Positions 1-54,476 of a stretch of DNA of 54,476 nucleotides are shown in pieces (the first letter of the stretch is position 1; each line of letters starts with the position of its first letter). A model generated the notes under the pieces. The model saw nothing but the letters and a program-made list of their open reading frames with translations, was not told the origin of the DNA and did no database searches. A program made the position numbers and the translations under genes. Source of the stretch: Actinotalea fermentans ATCC 43279 = JCM 9966 = DSM 3133 (GTDB lineage Bacteria; Actinomycetota; Actinomycetes; Actinomycetales; Cellulomonadaceae); assembly GCA_000767215.1 (NCBI GenBank), contig AXCX01000005.1:1-54476 (forward strand), given 5' to 3'.

Positions 1-1
1 C

Positions 2-349
2 GCCGCCGCCCGGGCCTGGCCGACCGCGCCGCGTCCGGTGGCCGCCGACGACCTGCTTCCCGAGCGGGTGCTCGTCGGTGACGCGATCGCGCGTCGCACG
101 CTCGTCGAGCAGGTGTACGCCCCGCTCGCCGCGGCCGGCGGCTCCTTGCTCGAGACGCTCGCGGCGCACGCCGAGCACGGCCGCTCGCTCGAGGCCGCCG
201 CCCGCGTGCTCTACGTGCATCCGAACACCGTGCGGTACCGGCTGCGGAAGGTGGCCGAGGTCACCGGCTGGGACCCGCTCGACCCGCGCGAGGGCTACGT
301 GCTGCAGACGGCGCTCGCGCTGGGGCGCCTCGACGGCGCCTCCTCCTGA
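2..349 (+). CDS. fasR: FasR/PucR-family transcriptional regulator, C-terminal fragment
   Basis: This is the last 115 or so codons of a regulator whose beginning lies before the window; the frame is open from base 2 and stops at 347-349. The visible part carries the PucR-type C-terminal helix-turn-helix (LEAAARVLYVHPNTVRYRL), followed by the usual tail of the domain (GYVLQTALALGRL). In Streptomyces the PucR-like regulator FasR sits directly upstream of fabD-fabH-acpP-fabF and activates them. The same gene order here is the reason for the fasR label; the family is clear, the exact orthology is inferred. A 122-bp gap with a long direct repeat separates it from fabD. Confidence 0.82.
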   Translation, partial: AAARAWPTAPRPVAADDLLPERVLVGDAIARRTLVEQVYAPLAAAGGSLLETLAAHAEHGRSLEAAARVLYVHPNTVRYRLRKVAEVTGWDPLDPREGYVLQTALALGRLDGASS

Positions 350-372
350 GGGGTGCGGGCACGAGCACGAGC

Positions 373-439
373 GTGCGTCGGCGGCCGTTGTAGGGAGCGC
401 ACAAGGACTCTCCGCGATCGTGGTGTGCGTCGGAGGCCG
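373..439. promoter_or_regulatory. 15-bp direct repeat upstream of fabD (candidate regulator site)
   Basis: GTGCGTCGGCGGCCG at 373-387 recurs as GTGCGTCGGAGGCCG at 425-439, one mismatch, with start points 52 bp apart (about five helical turns). It lies in the only intergenic gap of the fab cluster that could host a main promoter. CATGGT at 460-465, six bases before the GTG of fabD, fits a leaderless -10 element. Binding by FasR is an inference. Confidence 0.4.
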
Positions 440-471
440 GTGCCGCCCACCCGGTTCGGCATGGTGGACGG

Positions 472-1446
472 GTGCTAGCGGTCGTGTGCCCGGGTCAGGG
501 CTCCCAGTCCCCCGGGTTCCTCCGTCCATGGCTCGAGCTCCCGGGCGCGGCCGACCGGTTGTCGGCGTTCGCCGACGCCTGCGGCGTGGATCTCGTGCGG
601 CACGGCACCGAGTCGGACGCCGACACGATCCGGGACACGGCCGTCGCCCAGCCGCTCATCGTCGCCGCGTCGCTGCTGGCGCTGCGCGCACTCCTCGACG
701 GACGTCCGGCGAGCGAGGTGGTCGACGTCACGGCGGGGCACTCGGTCGGCGAGCTCGCCGCGGCCGCCGTGGCGGGGGTGCTCACGGACGAGGGCGCCGT
801 CGGGCTCGTCGCCCACCGCGCCCGCAGCATGGCCGGCGCCGCCGCCGTCACGCCCACCCGCATGGCCGCCGTCGTCGGCGGGGAGCCCGAGGCCGTCCTC
901 GCGGCGATCGAGTCCGCCGGGCTCTACCCGGCGAACGTCAACGGCGGTGGACAGGTCGTCGCCGCGGGGTCTCGGGACGCGCTCGCGGCGTTCGTCGCCG
1001 CGCCGCCCGCCCGCGCGCGGGTGATCCCACTCCAGGTCGCCGGGGCGTTCCACACGCCGTACATGCAGTCCGCGCAGGAGGAGTTCGCGCCCGTCGCGGC
1101 GTCGTGGCCCGCGCAGGACCCCGCCCTGCCCCTCCTGTCCGACGCCGACGGCCGCACCTACCCCGTGCACCACGGCTGCCCGTTCGGGCGTGGCCGCGAG
1201 GTGCTGCACCGGCTCGCCGAGCAGGTCGTCGCGCCGGTGCGCTGGGACCTGTGCCAGCAGACGATGCAGGCCATGGGGGTGACCGGGCTCGTCGAGCTGG
1301 CACCCGCGGGCGTGCTGACCGGGCTCGCCCGCCGCGGCCTGCCGGGCGTGGAGACGGTGGCCCTGTCCAGCCCCGACGACCTCGAGGCCGCGCGCGACCT
1401 CGTGCTCCGCCACACCACCCGGCGACCCGAGGAGGCCCCGCAGTGA
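472..1446 (+). CDS. fabD: Malonyl CoA-acyl carrier protein transacylase
   Basis: Moves the malonyl group from CoA to acyl carrier protein, supplying extender units for type II fatty-acid synthesis in the cytosol. The 324-residue protein has the N-terminal PGQGSQ motif (7-12), the nucleophile serine in GHSVGE (S91) and the catalytic histidine in GAFHTPYM (about H194), all at family spacing. The GTG start gives the full N terminus (MLAVVCPGQGSQ) and has no clear Shine-Dalgarno; CATGGT six bases upstream suggests a leaderless start. Its TGA overlaps the GTG of fabH (GTGA), so the two are probably translationally coupled. Confidence 0.95.
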   Translation: MLAVVCPGQGSQSPGFLRPWLELPGAADRLSAFADACGVDLVRHGTESDADTIRDTAVAQPLIVAASLLALRALLDGRPASEVVDVTAGHSVGELAAAAVAGVLTDEGAVGLVAHRARSMAGAAAVTPTRMAAVVGGEPEAVLAAIESAGLYPANVNGGGQVVAAGSRDALAAFVAAPPARARVIPLQVAGAFHTPYMQSAQEEFAPVAASWPAQDPALPLLSDADGRTYPVHHGCPFGRGREVLHRLAEQVVAPVRWDLCQQTMQAMGVTGLVELAPAGVLTGLARRGLPGVETVALSSPDDLEAARDLVLRHTTRRPEEAPQ

Positions 1447-2444
1447 CGCGCCCGACCCTGACCCAGAGCTCCGGACCGGCGTACACGCGCATCCTCGGCA
1501 TCGGGGGCGTCCGTGGGGACCGCGTCGTGACGAACGACGAGATCGCGGGCCCCATCGACTCCAGCGACGAGTGGATCCGCCAGCGGACCGGCATCGTCAC
1601 GCGCACGCGCGCGGCGGCGGACGTCGACGTCGTCGACCTCGCCGAGGGCGCCGCGCGCGCCGCGATCGAGCACGCCGGCCTCCAGCCCGCCGACGTCGAC
1701 GCCGTGATCGTCGCGACCACCACGTACTTCCACCAGACGCCGTCGGCGGCCGCGCTGCTCGCCGACCGCCTCGGCGCCGTGCCCGCCGCGGCCTACGACC
1801 TGTCGGCCGCGTGCGCCGGCTACGCCTACGGCATCGGGCAGGCTGACGCCCTGGTGCGGGCGGGGGCGGCGCAGCACGTGCTGGTCGTCGGCGCGGAGAA
1901 GATGAGCGACTTCGTCGACCCGACGGACCGGTCCATCTCGTTCCTCCTGGGCGACGGCGCCGGTGCCGTGGTCGTGGGCGCCTCCGACACGCCGGGCATC
2001 GGCCCGACCGTCTGGGGCTCCGCAGGCCAGGGCCACCTCATCAAGCAGACCGCCTCCTGGAAGGAGGCGTTCGAGCAGGGAGCCGAGTGGCCGACGCTCC
2101 GCCAGGAGGGCGCCAGCGTCTTCAAGTGGGCCGTGTGGCAGATGGCGCCGATCGCCGAGAAGGCCCTCGCGGCCGCCGGCGTGACGGTGGACGACCTGGA
2201 CGCCTTCATCCCGCACCAGGCGAACATGCGGATCATCGACCAGATGGTCAAGCAGCTCCACCTGCCCGAGCGCGTCGTCATCGGCCGGGACATCGCCGAC
2301 ACCGGCAACACCTCGGCCGCCTCGATCCCGCTCGCCGCCGAGCGCCTGCTCCGCGAGGGCCAGGTCACCAGCGGCGCGCTCGCCCTGCAGATCGGCTTCG
2401 GCGCCGGGCTCGTGTACGCCGCTCAGGTGGTCGTGCTTCCCTGA
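1443..2444 (+). CDS. fabH: 3-oxoacyl-ACP synthase III (KAS III)
   Basis: Starts fatty-acid synthesis by condensing a short acyl-CoA with malonyl-ACP. The triad is complete: Cys124 in LSAACAGYAYG, His258 in FIPHQANMR and Asn289 in DTGNTSAAS. At 333 residues it has normal length. The frame is open far upstream, but homology begins at the GTG at 1443, which overlaps the fabD stop by four bases. In actinobacteria FabH usually accepts branched primers; nothing here proves the preference. The gap of 78 bases to acpP is G/C-rich and contains no ORF. Confidence 0.95.
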   Translation: MTRPTLTQSSGPAYTRILGIGGVRGDRVVTNDEIAGPIDSSDEWIRQRTGIVTRTRAAADVDVVDLAEGAARAAIEHAGLQPADVDAVIVATTTYFHQTPSAAALLADRLGAVPAAAYDLSAACAGYAYGIGQADALVRAGAAQHVLVVGAEKMSDFVDPTDRSISFLLGDGAGAVVVGASDTPGIGPTVWGSAGQGHLIKQTASWKEAFEQGAEWPTLRQEGASVFKWAVWQMAPIAEKALAAAGVTVDDLDAFIPHQANMRIIDQMVKQLHLPERVVIGRDIADTGNTSAASIPLAAERLLREGQVTSGALALQIGFGAGLVYAAQVVVLP

Positions 2445-2522
2445 GCGAACCTGATCCACCGGGCCCCGACGGGCGCCCGCAACCCCCCGGGCCGCAGGCC
2501 CACCACGATGAGGAGAGAACCG

Positions 2523-2771
2523 ATGGCGTACAGCGAGCAGGAGATCCTGGCCGGCCTGGCGGAGATCGTCAGCGAGGAGACCGGGCTGCCGACCGACTCC
2601 GTCTCGCCGGAGAAGTCCTTCACCGACGACCTCGACATCGACTCGCTGTCGATGATGACGATCGTCACGCTGGCCGAGGAGAAGTTCTCGGTCCGCATCC
2701 CCGACGACGAGGTCAAGAACCTCGCGACCGTGGGCGACGCCGTCAGCTTCATCGCCGGCGCCCAGGCCTGA
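2523..2771 (+). CDS. acpP: Acyl carrier protein
   Basis: Small acidic carrier (82 residues) that holds growing acyl chains on a phosphopantetheine arm. The attachment site is Ser41 in the DIDSLSMMT motif, the usual position. An in-frame ATG lies at 2508, but the ATG at 2523 follows an AGGAGAG Shine-Dalgarno at the right distance and matches the family N terminus (MAYSEQEILAGLAEIV), so 2523 was chosen. It sits between fabH and fabF; a strong hairpin right after its stop may stabilise the acpP part of the message, since ACP is needed in large excess. Confidence 0.95.
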   Translation: MAYSEQEILAGLAEIVSEETGLPTDSVSPEKSFTDDLDIDSLSMMTIVTLAEEKFSVRIPDDEVKNLATVGDAVSFIAGAQA

Positions 2772-2785
2772 TCCGTCCCGGAGCG

Positions 2786-2811
2786 TCCGGCGGCCGAGCC
2801 CGGCCGCCGGA
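2786..2811 (+). terminator. Intercistronic hairpin between acpP and fabF
   Basis: TCCGGCGGCCG (2786-2796) and CGGCCGCCGGA (2801-2811) form a perfect 11-bp stem with a 4-base AGCC loop, in the 67-bp acpP-fabF gap. There is no U-tract, so it may act as a partial terminator or as an mRNA 3'-end stabiliser instead of a full stop. Confidence 0.55.
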
Positions 2812-2838
2812 GGCTTCCGGCACCCCGCAGGAGGAACC

Positions 2839-4080
2839 GTGACCGCACCCGAGGTCGTCATCACCGGACTCGGCGCCACGACGCCGCTCGGCGGCGACGT
2901 GCCCAGCACCTGGGCCGCCGCGCTCGCCGGCGAGTCCGGCGCGCGCACGTTCGACAACGACTGGGCCGCGACCTACGAGCTCCCCGTGACCTTCGCGGCG
3001 CAGCTCCGGGTCCCGCCGTCGGAGGTGCTGTCCCGGCCCGAGATGAAGCGCATGGACCCGTCGGCGCAGTACGCGATGGTCGCCCTGCGGGAGGCGTGGG
3101 CCCACGCCGGCGCACCCGAGGTCGAGCCGACCCGGCTCGGTGCGGTCGTGTCCTCCGGCATCGGCGGGATCTGGACCACGCTCGACGCGTGGGACACGCT
3201 GCGGGAGAAGGGCGCCCGCCGCGTCCTGCCGATGACTGTGCCGATGCTCATGCCCAACTCCCCCACCGCGTACGTCGGGCTGGAGATCGGCGCGCAGGCC
3301 GGCGCGCACGCGCTCGTCTCCGCCTGCGCGTCGGGGGCCGAGGCGATCGGCTACGCGGCGGAGATGATCCGCACCGGGCGGGCCGACGTCGTCGTCGCCG
3401 GGGGGACCGAGGCCGCCATCCACCCGATGCCGATCGCGGCCTTCGCGGCGTCCCGCACGTTGTCGACACGGAACGACGACCCGACGGCCGCCTCGCGGCC
3501 CTACGACGTCGAGCGGGACGGCTTCGTGCTCGGCGAGGGCGCAGGCATCGTCGTGCTCGAGAGCGCCGCGCACGCCGCGGCACGTGGCGCACGGGTCCAC
3601 GCGCGTCTCGTCGGCATCGGCTTGTCGGCGGACGGGTACCACATGACGTCTCCCGAGCCCGAGGGCCGCGGCCAGATCGCCGCGATGCGCCGGGCCCTCG
3701 AGGACGCGGGCGTCGCGGCGGCCGACGTCGCGCACGTCAACGCGCACGCGACGTCGACGACCGTCGGCGACCTCGTCGAGGCGCGCTCCGTGCGGGCCGT
3801 CCTGGGCGGTGCCGCCGACGGCGTGGCCCTGTCGGCCACCAAGTCGATGACGGGTCACCTGCTGGGCGGCGCCGGGGCGCTCGAGACGATCTTCACCGTG
3901 CTCGCGCTGCGGGAGCGGACCGCACCGCCCACGATCAACGTGTCGCAGCCGGACCCCGAGCTCGCCCTGGACCTGGTCCGGGACACCCCGCGCGCGCTGC
4001 GCGACGGTCAGCTCGCGGCGATCAACAACTCGTTCGGCTTCGGCGGCCACAACGTGGCCCTGGTGCTCACCACCGCCTGA
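2839..4080 (+). CDS. fabF: Beta-ketoacyl-ACP synthase II
   Basis: Elongating condensing enzyme of fatty-acid synthesis: acyl-ACP plus malonyl-ACP gives 3-oxoacyl-ACP. The Cys-His-His triad is present: Cys163 in SACASGAEAI, His302 in NAHATST and His339 in MTGHLLGGAGA; the C-terminal NNSFGFGGHN motif is intact. It has 413 residues, a normal length. GTG start at 2839 is preceded by AGGAGG. It is the last gene of the fab cluster and meets the DUF3145 gene tail to tail across a hairpin terminator. Confidence 0.95.
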   Translation: MTAPEVVITGLGATTPLGGDVPSTWAAALAGESGARTFDNDWAATYELPVTFAAQLRVPPSEVLSRPEMKRMDPSAQYAMVALREAWAHAGAPEVEPTRLGAVVSSGIGGIWTTLDAWDTLREKGARRVLPMTVPMLMPNSPTAYVGLEIGAQAGAHALVSACASGAEAIGYAAEMIRTGRADVVVAGGTEAAIHPMPIAAFAASRTLSTRNDDPTAASRPYDVERDGFVLGEGAGIVVLESAAHAAARGARVHARLVGIGLSADGYHMTSPEPEGRGQIAAMRRALEDAGVAAADVAHVNAHATSTTVGDLVEARSVRAVLGGAADGVALSATKSMTGHLLGGAGALETIFTVLALRERTAPPTINVSQPDPELALDLVRDTPRALRDGQLAAINNSFGFGGHNVALVLTTA

Positions 4081-4090
4081 CGTTCTCTCC

Positions 4091-4136
4091 GCCGCCGGGT
4101 GGAACGAGACCGGAGCACTGCGTTCCACCCGGTGGC
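4091..4136. terminator. Bidirectional hairpin terminator between fabF and the DUF3145 gene
   Basis: GCCGCCGGGTGGAACG (4091-4106) pairs with CGTTCCACCCGGTGGC (4121-4136) over 16 bp with one mismatch and a 14-base loop. It lies between two convergent genes and can serve both. Confidence 0.7.
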
Positions 4137-4171
4137 GAGTCGCAGGGGCGACGTTCCACTCGAGGGGCGGC

Positions 4172-4672
4172 TCAGCCCACGCGGTGCAGCCAGCGGACCG
4201 GCGCGCCTGCGCCCGCGTAGCGGAAGGGCTCGAGCTCGTCGTCCCAGGCCTGGCCGAGCGCCAGGTCGAGCTCGCGGCGCATCCGCGCCGGGTCCTCGGC
4301 GTGCTCCATCGCGGCCCGCACCCGGTCCTCCGGCACGAGGATGTTGCCGTGCACGTCGGTCACGGCGTGGAAGATCCCGAGATCCGGCGTGTGGCTCCAG
4401 CGCCCGCCGTCGCTGCCGTGGCTCGGCTCCTCGGTCACCTCGTAGCGCAGGTGCGCCCAGCCGCGCAGGGCCGACGTCAGGCGCGCGCCGGTCCCCTGTG
4501 CGCCCTGCCAGGAGAGCTCGGCTCGGAACATGCCGGGCGCGGCGGGCTGCTCGGTCCAGTCCAGCGACGCGCGCGCGCCGAGGACGCCGCCGGCGGCCCA
4601 TTCGACGTGCGGGCACAGCGCTCGGGGCGCTGAGTGCACGAAAAGGACACCGCGGGTGATGGCACCGGCCAT
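4172..4672 (-). CDS. DUF3145 domain-containing protein
   Basis: Conserved actinobacterial protein of unknown function (166 residues), typically found beside the fab cluster, as here. The start MAGAITRGVLFVHSAPRALC is the family N terminus and is preceded by GGAGG; longer in-frame starts lack a ribosome site and homology. The protein is soluble by composition, with a Trp/His-rich middle (HTPDLGIFHAVTDVHGNILV) and no membrane segment. Its position next to fabF suggests a role around fatty-acid or envelope metabolism, which is guilt by association only. Confidence 0.85.
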   Translation of the reverse strand: MAGAITRGVLFVHSAPRALCPHVEWAAGGVLGARASLDWTEQPAAPGMFRAELSWQGAQGTGARLTSALRGWAHLRYEVTEEPSHGSDGGRWSHTPDLGIFHAVTDVHGNILVPEDRVRAAMEHAEDPARMRRELDLALGQAWDDELEPFRYAGAGAPVRWLHRVG

Positions 4673-4822
4673 GTCGATCCTCCGCTCGGTCGAGGTGCGT
4701 CTTCCCCAACGACCTCGTTCACGAACGAGAGGTGCGACTTCCTGGCGTTGCCTGCGGCGTGCTGGGACCAGCATGCCCGACGCGCGGGCGCTTGGCCAGC
4801 ACGAACACGGGCCGTGGACGGA

Positions 4823-5314
4823 TCAGCCGAGCTGCTCGCGGATGGCCCGCATCGCCTTCTTGCGCTCGGCGCGCTCCAGGCGGTCGAGGAACAGCATGCC
4901 GTCGAGGTGGTCGCACTCGTGCTGGAGGCAGCGCGCCATGAGCTCGGTCCCCTCGACGACGACCTCGCGCCCGTCCAGGTCCTCCCCCACCACGCGGGCG
5001 TACCAGGCGCGCTTGGTCGGGAACCACAGGCCCGGGACCGACAGGCAGCCCTCGTCGCCGTCCTGGTACTCGTCCTCGGACACCTCGACGAGGCGCGGGT
5101 TGAGGACGTAGCCGATCTCGTCGTCGATGTTCCAGGAGAAGGCGCGCAGGTTCACGCCGATCTGGTTCGCCGCGAGTCCCGCTCGCCCGTCGGCGTCGAC
5201 CGTCTCGAGGAGGTCCTCTACCAGGGCGCGGACGCGCGCGTCACGCTCACGGATGGGCTCGCAGGGCGTCCGGAGGACGGGGTCACCGACGACGCGGATG
5301 TCACGCATGGCCAT
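4823..5314 (-). CDS. def: Peptide deformylase
   Basis: Removes the N-formyl group from nascent proteins; a metalloenzyme using Fe2+ or similar. All three family motifs are present: [11 protein letters not shown] (about 43-53), EGCLSVPG with metal ligand Cys90, and QHECDHLDG with His132, Glu133 and His136. Length is 163 residues. The start is ATG at 5314 (MAMRD); a second ATG two codons later (5308) is equally possible. A 150-bp gap separates it from the DUF3145 gene downstream; that gap shows no ORF or obvious signal. Confidence 0.93.
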
Positions 5315-5470
5315 GGCGTCATCCTTCCATGCCCTGGTGACCGGCCGATCACGGGTCCGCGCGACCCGTCGCCATGATCGGGTCGCCGATACCGCGCGCG
5401 ACCACCGGCGGCGCGACCTAGGCTCGACGACAGTCAGGGCGCGCGAGCGCCACGAGGACGGGAGGACCCC

Positions 5471-5785
5471 ATGCGGACCAAGGCGGCATTCCTGGTGGGC
5501 GGCGCGATCGGCTACGTGCTCGGCACCCGCGCCGGTCGTGAGCAGTTCGAGAAGATCCGCGCACAGGCCCAGAAGCTCTGGGAGGACCCGCGGGTCAAGA
5601 GCACGGTGTCCGACGTCGAGCAGCGCGCGGCGACCATCGTGAAGGAGAAGGCGCCCGAGATCCGCGAGAAGGTCACCGAGGCCGTGCGCTCGGCGACCGA
5701 CACGGTGCGCTCGCGCACCGGCGAGGGCGACAGCCCGTACGGCACGACGAGCGGCACCACGTCGACCCCTGGCGCCACCTCCTGA
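5471..5785 (+). CDS. YtxH-like small membrane-associated protein
   Basis: 104-residue protein with a short N-terminal hydrophobic segment with glycines ([20 protein letters not shown], about 5-24), followed by a charged amphipathic helical stretch rich in Glu/Lys and a Gly/Ser/Thr tail. This is the pattern of YtxH-type general-stress proteins of Gram-positives, whose biochemical role is unknown. GGGAGGA precedes the ATG. It is divergent from def, and a 23-bp-stem terminator follows it. Confidence 0.75.
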
Positions 5786-5810
5786 CCCTGGTCGCCCCGC
5801 GGGGCGACGA

Positions 5811-5863
5811 CGGACGACGACGGCGCCGGCCACCCTCCAGGTGACCGGCGCCGTCGTCGTCCG
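5811..5863 (+). terminator. Long hairpin terminator after the YtxH-like gene
   Basis: Arms 5811-5833 and 5841-5863 pair over 23 bp with a single mismatch and a 7-base loop. It ends 23 bases before the GTG of the next small gene. Confidence 0.75.
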
Positions 5864-5886
5864 CGGCGAGGCGGCAGACTCTCCCC

Positions 5887-6072
5887 GTGGAGATCGTGAC
5901 CTTGGCCCTCGGTGGGCTCTGCACCATCGGCGGCGCGGGCGCGCTGGTCGCCGCGTTCCGGCACGGCCAGGCGGGCCGGGCCGCCGACGAGCGTCGCTGG
6001 TTCCGGATGGCCGTCGTCGGGCTGGCACTCGGTTCGACCGCGTTCCTGGTCACCGCGCTGCTGGCGGGCTGA
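5887..6072 (+). CDS. Small two-helix membrane protein (hypothetical)
   Basis: 61-residue ORF with two hydrophobic helices (about 4-24 and 41-60) joined by a basic, polar loop ([16 protein letters not shown]), which predicts a hairpin with the loop in the cytosol. Function is unknown. CAGACT at 5875-5880 stands exactly six bases before the GTG, the geometry of leaderless actinobacterial genes, which supports it as a real gene despite its size. It converges on aceB with only 13 bases between the stops. Confidence 0.6.
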
Positions 6073-6085
6073 CCGCCCGGCCCCG

Positions 6086-7810
6086 TCACGACCGATCCGG
6101 CACCGGTCCCTCCGGTCGCTGGACGAGGTGCTGGGCGTAGGCGGACAGCGTGAGGAAGCTCGGGTACTCATCGGCGAGCGCCACCTGCCGGAAGAGCGCC
6201 GCGGCGTCGTCGACCCGGTCCCCCGCGGACCTGGGCAGGCTCGCGACGACCTCCGACAGCACCTCGGCGACCCACGCGCGGCTGATCCGGCGCCCCTCGG
6301 CCGTCTCGGTCCCGTGATGGACCCACTGCCAGATCTGCGAGCGCGAGATCTCGGCCGTCGCGGCGTCCTCCATGAGGTTGTCCAGGGCAGCCGCCCCGGT
6401 ACCGCGCAGCCACGAGTCGAGGTAGCGGACCGCGACGGCGACGTTCCCGCGCACACCCGCCTCGGTGACGCGGCCGTTGGCCGACCGGAAGTCGAGCAGC
6501 TGCGCGGCCGTGACGCGGACGTCGTCACGCAGCCGGTCGAGCTGGTTCGGACGGTCGCCGAGCGTGGCGTCGAAGACCTCGCGCGCGACGGGCACGAGGT
6601 CGGGGTGGGCGACCCACGTGCCGTCGAAGCCCTGCCCGGCCTCCCGCTCCTTGTCGGCCCGCACCTGGTCGAGCGCGCGCGCGGTGACCTCGGGGTCGCG
6701 GCGGTTCGGGATGAACGCCGACATCCCGCCGATGGCGTGCGCTCCCCTGCGGTGGCAGGTCGCCACGAGGAGGTCGGTGTAGGCGCGCATGAAGGGCACG
6801 TCCATCGTCACCTGCGACCGGTCGGGCAGGACGTACCGCGGCCCCCGCTCCCGGAAGGTCTTGATGATGCTGAAGATGTAGTCCCACCGCCCGGCGTTGA
6901 GGCCTGCGCAGTGGTCGCGGAGCTCGTAGAGGATCTCCTCCATCTCGAAGGCGGCCGTGATCGTCTCGATGAGCACGGTGGCGCGGATCGTCCCGTGCGG
7001 CAGCCCGAGGTAGGTCTCCGTGACGGTGAACACGTCGTCCCACAGCCGCCCCTCGAGGCGGTTCTCGATCTTCGGCAGGTAGAAGTACGGGCCGCGGCCC
7101 GCCGCCACGAGCGCCGTCGCGTTGTGGAACGCGTACAGGCCGAAGTCGACGAGGCTGGCCGACGCCGCGGCCCGCTGGCCGGCGCGGTCCACGAACCGCA
7201 GGTGCCGCTCCGCCAGGTGCCAGCCACGCGGTCGCATGACGATCGTCGGGGTCGTCGGCCCGACCCGGTACTCCTTGCCCTCGGGCGAGACGAAGTCGAC
7301 CTGCCCGCGGATCGCGTCGTAGAGGCTGTGCTGCCCCCCGACGACGTTCTCCCACGTCGGGGAGGTCGCGTCCTCCTGGTCGGCGAGCCACACGCGCGCG
7401 CCGGAGTTGAGCGCGTTGACCGTCATCTTGCGGTCCGTCGGCCCGGTGATCTCGACGCGCCGGTCCACCAGGCCCGGCCCTGCCCCGGCGACCCGCCACG
7501 TCGGGTCGGCCCGGATGCCGGCCGTCTCGGGCAGGAAGTCCGGGTCCAGGCCGTTGGCGTAGCGCTCCTGCCGCCGCTGGCGCTCGAGGAGCAGGTCGTG
7601 CCGCCGACCCGCGAAGCGGACGTGCAGCTCGGTCAGGAAGGCGAGCGCCTCCGGGGTCAGGATGGTCGCCGAACCGGCGACCGGCGGCCCGACCACCTCG
7701 ACGCGCGCGGTTGCGTGCGCGAACGGGGCGACGCCGTCGGGCGTGGCGGCGGGTGCGGGTGCCGGCGCCGTGGGTCGGCTGGTCGTGGTGGCCTGCGGGA
7801 GTGCGTTCAT
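6086..7810 (-). CDS. aceB: Malate synthase A
   Basis: Condenses glyoxylate with acetyl-CoA to give malate, the second step of the glyoxylate shunt. Family blocks are clear: [43 protein letters not shown], the glycine/aspartate block [12 protein letters not shown] and the C-terminal [11 protein letters not shown]. At 574 residues it is longer than usual because of an Ala/Pro-rich N-terminal extension of about 30 residues. The ATG overlaps the aceA stop (ATGA) and has GGAGGA upstream, so aceA-aceB form one coupled operon; most maps place aceB beside aceA but often divergent. Confidence 0.95.
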
Positions 7811-9222
7811 CGGTGTCCTCCGAACCGGGCGGTCTCGGTGGAGCCGGCCATCGCGGTCGTCACGCTGTCCGGGTTGAGCACTGTCGCGACGCGGTCGAAG
7901 TAGCCCGTGCCGACCTCGCGCTGGTGCCTCGTCGCGGTGTAGCCGTCTGCCTCGGCGGCGAACTCGGCCTCCTGCAGGGCGACGTAGGCGGTCATCCCGT
8001 GCTCGGCGTAGCCCCGCGCGAGCTGGAACATCGCGTGGTTGAGGGCGTGGAAGCCGGCGAGGGTGATGAACTGGAACGCGTACCCGTACGAGGCGAGCTC
8101 GCGCTGGAAGCGCGCGATCGCGGCGTCGTCGAGGTGGGCCTTCCAGTTGAACGACGGCGAGCAGTTGTAGGCGAGGAGCTTGCCGGGGAACCGCTCGTGG
8201 ATCCGCTCGGCGAACTCCCGCGCCAGGGCGAGGTCGGGCTCGCCGGTCTCCACCCACAGCAGGTCCGCGTACTCCGCGTACGCCAGCGACCGCGCGACCA
8301 CGGCATCCAGGCCCGGACGCACCCGGACGTAGCCCTCGACGGTCCGCTCGCCGGTGAGGAACTCGGCGTCGCGCGGGTCGACGTCGGAGGTCAGCAGGTC
8401 CGCCGCGAGCGCGTCCGTCCGCGCCACGACGAGCGTGGGCACCCCCGCGACGTCGGCCGCGAGGCGCGCCGCGCTGAGGGTGCGCACGTGCTGGGACGTC
8501 GGGACGAGGACCTTGCCGCCCAGGTGGCCGCACTTCTTCTCGGCGGCGAGCTGGTCCTCCCAGTGCACACCCGCGGCGCCCGCGGCGATCATCGCCCGCA
8601 TGAGCTCGTAGGCGTTCAGCGGGCCACCGAACCCGGCCTCGGCGTCGGCCACGATCGGCGCGAGCCACTCGCCGAGGCGGCGGCCGGCGCCCGGCCCGCC
8701 CGTGAGGGCCGCCTCGACCGCGTCCACCTGGTCCGCCCGCAGGAGGGCGTTGTTGATCCGACGGACGACGGCGGGCACCGAGTTCGCCGGGTACAGGCTC
8801 TGGTCCGGGTAGGTGTGCCCCGACAGGTTCGCGTCGGCGGCGACCTGCCACCCCGACAGGTAGATCGCCTTGAGGCCGGCGCGGACCTGCTGGACCGCCT
8901 GGTTGCCGGTCAGCGCGCCGAGTGCGGGCACGAACTCCTCGGTGTGCAGCAGCTCCCAGAGGCGCTCGGCGCCGCGGCGGGCGAGCGTGTGCTCCTCGGT
9001 CACGGTGCCGCGCAGGTCGATCACGTCCTGCGCGGAGTAGTCGCGCCGGACGCCGGACCACCGCGGGTCGCTCGCCCACTCCTGCTCGAGCTCGGCGGCG
9101 GTCTGCACCTGGTCGCCCGGCCGGGGCCGGCGACGCGAGGCCTCGTCACCGGCCAGGGCGAGCCGGCGCGGCCCGTGCTGCGGGCGGCTGATGCCGACAG
9201 TGGCTGCGGTGTTCGCGTCCAT
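7807..9222 (-). CDS. aceA: Isocitrate lyase
   Basis: Splits isocitrate into succinate and glyoxylate, the first step of the glyoxylate shunt, letting cells grow on acetate or fatty acids. The signature KKCGHLGGK is at 229-237 with catalytic Cys231; metal/substrate blocks [22 protein letters not shown] and NCSPSFNW are present. Length 471. The start at 9222 has a strong GGAGGGAG site; the longer frame to 9441 runs into the divergent regulator and lacks support. It is divergent from a RamB-like regulator, which is its known type of controller. Confidence 0.95.
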
Positions 9223-9274
9223 GGGTGGTCTCCCTCCGTTGGGCCTGACCTGTCCACCTTGCGGCGCGCTCCCG

Positions 9275-9340
9275 CCACCTTGCCCGCCGGGCGACGCAGA
9301 AGAATCCCGGTTCTTCTGCGCCGGGGAAGGTGGCGCGTCC
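9275..9340. promoter_or_regulatory. Nested palindrome in the aceA/ramB divergent promoter region
   Basis: CGCAGAAGAA (9295-9304) and TTCTTCTGCG (9311-9320) are a perfect 10-bp inverted repeat around TCCCGG. An outer pair, CCACCTT (9275-9281) and AAGGTGG (about 9326-9332), encloses it, and CCACCTTGC also occurs as a direct copy at about 9255. This is the only strong dyad in the 143-bp gap between the divergent genes, so an operator (RamB or another regulator) is likely; it could also form an mRNA hairpin. Confidence 0.5.
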
Positions 9341-9365
9341 GAGGTGCGACGGGCGACCGTGGGGC

Positions 9366-10910
9366 ATGAGCGTGACGACTGGCACCCAACGCCCGGCCGG
9401 CCCCGGCGGGCGCGCGGCTCCGAGCACCCCGACACCGTCACGGCGGGCGCCCGCCTCGGCGCCGCCCGCGGAGGGGCTGGTCGACCCGATCGTCATCGGA
9501 CGCCGGGTACGGCACCTGCGCACCGCCCGCGGGATGACGCTGGAGGACCTGGGCGCCGCCGTCGGGCGCGCGCCCTCGCAGGTCTCCCTGCTGGAGAACG
9601 GCCGGCGCGAGGTCAAGGTCTCCTTCCTGCAGCGGGTGGCCGCCGCTCTCGGGGTGGGGCTGGAGGAGCTCCTGTCCCCGGAGCCGCCCACCCGGCGCGC
9701 CGCGCTCGAGGTCGCGCTCGAGCGCGCCCAGCGCGGCCCGCTGTTCGCCTCGCTCGGCATCGGGCAGGTGAAGGTGGGCCGGTCGCTGCCGACCGACGCG
9801 CTGGACGCGCTCGTGCGTCTCCAGGCCGAGGTGCGGCGCCTGCTCACCGAGCGCGCGGCCACGCCCGAGGAGGCCCGGCGCGCCAACGCCGAGCTGCGCG
9901 CGGAGATGCGCGCCCGGGACAACTACTTCCCCGAGCTGGAGGAGCACGCACGCGACCTGCTGGCCGCCATCGGGCACCCGGGCGGGCCGCTCTCCCAGCG
10001 CGCGACCGGGGAGATCGCCGCGCACCTCGGCTTCTCCCTGCACCACGCCGGCGACCTGCCGCACTCCACGCGGTCCGTCACGGACCTGCGACACCGCCGG
10101 GTGTACCTGCCGCACGGCGTCGCGTCCCAGCCGGACCCGCGCTCCGCCGTCCTGCAGGCCCTCGCGTCGCACGTGCTCGGGCACACCGAGCCGCGTGACT
10201 ACGGGGACTTCCTGCGCCAGCGGGTGGAGACCAACTACCTCGCGGCGGCGCTGCTCGTGCCGGAGGACGACGCGGCAGCGATGCTGCGGCAGGCGAAGGC
10301 CGCTCGCCGCCTGTCGGTGGAGGACCTGCGCGATGCCTTCGCCGTCACGTACGAGACCGCGGCGCACCGGTTCACCAACCTCGCGACCCGTCACCTCGAC
10401 GTGCCGGTGCACTTCATGAAGGTCCACGAGAGCGGTGTGCTGCACAAGGCGTACGAGAACGACGGGGTGCGCTTCCCGTCGGACCCGCTCGGCGCCATCG
10501 AAGGACAGCCGGTGTGCCGGCGCTGGACCGCCCGGACGGTCTTCGACGTGGACGACCGGTTCAGCCCGTACTACCAGTACACGGACACGCCGGCGGGCAC
10601 CTTCTGGTGCACCTCACGGGTGCAGGGATCGGCCGACGGCGACTTCTCGGTCAGCGTGGGCGTCCCGTACGCGCACGTGCGCTGGTTCCAGGGCCGCGAG
10701 ACGCCGCAGCGGGGCACGTCGACGTGCCCTGATCCCGCCTGCTGCCACCGGCCGCCCGCCGACCTCGCCGAGCGGTGGGCGGGGCGGGCCTGGCCCGCCG
10801 CGCGGCCGCACGCGTCGATGCTCGCCGCGCTGCCCGCCGGCGCGTTCCCCGGCGTCGACGAGACGGAGGTCTTCGCGTTCCTCGAGCGCCACGCGCCCGG
10901 CGGAGCGTGA
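9366..10910 (+). CDS. ramB: RamB/ScfR-family transcriptional regulator (XRE HTH plus ImmA/IrrE-like domain)
   Basis: Short-chain fatty acyl-CoA regulator type: an XRE helix-turn-helix at about 44-100 ([18 protein letters not shown], then [14 protein letters not shown]), an ImmA/IrrE-like peptidase domain at about 200-330, and a C-terminal DUF2083-type region ending in a cysteine cluster (STCPDPACC). RamB controls aceA and aceB in Corynebacterium and Mycobacterium, and the divergent aceA-aceB operon matches. The peptidase motif is degenerate: HVLGH at 269-273 lacks the glutamate of HExxH, so it probably senses rather than cleaves. ATG 9366 was chosen because the extra upstream codons are arginine-rich shadow sequence. 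Length 514. Confidence 0.88.
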
Positions 10911-10930
10911 GCTCGAGGCACCTCAGGCAT

Positions 10931-10959
10931 GTTCCCGACAGCATGTCGGGACATACGAT
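10931..10959 (+). promoter_or_regulatory. TetR operator and promoter of the tetR gene
   Basis: TCCCGACA (10933-10940) and TGTCGGGA (10944-10951) are perfect 8-bp arms around GCA. TACGAT at 10954-10959 follows directly and can serve as the -10 element, so bound repressor would block the promoter. The same half-site, TTCCCGACA, flanks the promoter of the adjacent ABC exporter. Confidence 0.65.
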
Positions 10960-11027
10960 GGTGCACCCGAGTCCGGGCGCCCGCGTGGCCGGCACCACGG
11001 GCGAGGGGCGACGAGAGGAGGAGACGC

Positions 11028-11651
11028 ATGCCGCGCATCGACGCGCCGACCGTCGCCGAGCACCGGGCGGCGCGCGAGCGGGCGTTGCTCGACGCCGCAC
11101 GCGACCTCCTCACGGCGGACCCGGACCGCGTCCCGACGCTCGCCGAGGTCGGCGAGCGGGCTGGGCTGTCGCGATCGAGCGTCTACCAGTACTTCGCGTC
11201 GCGGGAGGACCTGCTGTCCGCCCTGGTCAGGGACTCCTTCCCGACCTGGCAGCGCCGCCTCGACACCACCATCGCCGCAGCGGACGGCCCGCACGGACGG
11301 GTGATCGCCTTCGTCCGCGCCAACCTCGAGCTCGTGGCCGACGGCGAGCACGCCCTGGCCCGCACCCTCGCGGTCGTCGCGCCGTCGGAGGACGTCGCGG
11401 AGCGTGCGCGCGACTTCCACGACCAGCTGCTCGTCCCCGTGCTGGCGGCGCTGCGCGAGCTGGGCGCGCCCGATCCCGAGCTGTCCGCGGAGCTGGTGAA
11501 CGCCGTCGTGCACGCGGCCTCGCGCCTGGTCGAGCAGACGGGCGACCTGGAGCGGTCCCTGCGCGCGACCACCGCGATCCTCGACCCCTACCTGCGCGGC
11601 CTCCAGCCGGCCGCGCAGGCGTCAGGGACTCCCGCGCCCGATCAGGACTGA
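11028..11651 (+). CDS. TetR/AcrR-family transcriptional regulator
   Basis: 207-residue repressor type. The N-terminal helix-turn-helix spans about 35-58 (VPTLAEVGERAGLSRSSVYQ then YFASRED), followed by an all-helical ligand domain. The ATG at 11028 has GGAGGAGA upstream; the longer in-frame start at 10929 would place the palindromic operator inside the gene and is rejected. It overlaps the tail of the convergent ABC ATPase gene by 10 bases. Operator-like palindromes before this gene and before the exporter promoter indicate that it represses both. By analogy with TetR-type HrtR regulators of HrtBA pumps the inducer could be haem, but that is inference. Confidence 0.9.
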   Translation: MPRIDAPTVAEHRAARERALLDAARDLLTADPDRVPTLAEVGERAGLSRSSVYQYFASREDLLSALVRDSFPTWQRRLDTTIAAADGPHGRVIAFVRANLELVADGEHALARTLAVVAPSEDVAERARDFHDQLLVPVLAALRELGAPDPELSAELVNAVVHAASRLVEQTGDLERSLRATTAILDPYLRGLQPAAQASGTPAPDQD

Positions 11652-12382
11652 ACGGGCGCGAGCCTGCCGTCGGTCATCTCCACGACGCGGTCGCAGTGCG
11701 TGAGCACGTCGTGGTCGTGGGTCACCATCACGGTCGCGACGCCGAACTGGTGCGTCTCGCGGGCCAGCAGCTCCACGATCTCGTGGCTGCGGCGCCGGTC
11801 GAGCGCGGCAGTCGGCTCGTCCACGAGCAGCACGGAAGGCGACGCCACCAGGGCGCGGGCGATGCCCACGCGCTGACGCTCGCCGCCGGAGAGCCGCGCA
11901 GGACGCCGGTCGGCGTGCTCGGCCATGCCCACGGCGTCGAGCAGGGCGAGCGGCGCGGTCGCCGCGCGTCGGCCGGTGATCTTCTCGACGAGCCGGAGCT
12001 GGTCGATCGCCGTGAGCGCGGGCACGAGGTTGCCCGACTGGAAGACGAAGCCGACGTTGTCGCGGCGGAACGTGGCGAGCGCACGCGACGACAGGCCCAC
12101 CAGCTCAGTCCCGGCGACGCGCACCGAGCCCGACGTCGGGCGCGTGAGGCCGCCGGCCACCGCGAGCAGGCTGGACTTGCCGGCACCCGAGGGGCCGACG
12201 ACGGCGACGAGCTCGCCGGGCGCGACGTCGAGGTCCACGTGGTCGAGCGCGGCGACCTGGTCGTCGCCGTCGCCGAACGTCAGGACGACGTCCCGCAGGG
12301 TCAGGCCCTGCCGCTCGGCGGCGGGGTCGACGGTCGTGGTGGCCGTGCCGGTGGCGCGGTCGGTGCGGGCGGGGGTGGTCAT
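11642..12382 (-). CDS. ABC transporter ATP-binding protein (HrtA/MacB/LolD type)
   Basis: ATPase subunit of a type VII (MacB-like) exporter. Walker A GPSGAGKS at 63-70, Q-loop VFQSGN around Gln115, signature LSGGERQ at 164-170, Walker B VLLVDEP at 184-190 and the switch histidine in VTHDHD. Length 246, with a Thr/Ala-rich N-terminal extension of about 25 residues. Its ATG overlaps the stop of the upstream permease gene (ATGA), so the pair is one operon, permease first. Confidence 0.9.
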   Translation of the reverse strand: MTTPARTDRATGTATTTVDPAAERQGLTLRDVVLTFGDGDDQVAALDHVDLDVAPGELVAVVGPSGAGKSSLLAVAGGLTRPTSGSVRVAGTELVGLSSRALATFRRDNVGFVFQSGNLVPALTAIDQLRLVEKITGRRAATAPLALLDAVGMAEHADRRPARLSGGERQRVGIARALVASPSVLLVDEPTAALDRRRSHEIVELLARETHQFGVATVMVTHDHDVLTHCDRVVEMTDGRLAPVQS

Positions 12383-13506
12383 CGGTTCTCTCCCAGTGCG
12401 GTCACGGGGTCGACGGAGGAGATGCGGCCGGTCGCGACGGCGGCGCCGGCGAGGCCCAGGCCCACGAGCAGCAGCGCCCCGGTGAGCACCGGCTGCCCCT
12501 GGAGGACGAACGGCATCTGCGTGCCCTCGAGCATGGCGCCCAGGCCCGCACCGATGCCGGTACCGACGGCGACGGATCCCACGAGGAGGACGGCGGCCTG
12601 GAGCACGCCGTCGGTCAGCAGGAAGCGCGTCGACGCGCCGATGGCGCGCATCACGGCGAGCTCGCGCGTGCGCTGCACGGTCCAGAGCGTGAAGAACGCC
12701 CCGACGACGAGCGCGGAGATGCCGTAGAGGAAGATCTGGATCAGCTGCATGGTCATGAGCTCGGCCGTGTAGCCGGGCGAGGAGTCGAAGGCTGCCTCGA
12801 TGCTGCGTGCCGAGGTGCCTGCGGCGGCGTCACCGGCGGCCAGGTCGGGTGCGCCGTCCACGCCGCGCAGGGCCACGACGCTGCCGACGTCGTAGACCTC
12901 CGGGTCGGCGGTCTCGCCCGGGGTGAGGCCCGCGTGGACCTCCTGCCAGGTACGCAGCGGCACGAAGGCGATGTCCACGTGGCCGAAGGTGCGCTGGTCC
13001 TCGGTGAACCCGACGACGGTGAGCTGGGTGCCCAGGCGGTCGAGCGTGACCACGTCACCGACCTCGACGCCTTCGTCCTTGGCCGAGACGCTCAGCAGGG
13101 CCTCTCCCTCGGCGGTCACGGCGCGCCCCTCGGCAGCGGCCGGCATCACGAACCCCTGGGGCTCGACGCCGAACAACGTCAGGTCGAGCGGGGTGCCGTC
13201 GTCGTTCTTGGCGTTGACGATGGCGGTGCCGAGCAGCTCCGCGTCGGCGACGTCGGCCTGCCCCTGCCAGGCGTCGCGCTGGACGGCGGTGACCTCCGAC
13301 CGCGTGAACGCGGAGTCGGTCTTGGTGCCCTCCTCGAACGCCATCGCCTGCACGGGGCTGCGCAGCAGCCCGGAGACTCCGTCGACGACCAGGCCGGACG
13401 CCAGTCCGGACAACAGCACCGTGAGGACCGAGATGAGCGCGACCACCGCACCCATCAGGCCGAACCTGGTGCGCGCGAACGCCAGCTCACGCAGCGCGAG
13501 AAACAT
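12379..13506 (-). CDS. FtsX-like ABC transporter permease, HrtB-like
   Basis: 375-residue permease with one N-terminal membrane helix (about 16-42), a large extracytoplasmic domain (about 45-250) and three C-terminal helices with an FtsX fold. The start MFLALRELAFARTRFGLM, the SGLASGL end of helix 1, the TLWTVQRTRELAVMRAIGAS coupling helix region and the C-terminal VDPVTALG follow the pattern of HrtB haem-efflux permeases. ATG 13506 follows GGAGGTGG; the longer frame to 13539 starts inside the operator. The substrate is not proven: haem, lipids or peptides are possible for this superfamily. Confidence 0.85.
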   Translation of the reverse strand: MFLALRELAFARTRFGLMGAVVALISVLTVLLSGLASGLVVDGVSGLLRSPVQAMAFEEGTKTDSAFTRSEVTAVQRDAWQGQADVADAELLGTAIVNAKNDDGTPLDLTLFGVEPQGFVMPAAAEGRAVTAEGEALLSVSAKDEGVEVGDVVTLDRLGTQLTVVGFTEDQRTFGHVDIAFVPLRTWQEVHAGLTPGETADPEVYDVGSVVALRGVDGAPDLAAGDAAAGTSARSIEAAFDSSPGYTAELMTMQLIQIFLYGISALVVGAFFTLWTVQRTRELAVMRAIGASTRFLLTDGVLQAAVLLVGSVAVGTGIGAGLGAMLEGTQMPFVLQGQPVLTGALLLVGLGLAGAAVATGRISSVDPVTALGENR

Positions 13507-13529
13507 GTCCACCTCCAGGGAGCCGCGCC

Positions 13530-13583
13530 TTCCCGACACGGCGTTGACATCATATGAACGCAGTGTCGGGAACTTTGTTCCCG
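13530..13583 (-). promoter_or_regulatory. Operator array and promoter of the HrtAB-like exporter
   Basis: TTCCCGACAC (13530-13539) and GTGTCGGGAA (13563-13572) are a perfect 10-bp inverted repeat 23 bases apart. TATGAT on the minus strand (13549-13554) lies between the arms as a -10 element. A further GTTCCCG (13577-13583) makes a CGGGAAC-N3-GTTCCCG dyad with the second arm. The half-sites match the palindrome in front of the tetR gene. Confidence 0.65.
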
Positions 13584-13615
13584 GAGTGGCCGATGACCTT
13601 GCGGAGAGCGAGGCC

Positions 13616-13924
13616 TCAGGCGTCGGAGCCGGCGAGCCGCTCGACGTCGGCCGCGGCCTCGCGACGCAGCCGCAACGCGATGCCGACGGTCGTCAGCGTC
13701 ACGACCAGCGCCACGCTGTTGGGCACCACGAGCGCCAGGTCACCGCGCGAGAGGCCGTAGGCGATCCAGAGCGCGAAGCCGGGCAGCAGGATGCCGAAGT
13801 ACCCGAGCGAGACGTCCTCGGCCGACCGCGTCTGCAGCATCCGCCGGATCTGGAGCACCGGGGACACGGCCATCGCCACTCCCCAGCTCGCAGCGACGAC
13901 GGCGAGCACGTCCGAGACGTTCAC
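13616..13924 (-). CDS. SemiSWEET / PQ-loop small sugar transporter
   Basis: 102-residue membrane protein with three predicted helices, the bacterial half-SWEET architecture that works as a dimer. It has the PQ-loop-like signature SPVLQIRRMLQTRSAEDVS followed by the second-helix block FGILLPGFALWIAYGL and a C-terminal helix (PNSVALVVTLTTVGIAL). The GTG at 13924 has GAGGAGGAA upstream and gives the expected N terminus; the longer frame adds a His/Arg-rich stretch with no support. These proteins move sugars down their gradient; no sugar-use partner is adjacent except the PfkB kinase beyond the tRNA. Confidence 0.8.
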   Translation of the reverse strand: MNVSDVLAVVAASWGVAMAVSPVLQIRRMLQTRSAEDVSLGYFGILLPGFALWIAYGLSRGDLALVVPNSVALVVTLTTVGIALRLRREAAADVERLAGSDA

Positions 13925-14061
13925 CTGGTTCCTCCTCGGGGAGGCGCCCTGGTGCTGGTGTCGCGTCACTCACGTGGGGGCGCTCACGCGACACGAGCAG
14001 GCTACCCCGGGCGCCGGACAGGGCACGGCCGGGGCAGGCGGATGACGGGTGGGGATCCGGG

Positions 14062-14135
14062 TGGGCCAGGCGGGGCTCGAACCCGCGACCGACGGATTAT
14101 GAGTCCGCTGCTCTGACCGGCTGAGCTACTGGCCC
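14062..14135 (-). tRNA. tRNA with CAU anticodon (Met elongator or Ile2)
   Basis: 74-nt cloverleaf on the minus strand: acceptor stem GGGCCAG/CTGGCCC, D-arm AGCTCAGCCGGTCAGAGC, anticodon loop CTCATAA (CAU) and T-arm GGGTTCGAGCCCC, discriminator A; CCA is not encoded. CAU is shared by elongator methionine tRNA and by tRNA-Ile2, whose C34 becomes lysidine. The acceptor stem leans towards Ile2, but sequence alone does not settle it. It is not the initiator, because the acceptor ends pair fully. Confidence 0.9.
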
Positions 14136-14222
14136 GGCGGGGACGGTGCCGACGGTCCGGAGCACCGACCGTGCCCCGCGCCGTCCCTGCGGGCGCCAGG
14201 CTACCGGCACTACCGTCGGGCC

Positions 14223-15104
14223 ATGGCGCAGGTGGTGGTCGCCGGTCCGGCGTCCTGGAACACGCTCGTCGACGTGGCGGCGCTCCCCACGGGCGAGCCG
14301 GGGACCGTCTTCGCCCAGGGGCATCGCACGGGCCTGGGCGGCACGTCGGCCGGCAAGGCCCTCTCCCTCGCGCGCCTGGGCGTCGACGTCACCCTGCGCA
14401 CGGCCCTCGGGGACGACGACGCCGCGGCCGCCATCGAGCACGCGCTCGCCCACCCCAGACTCACCCTCGAGGCCGCCCGCGGGCGCGGCCCGAGCGAGCA
14501 GCACCTGAACCTCATGGCCGCCGACGGCGGCCGCCTCTCGATCTACCTGCACCTCCCGCCGGAGCCCGGCCCCGTGCCCGAGCCGGTGCGCGCCGCCGTG
14601 GCGAGGGCCGACGTCGTCGTGGTCGACCTCGCCGACCACGCGCGCGAGGTGCTCCGCCTGGCCCGGGCGGCCGGGCGGGAGATCTGGTGCGACCTGCACG
14701 ACTGGGACGGCGCGTCCGACTTCCACCGGGAGTTCGCGGACGCCGCGACGGTCCTCGTGATGAGCGAGGACCGGGTCCCCGACCCGCGAGCCCTCCTCGC
14801 GTCGCGCGTCGAGGCCGGCGCGCGCTGGGCGGTCTGCACGCGGGGCGCGCGCGGCGCCGTCGCCCTCGGGCGCGACGAGGGCTGGCTGGAGCTCCCCGCG
14901 AGTCCGGTGACGCGGGTCGTCGACACGAACGGCGCCGGAGACGCGTTCGTCGCAGGCATGCTCCTGGGCCACCTCGAGGGGCGACCGTTCGCCGACTGCC
15001 TCCGGCTCGGCGCGGCCGCGGGCGCGCTGGCGGTGCAGTGCCCCGACCTCGTCTCCCCCGCGCTCGACGCCACCTCGCTGCGGCACGCGGCCGGACTCGA
15101 CTGA
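14223..15104 (+). CDS. PfkB-family carbohydrate kinase
   Basis: 293-residue ribokinase-fold sugar kinase. The N-terminal glycine motif is GLGGTSAGKALSLARLG (about 37-53) and the C-terminal catalytic signature is VVDTNGAGDAFVAGM (about 232-246) with the base Asp in GAGD. The substrate cannot be read from sequence. TACCGT (14211-14216) stands six bases before the ATG, so the mRNA is probably leaderless. It follows the CAU tRNA on the opposite strand. Confidence 0.85.
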   Translation: MAQVVVAGPASWNTLVDVAALPTGEPGTVFAQGHRTGLGGTSAGKALSLARLGVDVTLRTALGDDDAAAAIEHALAHPRLTLEAARGRGPSEQHLNLMAADGGRLSIYLHLPPEPGPVPEPVRAAVARADVVVVDLADHAREVLRLARAAGREIWCDLHDWDGASDFHREFADAATVLVMSEDRVPDPRALLASRVEAGARWAVCTRGARGAVALGRDEGWLELPASPVTRVVDTNGAGDAFVAGMLLGHLEGRPFADCLRLGAAAGALAVQCPDLVSPALDATSLRHAAGLD

Positions 15105-15139
15105 ACGAGCCCGGTCCCCCACGCAGTTAGGTTGGGAGC

Positions 15140-15664
15140 ATGTCGCTGCTCCGACGCCCCGCCCTGCCCGACGACGTCCGCGCCGCACTCGAGCTCGCCC
15201 GGGGTGAGCGCGTGCTCGCCACCGGTCGCCTGGCCGACGGGTGGGCCGTGGCGACGACGCACGGGATCGCCGTCGTTCACCCGGGCGGAGCCGACGCCGC
15301 GGAAGGCGCCGCCGGCCTGCGGCGGCCCTGGACGGACGTGAGCACGGGACGGCTCGACCCGGACACCGAGACGCTCACCGTCGAGTGGGTCGACGGCGCC
15401 ACCGCGACGGTGCTGCACCTGGCCGATGCCCGGAGCCTCGCCTTCCCGGCGGCGTTCCGGCAGTGCGTCGACTCGTCGGTGGTGCACGCCGAGCAGGTGA
15501 CGCTCGCGGACCGCACCGTGGTCCGCGTGGCGCTGCGGCGCGACGGCGACGGCCAGCTGTTCACCCAGGTCATGGGCCCGGGCACCGTCGACCTCACCGA
15601 CCCCTCGACGGCGGCCGCCGTCGACGCGGCCGAGGCGCGGGTGCGCGAGGCGGCCGGGCTGTAG
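15140..15664 (+). CDS. Conserved actinobacterial protein of unknown function
   Basis: 174 residues, no membrane segment or signal peptide, alternating short beta-strand-like stretches (VATTHGIAVVHPGG, LTVEWVDGATATVLHLAD, VRVALRRDGDGQLFTQVMGP) and an Ala/Glu-rich C-terminal helix. No catalytic motif is recognised. TAGGTT (15128-15133) lies six bases before the ATG, so it has its own leaderless promoter 36 bases after the kinase. The stop nearly abuts the convergent cupin gene (14 bases). Confidence 0.7.
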   Translation: MSLLRRPALPDDVRAALELARGERVLATGRLADGWAVATTHGIAVVHPGGADAAEGAAGLRRPWTDVSTGRLDPDTETLTVEWVDGATATVLHLADARSLAFPAAFRQCVDSSVVHAEQVTLADRTVVRVALRRDGDGQLFTQVMGPGTVDLTDPSTAAAVDAAEARVREAAGL

Positions 15665-15678
15665 GCCGGTCGTCGCGG

Positions 15679-16053
15679 TCAGTCGGCCGGGCCGGGGCCG
15701 GCCGGCCCGGTGCCGGCGGCCTCCGCCCCGTCCCGCGCCGCATCCTTGAGCTCGATCAGGAGCACGTGGGTGCCGGTGTCGCCGATGTTCTCGCCGTGGT
15801 GGCGCTGCGCGTCGAGCCACAGCGCCTGTCCTGGCTCCAGCGTCACGTCGCGATGCCGCCCACCGGCGACGAGCCGTCGGCGGAAGCCGCTGAGCGTCAC
15901 CATCACGCTGTCGGGGTGGTCGTGCGGCGTGGTCACCGTTCCCGGTTCGTCGCGGTACTCGAGAACGCGCACGCGCTCGTTCTCGAACACCGGGCGGTAG
16001 TGCTCGGGATTGGTGGCCACCGGGTCCAGTCGGTCCACTCGCTCGTCGTCCAT
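15679..16053 (-). CDS. Cupin-domain protein
   Basis: 124-residue single-domain cupin. The metal-site motif is partly visible: TTPHDHPDSVMVTLSGFRR (His-x-His at about 43-45) and the later block LWLDAQRHHGENIGDTGTHV with histidines. Such proteins range from metal-dependent isomerases to small-molecule sensors and the role here is unknown. CACACT five bases before the ATG may be a leaderless -10. The last 20 residues are Gly/Pro/Ala-rich and likely disordered. Confidence 0.75.
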   Translation of the reverse strand: MDDERVDRLDPVATNPEHYRPVFENERVRVLEYRDEPGTVTTPHDHPDSVMVTLSGFRRRLVAGGRHRDVTLEPGQALWLDAQRHHGENIGDTGTHVLLIELKDAARDGAEAAGTGPAGPGPAD

Positions 16054-16127
16054 GGGCCAGTGTGCGCGCAGGAGCCGCGCCCGTCATCCCCTGGTGGACG
16101 GCCTCCGGGCGTGCGCCGCCCGGAGCG

Positions 16128-16670
16128 TCAGTCGTCGTCGTCCGCCTGGCCCGGCTGGGTGTTCGCGATCGTGTCCTGCCAGACCGCCTGCGCGCCCGTG
16201 TGGCCGACCTCGACGACCTGGATACCGGCCCCGACGCTCGTGACGAGCGCGGCGGCGGCGACCGTCAGGGCGACCAACCGGCCACCCGGAACGCCCGCGA
16301 GGCGCGGCGCACCCGCCTCCGGACCGGCCGCCGCACGCGCCGCGCGCTCGCGCCACCACACCCAGGCGAGCACCAGCCCGACGGCGGCGAGCGCGATCGT
16401 CCAGGGCAGCAGACCCTCGCCCAGCGAGGCGTGCCGCTCGACGGCCGAGTTCTCCCCCACGCGACCCTCGAGCGCTTCCCCGGACTGGGTCGACAGCGGC
16501 GTCAGCGCGAGCGCGAGGAGACCCAGCACCGCGGGTAGCACGCCCGCCCACCGCCGGAACCGCGGCCACAGCGCCGCGAGGAGGACGACGACGGCCGTCA
16601 CGGGGACGGCGACGACCGTGGCATGCACCACGATGGCGTGGAGCGGCAGATCGGCGAAGGTGTCGAACAC
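16128..16670 (-). CDS. DUF2231 domain membrane protein
   Basis: 180-residue protein with four predicted membrane helices (about 10-35, 42-60, 86-106, 128-150). The start FDTFADLPLHAIVVHATV, with the paired histidines of the first helix, is characteristic of DUF2231 proteins, whose function is unknown; some relatives carry haem. The C terminus ends in an Asp run (QADDDD). The GTG is preceded by CTGGAGGG; directly upstream lies an 18-bp tandem repeat and, further out, a DosR-like dyad. Confidence 0.75.
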   Translation of the reverse strand: MFDTFADLPLHAIVVHATVVAVPVTAVVVLLAALWPRFRRWAGVLPAVLGLLALALTPLSTQSGEALEGRVGENSAVERHASLGEGLLPWTIALAAVGLVLAWVWWRERAARAAAGPEAGAPRLAGVPGGRLVALTVAAAALVTSVGAGIQVVEVGHTGAQAVWQDTIANTQPGQADDDD

Positions 16671-16682
16671 GGGGCCCTCCAG

Positions 16683-16730
16683 GGTTGCTGACGCACGTGC
16701 GGTTGCTGACGCACGTGCGGTTGCTGACGC
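16683..16730. repeat. 18-bp tandem repeat, 2.6 copies
   Basis: GGTTGCTGACGCACGTGC at 16683-16700 is repeated exactly at 16701-16718 and then partially from 16719. Each full copy holds the palindrome CACGTG (in GCACGTGC). On the minus strand it sits just before the ribosome site of the DUF2231 gene, so it could lie in that gene's 5' leader or promoter. Confidence 0.8.
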
Positions 16731-16805
16731 GCTGTGCAGGAACCGTCGCGAGCGTCCACGTGGAGCACCTAGGAGGTGCCTGAGCGTCGGCTGTGAGTCG
16801 GCTTG

Positions 16806-16825
16806 TTCGGGCCTTTGGTCCCTTC
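16806..16825. promoter_or_regulatory. DosR/DevR-like box (candidate)
   Basis: TTCGGGCCTTTGGTCCCTTC matches 15 of 20 positions of the mycobacterial DosR consensus TTSGGGACTWWAGTCCCSAA. It is about 136 bp upstream of the DUF2231 start. No DosR regulator is in the window, so this is tentative. Confidence 0.3.
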
Positions 16826-17042
16826 GCGGGACGCGCGGGCGCCGTCGTCATGGGCGACGTGTCGAGGATCACCCGCGACACGCCGCCGTCCCGCGTCAAC
16901 TCCGGGCGCGCACGACCGATGATGCTGCTGCGTCGGCCGGACCGGGGCCGCTACCCGCATCGGCGAGTCCCGGACGGCCGTCGTGCACGTCAGCGGCGTG
17001 CACGAGGCACCCGATCCGATCGGGTAGCATTGCCGCGCACGA

Positions 17043-17115
<73 letters not shown>

Positions 17116-17120
17116 CAAGC

Positions 17121-17160
17121 GAAGGGTCCCCGACCGGTCTTCCCGGCACGGGGACCCTTC
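17121..17160 (+). terminator. Terminator after tRNA-Asn
   Basis: GAAGGGTCCCC (17121-17131) and GGGGACCCTTC (17150-17160) form a perfect 11-bp stem with an 18-base loop, followed by TCGTTCTCC. It begins six bases after the tRNA. Confidence 0.8.
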
Positions 17161-17209
17161 TCGTTCTCCCCGAACGCACTCCGGAGCCCCGCGACCCGGA
17201 GCGGCGGCG

Positions 17210-19426
17210 TCACCAGGGCCGGGCGACCCGCTCCTCGAGCCAGTCGTCCTGCAGGTAATCGTCCTTCTGGAGTGCGAGCCGGAGAATGCCGCGCAGGCCG
17301 GTGACGGCGTCGCCGAACGTGAAGCGACTCGCCGCGGAGTCGTGGCCCTCGCGCAGTTCGACGGGGACCTCGACGACGGGCATCCCCTGCTGCTCGGCGG
17401 CCAGCACGAGTTCGGTGGTCCACATGAGGCCCGGCTCGCGCGAGAACGCCGCGAACATCCGGCACCACTCGGCGTCCACCCAGATCGTGCCCTGGCTGTC
17501 CCCGACGGACGAGTGCAGGAGGGCCTCCCTCATCGAGCGGAAGACCCTCGACTGGAGGGTGCGCCTGGTCGACCGGTGGACGTCGGACTCGACGTGCGCC
17601 TTCGAGCCGATGGCCAGGAGCGTGTCGGCGGGCAGCTCTCGGAAGCGGGAGAGGTCACCAAGACCGAAGGGCAGGTCGTCGGCGGTGAGGAGAAGGCGGT
17701 CCCCCAGCGTCGCCAGCACCCCGGTCCGGAGCGCGACGCCGAGGCCCGGCTCGCTGTGCAGGACGCGCAGCGTGCACGGGTGCGACCACCGCTCCTCGAT
17801 CTCGGCGAGGACGCCGCTCGTGGTGTCGGTCGAGCCGTTCTCCACCACGACGATCTCGTCACCCGCACCGAGCTCACCGGCCAGCGTCGCAAGTGTCGCA
17901 CCGACCGTGGCAGCGCCGTTCCGGGTCGGCACCACGGCCGACAGCGACGTCGGCACGGCTCTGGGCGTGAGCCGCGCGAGGTGCCGGGCGATCTTCTGCC
18001 GCTCGCTCGCCCGCACGTGCGACGGCATCGAGCTGACGACCCACGCGAACCCACCGAGGCCGACGGACAGCAGGAGGCCGAAGGCCGCAGAGAGCTCGGA
18101 GAAGTAGTAGATGAGCGGCATGACGAACACCGCCGGCGCGAAGCCCAGCACGACGGTCGGCGTCACCATCGCCAGCACCGCCCGGACGCCCCTGCGGTGC
18201 GGGCCCCGCCGGTGCAGCGCGAGCGTGATGCCGATGCCCGCCACGACCAGCATCGCCCCGTAGTGCTTGATCGTGTAGAGCGCCTTGTCCAGGTAGAGCC
18301 GTGCGGCGGCGCCAGGGCTCTCGCGGACCTCACCGAAGTAGAGGTCCTTCATAATCTCGTTGAACTCCGTGCTCGCGATGAGCACGTCCGGGTCGACCGC
18401 TCGGGCCTGCGCCCAGCCGTACTCGTCGTTCCATCGGATGTCGAATGGCGACGGCTGACCCGTGATCGGCTCGGGATAAGACAGGCCGAGGTAGAACGAG
18501 TGCCACAGCGCGTGCGCGTCCGGCAGCTCGCTCACCGCGAGTCCCGTCGCGTCGGCCCGCTCGGTGTCGATCAGCCGCATCACGCCCGCGGGCAGCATCA
18601 GGGCGATGACGACGGCGACGGCAGCCGCCACGACGGCGCGGAGCCAGCGGAGCCGTCCCCGGCTCCACATCCACCACAGCACGCCCACCCCGGCGGCAGT
18701 GCCCACGCCCGACATCGCGCGCGACAGGTTCCCGACGCCGCCGAGCGCACCTGTGAGCAGGGTGACGGCCACCAGGGCGCGCGCGCTCAGGCGCACCGTG
18801 GACAGCACGAGGAGCATCGTCAAGGAGAGAAAGACGAGCGATGCCGCGATGCCGTACTGGGCGTAGACGCGCGTAGGCGCCGCCGCGTTCGACAAGCCGT
18901 ACTCGGTGCCGAGAAGCACCGTGCCGTGGTTCACCAGCCACAGGAGCGCCGGCATCGCCAAGAGCACGTACCCCGCGCGGGCGCGCCGGAACAGCCGGGC
19001 GACGCCGAGTGGCAGCACCAGGAGAGGGAGCGCCGCCAGACCCGCCATGGCTCCCTTGAGGCCGGCGTACGGCGACGGCGAGCCCGTCACGTGCGAGAGG
19101 AGGCTGGCGATGATGTACGAGCCGGGGTCGTCGTCCCAGGCGGCCGCCGTGTAGGGGCCGTCCGTGGGCGCTTGCGTGTACCAGGAGCCGGACCCGGTGG
19201 GCTTGATCAGCAGGACGCCGGTCTCACGGTAGGCCTGGTACGTTGCATTGAGCTCGAGGTCGCGCGCGCCATGCCACGGGAGGCTCGGCATGAGCAGGAC
19301 CGTCACGAACGTCATGACGGCGAGCACCAACCCGGTCAGGAGCAGGAGGATCGTCGTCGACCGTGGCCACGGCGGCTGGGCCGGCATCGTGCTCGTGTCG
19401 GCTTCGTCCAGGGGATTCTGAAGCAC
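17210..19426 (-). CDS. Fusion protein: polytopic membrane (GT-C-like) region plus C-terminal GT2 glycosyltransferase
   Basis: 738 residues in two parts. Residues 1-470 hold about ten predicted membrane helices, a first outer loop with acidic residues (GARDLELN at 53-60, WDDDPGSY at 97-104) and a roughly 100-residue outer loop (286-387); this resembles GT-C glycosyltransferases using polyprenyl-phosphate sugars, though no GT-C family is firmly recognised. Residues 492-715 are a GT2 domain of the DPM1/GtrB type: VVPTRNGAATV, VVVENGSTDTT, GLGVALRTG, TADDLPFG (581-588) in place of the DxD, then VGDSQGTIWVD and TELVLAAEQQGMPVVEVPVE. The GT2 end should be cytosolic. A flippase gene lies 64 bases upstream on the same strand. 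Together they suggest synthesis and outer-face transfer of a lipid-linked sugar. G+C looks a little lower than in neighbours. Confidence 0.75.
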   Translation of the reverse strand: MLQNPLDEADTSTMPAQPPWPRSTTILLLLTGLVLAVMTFVTVLLMPSLPWHGARDLELNATYQAYRETGVLLIKPTGSGSWYTQAPTDGPYTAAAWDDDPGSYIIASLLSHVTGSPSPYAGLKGAMAGLAALPLLVLPLGVARLFRRARAGYVLLAMPALLWLVNHGTVLLGTEYGLSNAAAPTRVYAQYGIAASLVFLSLTMLLVLSTVRLSARALVAVTLLTGALGGVGNLSRAMSGVGTAAGVGVLWWMWSRGRLRWLRAVVAAAVAVVIALMLPAGVMRLIDTERADATGLAVSELPDAHALWHSFYLGLSYPEPITGQPSPFDIRWNDEYGWAQARAVDPDVLIASTEFNEIMKDLYFGEVRESPGAAARLYLDKALYTIKHYGAMLVVAGIGITLALHRRGPHRRGVRAVLAMVTPTVVLGFAPAVFVMPLIYYFSELSAAFGLLLSVGLGGFAWVVSSMPSHVRASERQKIARHLARLTPRAVPTSLSAVVPTRNGAATVGATLATLAGELGAGDEIVVVENGSTDTTSGVLAEIEERWSHPCTLRVLHSEPGLGVALRTGVLATLGDRLLLTADDLPFGLGDLSRFRELPADTLLAIGSKAHVESDVHRSTRRTLQSRVFRSMREALLHSSVGDSQGTIWVDAEWCRMFAAFSREPGLMWTTELVLAAEQQGMPVVEVPVELREGHDSAASRFTFGDAVTGLRGILRLALQKDDYLQDDWLEERVARPW

Positions 19427-19490
19427 GGTTCCTCTCGTCCTGCATCACGTCGCGACGCGGCCGCGCCCGCCTCGGGACCCGTACCGGGCG

Positions 19491-20738
19491 TCAGGATAGT
19501 GCTCCGTCGCCAGGAGCCACGGCACGTCGCCCTTCATCGTCGACGCAGGGACGGGTCGGGGTGGGCGTGCGGCGCAGTTCGACGACGCTGACCCAGAGGG
19601 TCAGGGCGACACTCACCGACACGCCCGAGAGCACGATCGCGGCGATCGAACCGTGCACGACCGCCACCACGCCGACAACACCGGCCGCGCCCACCCAGAG
19701 GCGCCAGTCCGCACCAGAGCCGGGGTCCGACAGCCGGAGGAACAGCAGCGCCTGCAGGGTGGCGAAGAGGCTGCCCTGCAGCGCGAACACCCAGATCAGC
19801 GGCACGATCGCCTCGTACCCGGGCCCTGCGGCGACCTGGACCACCCACGGCGCCAGGACCGCGCAGGCCGCCGTGGCACCCGCACCGACGGCCACAGTGG
19901 CCAGCACGTTCGCCGTGCGCAGCCGAGGCGTCGATGCCGCAGCCATCCGAGGGAAGAGGACATAGCTGATGAAGCCGGGCAGGAAGAACGCGACCTTCGC
20001 GACGAGCGACCCGACGGCGTAGGCCCCAGAGTCGGCCGGCTCAAGGAAGGTCCGCGCCAGGACGACGTCCATGTTCACGAGGAGGTAGAGGCCGAGCAGG
20101 GACGCACTGTTGCGCCAGAGCTCGCGGAGCACGTTCGGGCCGGGCAGGCCAAGGGGCACCCGCTCCCGTGCGACCGCGAGCGCCACGGCGCTCCCTGCCG
20201 CACTGCCCACCAGCATTCCCAGGCCGGCGGACGTCGCGGTCGGCTCGACGGCCACGGCCACCACGGTGCCGGTTGCCCGGAGGATCCCGAGAGCCGCGTA
20301 GGTCCCGCCGAAGCGAGTGTGCAGGCGGCGCCCCTGGAGGACGCCGATCGCGGTGAAGCCGAGCACGCTCACGGCCACGCTCGCGACGACCGCGAGCATC
20401 GCGGCCGACGGGACACCGAGGACCGGCGCCGCCGCCATGGATGGCGCAGCGAGGATCAGCAACGCACCCGCCGCCCAGGCTCCCGCCCGCATGACCACGT
20501 CGGTGCGCCCCAACGCGACCCCCGCGGCGACCCGACGCGCGGCGAGGGTCTGGCAGCCGATCGCGAAAGTCGACACGATGATCGACACGCCCAGCAGCGC
20601 CCCGAGCGCACCGAACTCGGCCGGCGCCAGGATACGAGCGCTCGCGATCGACAGCCCGTAGGCCGCCGCGTTCGCCAGTGTCGTCCCGCCGGCGACGACC
20701 AGCAGGTCCCGCAGGTTCGAGACCCTTCGCTCAGGCAC
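19491..20738 (-). CDS. Oligosaccharide/lipopolysaccharide flippase (MOP/Wzx type)
   Basis: 415-residue integral membrane protein with about 12 predicted helices, starting with the family-typical NLRDLLVVAGGTTLANAAAY and LSIASARILAPAEFGALGAL. MOP-type flippases move undecaprenyl-linked glycans or related lipids across the membrane. It is followed by the membrane-GT/GT2 fusion gene, its likely partner. TAGCGT (minus strand, 20745-20750) stands six bases before the GTG, so the operon mRNA is probably leaderless. The C-terminal 25 residues are polar and probably cytosolic. Confidence 0.82.
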   Translation of the reverse strand: MPERRVSNLRDLLVVAGGTTLANAAAYGLSIASARILAPAEFGALGALLGVSIIVSTFAIGCQTLAARRVAAGVALGRTDVVMRAGAWAAGALLILAAPSMAAAPVLGVPSAAMLAVVASVAVSVLGFTAIGVLQGRRLHTRFGGTYAALGILRATGTVVAVAVEPTATSAGLGMLVGSAAGSAVALAVARERVPLGLPGPNVLRELWRNSASLLGLYLLVNMDVVLARTFLEPADSGAYAVGSLVAKVAFFLPGFISYVLFPRMAAASTPRLRTANVLATVAVGAGATAACAVLAPWVVQVAAGPGYEAIVPLIWVFALQGSLFATLQALLFLRLSDPGSGADWRLWVGAAGVVGVVAVVHGSIAAIVLSGVSVSVALTLWVSVVELRRTPTPTRPCVDDEGRRAVAPGDGALS

Positions 20739-20782
20739 GCGGGGACGCTACCAGTACCGCATCATGTCCGACGCGCGGGAAC

Positions 20783-20831
20783 CGCGAGGGGCTCTGGGTG
20801 GAGTCGCCTCCGCGGCCCAGAGCCCCTCGCG
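20783..20831 (-). terminator. Strong hairpin terminator downstream of the orphan 103-residue gene
   Basis: CGCGAGGGGCTCTGGG (20783-20798) and CCCAGAGCCCCTCGCG (20816-20831) pair perfectly over 16 bp with a 17-base loop. It lies between the 103-residue gene and the flippase promoter, and isolates the two transcripts. Confidence 0.8.
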
Positions 20832-20852
20832 CGAAACGTCGCCGCGCGTCGC

Positions 20853-21164
20853 TCAGGCGCCGACGGGGACCGCCTGTCGCCACCCGTCACCCGCGGGCAC
20901 GGCGCCCTCGGGCAGGTCCGCCGTCGCGATGACGACGTTGGTCCCCGTGCCGGAGACCTTCTCCCATCTGCTGCCGTAACACATGTCGACGGCCAGCTCA
21001 GGAGCCTGGGGGGCCAACGTGGCCTCCTCGATCAGCTCCGTCGTGCCGCTTGCATCACCGGTGGTCCAGAAAACCGTCTGGTGAGGGTGGTAGCTGGCCC
21101 ACTCCCACTTCCACTGCCGCTGGACCTGCTCCCAGTGGCAGATGGTCTCCGTCGTCTCGGACAT
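20853..21164 (-). CDS. Orphan hypothetical protein, tryptophan-rich
   Basis: 103 residues, not recognised. It starts MSETTETICHWEQVQRQW and has five tryptophans in the first 40 residues (WEQVQRQWKWEW, VFWTTGD), two cysteines (positions 9 and about 70) and a glycine/valine-rich second half (GTGTNVVIATADLPEGAVP). No signal peptide or membrane helix is seen. The ATG at 21164 has a strong AGGAGGTGG site, and a 16-bp-stem terminator closes the unit, so it is a well-formed single-gene transcript. It sits between the glycan pair and dinB; function cannot be inferred. Confidence 0.7.
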   Translation of the reverse strand: MSETTETICHWEQVQRQWKWEWASYHPHQTVFWTTGDASGTTELIEEATLAPQAPELAVDMCYGSRWEKVSGTGTNVVIATADLPEGAVPAGDGWRQAVPVGA

Positions 21165-21356
21165 GTACGCGCCACCTCCTTGGGGCCTGCGCGCCGTCGC
21201 GCCTGCCTTGCACCTCATCCTCACATCGACCACCCACCCGGGGGGAGGGGACCTACGGCCCTATCTGGGTGACGGGGGCGCCCGGCAACTGGGGCAGGCG
21301 CGGCCTTCTCGGGCTGGTCCGTCGCAATCCGGGCGCTGGATCAGCACACTTGCCGA

Positions 21357-21379
21357 TCGAACACCTGTTCGACTAGCCT
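21357..21379 (+). promoter_or_regulatory. LexA (SOS) box and leaderless promoter of dinB
   Basis: TCGAACACCTGTTCGA (21357-21372) fits the Gram-positive/actinobacterial LexA box (CGAAC-N4-GTTCG). TAGCCT at 21374-21379 follows directly and ends six bases before the ATG of dinB, so LexA would sit against the -10 element. Confidence 0.88.
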
Positions 21380-21385
21380 CGACGC

Positions 21386-22645
21386 ATGCCCACGGGCGGC
21401 GCCACGATCCTCCACGCCGACCTCGACGCCTTCTACGCGTCGGTCGAGCAGCTGCTGAACCCGGCGCTGCGCGGGCGGCCGGTCGCCGTCGGCGGCGGAC
21501 CGACCGGTGGGGTCGTCCTCGCGGCGTCATACGAGGCCAAGCGGTTCGGCGTCTCCGGCGGCATGCCCGGCTGGCGGGCGGCGCGGCTGTGCCCGGAGCT
21601 CCTGTTCGTCCGGGGCCACTTCGCGGAGTACCAGCAGCTCGGCGACGCCGTCATGGCAATCTTCGGCGACGTCACACCGCTCGTGGAGCGCATCTCCATC
21701 GACGAGGCGTTCCTCGACGTCTCGGGAGCGACCCACCTCTTCGGGCCGGCCGCGGCGATCGGTCGCGACATCAGGGCCCGCGTGCGCGCCGAGGTCGGGC
21801 TGCCGATCTCCGTGGGCGCTGCCCGGACCAAGCACCTCGCGAAGATCGCCTCCCAGGTGGCCAAGCCCGACGGCCTGGTCGTCGTGGAGCCCGGGACCGA
21901 GCGCGAGTTCCTCGACCCCCTGCCCGTGTCCCTCGTGTGGGGCGTGGGGCCCGTCACGCAGGCCCGCCTGGCGGACCTGGGCGTGCGCACCATCGGCGAT
22001 CTCGCGCAGACGCCGTCACGCGCCGTCGAGCGCCTCCTGGGCCATGCCGTCGGGAGCAAGCTCTCCGCGATGGCGCGCGACGACGACGCCCGGCGCATCG
22101 TGACCGCTCGTCACGCCGGCAGCGTCGGCGCACAGTCGGCGCTGGGACGCCGGGCCCCGGATCCCGAGACGATCCGCAGCGTCCTCGCCCACCTGGCCGA
22201 GCGCGTCGCACGCCGTCTGCGCGACAAGGGCCGCGCCGGGCGCACGGTCACCGTGCGCGTCCGGTTCGCGGGCCTGCGCTCCGTGACCCGGTCCCGGACT
22301 CTGGCCCAGCCCGTGGCGACGACGCTCACGCTGACGGAGATCGCCGAGCGGTTGACGCAGGCGGCCCTCGCCGACCAACCCTCCGGGACGGAGATCACAC
22401 TGCTCGCGATCTCGGTGAGCAACCTCGCCGAGCAACGGGTGCTCCAGCTCGAGCTCGACCTCGAGCCGGACGACCCGTGGCGCCCGGGCTCGCCGACGGG
22501 CGCCGCACGGCGCGCGGTGGACGGGTCGCTCGACACGATCCGACACCGGTTCGGCAACGACGCGGCCGGGTACCTCCCTGCCCTGATGGGCGACCTGCGG
22601 TCGGTGCCCGACGCGTTCCGCGAGCTCGCCGAGCACGACCTGTGA
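21386..22645 (+). CDS. dinB: DNA polymerase IV (Y family)
   Basis: Error-prone translesion polymerase. Catalytic acids are present: Asp12 (HADLDAFYASVE) and Asp106-Glu107 (SIDEAFLDVSG). The SVGAARTKHLAKIAS block and the HhH region (VWGVGPVTQARLADLG) follow; the little-finger domain ends with a beta-clamp motif, QLELDL (354-359). Length 419. A LexA box and a leaderless promoter precede it, so it should be DNA-damage inducible. It converges on the TspO-like gene. Confidence 0.95.
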   Translation: MPTGGATILHADLDAFYASVEQLLNPALRGRPVAVGGGPTGGVVLAASYEAKRFGVSGGMPGWRAARLCPELLFVRGHFAEYQQLGDAVMAIFGDVTPLVERISIDEAFLDVSGATHLFGPAAAIGRDIRARVRAEVGLPISVGAARTKHLAKIASQVAKPDGLVVVEPGTEREFLDPLPVSLVWGVGPVTQARLADLGVRTIGDLAQTPSRAVERLLGHAVGSKLSAMARDDDARRIVTARHAGSVGAQSALGRRAPDPETIRSVLAHLAERVARRLRDKGRAGRTVTVRVRFAGLRSVTRSRTLAQPVATTLTLTEIAERLTQAALADQPSGTEITLLAISVSNLAEQRVLQLELDLEPDDPWRPGSPTGAARRAVDGSLDTIRHRFGNDAAGYLPALMGDLRSVPDAFRELAEHDL

Positions 22646-22699
22646 AGGGTCACCGCTGGGGTGAGCGAGGGCACCCACGCCCCCGCTCGCTCCTGAGGA

Positions 22700-23524
22700 C
22701 TAGGACGCGCGGGCGCGTCGGAGCCGCGCGACAGACGTCGCCACCACGATGAGCACGGCGGCGATGCCCGCGGCCACCGCGGCCGGCGTGGACCGCAGGT
22801 CCCCGCCCGTCCGCGCCACGACGACCCAGGCGAGACCCCACGCCATCGCCGCACCGATGGCGAGCCGTCCGCGCGTCCAGAGCGCGTACCCCACCCCGGC
22901 GACTCCGGCCACGGAGAGCGCGAGGACGGCCCACAGGTCGGCGGCCGGGGTCCGCGCGTCGGCACCCGCCGCCACCGCGACGGAGAAGGCGTTCGCGACC
23001 GTCGCGACCGTCACGCAGCCCAGGTAGAGCCCGATCGTCCCGTCGACGACGACACCCTCCACGATCCCCGTCGGCGCCCTCTCCTGCAGCCGGCGCACGG
23101 TCAGCACCAGCACCGCGAGGATCGCCACGATCACGACGACGCTCGCCTCGATGAGGTCCGCCTGCACGACGGCGATCCACCCGGCGTTCAGCACCATCGA
23201 CGCCAGCACCAGCCAGCCGGTCCGCCGCGCCCGCGCGTCCGTGCGCTGGATGGGCAACGCCTGCCACACGGCGTAGGCGACGAGTCCGAGGTAGATCACC
23301 GACCAGATGCCGAACGCCGGCTCCCCCGGCGCGACGGGCGTCGCGTCGGCCGCGAGCGCTCCGTCGCCGACCTCCTGCTGCGAGGTCCCGCCGCCAGCAC
23401 CGCTCCCCCAGAACCCGGCGAGGGTGGCGAGCAGAGCTCCGACGAGCACGACGACCTGGCGAACGACGTCGGACGGGCGGGCCGCGGCGGGCGCGGGTGC
23501 GGGCGGGGCGAGTGCAGCGGCCAT
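22700..23524 (-). CDS. TspO/MBR-like tryptophan-rich membrane protein
   Basis: 274 residues with seven or more hydrophobic segments and a Pro/Ala-rich start. FGIWSVIYLGLVAYAVWQAL (about 71-90) and VLNAGWIAVVQADL are hallmarks of the tryptophan-rich sensory (TspO-like) membrane proteins of actinobacteria; the family binds porphyrins or related ligands in studied members. Classical TspO has about 160 residues and five helices, so this is a longer variant with an extra C-terminal pair or trio of helices. The role here is unproven. Confidence 0.75.
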   Translation of the reverse strand: MAAALAPPAPAPAAARPSDVVRQVVVLVGALLATLAGFWGSGAGGGTSQQEVGDGALAADATPVAPGEPAFGIWSVIYLGLVAYAVWQALPIQRTDARARRTGWLVLASMVLNAGWIAVVQADLIEASVVVIVAILAVLVLTVRRLQERAPTGIVEGVVVDGTIGLYLGCVTVATVANAFSVAVAAGADARTPAADLWAVLALSVAGVAGVGYALWTRGRLAIGAAMAWGLAWVVVARTGGDLRSTPAAVAAGIAAVLIVVATSVARLRRARAS

Positions 23525-23596
23525 GCTCCATCGTCACCGCTGCCCGGCAGGCACGCGACCGCGGCGGGAGCCGGACGCGCCCACCGGCGACAGGCG

Positions 23597-25561
23597 TCAG
23601 TCGCGCTCGCGCATGGCGCGGCGCTGCTGCTCGAGGGCCACGAGACGCCCGAAGGCCTCCTGGTAGGCCTCGGCGTCGACGGCCGGGTCCATGCGCTGCA
23701 GGCGACCCCGCTCGTCGGCGATCTGCCGGGTCAGGAGCAGGTCCACCAGCCCGGCGACGACGCCGCGCACGTACTCCTCGATGGCGGCCGGGCGGTCCTC
23801 GGGCAGGGGCGTCACGGCGAGCTCGGTGACCACGGCAGCCACGGGCCCCGCGGCCTCCTCGCGGACGCGCTCGAGCCACGCCGCGTCCGTGATCCCCCGG
23901 ACGGCCACGACCCCACCGGCTGCCCGGATCGCCTCGTGCACGGCACGCAGCGCGGGGACGGTGAAGGCGTCGTCGGGCAGCGCGTCGAAGACGGCGGCCT
24001 CGACCTTGTTCGGGTGCTGGAGCACCGCCTCGAGGACGTTGCGCTGCAACCGGGCGACCGGATCCGCCCGGTCCGGTCCGTCCGGGCGCGCCCTCGACGG
24101 ACCTCTCGAGGACGAGTCCGCGCGGTCGTCCGACTTGGGCCCGGGCACCACCGGCTCCCCCGGCCGGCTCGCCCGCGCATCGTCCCGTGCAGCATTGCCC
24201 ACCGCGCGCGACGCCGACTGCACGGCCGACGCCACCGCCTCGTGCTCCATGCCGAGCCAGCCCGCGAGCATCCGCGTGTACTCCGGTCGCAGCGCCGTGT
24301 CGCGGATCCGCGCGACCACCGGGGCCGAGGCACGCAGCGCGTTCACGCGACCCTCGGCGGTGTTCAGGTCGTGCTGCGCGATCGTCGACCGGATGACGAA
24401 CTCGAACAGCGGCTGGCGGCCCTGGACGAGCGCCACCACCGCGTCGGGGCCCTGCGCCTGCCGCAGCTCGCACGGGTCCATGCCGGTGGGCTCCACGGCG
24501 ACGAACGTCTGCGCGTAGAACCGCTGGTCCTCGCCGAACGCACGCAGCGCCGCCTTCCGGCCGGCCTCGTCGCCGTCGAAGGTGAAGATGATCTCCCCGC
24601 CCTGCGACTGCCCGCTCGCCAGCTGCACGCCGCCACCGACCGCGGTGTCGCCCAGCAGGCGCCGGACGATGCGCGCGTGGTCCGACCCGAAGGCGGTCCC
24701 GCAGGTCGCGACGGCCGTCGGCACGCCCGACAGGTGGGCCGCCATGACGTCCGTGTAGCCCTCCACGACCACGACCTGCCGCCGCTTGGCGATCTCACGC
24801 TTGGCGAGGTCGATGCCGTAGAGCACCTGTGCCTTCTTGTACAGCGGGGTCTCCGGGGAGTTCAGGTACTTGGGCCCCTGGTCGTCGTCGAACAGTCGAC
24901 GCGCGCCGAACCCGACGACGTCGCCCGTCACGTCCCGGATCGGCCACACCAGCCGCCCGCGGAACCTGTCGTACAGGCCCCGGTTTCCCTGGCTCATCAG
25001 GCCCGACGCCGTGAGCTCGGGCTCCGTGAAGCCCTTGCCGCGCAGGTGGCGCAGCAGCGCGTCCCAGCCCTGCGGGGCGAAGCCGACACCGAACTGCTCG
25101 GCCGCCGTGCGGTCGAAGCCGCGCTCCGCGAGGAACTGGCGCCCGGTCGCGGCGGCGGGCGTGAGGATCTGCTCCGCGTAGAAGGCCGCAGCGTGCCGGT
25201 GGGCCTCCAGGAGGCGCTGCCGCCGCCCGGGCTCCTCGCCGGGCCGGGCCGGGCCGCCCTCCTCGTAGCGCAGCTGCACACCCACGCGCGCGGCGAGGTG
25301 CTCGACCGCCTCCGTGAACCCCAGACCGTCGATCTTCTGGATGAACGAGATGACGTCGCCGCCCTCGCCGCAGCCGAAGCAGTGCCACAGGTTCACCGGC
25401 GGCCGCACGTGGAACGAGGGCGTGCGCTCGTCATGGAACGGGCACAGGCCCTTCATCGAGCCGACGCCCGCCGGCTTGAGCGTCACATGCTCGCCGACGA
25501 CGTCCTCGATCTTCGCCCGCTCACGCACCGCGGCGATGTCCTCGCTCCGGATGCGTGCCAC
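23597..25561 (-). CDS. dnaG: DNA primase
   Basis: Synthesises RNA primers for replication. The N-terminal zinc ribbon is complete ([13 protein letters not shown] then [11 protein letters not shown]; ligands Cys40, His43, Cys61, Cys64). The catalytic core and TOPRIM domain follow ([31 protein letters not shown]), with an insertion of about 20 residues ([20 protein letters not shown]) before the TOPRIM DGD motif. The C-terminal part should bind DnaB helicase. Length 654. It starts with GTG nine bases after the dgt stop; the dgt stop itself forms part of its -10 element. Confidence 0.95.
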
Positions 25562-25567
25562 GCGGCG

Positions 25568-25573
25568 AGTCTA
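25568..25573 (-). promoter_or_regulatory. Leaderless -10 element of dnaG overlapping the dgt stop codon
   Basis: On the minus strand TAGACT is followed by six bases and then the GTG of dnaG. Its first three bases are the TAG stop of dgt (25571-25573). There is no Shine-Dalgarno before dnaG, which supports a separate leaderless start. Confidence 0.6.
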
Positions 25574-26830
25574 GGCGAGCAGTCGGACGTGCCAGTCCGC
25601 GGCGCTGACGTCGGTGAGGGACGCGACCTGGTCCACCACGACGCGCAGCCGGCCGTGGTCGTCCTCGGCCTGCGCCCAGTCCGCCGCGAACGCGGGCTCG
25701 AGGTGCTCGGGGCGTTCGAACAGCTCGGCGACGAGGTCCGTGAGGAGCCGGCGCTGGCCGGCGTACAGCGGCTCGGACTCGCGCGGTGCCATCACGAACG
25801 CCACCGCGAGCCCCTTGAGGACCGCGATCTCGCCGAGCGTGGCCTCGGGCACCACGAGGGCTGCGGCGTAGCGGGTCAGGGGACCGTTGCCGTACTCGGC
25901 GCGGGTCGCTTCGATCGCCGCGCCGCAGAACCGGCCGATGAGCCCGCTCGTCATGTCCTTCAGCGCGGCGAGCGCCCGCCGGGAGCCGTCGAACCCGGCC
26001 ACCCAGGCACCCGTGCGCGGGAGGCGCGCCATCGCGGCCCGCAGGGCGCCCTCCCCGACGCCGTCGCCGTACCAGGTACGCACGGTGGCGACGACGCGGT
26101 CACGCACCTCGGCGTCCCCGAGCACGCCGAGGTCGAGCCGCCCGCCGACGACGGCGTCCTCGACGTCGTGCACCGAGTACGCCACGTCGTCGGCCAGGTC
26201 CATCACCTGCGCCTCCACGCAGCGCACGCCGTCGGGGGCGCCCTCGCGCAGCCAGGCGAACGCGGCCAGGTCGTCGGCGTAGACGCCGAACTTCGCGCCC
26301 GCCGGGGCGTCCTCGCCGCCAGTGCGGGGGAGGTCTCCCGCTCCCCAGGGGTACTTCACCGACGCGTCGAGGCTCGCCCGCGTGAGGTTGAGCCCGACGC
26401 TCGCCCCGGACTGCGGGTCGAAGACCTTGGGCTCCAGTCGCGTGAGGAGGCGCAGCGTCTGGGCGTTGCCCTCGAAGCCGCCGATGTGGCTCGTCAGCTC
26501 CGCGAGCGCGCGCTCCCCGTTGTGGCCGAACGGCGGGTGGCCCAGGTCGTGCGCGAGGCAGGCCGCGTCCACGACGTCGGGGTCGCAGCCGAGGGCCTTG
26601 GCGAGCTCCCGGCCCACCTGGGCCACCTCGAGCGTGTGCGTCAGCCGGGTCCGCACGAAGTCGTCGCTGGCCGGCCCGAGCACCTGCGTCTTGGCGCCGA
26701 GGCGCCGCAGCGCGGCGGAGTGCACGATGCGCGCGCGGTCGCGCTCGAAGGCGGTGCGCGCCGGTGACTTGGGCCCCTCCGGCACGCGCCGCTCGCGGTC
26801 CGCGTCCGAGTACCCCACGCCTGCTGCCAC
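25571..26830 (-). CDS. dgt: Deoxyguanosinetriphosphate triphosphohydrolase-like protein
   Basis: HD-domain enzyme that hydrolyses dNTPs to deoxynucleosides and tripolyphosphate. HD metal ligands are visible: RTRLTHTLE (His65), [16 protein letters not shown] (His94, Asp95) and the distal [14 protein letters not shown]. Length 419 from the GTG at 26830, chosen because TAGGGT (26838-26843) lies seven bases upstream in leaderless geometry; a GTG six codons earlier (26848) is possible but would lie across that element. It precedes dnaG, a common actinobacterial pairing. Confidence 0.92.
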
Positions 26831-26895
26831 AGTCGCCACCCTAGCCACCGCCGGGCCGTGCGGCGGCCCGTCCGCACGGGGTCCGCGGGCGACCC

Positions 26896-28761
26896 TCAGG
26901 CCAGGCGCCAGACACCGACGAACGGGCCGTCACCGGGGACCCGGATGCCCCGCGCATCGTGCGTCAGGTCCGGCCCGTGCAGCGTCTGGACGGCGCCGGA
27001 CGGGGCCAGGTGCGCGGGGAGCACGACGCCGGACCACGGCCCCCGCGCGGCCGCGACCAGCACCCGCTCCCCCGGCACCTCCCGCAGGTAGCCGACGGCG
27101 TCGGCCGTCGCCAGGACCCAGCGCAGACCGCCGTCCCGCAGGGCTCGCGCGTCCCGGCGCAGGCCGAGCAGCGACCGGTACGCCGCGAAGGTCCGCTCGT
27201 CACGCCGGTCCGGCCGGGCCCAGGGCATGGTCGTCCGGGCGTGCTCGCCGTTGACGCCCGTGGCGCCGTACTCGTCGCCGGCGAACACCATCGGCGCCCC
27301 GGGGTAGGTCGCCAGGAGCCCGGCCGCCACCTCGACGAGCGCGGGGTCGCCCAGCCGCGTACGGATGCGCGCGGTGTCGTGCGAGCCGAGCAGGTTCCAC
27401 TGCTGGGCCGTCACCGCCCAGGGCACCCGTGAGGCGAAGTCGACCATCGAACGGACCATGGCGGCGCCGCCGCGCCGCGGCATCGGCATGGGGACCTCGG
27501 GCAGAGACCAGCCCTCGGGCGCGAGCCAGCCCCACAGCGGGCGCGCGAACGCCGAGTAGTTCATGACGGCGTGCCACCCGTCGCCCGCGAGATCCGCCGA
27601 CGCGTCATGGAAGTGCTCCCCCACGAGGACCGCGTCGGGTCGCACCTGCGCCAGCGTCTCCCTCATCGCGCGCGCGACGGCGTGGGCCAGGTCGACCGCG
27701 CCGTGCCGGCCCGTCATGTTCGCGACGTCGACGCGCCAACCGTCGAGCTCGAACGGCGCCCGGAGCCATCGGCCGACGACGGAGTCCGGGCCCTCGAGGA
27801 GCCGCCGTCGCAGCTCCGCCGACCGGTGGTCCAGCTTGGGCAGCGACGCGTGCCCGAGCCAGCCGACGAAGCCGTCGTCGTCGCGGTGGTAGAAGCCCGC
27901 CTCGGGCGCGGCGGGATCCGCGCCCGCCCGGACGAACCACTCGTGCGAGGCGCCCGTGTGGTTCGTCGTGAGGTCGCCGACAACGTGCATCCGCCGCCGG
28001 TGCACCGCCGCGGCGAGCGAGACCAGCGCGTCGTCGCCGCCCAGCAGCGGGTCCACGTGCTCGAAGGTGGCGGCGTCGTACCGGTGCACCGAGCGCGCGG
28101 GGAAGAAGGGCGTGAGGTAGAGGACGTCGACGCCGAGCCGTTCGAGGTGGTCGAGGTGCGCCTCGATCCCCGCCAGGTCGCCGCCGAAGAGCTGGCGACC
28201 CGTCCGTGCGCCGTGCGCGGCGGGCTCCGCGTCCCAGTCCGCGGGTTCGGCCCACGCGGGGACCGGGCGCGCGGCCGCCCCGGGTGAGCGCGCGAACCGG
28301 TCCGGGAACACCTGGTAGACCGCTCCCTGCCGCGACCATGCCGGGGCCCGGCCGTGGACCGTGAGGCGGAAGTCGCCGTCGTCGGGCACGTCACGCGCGG
28401 TGAGACCCCGCGCCGTCAGCCAGCGCGCGCCCCGCGGATCGGCGACCAGGAACCGGTAGGAGGTCACTGGGTTGTGCACCTCGACCTCGGCGACGTACCA
28501 GGCGTCGACGTCGTCGTGGCCGTCCGGGCGCGCGACGGCGTAGCGCGGCTCGCCGTCGCGCACCACGCGCACGACGACGCCGTCGTCGCCCAGGGCGCCG
28601 GCTGCCGCGGCCGGCACGCGGACGCGCACCGGCACCCGGTCGCCGAGCCCGGGGACGCCGTCGGGGACGTGCATCGGGCCGCCGTCGTGGTGCGGGCGGT
28701 CGAGCAGGTGCGGGCGGTCGTACGGGTGCCGGTCGGCCTGCGCCGGCTGCGCCGCCGTCAT
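26896..28761 (-). CDS. GH13 alpha-glycosidase (neopullulanase/cyclomaltodextrinase-like)
   Basis: 621-residue intracellular enzyme acting on maltodextrins. An N-terminal beta-domain like CBM34 (about 40-140) is followed by the catalytic barrel from YQVFPDRF (149-156). The triad is present: Asp345 (GWRVDVANM), Glu382 (VLVGEHFHD) and Asp462 (LLGSHDTAR). No signal peptide. It is the last gene of the malE-malF-malG operon and its ATG overlaps the malG stop (ATGA). Whether it favours alpha-1,4 or alpha-1,6 bonds or cyclic dextrins cannot be read with certainty. Confidence 0.9.
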   Translation of the reverse strand: MTAAQPAQADRHPYDRPHLLDRPHHDGGPMHVPDGVPGLGDRVPVRVRVPAAAAGALGDDGVVVRVVRDGEPRYAVARPDGHDDVDAWYVAEVEVHNPVTSYRFLVADPRGARWLTARGLTARDVPDDGDFRLTVHGRAPAWSRQGAVYQVFPDRFARSPGAAARPVPAWAEPADWDAEPAAHGARTGRQLFGGDLAGIEAHLDHLERLGVDVLYLTPFFPARSVHRYDAATFEHVDPLLGGDDALVSLAAAVHRRRMHVVGDLTTNHTGASHEWFVRAGADPAAPEAGFYHRDDDGFVGWLGHASLPKLDHRSAELRRRLLEGPDSVVGRWLRAPFELDGWRVDVANMTGRHGAVDLAHAVARAMRETLAQVRPDAVLVGEHFHDASADLAGDGWHAVMNYSAFARPLWGWLAPEGWSLPEVPMPMPRRGGAAMVRSMVDFASRVPWAVTAQQWNLLGSHDTARIRTRLGDPALVEVAAGLLATYPGAPMVFAGDEYGATGVNGEHARTTMPWARPDRRDERTFAAYRSLLGLRRDARALRDGGLRWVLATADAVGYLREVPGERVLVAAARGPWSGVVLPAHLAPSGAVQTLHGPDLTHDARGIRVPGDGPFVGVWRLA

Positions 28762-29684
28762 CCCTTGACGGCGCCCGCGGTGAGGCCGCCCACGATGTAC
28801 TTCTGCAGGAACAGGAAGAGGGCCAGCACCGGGATCGCCGCGAGGACCGCACCCGCCGCGAACAGCCCCCAGTTCGCCTCGAGGAGCGCCGACACCCACC
28901 CGTAGAGCCCGACGGCGAGGGTCCAGTTCGACTCCGACTGCAGGATCACCCGGGCGATGATGAACTCGCCGAACGTGCTGATGAACGACAGCAGCCCGAC
29001 GACCGCCAGGATCGGCGAGACGAGCCGCAGGATGATCGTCCAGTAGATCTGCGTGTGCGAGGCGCCGTCGATCTTCGCGGCCTCGTCGAGCTCGCGCGGC
29101 ACGGTGTTGAAGAAGCCGTACATGAGGAACGTGTTCACGCCGAGCGCGCCGCCCAGGTACACGCAGATGAGGGCGATCTTCGAGTTCACCCCCAGGGACG
29201 GCACGACGTTCCCGAGGCCGAGCAGCAGCAGGAAGATCGCGACGAACGCGAGCATCTGCGGGAACATCTGGATGACCAGCAGCGACGTCAGGCCCACCCG
29301 CCGGCCGGTGAAGCGGAAGCGGGAGAAGGCGTAGGCAGCGGACGCCCCCATGAGGACGGTGCCGATCGCGGTGCTGATCGCGATGAACAGGGTGTTGCCC
29401 ATCCACGTCCAGAAGACGGTGTCGCCCAGCGCGGCGTAGTTCTCCGTGCTGATCTCGCTGAAGAGCGCGTTCGAGCCGGTCAGCGTGCCGCCCTCGGACA
29501 ACGAGGCGGACACCACGTACACGAGCGGGAACGCCGCGTAGACGACGGCGACCACGCCGACGACGTGCCGCCAGCCGATCTCGGTGAACCACCGGCGGGT
29601 GCTCATGCGGTGCCGCTGCGGCGGGGCCTCGCCTGCGGACGCGGCGCGCGGGACGGACGCGGCGACAGGAGCCGGAGTGGCCAT
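28758..29684 (-). CDS. malG: Maltodextrin ABC transporter permease MalG
   Basis: Inner-membrane permease of a carbohydrate (CUT1) ABC importer. Six predicted helices after a 27-residue polar N terminus, and the EAA loop that contacts the ATPase (ELDEAAKIDGASHTQIYWTI). Length 308. It starts one base after malF ends and overlaps the following GH13 gene by four bases. No ATPase gene is nearby, so a shared MsiK-type ATPase elsewhere is probably used, as is usual in actinobacteria. Confidence 0.92.
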   Translation of the reverse strand: MATPAPVAASVPRAASAGEAPPQRHRMSTRRWFTEIGWRHVVGVVAVVYAAFPLVYVVSASLSEGGTLTGSNALFSEISTENYAALGDTVFWTWMGNTLFIAISTAIGTVLMGASAAYAFSRFRFTGRRVGLTSLLVIQMFPQMLAFVAIFLLLLGLGNVVPSLGVNSKIALICVYLGGALGVNTFLMYGFFNTVPRELDEAAKIDGASHTQIYWTIILRLVSPILAVVGLLSFISTFGEFIIARVILQSESNWTLAVGLYGWVSALLEANWGLFAAGAVLAAIPVLALFLFLQKYIVGGLTAGAVKG

Positions 29685-29685
29685 C

Positions 29686-31326
29686 TCAGCTCATCTCCTC
29701 GAGCTTGCGGGTCTGGCGGAAGGCGAGCGCCGAGACGGTCGCGACGATGACGAAGATGACGATCGACAGGGCGCTCGCGAGGCCGTAGTTCTTGGGCGCC
29801 GACCCGTCGATGCCGGAGACGTTGTAGACCATCGAGATCAGGATGTCGGTGTGGCCCAGCGGCACTGACGCGTCGGTGAACCGCGGCCCACCGTTGGTGA
29901 GCATGTAGATCAGCGTGAAGTTGTTGAAGTTGAAGGCGAACGAGGAGATCAGCAGCGGTCCGGTCGCCACCAGCAGCAGCGGCATCACGACCGAGCGCCA
30001 CGTGCGGAAGCGGCTGGCGCCGTCCACCTTGGCGGCCTCGAGCAGGTCGTGCGGGATCGCCTGCAGCGCGCCCGTCGTGATGAGGAACATGTACGGGAAG
30101 CCCAGCCACAGGTTGACGCCGAGCACCGAGAGCTTGGCGAGCCAGGGGTCCGTGAGCCAGCCGATCTCCGCGCCACCCAGCAGCACCTCGTTGATGAACC
30201 CGAACCGCCGGTTGAGCAGGCCGGACCACAGCAGGGCGGCGAGGAAGCCCGGGATCGCGTACGGCAGGATCATCAGCGTCCGGTAGATCTTGCGTCCCCG
30301 CATGCGGGGGTCGTTGAAGACCATCGCGAGGAACAGACCCAGCAGGAACGTCGTGACGACGGAGAGCAGGGCGAACGCGAAGGTCCACGCCAGGATCCGC
30401 ACGAACGGCCCGGCGTAGCGGTCGTCCGCGAACGCCGTCGAGAAGTTGTCCAGGCCGACGGCGACGCGCCAACCCACGCCCAGGGTCGAGCCGTCCTCGG
30501 CCTCGAACAGCCCCTCCGCGTTGGGCCGGTAGACCGTGCCCGTCGTGAGGTCGGTCATCGTGTCGGCCGCGGCGTCGTACTCCAGCGACGGCCGGTAGGA
30601 GTACCCGGTCCGCGCGTCCTGCGTCCGCACCGAGCCCGCCTCCGGGTCGTCCGACACCGGCACCCGCAGGGTGGTGACGTCCGCCTGGCGGGCCAGGATC
30701 TCGGCGCGCGGGAGCAGCGTCCACCCCGGCACGTCGGTGATGGCGCTGCCCTCGACGACGGCGCCGTCCACGGGTTCCAGGGGCTGCTCGGCGGTGCCGG
30801 CGAGCACCTCGCCGTCACGCACGACGGCGAAGCCGAGGTTCCCGTCGCCGTCCTGGATCACGGCCAGGGGCAGACCCGCGCTCCCCTCGACGCGCCGCTC
30901 GTTCTGCGCGAGGAGCGCCGAGATGGCGTCCTCCTTGGTGGAGTTGTGCCCGTCCCCGTAGTTCGTGAACGCGACGTAGCCGGTGTAGAGCACGACGTAG
31001 ATCTGGTAGACGAGCAGGAACACGAGCCCGGGCAGGATGTACTTCATCGGGAGCGAGCGCCGCGAGAAGTAGACGTAGTCGGCGACCACCACCAGGGCGA
31101 CCATCGACCAGAGGATCCCGAACGAGCCCTCCGCCCAGGCGGCGAGCACGACGTAGGCGCCGAACGCGTTGACCAGCGCCATCAGTGCGATCTTGACGAT
31201 CAGCCCGCGGGTGCTGCCCGCGGCGTGCGGCTCACGGAGCCGGCGGGCGCCGCGCGCCTGCCCGGGCGGCGCCCCGCCGGGCGGCGCGGAGGTCGAGACG
31301 ACCGACGTGGGCTGCGACGTGCTCAT
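29686..31326 (-). CDS. malF: Maltodextrin ABC transporter permease MalF
   Basis: Partner permease of MalG. 546 residues: a Pro/Gly-rich cytosolic start, helices at about 45-110, then a large outer domain (about 130-290) resembling the MalF P2 loop, and a C-terminal permease core with EAA loop LLEAAKVDGASRFRTWRSVV. The ATG at 31326 has GGAG upstream; the longer frame (to 31443) runs through the malE-malF hairpin and is rejected. The big extracytoplasmic insertion distinguishes it from shorter CUT1 permeases and supports a maltose-type system. Confidence 0.92.
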   Translation of the reverse strand: MSTSQPTSVVSTSAPPGGAPPGQARGARRLREPHAAGSTRGLIVKIALMALVNAFGAYVVLAAWAEGSFGILWSMVALVVVADYVYFSRRSLPMKYILPGLVFLLVYQIYVVLYTGYVAFTNYGDGHNSTKEDAISALLAQNERRVEGSAGLPLAVIQDGDGNLGFAVVRDGEVLAGTAEQPLEPVDGAVVEGSAITDVPGWTLLPRAEILARQADVTTLRVPVSDDPEAGSVRTQDARTGYSYRPSLEYDAAADTMTDLTTGTVYRPNAEGLFEAEDGSTLGVGWRVAVGLDNFSTAFADDRYAGPFVRILAWTFAFALLSVVTTFLLGLFLAMVFNDPRMRGRKIYRTLMILPYAIPGFLAALLWSGLLNRRFGFINEVLLGGAEIGWLTDPWLAKLSVLGVNLWLGFPYMFLITTGALQAIPHDLLEAAKVDGASRFRTWRSVVMPLLLVATGPLLISSFAFNFNNFTLIYMLTNGGPRFTDASVPLGHTDILISMVYNVSGIDGSAPKNYGLASALSIVIFVIVATVSALAFRQTRKLEEMS

Positions 31327-31410
31327 GGGTGAACTCCGCACCGTTGCGTTGGTCCATCGGGGCTGGTGCCCGGCGTCGCGGGCTGAGGCGGCGGACGTCG
31401 CCGCGGGCAC

Positions 31411-31450
31411 CCCTCGGGTGGAGCGGCGACTGGGCCGCTCCACCCGAGGG
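31411..31450 (-). terminator. malE-malF intercistronic hairpin
   Basis: CCCTCGGGTGGAGCGGC (31411-31427) and GCCGCTCCACCCGAGGG (31434-31450) form a perfect 17-bp stem with a 6-base loop, 11 bases after the malE stop and inside the 134-bp gap before malF. As a partial terminator or mRNA stabiliser it would let binding protein greatly outnumber permeases. Confidence 0.8.
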
Positions 31451-31460
31451 CGCTACGTGC

Positions 31461-32696
31461 TCAGGCCGCGTCGAGCGCGCCCTGGATGTCGGTCGCCATC
31501 TTGTCCCAGGTGGCCACCGGGTCGGCGCCGTTGAGGATGTTCGCCTCGGTGACGCCCCAGAACTCCCACACCGCGCCCATCTCGGGGATGGACGGCATCG
31601 GCACGGCCTCGGCACCGACGGCCCGGAAGCCCGCGGTGATCGGGTCGGACGACGCCGCGTCGGCGGCGGCGATGAGGGCCGGCGGACGGTCGCCCGCCTC
31701 GTACAGCGCGAGCTGGGCCTCCTCGGTCGCCATGTAGTTGACGAGGAAGTCGTTCGCGAGCAGCGCGTTCTCGCTCTGCGCGTTCACGTAGAAGCCCTGC
31801 ACGCCGACGAACGGCTGCGCCGGCTGGCCACCGGCCGACGGGATCGGGTCGATCGCCAGGTCGAGGCCCTCGAAGGAGCCGAGCATCCACGGCCCGCCGA
31901 TGATGAACGGCGACTGGCCGTTCTTGAACGCCTCGACCGCGATGTCGTAGGTCACGGCCGTGTCGAGGGTGCCGGCAGCGCCCTGGGCGGCCAGCCACGT
32001 GGCGAACGCCTCGCCGGGCGCGCCGCCGAGCGCGAGCTCGGCCGTGTAGGAGCCGTCGTCGTTCTGGACGAAGACGGGTGCGCCGAACGAGGTCTGCAGC
32101 GGGTAGGCGGTGTAGGGGTCACCGGTCTCGCCCACCTGGAGCAGGATCGGGAACTGCGTGCCGGCCGCCTGGCCCATCGCGACGGCCTCGTCCCACGTGG
32201 CCGGGGCCTGCGGCGCGAGCGCGGTGTTGCGGATGAGCGCGATGTTCTCGACCGCGTACGGCAGGCCGTAGATCTGGCCGTCGTAGGTGAACGCGTCGAG
32301 CGCGACCTGCTCGAACTCGCTCGCCTTGTCGCCCAGCTCGATCGGGGCGACGACGCCGTTCGCGGTGAGCTCACCCAGCCAGTCGTGGGCGCCGACGGTG
32401 ATGTCGGGGCCCTCGCCGGTCGGGACCTGCGCGTTGAAGTCGGCGCGGATGTCCTCGAAGTTCTTCAGGACGATCTCGACGGTGGTGCCCGTCGCCGCCT
32501 CGTAGTCGGCGGCTGCGGCCTCGACGGCCGCCTGGCGGGTCTCGTCGACCCACACCGTGATGCTGCCGCCATCGGTGGCAGCGGTGGTCTCGGGGGCCTC
32601 GCTCTCGGCCGGCTCCTCGGTCCCGTCGCCTCCGCAGGCGGCAAGGGTGAGCGCGGCGCTGAGAGCGACCGCGGTCAGCGTGATGCTCCGTCGCAT
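31461..32696 (-). CDS. malE: Maltodextrin-binding lipoprotein MalE
   Basis: Solute-binding protein of the importer, anchored outside the membrane as a lipoprotein: signal MRRSITLTAVALSAALTLAA then Cys21 (lipobox LAAC). An acidic Thr/Ser/Glu linker follows, then a CUT1 binding fold (ITVWVDE, GEGPDITVGAHDWLGEL, PFIIGGPWMLGSFEG). Length 411. The ATG at 32696 has GGAG upstream and gives the signal peptide; an upstream in-frame ATG is rejected. First gene of the operon, divergent from a LacI-type regulator. Confidence 0.93.
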   Translation of the reverse strand: MRRSITLTAVALSAALTLAACGGDGTEEPAESEAPETTAATDGGSITVWVDETRQAAVEAAAADYEAATGTTVEIVLKNFEDIRADFNAQVPTGEGPDITVGAHDWLGELTANGVVAPIELGDKASEFEQVALDAFTYDGQIYGLPYAVENIALIRNTALAPQAPATWDEAVAMGQAAGTQFPILLQVGETGDPYTAYPLQTSFGAPVFVQNDDGSYTAELALGGAPGEAFATWLAAQGAAGTLDTAVTYDIAVEAFKNGQSPFIIGGPWMLGSFEGLDLAIDPIPSAGGQPAQPFVGVQGFYVNAQSENALLANDFLVNYMATEEAQLALYEAGDRPPALIAAADAASSDPITAGFRAVGAEAVPMPSIPEMGAVWEFWGVTEANILNGADPVATWDKMATDIQGALDAA

Positions 32697-32766
32697 CGGG
32701 GTCTCCAAACGACTCGTGGTCACGGCCCACGGGCGCCGGGCGGCCCCCGTCGGCCCTGTTGCGGGA

Positions 32767-32796
32767 AACGTAACCCCGGGGTTGCCGCTTCTGCAA
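32767..32796 (-). promoter_or_regulatory. malE promoter with overlapping LacI-type operator
   Basis: On the minus strand TTGCAG (32791-32796) and TACGTT (32767-32772) are spaced 18 bases as -35 and -10. The dyad GTAACCCCGGGGTTGC (32770-32785, one mismatch, central CG) covers the spacer and -10, as expected of a repressor site for the adjacent LacI-family regulator. Confidence 0.6.
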
Positions 32797-32866
32797 ACCC
32801 TTGCGGTAACTTTCAGGTATCACTTGCCGACGGACGGCTGGGTGGCGTGCCAACAAGGAGGTCGAG

Positions 32867-33934
32867 GTGTCCTCTACGCTGCGGCACGTGCGCACCCGAC
32901 TGAAGGATCTGGCTGATCAGGCCGGTGTGAGCACCGCGACGGTCTCCCGCGTCCTGAACGGCAAGCCGGGTGTCGCGGCCGAGACGCGCAAGGCCGTCCT
33001 GGCCGCTCTGGACGTCCTCGGATACGACCGCCCGGAGAAGTTGCGCAACAGACCGCAGGGCCTGGTCGGCCTCATCGTGCCCGAGCTGGACAACCCGGTG
33101 TTCCCGGCCCTGGCGCAGGCCATCGAGACGACGCTCGCCGACCGCGGCTACACGCCGCTGCTGTGCACGCAGTCCCCCGGCGGCACCACCGAGGACGAGT
33201 ACGTCGAGATGCTCATCGAGCACGGCGTCGACGGCATCGTCTTCGTCTCCGGGCGGCACGCGGACACGTCGGCCTCCACCGAGCGCTACCACCGGCTGCG
33301 CGGGCGCGGGCTGCCGATCGTCTTCGTCAACGGCTACGCGGCCGGCGTGGACGCGCCGTCGGTCTCGACGGACGACGCCGTCGCGATCAGCCTCGCCGTC
33401 CGGCACCTCGTCAGCCTCGGGCACCGACGGATCGGCCTCGCCGTCGGGCCGGACCGGTACGTGCCCGCGCGGCGCAAGATCGCCACGTTCGCCACCCTGC
33501 TCGACCAGCGCGAGCCCGGCGCGGACGTGACGCCGCACGTGGTCTCCACCCTGTTCACCGTCGAGGGCGGCCAGGTCGCCGGGGGCGAGCTCATCGACTC
33601 CGGGCACACCGCCATCATCTGCGGCTCGGACCTCATGGCGCTCGGCGTCATCCGGGTCGCCCGTTCCCGAGGGCTCAGCGTCCCCGACGACCTCTCGGTC
33701 GTGGGCTTCGACGACTCGCCCCTCATAGCGTTCACCGACCCGCCACTGACGACGGTGCGCCAGCCGGTCGTGAGCATGGGCAAGGCCGCCGTGAGCGCGC
33801 TCGTCGCCGAGATCGCCGGCCAGCGCGTGTCGCGCACGGAGCTGCTCTTCCACCCCGAGCTCATCGTCCGGTCGTCGACCGCCCCCGCACCCGCAAGGAC
33901 CTCTGCCCCGGCAGACTCGGCCATCGGTTCCTAG
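32867..33934 (+). CDS. malR: LacI-family transcriptional regulator (MalR-type)
   Basis: 355 residues. The N-terminal helix-turn-helix and hinge are classic (LKDLADQAGVSTATVSRVLN, then AALDVLGYD), followed by a periplasmic-binding-protein-like effector domain (GLVGLIVPELDNPVFPALAQ to DDLSVVGFDDSPL). The GTG follows AAGGAGG. It is divergent from malE and upstream of an alpha-glucosidase gene, the arrangement of MalR regulators in Streptomyces and relatives. The likely effector is a maltodextrin; that is inferred from context. The C-terminal tail is Ala/Pro/Ser-rich. Confidence 0.88.
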   Translation: MSSTLRHVRTRLKDLADQAGVSTATVSRVLNGKPGVAAETRKAVLAALDVLGYDRPEKLRNRPQGLVGLIVPELDNPVFPALAQAIETTLADRGYTPLLCTQSPGGTTEDEYVEMLIEHGVDGIVFVSGRHADTSASTERYHRLRGRGLPIVFVNGYAAGVDAPSVSTDDAVAISLAVRHLVSLGHRRIGLAVGPDRYVPARRKIATFATLLDQREPGADVTPHVVSTLFTVEGGQVAGGELIDSGHTAIICGSDLMALGVIRVARSRGLSVPDDLSVVGFDDSPLIAFTDPPLTTVRQPVVSMGKAAVSALVAEIAGQRVSRTELLFHPELIVRSSTAPAPARTSAPADSAIGS

Positions 33935-34010
33935 GCTGGACCCGACCGGCTGACGGCGCACACCCGCGCCGGCGGCCGCGGAGCCTGCACCCTACCCACC
34001 CGGGAGAGTC

Positions 34011-35792
34011 GTGACCTCGATCCTGTCCGCCCTCGCACAGCCGTCCACCACCACGACCCTCGTGCACCGGGCGCACGCCGGTTCCGCACAGTGGTGGCGC
34101 TCGGCGGTGATCTACCAGGTCTACCCGCGGTCCTTCGCCGACGGGAACGGCGACGGCATCGGCGACATCCCCGGGATCACGGCCCGCCTCAAGCACCTGG
34201 TCCGCCTGGGTGTCGACGCGATCTGGCTCTCGCCCTTCTACCGCTCCCCCCACCACGACGCCGGCTACGACGTCGCCGACTACCGCGACATCGACCCGGT
34301 CTTCGGCACGCTCGCGGACGCCGACGCGATGCTCGCCGAGGCCCACCGGCTCGGCCTGCGGGTGATCGTCGACCTGGTGCCCAACCACACCTCGTTCGAG
34401 CACCCGTGGTTCAAGGCCGCCCTCGCGGCCGGTCCCGGCAGCCCGGAGCGCGCGCGCTACATCTTCCGCGACGGCAAGGGGCCCGAAGGGGCGCAGCCGC
34501 CGAACGACTGGCGCTCGGCCTTCGGCGGCTCCGCGTGGACGCGGGTGACCGAGCCGGACGGCGCCGCGGGCCAGTGGTACCTGCACCTGTTCGACGAGTC
34601 GCAGCCCGACCTGGACTGGACCAACCCCGAGGTGCACGAGGAGTTCCGTTCCGTCCTGCGGTTCTGGCTGGACCGCGGCGTCGACGGGTTCCGGGTCGAC
34701 GTCGCGCACGGCCTCGTCAAGGAGCCCGGGCTGCCCGACTTCCCCGCGCCGACCGCCGCCGTCACGCCGCCGCACGAGGGCACGCACGGCTCCGAGGACG
34801 GCGCGACGGGCGCCGGCTCGCTCGGCCCGATGTGGGACCAGGACGGCGTGCACGACATCTACCGCGAGTGGCACCAGGTGCTCGCGGAGTACGACGGCGA
34901 CCGCGCGCTCGTCGCCGAGGCGTGGGTGGAACCGCTGACCAGGCTCGCCCTCTACGTGCGACCGGACGAGATGCAGCAGGCGTTCAACTTCTCGTTCCTG
35001 ACCTCGTTGTGGACGGCGCCGGCCCTGCGCGGCGTCATCACCGAGTCGCTCGTGACGAACGACGGCGTCGGCGCGCCCACCACCTGGGTGCTGTCGAACC
35101 ACGACGTCGTCCGGCACCCGTCGCGCCTCGGCCTGGCGGTGCCCGGCGGGAAGCCGGAGGGCATCGGCGTCGGCGACCCCCAGCCGGACGAGGAGCTCGG
35201 CCTGCACCGCGGGCGCGCGGCGAGCCTGCTCATGCTCGCGCTCCCGGGCTCGGCCTACCTGTACCAGGGCGAGGAGCTCGGCCTGCCCGAGCACACCACG
35301 CTCGACGACGACGAGCGGCAGGACCCGACGTGGTGGCGGTCCGAGCACACCAGCCGGGGCCGTGACGGCTGCCGCGTCCCGCTGCCGTGGGAGGCCGACG
35401 CCCCCGCGTTCGGGTTCTCGTCGACGGGCCGCAGCTGGCTGACACAGCCGTCGTCCTGGGCGCGGTACGCGCTCGACCGGCAGCGATGCGTCCCCGGGTC
35501 CACCTTCGAGATGTACCGCGCGGCGCTCTGCCTGCGCCGCGAGTACCACCTCGGCTCGGGCTCCCTCGGCTGGGTGGACGGACTGGCCGACGGTGCCTCG
35601 GACTCCCTCGTCGCCTTCGTCAACCGCGAGGTGCTCGTGGTGACGAACGTGGGGAGCGAGGCGGTCGTGCTCAAGGGCACGGACCTCGAGGTCCTCGTCT
35701 CCTCGGCCGACCTGCCGGAAGGCCAGGCCGGAGGCGCCGAGGTCGCGGTCCCGCCGGACGTCACCGTCTGGGTGCGTCGGCGCGAGGCCTGA
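34011..35792 (+). CDS. aglA: Alpha-glucosidase (GH13, AglA-like)
   Basis: 593-residue intracellular glucosidase releasing glucose from maltodextrins. Barrel start VIYQVYPRSFADGNGDGIGD (33-52); catalytic Asp230 (GFRVDVAHGL), Glu303 (VAEAWVEP) and Asp365 (LSNHDVVRH). The motif after the nucleophile (DVAHGLVK) is typical of alpha-1,4 glucosidases of the oligo-1,6-glucosidase subgroup. The GTG has CGGGAGAG upstream and lies 76 bases after malR on the same strand, so the two may be cotranscribed. Confidence 0.92.
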   Translation: MTSILSALAQPSTTTTLVHRAHAGSAQWWRSAVIYQVYPRSFADGNGDGIGDIPGITARLKHLVRLGVDAIWLSPFYRSPHHDAGYDVADYRDIDPVFGTLADADAMLAEAHRLGLRVIVDLVPNHTSFEHPWFKAALAAGPGSPERARYIFRDGKGPEGAQPPNDWRSAFGGSAWTRVTEPDGAAGQWYLHLFDESQPDLDWTNPEVHEEFRSVLRFWLDRGVDGFRVDVAHGLVKEPGLPDFPAPTAAVTPPHEGTHGSEDGATGAGSLGPMWDQDGVHDIYREWHQVLAEYDGDRALVAEAWVEPLTRLALYVRPDEMQQAFNFSFLTSLWTAPALRGVITESLVTNDGVGAPTTWVLSNHDVVRHPSRLGLAVPGGKPEGIGVGDPQPDEELGLHRGRAASLLMLALPGSAYLYQGEELGLPEHTTLDDDERQDPTWWRSEHTSRGRDGCRVPLPWEADAPAFGFSSTGRSWLTQPSSWARYALDRQRCVPGSTFEMYRAALCLRREYHLGSGSLGWVDGLADGASDSLVAFVNREVLVVTNVGSEAVVLKGTDLEVLVSSADLPEGQAGGAEVAVPPDVTVWVRRREA

Positions 35793-35804
35793 CGCCACGC
35801 GCGG

Positions 35805-37301
35805 TCACGGGGCGAGCAGGACGGTCCCGTCGCTGGAGGACACCAGCACCCCGGCGCCGCTGCCGACGAGGCCCACGCCGTCCGCGCCGACGCCGCCGAG
35901 CGGTACCTGCCACCGCACGACACCCGTGCCGAGGTCGCGGGCCACGAGCACCATCCCCGCACCTGCGCGCTCCGTCACGACGACCACGTCGCCGTCGGTG
36001 AGCGCGGTCGGGGACCAGCCGATGCCGTCGACCGCGTCCTGCCACACCACGTCCCCGCTGTGGACGTCCAGCGCGACGACCTTGCCCGCACCGGCCGTGA
36101 CCAGGATCCCGTCGACCTGGACGAGCGGCTCCATGCCCGCCATCCGGCCACCGGACCAGAGGTCGGCGCCCGACGCCGGGTCGACGGCGACGACCTCGCC
36201 GCGCCCGCTCGCCGCATCGGTGCTCGAGCTCGGGCGGCGCAGCAGCAGCACCCCCGGTTCTGAGCCGTCCGTCACGGCGGGGAGCCATGGAACGCCGTCG
36301 AGCTCGACGACGCCGCCGCCGTCGGCCGGGACGACGCGCGAGACACCGGTCCCGAAGGCCCTGGCGTCGAAGTCCCACTCGACGCGGGCACCACCGGGCA
36401 GCGTCGCGGCCATGGTGTAGAGCACCCCGTCGCGAGCCGCCTCGGGCTGCGGCTCGCCCGTCGCGAGGTCCAGGGGGACGGAGCCGACGGTGCCCACGCG
36501 GAGGACGTCCGTCTCGACGTGGAACACCCAGCCGGTCCGGTCGATGCGCTCGAGCGGCTCGGGCAGACGCTGCGTCCAGACCTCGCGGGCGACCTCGTCC
36601 GGGCCCCCGGGCAGGGCCCACCGCGACACCACGACGGCGCCCTCCTGGTCGAGCGAGGCGACCACGACGTCCGGCCCCGCCAGCTCGACGCCCAGGACGT
36701 CGGCGGGCGTGGGGACCGTCGCGACCTCCGCGCCGGTCGTCGCGTCCAGCAGGGTGACGCTCGTCGGCTCGCCCACGACGACGCGGTTCCCCTCCACGGT
36801 GGCGAAGAAGCGGTAGCAGGCGACGAGCTCGACCGGGGCAGCGTCGAGCGCCGGGCGGCCCGGCGCGCTCTGGGCGCTCAGCGTCCGGCACGTCTCGTCG
36901 TCGGCGGTCGGTCGCGTCCAGAGCTGCTCGCCCGTGCGCAGGTCGACGCCCGTCAGGCGCCAGTCGCGGGGCGTGAGGAGCACGACGACCTCGCGGCCGA
37001 CCGCGTCCACCTGGGCACCGTCGACGCTCCACGCCTCCTCGAGCGGCCCGTCGAGCGGCGGCAGCAGACCCTGGACACCCGCGAGGGCTTCGCGCCGGTC
37101 TCGCTCCCGGCGCTGGTCGTCCGCCGTCATGACGGCCGAGGTCACGACCACGGCGGCGACCACCGCGAGTCCCGCGGCGACGAACCAGAGCCGGCGGCGA
37201 CGCGCTCGTCGGGGCTCGCCCGTGCCGCTCGCGGGCCGGTCGCCCGGGCCCTCGTCGAGCTCGACCTCCACGGCGTCGCCCGCCGCCCCGCCCCCACTCA
37301 C
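35805..37301 (-). CDS. Membrane-anchored PQQ-like beta-propeller protein, paralogue 1
   Basis: 498 residues: acidic cytosolic N terminus with VEVELDE (11-17), one membrane helix (38-58), a charged connector (DDQRRERDRREALAG) and an outer beta-propeller made of repeated GVDLRTGEQLWTRP-like and VVALDVHSGDVVWQDAV-like blades, as in PQQ-like/BamB-type propellers. No catalytic residues are seen. TAGGGT (minus strand, 37308-37313) lies six bases before the GTG, so the mRNA is leaderless. First of three tandem paralogues counted from the left; each has its own promoter. Function unknown; a binding or assembly role is plausible. Confidence 0.8.
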   Translation of the reverse strand: MSGGGAAGDAVEVELDEGPGDRPASGTGEPRRARRRRLWFVAAGLAVVAAVVVTSAVMTADDQRRERDRREALAGVQGLLPPLDGPLEEAWSVDGAQVDAVGREVVVLLTPRDWRLTGVDLRTGEQLWTRPTADDETCRTLSAQSAPGRPALDAAPVELVACYRFFATVEGNRVVVGEPTSVTLLDATTGAEVATVPTPADVLGVELAGPDVVVASLDQEGAVVVSRWALPGGPDEVAREVWTQRLPEPLERIDRTGWVFHVETDVLRVGTVGSVPLDLATGEPQPEAARDGVLYTMAATLPGGARVEWDFDARAFGTGVSRVVPADGGGVVELDGVPWLPAVTDGSEPGVLLLRRPSSSTDAASGRGEVVAVDPASGADLWSGGRMAGMEPLVQVDGILVTAGAGKVVALDVHSGDVVWQDAVDGIGWSPTALTDGDVVVVTERAGAGMVLVARDLGTGVVRWQVPLGGVGADGVGLVGSGAGVLVSSSDGTVLLAP

Positions 37302-37335
37302 GGGTCGACCCTAGCGAGCGGGCCCCGCCCGGGGG

Positions 37336-38802
37336 TCAGCGCAGCGCGACCAGCCCGGAATCGGTGAGGACGAGGACCGTCCGTCCGTCGACCTCGTCGA
37401 CGGAGACGACCTCGCCGGGCAGCGCCACGTCCCACGCCTGCTCCCCCGTGGTCAACCGGCGCGCCACCAGGCTGACGCCCCCGTCGCCGTCGTCGGACGG
37501 CAGCAGGACGACGCGACCGTCCGTCACGGCGTCCCACGTCCGCGACCCGCGCGCGACCTCGTGCTGCCACAGGCGCAGACCCGTGCCGACGTCGAGCGCG
37601 ACCGCCGACGACGGCGAGACGGCGATCACGACGCCGCCCGCCTGGACCGAGGCCTCGAGCCACGGCACGTTGGCCAGGTCCCAGCGCACCCGGCCCGAAC
37701 CGGCGTCCACGCCGAGGAGGTGCTTGTCCGAGGTCCGCCGCACGACGACGACGTCCGACGCCGACCCGTCGCGCACGGGTGCCAGCCACGGCAGCCCCGG
37801 CACCTCGAACCGCACCCCGGCCTCGCGGTCGACGATGACGACGTCCTTCGGTCGCCCGAAGTGGTCGCGGCCCCAGCGGGCTTCCCGACCGCCGGGCAGG
37901 TCGAGGGTCTCGGGCGCGGCTCCCGCCGCGGCGGAGGCCTCCCGCTGCCCCGTGACCGCGTCGAACGTCAGCCGCCGCTCCCGGGAGCGGAAGGTCACGG
38001 TGGCGTCGCCGGTCTCGTGCGACCAGTCGGCCGCGGAGCTCAGCTCGGCCGGTCCGTCCGGGCCGGCGCTGAACGCAAAGGCGTCGAGGCCGGAGAGCGG
38101 CTCCCAGCCGCGGATCGTGACCGCCGTCCCGGCCGTCCCCGTCAGCACGACCAGGCCGTCCACGACGTCGGCCGCGGCCCAGCCGTCGCCCGTCAGCGCC
38201 CGGAGCTCCGTACCCGAGGACGCGTCGAGGACGCTCACCCCGCCCGGGTCGGACGCCGTCGCGACCCGCAGGCACACCGCGACGGCGACGACCGGCAGGT
38301 CCTCCGGTGTCGTGCTCAGCGGGTGGCACTCCTCGCCGGTGCGCTGCCACCGGACGGCGCCCGTCTCCAGGTCGACCGCGGTGAGCGATCCGGCGTCGGC
38401 GCCGCTGCCCGGCCCGCCGTCGCCGCCGGCCAGCAGGACCGTGGTGGAGGTGCGCGCCACGGGGCGTCCGGCGTCGCTGCGCCACGCGACGGCCATGGGC
38501 TGCGCGATCGGGTCGAGGTAGCCCGGCAGGCCGGCGAGCGCAGCCAGCCGGCTCTCGTCGCGCCGCTCCTCCGCCTGGTTGAGCCCCCAGCTCGCCAGCG
38601 CGACCACCGCGAGCGCGCCGACGGCGGACCAGAGCCGACCCCGGGAGGCGCGGACGACCTCGGGAGCCGCGGTGCCGCCGTCGTCGGCGGGCGGTCCGTC
38701 GGCCGAGCGGCGCGCGCGACGACCACCCGGGAGCAGTCGGCCATCGAGGTCCTCGACCAGCTCCACGTCGACGCGCTGCGGGTCCTCCGCACCGGACCGC
38801 AT
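37336..38802 (-). CDS. Membrane-anchored PQQ-like beta-propeller protein, paralogue 2
   Basis: 488 residues with the same layout as its neighbours: cytosolic VDVELVED (11-18), one membrane helix (57-74), connector AEERRDESRLAALAGL, then a propeller with blades such as LTAVDLETGAVRWQRTG and LLGVDAGSGRVRWDL. The ATG at 38802 was chosen because TACATT lies five bases upstream in leaderless geometry and because it aligns the N terminus with the paralogues; an earlier GTG/ATG near 38859 would run across that promoter. Role unknown. Confidence 0.8.
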   Translation of the reverse strand: MRSGAEDPQRVDVELVEDLDGRLLPGGRRARRSADGPPADDGGTAAPEVVRASRGRLWSAVGALAVVALASWGLNQAEERRDESRLAALAGLPGYLDPIAQPMAVAWRSDAGRPVARTSTTVLLAGGDGGPGSGADAGSLTAVDLETGAVRWQRTGEECHPLSTTPEDLPVVAVAVCLRVATASDPGGVSVLDASSGTELRALTGDGWAAADVVDGLVVLTGTAGTAVTIRGWEPLSGLDAFAFSAGPDGPAELSSAADWSHETGDATVTFRSRERRLTFDAVTGQREASAAAGAAPETLDLPGGREARWGRDHFGRPKDVVIVDREAGVRFEVPGLPWLAPVRDGSASDVVVVRRTSDKHLLGVDAGSGRVRWDLANVPWLEASVQAGGVVIAVSPSSAVALDVGTGLRLWQHEVARGSRTWDAVTDGRVVLLPSDDGDGGVSLVARRLTTGEQAWDVALPGEVVSVDEVDGRTVLVLTDSGLVALR

Positions 38803-38873
38803 GAGCCAATGTAGATCGGCGACGGCGTCAGCGCGACGGTCGGTCTCAGTCCGCGGCACGCCCGCGTGACCGG

Positions 38874-40478
38874 CTACCGGTAGTAGACGAGCTCCGTGTC
38901 GTTCCCCACGAGCACCCCGTCACCGACCACGTTGAGCAGCTGGATGTTGGACAGGGTCGGCACGCGCCAGGTCTCGGCCCCGCTACGGATCTCCCGCGCG
39001 ACCAGGCTGGTGACGGCGCCGTCCGTCGTCGGCAGGACGACGCGCGACCCGTCCGTGACCGGGGAGACGGCGCCCGACAGCGTCGCGCGGTGCTGCCAGA
39101 GCTCCTCGCCGGTCCGCAGGTCGACGCCGGCCGCGTACCCGGAGCCGGCCACCGCGACACCGTCGACCTGGACCAGCGCGGTGGACCACCGCATCGGCAC
39201 GGTCCAGAGCTCGTCACCGGTCACCACGTCCAGCGCGCTGAGGCTGCCGCCCGTCCCGTTGTCCCCGGTGCTGCCGACGAGGATGCGATCGGGCAGCGAG
39301 CCGTCGGTGTACCAGGGTGACCACAACCCGCCCGGCGCCTCGAACCGCTCCGTGCCGTCGGGGCCCGTCACCGTGACCGAAGGGTCACCGACGACGTAGC
39401 TCACGCCGTCCTCCTGCAGGATGTCGCCGTAGCTCATGTCGACGCGGGTCCCGTCCGGCAGGACCTGCCATCCACCGCTGGCCGTCGGCAGCTCGACCTC
39501 GGCCGTCGTCGGCTCGCCGGTGTCCATGTCGATCGCCTCGACCAGCCCGCCACCGGGCGCCAGGAGGAGCACCGTGCCGTCGTACAGCGACGGCCACGCC
39601 CCGGCGTAGTAGCCGTCGTCGTCGACCGCCATGACCTCCGTGGTCGTCGACCAGACGGGCGGTCCTCCCGCGAGCGGTCGCCGCGTGAGCTGGATCGCGC
39701 CCTCGGGCGTGACCGTGGCCGCGACGAGATCCTCCTCGACGGGGTCGAACGTCACGAGCGCCCCGGGGAGGTCGACGCTGGCGAGCTCCGCGCCGCTGCG
39801 CACGTCGAGCACGGTGAGCGTCGACTGCTCCCCGGCGGCGGGCAGCTCCCCGCCGAACCCAGGTCCCGACGAGCAGATGAGCATGCTCGCGTCCGGAACC
39901 CCGCCGCCGGCCGCCGCGAAGGCGAAGGCGACCATGGCCTCCTCCGACGTCAGGTCCGACCACTGCGGGTTCCACTGGCTGCACCAGCCGTCGCCCGGCT
40001 CGGTGCGCTCCCACGCCACCTCGCCGGTGGCGGTGTCGACGGCACGCCACACGTTCACCCCACCGACCTGGTCCCAGGTCTGCAAGACCATGACCTCGGA
40101 CGTCGTGGCCATCGGCCAGCCGCCGCCCGGCAGGCGCCAGACCTCCTCCAGCGGCGCGCTCAGGTCCACGAGCGGCATGCCTCGCTCGGCCAGGGCGTCC
40201 CAGCGGGCCTCGGCGCGCCGTTCGTCGAGCGCGGTCAGCACTCCCCCGGTGACCGCGAGCGCCAGCACCACCCCGGCGCCCACGGCGAGGAGCACCCGCC
40301 GACGACGGCGGTGCGCCCGCGCCTCGGGCGTGGGGTCGCCCCCGGAGCCGCCCGGGCTACCCGGGTCGCCCGACGGGTCGTCGCCCGGGGCGACCGCGTG
40401 GAGCGGCGGCCGGAGCGCGTCGGGGCTGTCGACCTCGACCAGGTCGACCGGGACGGTGTCGCCCTCGCCGCCGCGCAC
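38874..40478 (-). CDS. Membrane-anchored PQQ-like beta-propeller protein, paralogue 3
   Basis: 534 residues: N-terminal VPVDLVEVD (9-17), a Gly/Ser/Pro/Asp-rich cytosolic linker, arginine cluster, membrane helix (62-82), connector LDERRAEARWDALAER and an outer propeller (YAAGVDLRTGEELWQHRA, LSALDVVTGDELWTVP). Two cysteines (about 166 and 202; DGWCSQW, MLICSSG) could form a disulfide. TAGTGT (40485-40490, minus strand) is six bases before the GTG. It is the longest and most upstream of the three; a 12-bp tandem repeat lies just behind its promoter. Confidence 0.8.
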   Translation of the reverse strand: MRGGEGDTVPVDLVEVDSPDALRPPLHAVAPGDDPSGDPGSPGGSGGDPTPEARAHRRRRRVLLAVGAGVVLALAVTGGVLTALDERRAEARWDALAERGMPLVDLSAPLEEVWRLPGGGWPMATTSEVMVLQTWDQVGGVNVWRAVDTATGEVAWERTEPGDGWCSQWNPQWSDLTSEEAMVAFAFAAAGGGVPDASMLICSSGPGFGGELPAAGEQSTLTVLDVRSGAELASVDLPGALVTFDPVEEDLVAATVTPEGAIQLTRRPLAGGPPVWSTTTEVMAVDDDGYYAGAWPSLYDGTVLLLAPGGGLVEAIDMDTGEPTTAEVELPTASGGWQVLPDGTRVDMSYGDILQEDGVSYVVGDPSVTVTGPDGTERFEAPGGLWSPWYTDGSLPDRILVGSTGDNGTGGSLSALDVVTGDELWTVPMRWSTALVQVDGVAVAGSGYAAGVDLRTGEELWQHRATLSGAVSPVTDGSRVVLPTTDGAVTSLVAREIRSGAETWRVPTLSNIQLLNVVGDGVLVGNDTELVYYR

Positions 40479-40524
40479 GTGGCGACACTAACCGCGATCG
40501 GCGCCTCCCGTCCGCCGTCCGGGG

Positions 40525-40554
40525 CGCGGAACGACGCGCGGAACGACGCGCGGA
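40525..40554. repeat. 12-bp tandem repeat, 2.5 copies
   Basis: CGCGGAACGACG at 40525-40536 is repeated at 40537-40548 and partly to 40554. It lies between the dusB stop and the promoter of propeller paralogue 3, where an activator site would be expected. Confidence 0.6.
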
Positions 40555-40559
40555 CGAGG

Positions 40560-41720
40560 TCAGCCGCCGGAGACGCTCAGCTCGGCCTCGGCCAGGGCCG
40601 CGCGGAAGGTGTCGTCGAGCTCGCGCGAGTCGAGCCAGCCGTCGGGCACCACCGGTCGCTTCGGGGACCCCGCGCGTCCGCGCTGGCCCTCGGCGGCCTC
40701 GCCCGGGTAGGGCTGGTCGAGGTCGAGCTGCCCGAGCAACCTGTCGAGGTGCGCGAGGTCCTCCACCAGGCCGAGCTCGCGCCGCAGCTCCCCGCCCACG
40801 ACGTACCCCTTGAGGTACCAGGCCATGTGCTTGCGCATCTCACGCAGGGCCTTCAGCTCGTCGTCGAACTCCTCGACCATGAGCTCGGCGTGCCGGCGGA
40901 TCGCGTGGGCGACCTCGCGCAGGCCGGGCCGCACCCGCGCGTCGGACCCGTGGAACGCGGCCGCGAGGTCGGCGAACAGCCACGGCCGCCCCTGGCAGCC
41001 GCGCCCGACGACGACGCCGTCGCACCCGGTCTGGTGCACCATCGCGAGCGCGTCCTCGGCGGACCAGATGTCGCCGTTGCCGAGCACCGGGATGGACGTG
41101 ACCGCCTCCTTGAGGCGGGCGATGGCCGACCAGTCCGCGGTGCCCGAGTAGTGGTCGGCCGCCGTGCGCGCGTGGAGGGCGACGGCCGCGACGCCGGCGT
41201 CCTCGGCGACCCGGCCCGCCTCGAGGTAGGTCAGGTGGTCGTCGTCGACGCCCTTGCGCATCTTGATCGTCACGGGGACCCCGTAGGGCTCCGCCGCCGC
41301 GACGGCCGCGTGCACGATGGCGGAGAACAGGTCCCGCTTCCAGGGCAGCACCGCGCCGCCGCCGCGGCGCGTCACCTTGGGCACCGGGCACCCGAAGTTG
41401 AGGTCCACGTGGTCCGCCCGGTCCTCGGCGGCCAGCATCCGCACGGCCGCGCCCACGGTCGCCGGGTCCACGCCGTAGACCTGCACCGAGCGCAGCCGCT
41501 CGTCGGGGTCGTGCCGGATGATGCGCAGCGACTCCGGCGTGCGCTCCACGAGCGCGCGCGACGTCACCATCTCGGCCACGTACAGGCCCGCGCCGTGCTC
41601 GCGGCACAGGCGCCGGAAGGCGCGGTTCGTCACGCCGGCCATCGGGGCGAGCACCACCGGCGTGTCCACGGTGAGCGGGCCGATGCGCAGCGGCGGCAGC
41701 ACGGCGGGTGCGTCGGTCAC
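40560..41720 (-). CDS. dusB: tRNA-dihydrouridine synthase (DusB family)
   Basis: FMN enzyme that reduces uridines in the tRNA D-loop. Signature MAGVTNRAFR (27-36), DLNFGCPVPKVTRRGGG with catalytic Cys111, VPVTIKMRKG and VVVGRGCQGRPW phosphate-binding blocks. 386 residues from the GTG at 41720. That start has no ribosome site, but GAGAAT (41727-41732, minus strand) lies six bases upstream, fitting a leaderless start. Divergent from the YibE/F gene across 53 bp. Confidence 0.93.
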   Translation of the reverse strand: MTDAPAVLPPLRIGPLTVDTPVVLAPMAGVTNRAFRRLCREHGAGLYVAEMVTSRALVERTPESLRIIRHDPDERLRSVQVYGVDPATVGAAVRMLAAEDRADHVDLNFGCPVPKVTRRGGGAVLPWKRDLFSAIVHAAVAAAEPYGVPVTIKMRKGVDDDHLTYLEAGRVAEDAGVAAVALHARTAADHYSGTADWSAIARLKEAVTSIPVLGNGDIWSAEDALAMVHQTGCDGVVVGRGCQGRPWLFADLAAAFHGSDARVRPGLREVAHAIRRHAELMVEEFDDELKALREMRKHMAWYLKGYVVGGELRRELGLVEDLAHLDRLLGQLDLDQPYPGEAAEGQRGRAGSPKRPVVPDGWLDSRELDDTFRAALAEAELSVSGG

Positions 41721-41773
41721 CGGAGGATTCTCCCATCGTGCGCCGGGGCAGGCCGACACGGCAGGATCACCCC

Positions 41774-43066
41774 GTGCCGCACCTCGACCGGATGACCAGG
41801 ATCATCGCCGCGATCCTCCTGCCGATCGCCCTCGCGACCGTCGTCGGGATGGTGGTGCTGTGGCCGACCGGCGAGCCGCCCAGCACCGGGATCGTCGACA
41901 TGCCGGCCGAGTACCCGACCGCGCGGATCACCGGCGTCGACGCGCAGGAGTGCGGCGGGACCAACGAGGACCGGCTGCCCAGCGGGGAGATCCCGACGAC
42001 CGTCCCGTGCCTGCGCCTGCACGTGGTCGTCCTGGGGGGCGACGACGACGGGCGTGAGCTCGAGATCTGGGCCCCGGCGACGGTCGGGCTGCGGGACGTC
42101 CCGGTGGGCTCGCGCATCGTCCTGGTGCACTACCTCGAGACGGAGACCGAGCCCGAGGTGTGGGCCTGGTACGACTTCGCGCGCACCGTCCCCCTGCTGC
42201 TGCTCACGGCCACGTTCGCGCTCGTGGTGATCGGGGTGGCGCGGATGCGCGGCCTGCGCGCGCTCGTCGGGCTCGCCGTGGCCTTCGTCGTCATCGGCGC
42301 GTTCATGCTGCCGGCGCTGCTGCGGGGCGCCGAGCCCCTCGCGGTCGGCCTGGTGGGCTCGGCCGCCATCATGTTCGCGGTCCTCTACCTCGCCCACGGG
42401 TTCTCCCTGCGGACCTCCGTCGCCCTGCTCGGGACGTTCGCCGGCCTGGCCGTGACGGCGCTGCTCGGCGTCATGGCGGCCGGGGCGGCACACATCACCG
42501 GGATCGAGACCGAGGACACCTACCGGCTCGCCCAGCTCACCGGGCACCTCAACAGCGACGGGCTGCGCGGCATCTTCCTGGCGGGCGTGGTGCTCGCCGG
42601 GCTCGGCGTGCTCAACGACGTCACGATCACCCAGGCGTCCGCGGTCTGGGAGCTGCGCGCGTCGGACCCGGCCGCGTCCTGGCAGACGCTCATGGCCCGC
42701 GGGATGCGCATCGGCCGCGACCACATCGCCTCGACCGTCTACACGATCGCGTTCGCCTACGCGGGGGCGGCGCTGCCCGTGCTGCTGCTGCTCGAGGTCT
42801 ACCAGCTGCCCTTGTGGCAGACGATCAGCTCCGGGGAGTTCGCCGAGGAGATCACGCGCACGCTCGTCGGTTCCATCGGACTCGTGCTGGCGATCCCGCT
42901 GACCACCGCGATCGCGGCGCTCGTCGTGACGTCGGCGCCTGCGCGCGCGGTCACCGGGCACGGGCACGGCCACTCCGACGGACACTCCCACGGCCATACG
43001 CACGACGCAGGACGTGCGTCTGCGACTCAGGACCCAGGCCCGGGCGCGCAACCTACGGCAAAGTAA
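41774..43066 (+). CDS. YibE/F-family membrane protein with His-rich tail
   Basis: 430 residues: one N-terminal helix, an outer domain (about 35-135) with two cysteines (AQECGGTN, TVPCLRLHV) and about seven C-terminal helices (FALVVIGVARMRGLRALVGL and following; LAGLGVLNDVTITQASAVWE is a family block). The cytosolic or outer tail (about 394-412) is a His/Gly repeat (HGHGH, GHSHGHTH) suited to metal binding. YibE/F proteins have no proven function. The GTG at 41774 with CAGGAT six bases upstream is preferred to the ORF start at 41708, which overlaps dusB. Confidence 0.82.
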   Translation: MPHLDRMTRIIAAILLPIALATVVGMVVLWPTGEPPSTGIVDMPAEYPTARITGVDAQECGGTNEDRLPSGEIPTTVPCLRLHVVVLGGDDDGRELEIWAPATVGLRDVPVGSRIVLVHYLETETEPEVWAWYDFARTVPLLLLTATFALVVIGVARMRGLRALVGLAVAFVVIGAFMLPALLRGAEPLAVGLVGSAAIMFAVLYLAHGFSLRTSVALLGTFAGLAVTALLGVMAAGAAHITGIETEDTYRLAQLTGHLNSDGLRGIFLAGVVLAGLGVLNDVTITQASAVWELRASDPAASWQTLMARGMRIGRDHIASTVYTIAFAYAGAALPVLLLLEVYQLPLWQTISSGEFAEEITRTLVGSIGLVLAIPLTTAIAALVVTSAPARAVTGHGHGHSDGHSHGHTHDAGRASATQDPGPGAQPTAK

Positions 43067-43095
43067 CCTACGGAACCGTCACCTACGAGAGGCCC
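43051..43095 (+). repeat. Three 15-bp-spaced ACCTACG repeats before the nitronate monooxygenase gene
   Basis: ACCTACG begins at 43051, 43066 and 43081, exactly 15 bp apart. The middle unit, ACCTACGGAACCGT, holds a short dyad (ACGG-AA-CCGT). The array covers the end of the YibE/F gene and the 33-bp gap to the next start, so it is a candidate operator; part of it codes for the last residues of the upstream protein. Confidence 0.5.
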
Positions 43096-43099
43096 GTCC

Positions 43100-44572
43100 A
43101 TGCCGACGACTCCCGCACCTGGATCCCGCTGGCCGGACCGCCCCCTTCCCCGACTGATCCAGGGCGGGATGGGCGTCGCCGTCTCCTCCTGGCGACTGGC
43201 CGGTGAGGTCGCCCGCGCCGGCCAGCTCGGCGTCGTGTCGGGCACGGCCCTCGACCTGGTCCTGGTCCGGCGGCTGCAGGACGGCGACCCGGGCCGCGCG
43301 GTCCGCCGCGCGCTCGCGGACTTCCCCTACCGGGGCGTCGCGGCCCAGATCCTTGACACGTACCTCGCGATCGACGGGCGCGCGCCCGCCGAGCCCTACG
43401 GCAAGGCGCCGAAGGCCTCGCTCCAGGCCGGCGCGGACGCCCAGCGGCTCGCGGTCGCAGCAGGGTTCGTCGAGGTCCACCTCGCCAAGGCGGGCCACGA
43501 CGGCATGGTGGGCATCAACCTGCTCGAGAAGATCCAGATGTCGACGCCCGCGATCCTGTACGGCGCGATGCTCGCCGGCGTCGACGTCGTGCTCATGGGG
43601 GCGGGCATCCCACGGGAGATCCCGCACCTGCTCGACGAGCTCGCCGCCCACCACCGCGGCGAGGTGCCCGTCGACGTGCTGGGCGCCGCGGAGGGCACGC
43701 ACCGCGTGGTGCTCGATGCCGCCGACCTGTTCGACGGCGCTCCGCCCGCCCTCCGCCGGCCCGCCTTCGTGGCGATCGTCTCCGCGGACATCCTGGCCAC
43801 CCACCTCGCGAAGGACGACCGCACGCGACCGGACGGGTTCGTCGTCGAGGGCCCGACCGCCGGCGGGCACAACGCGCCTGCGCGCGGCCGCCCGGTGCTC
43901 GACGACCTGGGTCAGCCGGTGTTCGGGCCCCGGGACGAGGCCGACCTCGACCGCGTCGCTGCCACGGAGCTGCCCTTCTGGCTGGCCGGCGGGTACGGCA
44001 CGCCCGAGGGCCTCGCGCGTGCGCTGGCGGCCGGTGCGACCGGCGTCCAGGTCGGCACCGCGTTCGCCCTCGCCGCCGAGTCCGGCTTCACGCCGGCCCT
44101 GCGCGCCCAGGCCCTCGAGCAGCTGCGCGCGGGCACTCTCGAGGTGCGCACCGACCCGCTGGTGTCCCCGACGGGCTTCCCGTTCAAGGTCGCCCAGCTG
44201 CCGGGCACGCTCGCGGACAAGGCGCTCGCGGAGGCCCGGGTCCGCCCGCCGTGCGACCTCGGCTACCTGCGCCGGCCGTACGTCCGGCCGACCGGCACCG
44301 TGGGCTACCAGTGCCCTGCCGAGCCGGTCGACGTGTACGTCCGCAAGGGCGGTACGGCCGAGGCGGCCGCCGGCCGCGGCTGCCTGTGCAACTCGCTGCT
44401 GGCGGCCGTCGGTCTGGGGCAGGTGCGCGGCGACGCCGTCGAGCTGCCGCTCGTCACGCTCGGCACGGACCTCGACGGTGCGCGTCGGCTCCTCGAGGCG
44501 CACCCGGGCGGCTGGACGGCCCACGACGTCGTCGACTGGGTCGTGGCGTCGTCGTCCGTGCAGCCCGCCTGA
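43100..44572 (+). CDS. Nitronate monooxygenase / NAD(P)H-dependent flavin oxidoreductase
   Basis: 490-residue FMN-dependent TIM-barrel enzyme. Family blocks: RLIQGGMGVAVSSWRLAGEV (N-terminal FMN loop), VEGPTAGGHNAPARG with the catalytic-type histidine, and LAGGYGTPEGLARALAAGA then GVQVGTAF for phosphate binding. It is longer than common nitronate monooxygenases (about 320-370) because of a C-terminal extension with a cysteine cluster (YQCPAE and RGCLCNSLL), a feature shared with PfaD-like relatives. Substrate uncertain: nitroalkane detoxification or lipid-related reduction. A GAGAGG site precedes the ATG. Confidence 0.85.
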   Translation: MPTTPAPGSRWPDRPLPRLIQGGMGVAVSSWRLAGEVARAGQLGVVSGTALDLVLVRRLQDGDPGRAVRRALADFPYRGVAAQILDTYLAIDGRAPAEPYGKAPKASLQAGADAQRLAVAAGFVEVHLAKAGHDGMVGINLLEKIQMSTPAILYGAMLAGVDVVLMGAGIPREIPHLLDELAAHHRGEVPVDVLGAAEGTHRVVLDAADLFDGAPPALRRPAFVAIVSADILATHLAKDDRTRPDGFVVEGPTAGGHNAPARGRPVLDDLGQPVFGPRDEADLDRVAATELPFWLAGGYGTPEGLARALAAGATGVQVGTAFALAAESGFTPALRAQALEQLRAGTLEVRTDPLVSPTGFPFKVAQLPGTLADKALAEARVRPPCDLGYLRRPYVRPTGTVGYQCPAEPVDVYVRKGGTAEAAAGRGCLCNSLLAAVGLGQVRGDAVELPLVTLGTDLDGARRLLEAHPGGWTAHDVVDWVVASSSVQPA

Positions 44573-44596
44573 GCCGCACCCGAGCGAGGGTCTGGC

Positions 44597-45283
44597 TCAG
44601 GCGTCCTCGTCCGGCTTCGGCGCGGACGAGCGGGCCGCCGAGCGCTCGGCGCGGTCGCGGATGCCGCGCAGCATGCGCTCGGTCATGACGAAGCTCACCC
44701 ACGACACCGGCTCGACCATGCGACCGGCCCAGCCGGTCCGGTAGCCGTACCGCTCACGGACCACGAGCCGCGTGCGGCCGTCGGCGGCCGGGCGCAGGAC
44801 GAAGGCCCAGGTGAAGTCGAACGGGACCGGACCCTCGTCGTCCACCGGGCCCGCGCCGTGCAGCACCAGGGCCTCCAGCGGGCGCACGACGGCCACGGGC
44901 AGCGCGAACTCCGGGTGCAGGTGCACCTCGTCGCCGACCTCGACGCCCTGCCACTCCGGCACGACGGCGTCCGCGCTCGTGATGTCGCAGCCCGCGAGGT
45001 TCTCGAGCCGGTCGTAGGAGTAGAAGCCGCCGCGCCCCTGGCCCATCTGGACGAGCCAGGGCCAGACGTCGGCGGCCGACGCGCGGATGGTGATCGCGCG
45101 CGTGGCGACGAGGTCCGCGGCGGGGACCAGGTCGTCGCCCGGCAGGTCGGCGGCCTCCTCCTCCGGGGTCGCCCCGAAGGCGAGCTGCGCGCGTCGCCCC
45201 TGGCGGTAGGCGGCGACCGCACCGGCGGCCGCGACGGCGGCGAGAAGGGTCCGACGGACGACGGCGGCGCTGTTCACGCGCAC
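44597..45283 (-). CDS. SRPBCC-family protein with N-terminal membrane anchor
   Basis: 228 residues. A short hydrophobic segment (about 8-25) is followed by a START/polyketide-cyclase-like fold (ITIRASAADVWPWLVQMGQG, FYSYDRLENLAGCDI, GDEVHLHPEFALPVAVV). Such domains bind hydrophobic ligands; the ligand is unknown. Two GTG starts, 45283 and 45277, are in frame; TTCACT seven bases before the second suggests a leaderless start there. Downstream it converges with the nitronate monooxygenase gene. Confidence 0.78.
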   Translation of the reverse strand: MRVNSAAVVRRTLLAAVAAAGAVAAYRQGRRAQLAFGATPEEEAADLPGDDLVPAADLVATRAITIRASAADVWPWLVQMGQGRGGFYSYDRLENLAGCDITSADAVVPEWQGVEVGDEVHLHPEFALPVAVVRPLEALVLHGAGPVDDEGPVPFDFTWAFVLRPAADGRTRLVVRERYGYRTGWAGRMVEPVSWVSFVMTERMLRGIRDRAERSAARSSAPKPDEDA

Positions 45284-45391
45284 CAGTGAACCGCGCGTCG
45301 GGCCGCGCTGTCAGGGCCGATCGGCCCGAGGCGGTGCGCACCCGGCGACAACCTCCGCCCCCGGTGCTGCGTTCTCTAGGGTGTGAGCACG

Positions 45392-45994
45392 ATGGCGAGC
45401 GAGGAGCTGCGACCACCACCCGGGGCGACCGGCACGGCGGATCCCGACGTCGCCGCGGTGCATCTGGTCGGCCTGCGACGCACCGCCGACGACGACTTCA
45501 CGGCGTTCGTCGCCGCCCACCAGGCCGATCTCCTGCGGACGGCCTGGCTGCTGGTCGGCGACGCGCACCGGGCGGAGGAGCTGACGCAGCAGGCGCTCGT
45601 GCGCACGTACGCCGCATGGGCGCGGGCCGGTTCGGGCGACCCGCTCGCCTACACCCGCCGCGTCCTGGTGAACCTGCGCACGGACAGCTGGCGACGCCGG
45701 CGCCGCGAGGTGCTGGTCGACCGCGTACCCGACGAGGCCGCAGGCCTGGGCACGCCGCCCGCGCGGGACGCAGCCGACGACCACGCCGACCGCGACCGCC
45801 TCGTCCGCGCCCTCGCGGCACTCACCCCCAAGCAGCGCCGCGTCGTCGTGCTCCGGCACCTCGTGGGGCTCCCGGAGGCCGAGGTCGCCGACCACCTCGG
45901 CGTGAGCGTCGGCACCGTGAAGTCCACCTCCTCACGGGCCCTCGCGCAGCTGCGCGACGCGCTCGCCGTGACCACCAGCGGGAGCGACTCATGA
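45392..45994 (+). CDS. SigE-family RNA polymerase sigma factor (ECF)
   Basis: 200 residues with sigma region 2 (DDFTAFVAAHQADLLRTAWL, then AEELTQQALVRTYAAW) and region 4 (LAALTPKQRRVVVLRHLVG, then VADHLGVSVGTVKSTSSRAL), the layout of actinobacterial SigE-family (SigE-like, 50-type) ECF factors. TAGGGT at 45377-45382 points to transcription starting near the ATG at 45392; a GTG at 45383 touches the -10 and is less likely. The next gene overlaps it by four bases and is a single-pass membrane protein, probably its regulator. Confidence 0.88.
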   Translation: MASEELRPPPGATGTADPDVAAVHLVGLRRTADDDFTAFVAAHQADLLRTAWLLVGDAHRAEELTQQALVRTYAAWARAGSGDPLAYTRRVLVNLRTDSWRRRRREVLVDRVPDEAAGLGTPPARDAADDHADRDRLVRALAALTPKQRRVVVLRHLVGLPEAEVADHLGVSVGTVKSTSSRALAQLRDALAVTTSGSDS

Positions 45995-47202
45995 CCCTGA
46001 CCGACGACGAACTCGTCCGCTCCCTCGCCGAGCAGGTCGACCGCGCCCTGCCCACGATGTCGCTCGACCCGGCGGCGCTGGTCGCCGGGGGGCGGCGGTA
46101 CCGCCGGCGCCGGACGGCCGCCCGGGCCGCGGGCGGGCTGGGTGCCACGCTCGCCCTGGTCGCCGTCGTGGTCGCCCAGGGCCTGACCGCCGACCGCGAC
46201 GGACCGGCCGGTCCCGAGCAGATCGTCGTGGGTGACCTCACAGTCACAGCCGCCGTGGCGGCCGTCGCGACGGAGACCAGCGAAGGCATGATGTACGACC
46301 TCGGCCTCCCGCGGGACGCCGCACGTCCGGAGGGGAGTCGAGTCGTGCTCGACGCCGAACCCGGATGGCTGGGGCTGCGACCTTTCGACCCGTCGACCGG
46401 CTCCGTCGGGCAGGTGGGCGCGGGCATGGGGTTCAGCGAACCGCCCGTCGGCGGCACCTTCAGCAGCGGCACGAACGCCACCCTGCTGGGCGTGGTCCGG
46501 ACGGGCGAGACGCCGGAACTCGTCCTGGACGGCACACCGGCCCGGAGCCTGCCGACCTTCCGTGTTCCTGGCGTGGATGGCCGGGTCCTCGTCCTGAGCA
46601 TCTCCGGCCGAGCAGGGAGTTCCACGTGGCCGACGGTCGCGGTCCGCCTTGGTACGGATGCCGACAGCCGCCCGATCGAGGTCGCCCTGGAGAACACTGC
46701 GACGTCGGCGGTGTGGTCTCCCACGTCCGTCGGGGAGGTGGACACGGACCTCGGCCCGGCGATCGAGCTCGGCGGCCCCGGCATGCCCGGCGGTGAGCGC
46801 GGGGTCGTGCTGATCCCGCGCGGGACCGAGGCGTTCACCGACCCTGCCACCGCAGCGGCTGACCTGCACCCGTGGGGCGACCTGACCGGTGCACCGTTGG
46901 CGACGCTCAGGTGGCCGGCGGAGACGTCATCGACCTCTGCGCTCGACGACGTCTCCGACGGCGCGATCGTCGACGGCGTCGCCTACCTCGTCGGCGTCGT
47001 GCCGTCCGACGCGACGACAGTCGTCGCGCGGGTCGGCGACACGCGGGTCCCGCTCGGCACGTTCACCATGAGTCAGCTGCCCGGCCGTCAGGTGTACGTC
47101 GCTGCCATCGACGTCGCCGGTGCCGATCCCCTGCCCACGCTCGGTGTCGAGTACCGCGACGGGCGTGGCCTGTCCACGTCGGGCTGGGTGCTCCTCCCCT
47201 GA
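45991..47202 (+). CDS. Single-pass membrane protein cotranscribed with the sigma factor (putative anti-sigma partner)
   Basis: 403 residues. An N-terminal cytosolic helix-rich part of about 40 residues (DDELVRSLAEQVDRALPTMS), an arginine cluster (GRRYRRRRTAARA) and one membrane helix (about 47-65), then a 330-residue outer domain of Gly/Val/Thr-rich beta character with no recognised family. ATGA overlap with the sigma gene implies coupled translation. The topology suits an anti-sigma or sensor role, but no zinc-binding HxxxCxxC motif is seen, so it is not a classical ZAS protein. Confidence 0.75.
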   Translation: MTLTDDELVRSLAEQVDRALPTMSLDPAALVAGGRRYRRRRTAARAAGGLGATLALVAVVVAQGLTADRDGPAGPEQIVVGDLTVTAAVAAVATETSEGMMYDLGLPRDAARPEGSRVVLDAEPGWLGLRPFDPSTGSVGQVGAGMGFSEPPVGGTFSSGTNATLLGVVRTGETPELVLDGTPARSLPTFRVPGVDGRVLVLSISGRAGSSTWPTVAVRLGTDADSRPIEVALENTATSAVWSPTSVGEVDTDLGPAIELGGPGMPGGERGVVLIPRGTEAFTDPATAAADLHPWGDLTGAPLATLRWPAETSSTSALDDVSDGAIVDGVAYLVGVVPSDATTVVARVGDTRVPLGTFTMSQLPGRQVYVAAIDVAGADPLPTLGVEYRDGRGLSTSGWVLLP

Positions 47203-47227
47203 GGCGATCCCTGCCGCGGGGGCGCCG

Positions 47228-48610
47228 TCAGCAGCCGACGAGGCGCTCCGCCAGCCAGCTGCGCACCTGCGCGATCGCCACGCGCTCCTGCGCCATCGAG
47301 TCGCGCTGGCGGATCGTGACCGCCTGGTCCTCGAGGGTGTCGAAGTCCACCGTGATGCAGTACGGGGTGCCGACCTCGTCCTGACGGCGGTAGCGGCGGC
47401 CGATGGCGCCGGCGTCGTCGAAGTCCACGTTCCAGGACTTGCGCAGCTCGGCGGCGAGGTCGCGCGCGGCCGGCGAGAGGTCCTCGTGGCGCGACAGCGG
47501 GAGGACGGCGGCCTTGGTCGGGGCCAGCCGGTGGTCGAGCCGCAGCACGGTGCGGGTGTCGACGCCGCCCTTGGCGTTGGGCGCCTCGTCCTCGGCGTAC
47601 GCCTCGATGAGGAACGCCATGAGCGACCGCGTCAGGCCGGCTGCGGGCTCGATGACGTACGGCACCCAGCGCTCACCCTTGGCCTGGTCGAAGTACGACA
47701 GGTCCTGGCCGGAGTGCTCGCTGTGGGTCTTGAGGTCGAAGTCGGTGCGGTTCGCGATGCCCTCGAGCTCGCCCCACTCGCTGCCGGTGAAGCCGAACCG
47801 GTACTCGATGTCGACGGTGCGCGTCGAGTAGTGGGACAGCTTCTCCTTCGGGTGCTCGTAGTGGCGCAGGTTGTCGCGCCCGATGCCGAGGTCCACGTAC
47901 CAGTCGGTGCGGTAGTCGATCCAGTACTGGTGCCACTGCTCGTCGGTCCCGGGCTCGACGAAGAACTCCATCTCCATCTGCTCGAACTCGCGCGTGCGGA
48001 AGATGAAGTTGCCCGGCGTGATCTCGTTGCGGAACGACTTGCCGATCTGCCCGATGCCGAACGGCGGCTTCTTGCGGGCGCTCGCCATGACGTTGGCGAA
48101 GTTCACGAAGATGCCCTGCGCGGTCTCCGGCCGCAGGTAGTGCAGGCCGGACTCGTCCTCGACGGGGCCGAGGTAGGTCTTGAGCATCATGTTGAAGTCG
48201 CGGGGCTCGGTCCACTTGCCGCGGGTGCCGCAGTTCGGGCACGCGACCTCGGCGAGGCCGCCCTCGGGCTCGCGGCCCTTGCGCTCGGTGAACTCCTCGA
48301 TCATCTGGTCCTCGCGGAACCGCTTGTGGCACGAGAGACACTCGGTCAGCGGGTCGGAGAACACGGCGAGGTGCCCGGAGGCGACCCACACCTGCTTGGG
48401 CAGGATCACGGAGGAGTCCAGGCCGACGATGTCGTCGCGGCTCGTCACCATCGCGCGCCACCACTGGCGCTTGATGTTCTCCTTCAGCTCGACGCCGAGG
48501 GGCCCGTAGTCCCACGCCGACCGCGTGCCGCCGTAGATCTCCCCCGACGGGAAGACGAAGCCGCGGCGCTTGGCCAGGCTGATGACCTTGTCGAGGCGGG
48601 ACTCTGCCAC
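47228..48610 (-). CDS. glyS: Glycine-tRNA ligase (homodimeric type)
   Basis: Class II synthetase charging tRNA-Gly, alpha2 type with 460 residues. Motif 1/2/3 blocks are visible ([56 protein letters not shown]), with zinc-type cysteines 91, 94, 124 and 127 (CLSC, CPNC). The GTG at 48610 has AAGGAGC upstream and is the family start; the longer frame adds a low-complexity stretch. The gap of 156 bp before znuA holds the glyS promoter, with TAGCCT on the minus strand at 48703-48708. No T-box is seen. Confidence 0.93.
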
Positions 48611-48729
48611 GGGTGCTCCTTGCGTGCCGCACGTGGCTCGCGCGGCGGCTGGTGGGGACGGGTGCTCGGCTTCGGCGCTGCACGCCTGGGTGCCGAGCGC
48701 CAAGGCTACCGGTGTCCGCGGCCACCGGT

Positions 48730-48767
48730 TTGACAGGCACTCCGCCCCTTAATGAGAATGATCCTCA
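48730..48767 (+). promoter_or_regulatory. znuA promoter with Zur box
   Basis: TTGACA (48730-48735) and GAGAAT (48754-48759) are spaced 18 bases. The near-palindrome TGAGAATGATCCTCA (48753-48767) covers the -10 through the first base of the ATG and fits the actinobacterial Zur consensus. Transcription should start at or next to the ATG at 48767, so Zur binding would block it completely. Confidence 0.85.
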
Positions 48768-49681
48768 TGTTCAGACGACGTGCTGCCCTCCCCGCCCTGC
48801 TCGCCGCCTCCGCGCTGACCCTCGCCGGGTGCGGCGCGTCGTCGGCCGGTTCCGACGACGGCATCCAGGTGCTCGCGTCGATCTACCCCCTCGCCTACGC
48901 GGCCGAGCGGGTCGGCGGCGACCTCGTCTCCGTCTCGACGGCGACGCCCGCCGGGACCGACCCCCACTCGGTCGAGCTCTCCCCGCGCCAGCTCCGCGAC
49001 GTCGGCGACGCCGACCTCGTCGTGTACCTCGGCGGCTTCCAGGCGGCCGTCGACGAGGCGGTGAGCGAGCGGGCACCCGACCACGCGCTCGACGTCGCCA
49101 CGGTGGCCGACCTCCAGCCACTGCCGGCGGGGGCCGCCGACGAGCACGCGGACGACGAGCACGGTGGCCTCGACCCGCACTTCTGGCTGGACACCGAGCG
49201 CCTGGCGGCCGCGGCGCGCGCGATCGCCGACGACCTCGCCCGCGTCGACCCGGACCACGCGCAGACGTACCGCGCCAACGCAGGCGTCCTCGCCGACGAG
49301 CTGGCTGCCCTCGACGACGAGTACGCGGCCGCCCTGACGACCTGCGACAGCGACGTCGTCGTCACGTCGCACGCCGCTTTCGGCTACCTCACCGAGCGCT
49401 ACGGTCTGCGCCAGGTGAGCGTGTCCGGCATCGACCCCGAGGGCGAGCCCTCGCCTGCGCGCATCCGTGCCGTGCGCGAGACCATCGCCGATCTCGGCGT
49501 GACGGCCGTCTTCACCGAGCCCCTCGCCGATCCCGCCGTGGCGGCGACCCTGGCCGAGGACCTCGGCGTCGACGTGCTCCAGCTCGACCCCCTCGACAGC
49601 CACGACCCGGACGCGCCCGACTACCGTGAGGTCATGGCCACCAACCTCGACGCCCTGCGCACCGGCCTGGGCTGCGCATGA
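48767..49681 (+). CDS. znuA: Zinc ABC transporter substrate-binding lipoprotein
   Basis: Captures Zn2+ outside the membrane. Lipoprotein signal MFRRRAALPALLAASALTLA then Gly-Cys22. Zinc-site histidines at about 67 (GTDPHSVEL), 138 (LDPHFWLD) and 202 (VTSHAAFGYL), with a short acidic/His loop (DEHADDEHGG) instead of the long His-rich loop of other ZnuA proteins. Length 304. The ATG at 48767 is preferred over in-frame ATGs at 48752 and 48758, which lie inside the promoter and Zur box. Overlaps znuC by ATGA. Confidence 0.92.
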   Translation: MFRRRAALPALLAASALTLAGCGASSAGSDDGIQVLASIYPLAYAAERVGGDLVSVSTATPAGTDPHSVELSPRQLRDVGDADLVVYLGGFQAAVDEAVSERAPDHALDVATVADLQPLPAGAADEHADDEHGGLDPHFWLDTERLAAAARAIADDLARVDPDHAQTYRANAGVLADELAALDDEYAAALTTCDSDVVVTSHAAFGYLTERYGLRQVSVSGIDPEGEPSPARIRAVRETIADLGVTAVFTEPLADPAVAATLAEDLGVDVLQLDPLDSHDPDAPDYREVMATNLDALRTGLGCA

Positions 49682-50460
49682 GCGAGGCCATCGACGCCCG
49701 CGGCGTCGTCGTCGAGCTCGGTGGCGCACCGATCGTGCGCAGCGTGGACCTCGCCGTCGGCGAGGGCGAGGTCGTCGCGCTGCTCGGCGCCAACGGCTCG
49801 GGCAAGTCCACCCTCGTCCGCTCCCTGGTCGGCGTCGTCCCGCTCGCGGCGGGCTCCGTCCGGCTCCTGGGCGCGACGCTCGGGAGGCAGGTCCCCTGGG
49901 GAGACGTCGGCTACGTCCCGCAGCGCGTGAGCGCGACGAGCGGCGTGCCGGCGACGGCCTGCGAGGTCGTGCTGTCCGGCACGCTGCACGGACGGCGGCT
50001 GCGCCCACCGCGCGACGGTCGCGAGCGGGCGTGCGCCGCGCTGGCCGCCGTGGGCCTGGGCGCCGAGGCCGACACCGCCGTCCGCACGCTCTCAGGAGGG
50101 CAGCAGCAACGCGTGCTCATCGCGCGCGCGCTCGTGCGCCAGCCGCGGCTCCTGCTCCTCGACGAGCCGGTGGCCGGCGTCGACGTGCCGAGCCAGCAGA
50201 CCTTCGCCCGTGCCCTCGCTGAGCTGGCCGCGGCCGGGACGACGGTGCTCGTCGTCCTGCACGAGCTCGGCGCCCTCGCCCCGCTGATCCAGCGGGCCGT
50301 CGTGCTGCGGCACGGCGCGGTGGTCCACGACGGCGCCCCGCCACGCCCCGCGCCCGACCACGCCGCCGCGGGGCACGAGCACATCCACCCGCACGACGGC
50401 GACGTCGACCCGGTGCACGACGAGTCCGGCGTGACCCCGACCGTGAGGTGGCAGCCATGA
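49678..50460 (+). CDS. znuC: Zinc ABC transporter ATP-binding protein with His-rich tail
   Basis: Energises zinc uptake. Walker A GANGSGKST (37-45), signature LSGGQQQR (138-145), Walker B LLLLDEP (158-164), switch His in VLHELG. Length 260. Residues 228-247 form a tail with seven histidines (HAAAGHEHIHPHD, then VHDE), unusual for an ATPase and possibly a cytosolic zinc sensor or buffer. Both ends overlap neighbours by ATGA. Confidence 0.92.
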   Translation: MSEAIDARGVVVELGGAPIVRSVDLAVGEGEVVALLGANGSGKSTLVRSLVGVVPLAAGSVRLLGATLGRQVPWGDVGYVPQRVSATSGVPATACEVVLSGTLHGRRLRPPRDGRERACAALAAVGLGAEADTAVRTLSGGQQQRVLIARALVRQPRLLLLDEPVAGVDVPSQQTFARALAELAAAGTTVLVVLHELGALAPLIQRAVVLRHGAVVHDGAPPRPAPDHAAAGHEHIHPHDGDVDPVHDESGVTPTVRWQP

Positions 50461-51356
50461 TCGAGATGCTCACCGATCCCCTCATGCAGCGCGCACTCCT
50501 GGTCGCTCTGCTCGTCGGGCTGGCCGCACCGGTCATCGGCACCTACCTGGTCCAGCGCAGGCTGTCGCTGCTCGGCGACGGCATCGGGCACGTCGCGCTG
50601 ACGGGCGTCGCCCTCGGCTGGCTCGTCGGCAATGCGGCCGGGCTCGTCCCGCAGGACACGCTGGCGATCCCCGGCGCCGTCGTGGCGGCGATCCTCGGCG
50701 CCGTCGCCATCGAGGTGGTCCGCGCCAAGGGCCGCACCAGCGGCGACGTGGCGCTGGCCCTGCTGTTCTACGGCGGCATCGCCGGCGGCGTCCTGATCAT
50801 CTCGCTCGCGGGCGGCAGCAACGCGAACCTGGTCGGCTACCTCTTCGGCTCGATCTCGACGGTGTCGACGCAGGACCTCGTGGTCACCGTGGCGCTCTCG
50901 GTGCTCGTGCTGGCCGTCGGGCTCGGGCTGCGCACCGCGCTGTTCGCCGTCTGCCACGACGAGGAGTTCGCGCGTGCGGCCGGCCTGCCCGTGGGCGCGC
51001 TGAACGTCGTCATCGCCGTCGTCGCCGCCCTCACGGTCACCGTCGCGATGCGGGTGGTCGGGGTGCTCCTGGTCAGCGCCCTCATGATCGTCCCGGTGGC
51101 GGTCGCCCAGATGGTCACCTCCTCGTTCCGGCGGACGATGGCGGTCGCCATGACCGTCGGCGTGGTCGTGTGCCTGGCGGGCCTGACCATCACCTACTTC
51201 CACGACGCCTCGCCGGGCGCCACGATCGTCGTGCTCGCCATCGGCCTGTACGCGCTCGCCGCGGCCGCGCGGCCGCTCGTCGCCAGTGCGCGGCGAGGCG
51301 GCACCCACGACCCGCACCCGGAGCTCCCGGACGACGTCGTGGTGGAGGCGCCATGA
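50457..51356 (+). CDS. znuB: Zinc ABC transporter permease
   Basis: ABC-3-type permease, 299 residues, about eight helices. Family blocks include GTYLVQRRLSLLGDGIGHVA and SALMIVPVAVAQMVTSSFRR. ATG 50457 has GAGGTGG eight bases upstream and overlaps the znuC stop; a GTG at 50448 would place that ribosome site inside the gene. Overlaps zur by ATGA. Confidence 0.92.
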   Translation: MIEMLTDPLMQRALLVALLVGLAAPVIGTYLVQRRLSLLGDGIGHVALTGVALGWLVGNAAGLVPQDTLAIPGAVVAAILGAVAIEVVRAKGRTSGDVALALLFYGGIAGGVLIISLAGGSNANLVGYLFGSISTVSTQDLVVTVALSVLVLAVGLGLRTALFAVCHDEEFARAAGLPVGALNVVIAVVAALTVTVAMRVVGVLLVSALMIVPVAVAQMVTSSFRRTMAVAMTVGVVVCLAGLTITYFHDASPGATIVVLAIGLYALAAAARPLVASARRGGTHDPHPELPDDVVVEAP

Positions 51357-51754
51357 TCCAGCGGATGACGCGGCAGCGCTCGGCCGTCGCCGAGCTGCTC
51401 GCCGACGTCGACGACTTCCGGAGCGCGCAGCAGCTCCACGAGCTCCTGCGCGGGCGCGGCAACGAGATCGGGCTGGCGACCGTCTACCGGACGCTCCAGA
51501 CGCTCGCCGACGCGGGCGAGGTCGACGTGCTGCGCGCGGAGGACGGCGAGGCCCTCTACCGCCGGTGCTCGCGGCGCGAGCACCACCACCATCTCGTGTG
51601 CCGACGCTGCGGCACGGCCGAGGAGATCGACGGTCCGGGCGTCGAGGCCTGGGCGGAGGCCGTCGGTGCGGCCCACGGGTTCTCGGACATCGTGCACACG
51701 ATGGAGCTCTCGGGGATCTGCGCCTCCTGCGCGGCGGAGGCGGGAGACGCCTGA
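51353..51754 (+). CDS. zur: Zinc uptake regulator (Fur family)
   Basis: 133-residue Fur-family repressor. Winged helix at about 10-65 (QRSAVAELLADVDDFRSAQQ, LATVYRTLQTLADAGEVD); metal site REHHHHLVCRRCG (76-87) and structural zinc Cys83, Cys86, Cys123 and Cys126 (CASC). It closes the znu genes and most likely acts on the Zur box before znuA, giving feedback control. The upstream open frame is shadow; the ATG overlaps znuB. Confidence 0.92.
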   Translation: MIQRMTRQRSAVAELLADVDDFRSAQQLHELLRGRGNEIGLATVYRTLQTLADAGEVDVLRAEDGEALYRRCSRREHHHHLVCRRCGTAEEIDGPGVEAWAEAVGAAHGFSDIVHTMELSGICASCAAEAGDA

Positions 51755-52281
51755 TGCCGGACTGGATGTCGGGCTGGCCGCTGCTGGCGGTCTACCTCTT
51801 CTTCCTCTTCGGGGCGGTCGCGCGGTCCCAGGCCATCTTCTGGCTCGGTCGAGGCGTCACCGCGGGCGCCGAGCACTCGCGGTGGCGTGCGCGCGCCGAG
51901 TCGCCGCGGGTGCGCCGGGCGACCCGCACGGTCGAGCGCTGGGGCATGCCGATCGTCCCGGCGGCCTTCCTGACCGTCGGGTTCCAGTCCGCCGTGTTCC
52001 TCGCCGTCGGCCTGCTGCGCGTCGGGTGGCTCCGCTTCACGCTCTGGTCGCTGCCGGGCTGCCTCGTCTGGGCCGCCCTGTGGGGCGGCGGTGGACTGGC
52101 GGCCCTGGCCGGCGCCCGCGAGCTCTCCGAACGCTCGCCCTGGCTGCTCGCGTCCGTCCTCCTCGCCGCCGGGCTCGTGGTCGCCGTGATCGCCGGCCGC
52201 ATCCGGCGCCGCCGCGAGCAGGCGGACGCCGTGACCATGCTCGCGGACCAGGCGGACGGACGCCCGGAGCTGCCCCGATGA
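51754..52281 (+). CDS. DedA/VTT-like small membrane protein
   Basis: 175 residues with about four helices; MPIVPAAFLTVGFQSAVFLA, VGWLRFTLWSLPGCLVWAAL and a charged C-terminal helix resemble the core of DedA/VTT (SNARE-associated) proteins, which scramble or flip lipid carriers in studied members. It is shorter than DedA (about 200-220). Its ATG overlaps the zur stop (TGATG), so it belongs to the zinc operon transcript. No zinc role is known for the family. Confidence 0.72.
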   Translation: MPDWMSGWPLLAVYLFFLFGAVARSQAIFWLGRGVTAGAEHSRWRARAESPRVRRATRTVERWGMPIVPAAFLTVGFQSAVFLAVGLLRVGWLRFTLWSLPGCLVWAALWGGGGLAALAGARELSERSPWLLASVLLAAGLVVAVIAGRIRRRREQADAVTMLADQADGRPELPR

Positions 52282-52985
52282 CGACCGGACGCCTGATCAC
52301 GCTCGCGCGCTACCCGGTGAAGTCCCTGGGGGGCGAGGAGCTCGCCGAGGCCCGTGTCGACGCGCGCGGGCTCGAGCACGACCGGGCGTGGGCTGCCTAC
52401 ACCGTCGACGGCTTCATCGGCTCCGGCAAGCGCACCCGCCGCTTCCGTCCCGTCGACGGACTGCTGCAGTGGACGGCGGCGATGGCCGACGACGCGCCCG
52501 TCGTGACCGGACCCGACGGCCGCTCGTGGCGCGCGGACACCCCCGAGGCCGCCGCGGCGCTCAGCGCGTCGTGCGGCGAGCCCCTGCGGCTCGCGCCCGA
52601 AGGGACGGTTCCCCACCACGACGACGCCCCGGTCCACGTGCTCACCACCGCGTCCGTACGGGCGCTCGCCGAGCGCGTCGGGGCGCCGCTCGACCCCCGC
52701 CGCTTCCGCGCCAACCTCCTGCTCGACCTCGACGAGACGCCGGGCAGCCCGACACCGTGGCCGGAGGACGACTGGCTGGGCCTGACCCTCACGGTCGGCG
52801 AGGTGGTCCTGCGCCTCACGGCACCGATGACGCGCTGCGTCATGGTCAACGCCGCGCAGCCGGGCATCGTCGACGACGCGCGGGTGCTGCGGTCGCTCGG
52901 GGATCGGGGCGCGCGGCTCGGCCTGATGGCGGACGTCGTCGTCCCGGGCGTCGTCCGGCGCGGCGACCGCGTGGCGATCCGGTAG
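52278..52985 (+). CDS. MOSC-domain protein
   Basis: 235 residues: N-terminal beta-barrel (LARYPVKSLGGEEL, GLEHDRAWAAY) and MOSC domain with FRANLLLDLDE and the conserved cysteine in MTRCVMV (about Cys190). MOSC proteins bind molybdenum cofactor or move sulfur; the substrate is unknown. It overlaps the DedA-like gene by ATGA and ends the six-gene chain that begins with znuA. Confidence 0.85.
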   Translation: MTTGRLITLARYPVKSLGGEELAEARVDARGLEHDRAWAAYTVDGFIGSGKRTRRFRPVDGLLQWTAAMADDAPVVTGPDGRSWRADTPEAAAALSASCGEPLRLAPEGTVPHHDDAPVHVLTTASVRALAERVGAPLDPRRFRANLLLDLDETPGSPTPWPEDDWLGLTLTVGEVVLRLTAPMTRCVMVNAAQPGIVDDARVLRSLGDRGARLGLMADVVVPGVVRRGDRVAIR

Positions 52986-53035
52986 CTCCTCACGGCGCGC
53001 GGCAGGTCACCGCCGCCTGCGGTCCCGCCCGCGGC

Positions 53036-53383
53036 TCAGTGGGCCTGCGAGACGCAGAACTGGTTGCCCTCCGGGTCCGACAGGACGACCCACGCGAAGC
53101 CCGACTCCTCGTGCCGCGCGACCTCGAGCGCCCCCTCGGCGAGCAGGCGCTCGACCTCGAGCTCGCGGTCGGGAGCCGTCAGGTCGAGATGGACGCGGTT
53201 CTTCCCCGGCGTCGGCTCGCCGACCCGCTGGAAGCCCAGCCGCGGCCCGTGCTCCGCCGCGACGATGAGGTACTCGTCGCCCTCGAACCCCTCCACGACG
53301 CGACCGCCCACCTGCCGCGCCCACCACTCACCGAGCGCCCGGGGGTCGCGGCAGTCGATCGTCACCATCTCGATGCGCATCAT
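53036..53383 (-). CDS. VOC-family (glyoxalase/bleomycin-resistance-like) protein
   Basis: 115-residue single-domain VOC fold: MVTIDCRDPRALGEWWARQV at the start and VVLSDPEGNQFCV at the end, the two strands that carry the metal-site positions. Substrate unknown. TAGCGT (minus strand, 53391-53396) lies seven bases before the ATG at 53383, so that start is preferred over the ATG at 53389, which touches the -10. Confidence 0.8.
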   Translation of the reverse strand: MMRIEMVTIDCRDPRALGEWWARQVGGRVVEGFEGDEYLIVAAEHGPRLGFQRVGEPTPGKNRVHLDLTAPDRELEVERLLAEGALEVARHEESGFAWVVLSDPEGNQFCVSQAH

Positions 53384-53440
53384 GGTCATGACGCTAGTGG
53401 GCCGGTCCGACGCCCGGTGCCTCCTGACGCTCCACGCGGG

Positions 53441-54259
53441 TCACGAGCCGGCGGCCTTGTCGACCGCCCCGCCGTAACGCCGGTCGCGGCGCGCGTACGT
53501 CTCGACGGCGCGCCACAGGTGCCTGCGGTCGACGTCGGGCCAGTACTCGTCCAGGAAGACCAGCTCGGCGTACGCGGCCTGCCAGATCATGAAGTTGCTC
53601 GTCCGCTGCTCGCCCGAGGTGCGCAGGAACAGGTCGACGTCGGGCAGGTCCGGCTCGTCGAGGTGCCGGGCGACCGTCCGCTCGTCGACCCGCTCGGGGT
53701 CCAGACGACCCGCGGCGACCTCGCGCGCGATCGCCCGAGCAGCGTCCGCGACCTCAGCCCGGCCGCCGTAGTTCACGCACATCGTGAGCGTGCAGACCGT
53801 GTTCTGGCGGGTGAGCTCCTCGGCCGTCTCGAGCTCGGTGATCACCGAGCGCCACAGCCGTGGGCGCCGACCGGCCCACCGCACCCGGACCCCCCAGTCG
53901 TGCATGGTGTCGCGCCGACGCCGGAGCACGTCGCGGTTGAAGCCCATGAGGAAGCGGACCTCGTCCGGCGAGCGCTTCCAGTTCTCGGTCGAGAACGCGT
54001 AGGCGGACACGTGGGTCACGCCGATCTCGATGGCGCCCGCGACGACGTCGAGCAGTGCCGCCTCGCCCGCCGCGTGCCCCGCGGTGCGCGGCAGTCCTCG
54101 CTCGTTGGCCCAGCGGCCGTTGCCGTCCATGACGATCGCCACGTGCCGGGGGACGAACTCGCGCGGGATGTCGGGCGGGCGCGCGCCCGACGGGTGCGGC
54201 GGCGGCGGGACCACGACGTGCGGGCTCGCGGTGACCGCGCGACGCCGCTCGGCCGCCAT
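53441..54259 (-). CDS. uppS: Isoprenyl transferase (cis-prenyl, UPP synthase)
   Basis: Makes polyprenyl diphosphates used as glycan carriers in cell-wall synthesis. Motifs: [14 protein letters not shown] with catalytic Asp45, [12 protein letters not shown], and [20 protein letters not shown]. 272 residues with a Pro-rich N-terminal extension. ATG 54259 overlaps the recO stop by one base (TGATG). Its product could also feed the glycan genes at 17-21 kb, but that is speculation. Confidence 0.93.
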
Positions 54260-54476
54260 CAGGCGCGCTCCACCATCGGCAGGGAGCGCAGCCCGCGCTC
54301 GAGGTGGAACTGCAGGAAGGCCGCCACCAGCCCGCTCCCTTCCCGGCGATGCCGGTCGTTGCTGTCGTCTGCATTGGCCCAGTCGCCGGACAGGAGGGCC
54401 GCGAGCAGCGCGAACGTCTCCGGCGCCGGTGCGGCGGCGCCGGGCGGCCGGCACGCGGCGCACACCGCGCCGCCGG
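54259..54476 (-). CDS. recO: DNA repair protein RecO, C-terminal fragment
   Basis: Last 71 or so residues of RecO, cut by the window edge. It shows the CAAC half of the zinc finger ([10 protein letters not shown]), the [10 protein letters not shown] segment and the [19 protein letters not shown] ending typical of actinobacterial RecO. RecO loads RecA on single-stranded DNA. Followed immediately by uppS, the normal actinobacterial order. Confidence 0.88.

Follow-up and report, generated by a model that had tools for sequence, protein, structure and literature searches.

A conserved fusion of a polytopic membrane protein with a GtrB-related GT2 domain, encoded beside a Wzx-like gene and predicted to act in extracytoplasmic glycosylation

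The Gtr systems associate a GtrA flippase, a GtrB synthase and a serotype-specific outer transferase (PMC11127046, PMC7389260). The combination of a synthase, a MATE/Wzx flippase and a GT-C transferase also has precedents, in PMC11127046 and in the GacI/GacJ/GacK/GacL scheme cited in PMC10821137. The pentofuranose/GT136 system comprises a lipid-phosphate-sugar synthase, a MATE-type flippase and a polytopic transferase like those considered below, but a different synthase builds its lipid donor from PRPP, and neither fused nor fusion occurs in the main text of that paper (PMC11127046). In the Gac scheme of Streptococcus pyogenes, a polyprenyl-phosphate-sugar GT2, a Wzx-type flippase and an outer GT-C decorating the cell-wall polysaccharide are found, here as four separate proteins including the small activator GacJ (PMC10821137). 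In Mycobacterium tuberculosis Ppm1 (Rv2051c), a membrane enzyme and a polyprenyl-phosphate-sugar synthase are naturally fused, and the two parts lie on adjacent ORFs in relatives; however, its N-terminal partner is a lipoprotein N-acyltransferase and not a glycosyltransferase (PMC3460810).

The DNA analysed here, referred to as the window, is a 54,476-nucleotide stretch of Actinotalea fermentans. As in the Gtr systems described in these sources, its fusion locus contains a GtrB-related GT2, a flippase-like gene and a polytopic protein whose outer loops contain acidic residues, and in a split relative (G441) a GT2 and a GtrA adjoin the membrane half. However, the GT2 and the outer protein are encoded by one ORF whereas the Gtr components are separate polypeptides, the flippase-like gene is Wzx-like and not GtrA, the fused GT2 displays TADDLPFG and no C-terminal helix pair of its own, and the membrane half of the fusion has no detectable sequence relation to the compared GT-C families. 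We consider it fairly probable that a single polypeptide, the product of the fused gene, covers two steps of a Gtr/Gac-type pathway for extracytoplasmic glycosylation, a reading built on features of the sequence, namely the conserved fusion, the hydropathy topology, the conserved acids in the outer loop, the Wzx-like neighbour and the split relative. The cytosolic GT2 domain would use a nucleotide sugar to glycosylate a lipid acceptor, presumably polyprenyl phosphate, the Wzx-like protein would flip the resulting polyprenyl-phosphate sugar, and on the outer face the membrane half would decorate a cell-surface glycan with it; channelling between the fused halves might confer an advantage. A surface-glycosylation system usually of three or four genes may in this way be packed into two. 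If this is right, one molecule would both make a lipid-linked sugar and use it on the outer face, and the reservation of scarce polyprenyl-phosphate sugars for one pathway becomes testable; an intact fusion, a split form and a fusion with a degenerate GT2 are available as natural controls.

The fused gene occupies positions 17210-19426 of the minus strand as a single intact ORF of 738 codons with a GTG start and no internal stop (744 aa from stop to stop), and the sequence GAGAGG lies at 19431-19436, 4 nt 5' of the GTG. Since the GC content of the window is 74% and the opposite strand carries a longer ORF (749 codons, 17342-19591), the length of the frame is by itself no proof of a gene; the gene is considered real because full-length homologues exist, with 47-68% identity. 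The same fusion was found in 5 other genomes, including Oerskovia, Microbacterium and Cryobacterium, i.e. in 6 genomes counting the window. The uninterrupted frame, the approximately ten membrane helices, the large outer loops and the C-terminal GT2 of the original prediction were all confirmed, and the homologues revealed a real and conserved fusion.

The membrane half (residues ~20-466; 18029-19369, minus strand), a predicted outer-face transferase, was delimited by hydropathy and family alignment. Family-averaged hydropathy, read alongside the helix string from a low-confidence model, indicated about ten membrane helices with both termini inside according to charge, helices 4 and 5 being poorly resolved from each other in the profile. 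The first outer loop (residues ~46-123; 19058-19291, minus strand; 3 K/R and 7 D/E) contains R55, E58, T69-G70 and the WDDDPG motif (residues 97-102; 19121-19138, minus strand), in which D99 and D100 are candidate catalytic acids. An alignment of 13 sequences that comprises the window and distant relatives shows D100, G102 and Y104 in every member and D99 in at least 90%; the motif is retained with minor variation in near relatives (WNDDTG in L016, WDEDPG in L021). The conservation of acidic residues in this loop across homologues, on which the original prediction had staked itself, was therefore observed. The 100-residue outer loop which it had announced was located at residues ~284-384 (18275-18577, minus strand; 8 K/R and 17 D/E) by hydropathy and alignment, with invariant H305, W308, Y312 and G314. 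The invariant outer-loop residues persist down to 17-26% identity.

With about ten helices and the loop at ~46-123, the membrane half presents the organisation of a GT-C protein (7-13 helices, outer domain after helix 1), and the first outer loop carries acidic residues as in that group. The two AlphaFold models obtained had a mean pLDDT of 47.1 and 46.3, from shallow alignments (5 and 4 rows), and were set aside as fold evidence, the helix string of the first one having only aided the hydropathy reading. A Foldseek search of the PDB with the low-pLDDT model of the membrane half gave nothing at E 0.001; ArnT ranked third with E 0.51 and was counted as no evidence. No match above chance was detected in Pfam, NCBIfam, PHROGs or PDB sequences, the sole PDB match obtained with single sequences and profiles being an unrelated subunit (E 1.7). 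With hhalign, the near family of the membrane half scored 0.9% with GT39, 0.6% with GT87 and 0.2% with YfhO-like proteins, compared to 0.1-0.3% for four non-GT-C controls, and its 18% with a FecCD-type permease was above the value for GT39. The GT39 alignment places helix 1, the loop and helix 2 in matching order, yet at 0.9% probability it was not counted. After the addition of distant relatives, GT87 reached 7%; distant relatives alone gave 33% with DUF2142, 62% with one DUF2142 protein and 9% with GT87. These DUF2142 and GT87 scores, which exceed the controls only with the distant relatives, are suggestive but were left uncounted, none of the profile comparisons with GT39, GT87, YfhO-like and DUF2142 proteins being significant. 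The distant relatives have no first helix and start within the presumed first outer loop, which is odd for a GT-C protein. Of the proposed association of a GT2 with an outer-face GT-C transferase, the fusion, the GtrB/DPM relation and the conserved outer-loop acids stand, whereas the GT-C fold received no significant support from the models with a pLDDT of 46-47 or from the profile comparisons. A further candidate, L033 (E 1.4e-5), was dropped since it was a FecCD-type permease by inspection.

The GT2 domain (residues ~495-725; 17252-17944, minus strand) is cytosolic by topology. PF00535 matches residues 496-648 with E 1.2e-10 (42 bits for a cut-off of 23.3), which places the domain in the GT2 family. 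In profile-profile comparisons the probability was 98.3% over 139 columns for six GtrB-type neighbours and 97.2% for two DPM-like proteins; a PHROG annotated as GtrB-like gave a weak match (E 3.1e-5). The region GSKAH...RS...R...VGDSQGT presumably resembles that of ALG5-type dolichyl-phosphate glucosyltransferases. As predicted, the acidic motif TADDLPFG (residues 581-588; 17663-17686, minus strand) was found by profile alignment at the position expected for DxD, where it replaces DxDxQ: D584 corresponds to the second Asp, A582 to the first Asp and P586 to the Gln, so that only the second Asp is kept. DxDxQ is proposed as a hallmark of polyisoprenyl-phosphate GT2s in PMC10821137. All six fused GT2 domains group in a single clade (support 97/99) inside a TADDLPFG subfamily which is split (100/99) from the GtrB/DPM-type GT2s included in the tree. 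A relation to GtrB/DPM-type synthases is upheld by homology, and the neighbourhoods of relatives fit lipid-linked sugars, whereas the incomplete hallmark counts against the proposed pathway. GT2 domains fused to other GT-C domains are probably present in domain-architecture databases. In a weak search for other fusions, a custom GT2 profile gave 0 matches in the 43 frames longer than 250 aa, from both strands, around 25 PF13231 matches in 14 genomes (1.5 kb flanks). No description of a fusion such as the present one was recognised among the titles and abstract openings of the literature search.

Directly upstream of the fusion, with a gap of 64 nt, lies a Wzx-like gene (19491-20738, minus strand). 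It had no Pfam match at E 0.001, and it displays 47% and 41% identity to the genes adjacent to the fusions in L015 and L002. The L015 copy matches PF01943 slightly below the cut-off (E 1.5e-5). The window gene also has a profile match of 99.0% with a second Wzx-like group, of which L001:8316-9497 is above the PF01943 and PF13440 cut-offs. A gene of the window group adjoins three of the five intact fusions (window, L015 and L002), and one of the second group is directly downstream of a fourth, in L001. In L016, no Wzx-like gene was noticed by inspection of 19.5 kb. The Wzx-like protein is likely the cognate flippase of the fusion, as judged from this gene order. The term self-contained in the original prediction is overstated, because the lipid-linked sugar still needs a flippase. 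No other GT2 was seen in the window, nor were other polysaccharide genes in its partly annotated gene list. Gene calling around the loci used a custom script which misses genes in lower-GC loci, so that absence from a gene list carries little weight there.

The split relative G441 encodes the membrane half, a GT2 (PF00535) 42 bp downstream and then a GtrA (PF04138). Grouping of all six fused membrane halves in a single clade was rejected (p-AU 0.0015, for a trait-defined group with the tree already seen before the test); the split state is therefore most simply explained by a secondary loss of the fused GT2 in G441, as far as the tree indicates. In Cryobacterium flavum, the active-site motifs are gone from the fused GT2 while the membrane half retains 51-64% identity to the other five, indicating that a fused GT2 is not always required. 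A GT2 + DUF2304 pair lies just upstream of this fusion; GacJ is likewise DUF2304-like. As relatives of the pair are also present in the cluster of L017 and in that of L001, which has an intact fused GT2, it is no specific replacement. The fusion is thus not obligatory, its parts being split in G441 and its GT2 degenerate in C. flavum. A separate GT2 on the same strand within 1.7 kb, a limit chosen after the data were seen, was found in 6/7 loci with a stand-alone membrane half, in the single locus with a degenerate fusion and in none of the five intact fusions; several of these loci are related, and L004 was excluded because its membrane-half copy is truncated. In L021, which has only the membrane half, the closest separate GT2 on the same strand is at 2.2 kb and that on the opposite strand at 3.0 kb; in G741, 446 bp separate the membrane half from the GT2 (L030 coordinates). 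At the four inspected of the five loci of distant relatives (all but L102), the adjoining GT2 displays DxDLQDPP and, as judged by inspection, a pair of C-terminal helices.

A broader proposal is tentative and has, in our opinion, somewhat less than an even chance: the membrane half would found an unclassified family of outer-face glycosyltransferases with an exchangeable donor-synthase module, in a two-gene cassette with a Wzx-like flippase, the fused GT2 being swappable for a GT2 + GtrA as in G441 or decaying, as in C. flavum, to a catalytically inactive domain kept in frame, with another GT2 supplying the activity. A polytopic Actinomycetota family unnamed in the searched libraries is a candidate new glycosyltransferase family.

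Two other functions were considered for the membrane half. It could be a Wzy/WaaL-like ligase or polymerase acting on a lipid-linked oligosaccharide, the GT2 extending the lipid-linked glycan in the cytosol instead of charging polyprenyl phosphate. This is compatible with a GT2 without the full DxDxQ, with a 100-residue outer loop whose invariant H, W and Y would fit a ligase too, and with the loci themselves since, by inspection, L001, L004, L015, L016, L017 and L021 lie among nucleotide-sugar and glycosyltransferase genes and Wzm/Wzt-like genes occur in L001, L004, L016 and L017. However, L001, L004 and L016 apparently have separate Wzy/ligase-like genes (by inspection), the membrane half of G441 is paired with a GT2 and a GtrA, and the GT2s of the four distant loci carry DxDLQDPP and the helix pair, so that we regard the ligase or polymerase as unlikely. 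Slightly less likely still, the membrane half could be a flippase, or an anchor or activator of the GT2 like GtrA/DUF2304 proteins, with the outer transferase encoded elsewhere. The undetected homology to GT-C families, the first helix missing from the distant relatives and the presence of a GT2 within the protein or close to it at all loci apart from the truncated L004 copy and, at 1.7 kb, L021, are in agreement with such a role. Nevertheless, a flippase would be redundant with the GtrA of G441 and the Wzx-like gene of the window, and the invariant D, H, W and Y of the two large outer loops are more reminiscent of an active site. Finally, a sequencing or assembly artefact joining two genes, for which the fragmentation of the window's assembly into 841 contigs could be invoked, is already refuted by the in-frame junction repeated in the 5 other genomes and is practically out of the question.

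The neighbours of stand-alone TADDLPFG GT2s were also inspected. Four of the five loci adjoin LPG_synthase-TM or ArnE/F-like proteins, and in the small annotated part of the fifth (L023/L040) no flippase-like gene was seen. In L018, L019 and L020 the GT2 adjoins an LPG_synthase_TM-type gene; a YfhO-like protein (PF09586) comes next in L019, as does its homologue in L020. L039 encodes a 120-aa protein, whose best NCBIfam matches are ArnF/ArnE far below the cut-off, and a 530-aa membrane protein.

Concerning the genomic setting, a search at E 1e-40 did not reveal the fusion in any of the 18 further genomes of the genus that were covered, and plasmids gave no match at E 1e-10. A genomic island was considered, a tRNA-Asn being located near the fused gene at 17043-17116; an empty site could not be demonstrated, since synteny at the dinB flank is lacking in the 12 congeners that were read. 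The GC content of the fused gene is 0.708 versus 0.740, and about 5% of the 2.2-kb windows are as low.

The fused gene (17210-19426, minus strand) is a single open frame of 738 codons, with GAGAGG located 4 nt 5' of its GTG start. In DNA of 74% GC, frame length is no evidence, and the reality of the gene therefore rests on homology. An antisense frame of 749 codons (17342-19591, plus strand) exceeds the fused gene in length, as is typical of DNA of this composition. The original prediction of a membrane half and a GT2 domain joined in one gene was borne out by full-length fused relatives in Microbacterium kyungheense (locus L001), Oerskovia enterophila (L002), Cryobacterium flavum (L003) and the genomes G026 (L007/L015) and G470 (L011/L016). 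At E 1e-40, the family draw gave matches in 5 of 221 genomes (three fusions, one membrane half alone, one GT2 alone), and the 18 congeners gave none. The order draw gave 6 of 396 (three fusions, one membrane half alone, two GT2 alone), the phylum draw at E 1e-20 2 of 396 (the window and one GT2 alone) and the class draw, for which the query was the GT2 by itself, 4 of 394 at E 1e-18 (two fusions, two GT2 alone); these draws overlap, each counts the window's own genome, and they are not summable.

Residues 496-648 of the fused protein match PF00535 in Pfam and the C-terminal domain is filed in GT2. PMC10821137 proposes DxDxQ as hallmark of the polyisoprenyl-phosphate GT2s, of which the A-D-D-L-P motif of the fused protein keeps the second Asp (D584) alone. 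The membrane half and its relatives reached only chance-level scores in Pfam, NCBIfam, PHROGs and PDB sequences, and it was not placed in GT-C. Family-averaged hydropathy and charge, combined with the helix assignment from a model of low confidence, predicted about ten helices with both termini inside, "ten" being a reading as helices 4 and 5 are poorly resolved from each other in the hydropathy profile. The predicted outer loops of the membrane half lie at about residues 46-123 and 284-384, the inner loops are basic and the GT2 domain would be cytosolic.

Searched against 198 genomes of the phylum, the membrane-half profile detected stand-alone relatives in 4 further ones; against 149 of another class, it detected them in one, G1318. 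A fifth match in the phylum, L033, was false. The distant relatives are L029:1444-2616, L030:1045-2340, L031:1399-2580, L032:1162-2328, L034:1156-2322 and L043:1501-2652, the last being left out of a 13-sequence alignment which took in the other five. The invariant residues were R55, L59, T69, G70, L73, D100, G102, Y104, Y191, H305, W308, Y312, G314, P371, K381 and P437, and the five aligned distant relatives retain the DD.G.Y and WH..Y.G motifs. Because the distant relatives start at the first outer loop, without helix 1, either their N-terminus is outside or the parallel with GT-C proteins is incomplete, and their architecture may be another one. At L038:7412-9915, a stand-alone relative is present in two tandem copies behind a single GtrB-type GT2.

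A home-made GT2 profile was run across the 14 loci with a membrane half, the fourteenth, L004 of Microbacterium paulum, being excluded from partner counts as a truncated copy. This copy (L004:6046-6576) covers only about 180 N-terminal residues of the fusion, has by inspection sugar-nucleotide-type genes on one side and a Wzm-like gene on the other, and is probably a decayed fusion. Where the membrane half is alone, 6 of 7 loci have a separate same-strand GT2 no more than 1.7 kb away, at 42 bp (L017), 214 bp (L035, taking the longest GT2 ORF), 446 bp (L036, from the L030 coordinates; 407 in the GT2 profile run), 944 bp (L037), 1637 bp (L102) and with a one-base overlap (L038); the nearest in the seventh, L021, are one at 2.2 kb on the same strand and one at 3.0 kb on the opposite strand. 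None of the five intact fusions has such a neighbour. The profile revealed no other GT2 in the window's 54 kb, the 19.5 kb of L015 or the 14 kb of L002, and the nearest were at 2.4 kb (opposite strand) and 2.7 kb (same strand) in L001 and at 1.9 kb (opposite strand) in L016. Given 7 of 13 loci, the probability of 0/5 calculated by hand is 6/1287 (~0.005), with a limit set post hoc and several loci related.

In the single degenerate case, C. flavum, a separate same-strand GT2 (PF00535), accompanied by a DUF2304 protein, lies 436 bp upstream of the fusion. This fusion (L003:5962-8166) stays open in frame, and its GT2 motifs are changed from TADDLPFG to VGNALPIE, ENGS to DTSS, GSKAH to NAGAN and VGDSQGT to GAGRHRT. 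Compared with the other five, its GT2 shows 34-40% identity and its membrane half 51-64%, and the GT2s of those five share 59-74% among themselves; the C. flavum GT2 is a candidate pseudo-enzyme. The GT2 and DUF2304 pair is no clean replacement, since relatives of it also occur in the cluster of L001, where the fused GT2 is intact, and in that of L017.

In the GT2 tree, the domains from all six fusions group as a single clade (97/99) inside the TADDLPFG subfamily, itself set apart (100/99) from the GtrB- and DPM-type GT2s sampled. In the membrane-half tree, L017 (G441), a membrane half alone, groups with the fused L001, L002, L003 and L016 (98/100), and the constraint of the six fused membrane halves to one clade was rejected (p-AU 0.0015, in a test made after the tree was seen). 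G441 would thus most simply have lost its GT2 domain secondarily; 42 bp downstream of its membrane half are a GT2 and then GtrA (PF04138). For L021 (G022), the second split form among the near relatives, the position in the tree has a support of 38/0.

Five loci with stand-alone TADDLPFG GT2s were read. A PF03706 (LPG_synthase_TM) gene adjoins the GT2 in L018 and L019, a PF09586 (YfhO) protein comes next in L019, and homologues of both occur in L020. At L023/L040, a YfhO-like relative adjoins the GT2 on the opposite strand, and no flippase-like gene was seen among the annotated neighbours. On one strand of L039 (5796-8595), two genes come after the GT2. One encodes a 120-aa protein with ArnF (E 4.4e-6) and ArnE as top NCBIfam matches, both far under cut-off, and with PF00892 just under; the other encodes a membrane protein of 530 aa that belongs to no family found. 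This locus is a candidate three-gene version with a different outer protein. Such gene context fits a TADDLPFG GT2 that synthesises the lipid-linked sugar which an outer transferase would use.

A Wzx-like gene (19491-20738, minus strand) ends 64 nt before the fused gene. It has no Pfam match at E 0.001, and it shares 47% identity with its relative adjoining the L015 fusion and 41% with the one adjoining the L002 fusion. Profile comparison links its group to a second Wzx-like one at a probability of 99.0%, and a member of the latter, L001:8316-9497, directly downstream of the L001 fusion, is over the PF01943 and PF13440 cut-offs. Pathways of this kind that use a Wzx or MATE flippase have precedents in PMC11127046 and in the GacK scheme cited in PMC10821137. 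The system is predicted to work like a Gtr/Gac system. Between the Wzx-like gene and dinB lies a 103-aa ORF (20853-21164, minus strand) without Pfam match or relative in the loci compared.

A tRNA-Asn gene (17043-17116, plus strand) is found directly downstream of the fused gene; together with the lower GC and the absence in 18 congeners, it hints at a horizontal arrival. Elsewhere in the window (35805-40478, minus strand), three PQQ_2/BamB-like beta-propeller genes stand in tandem, with 30-38% mutual identity.
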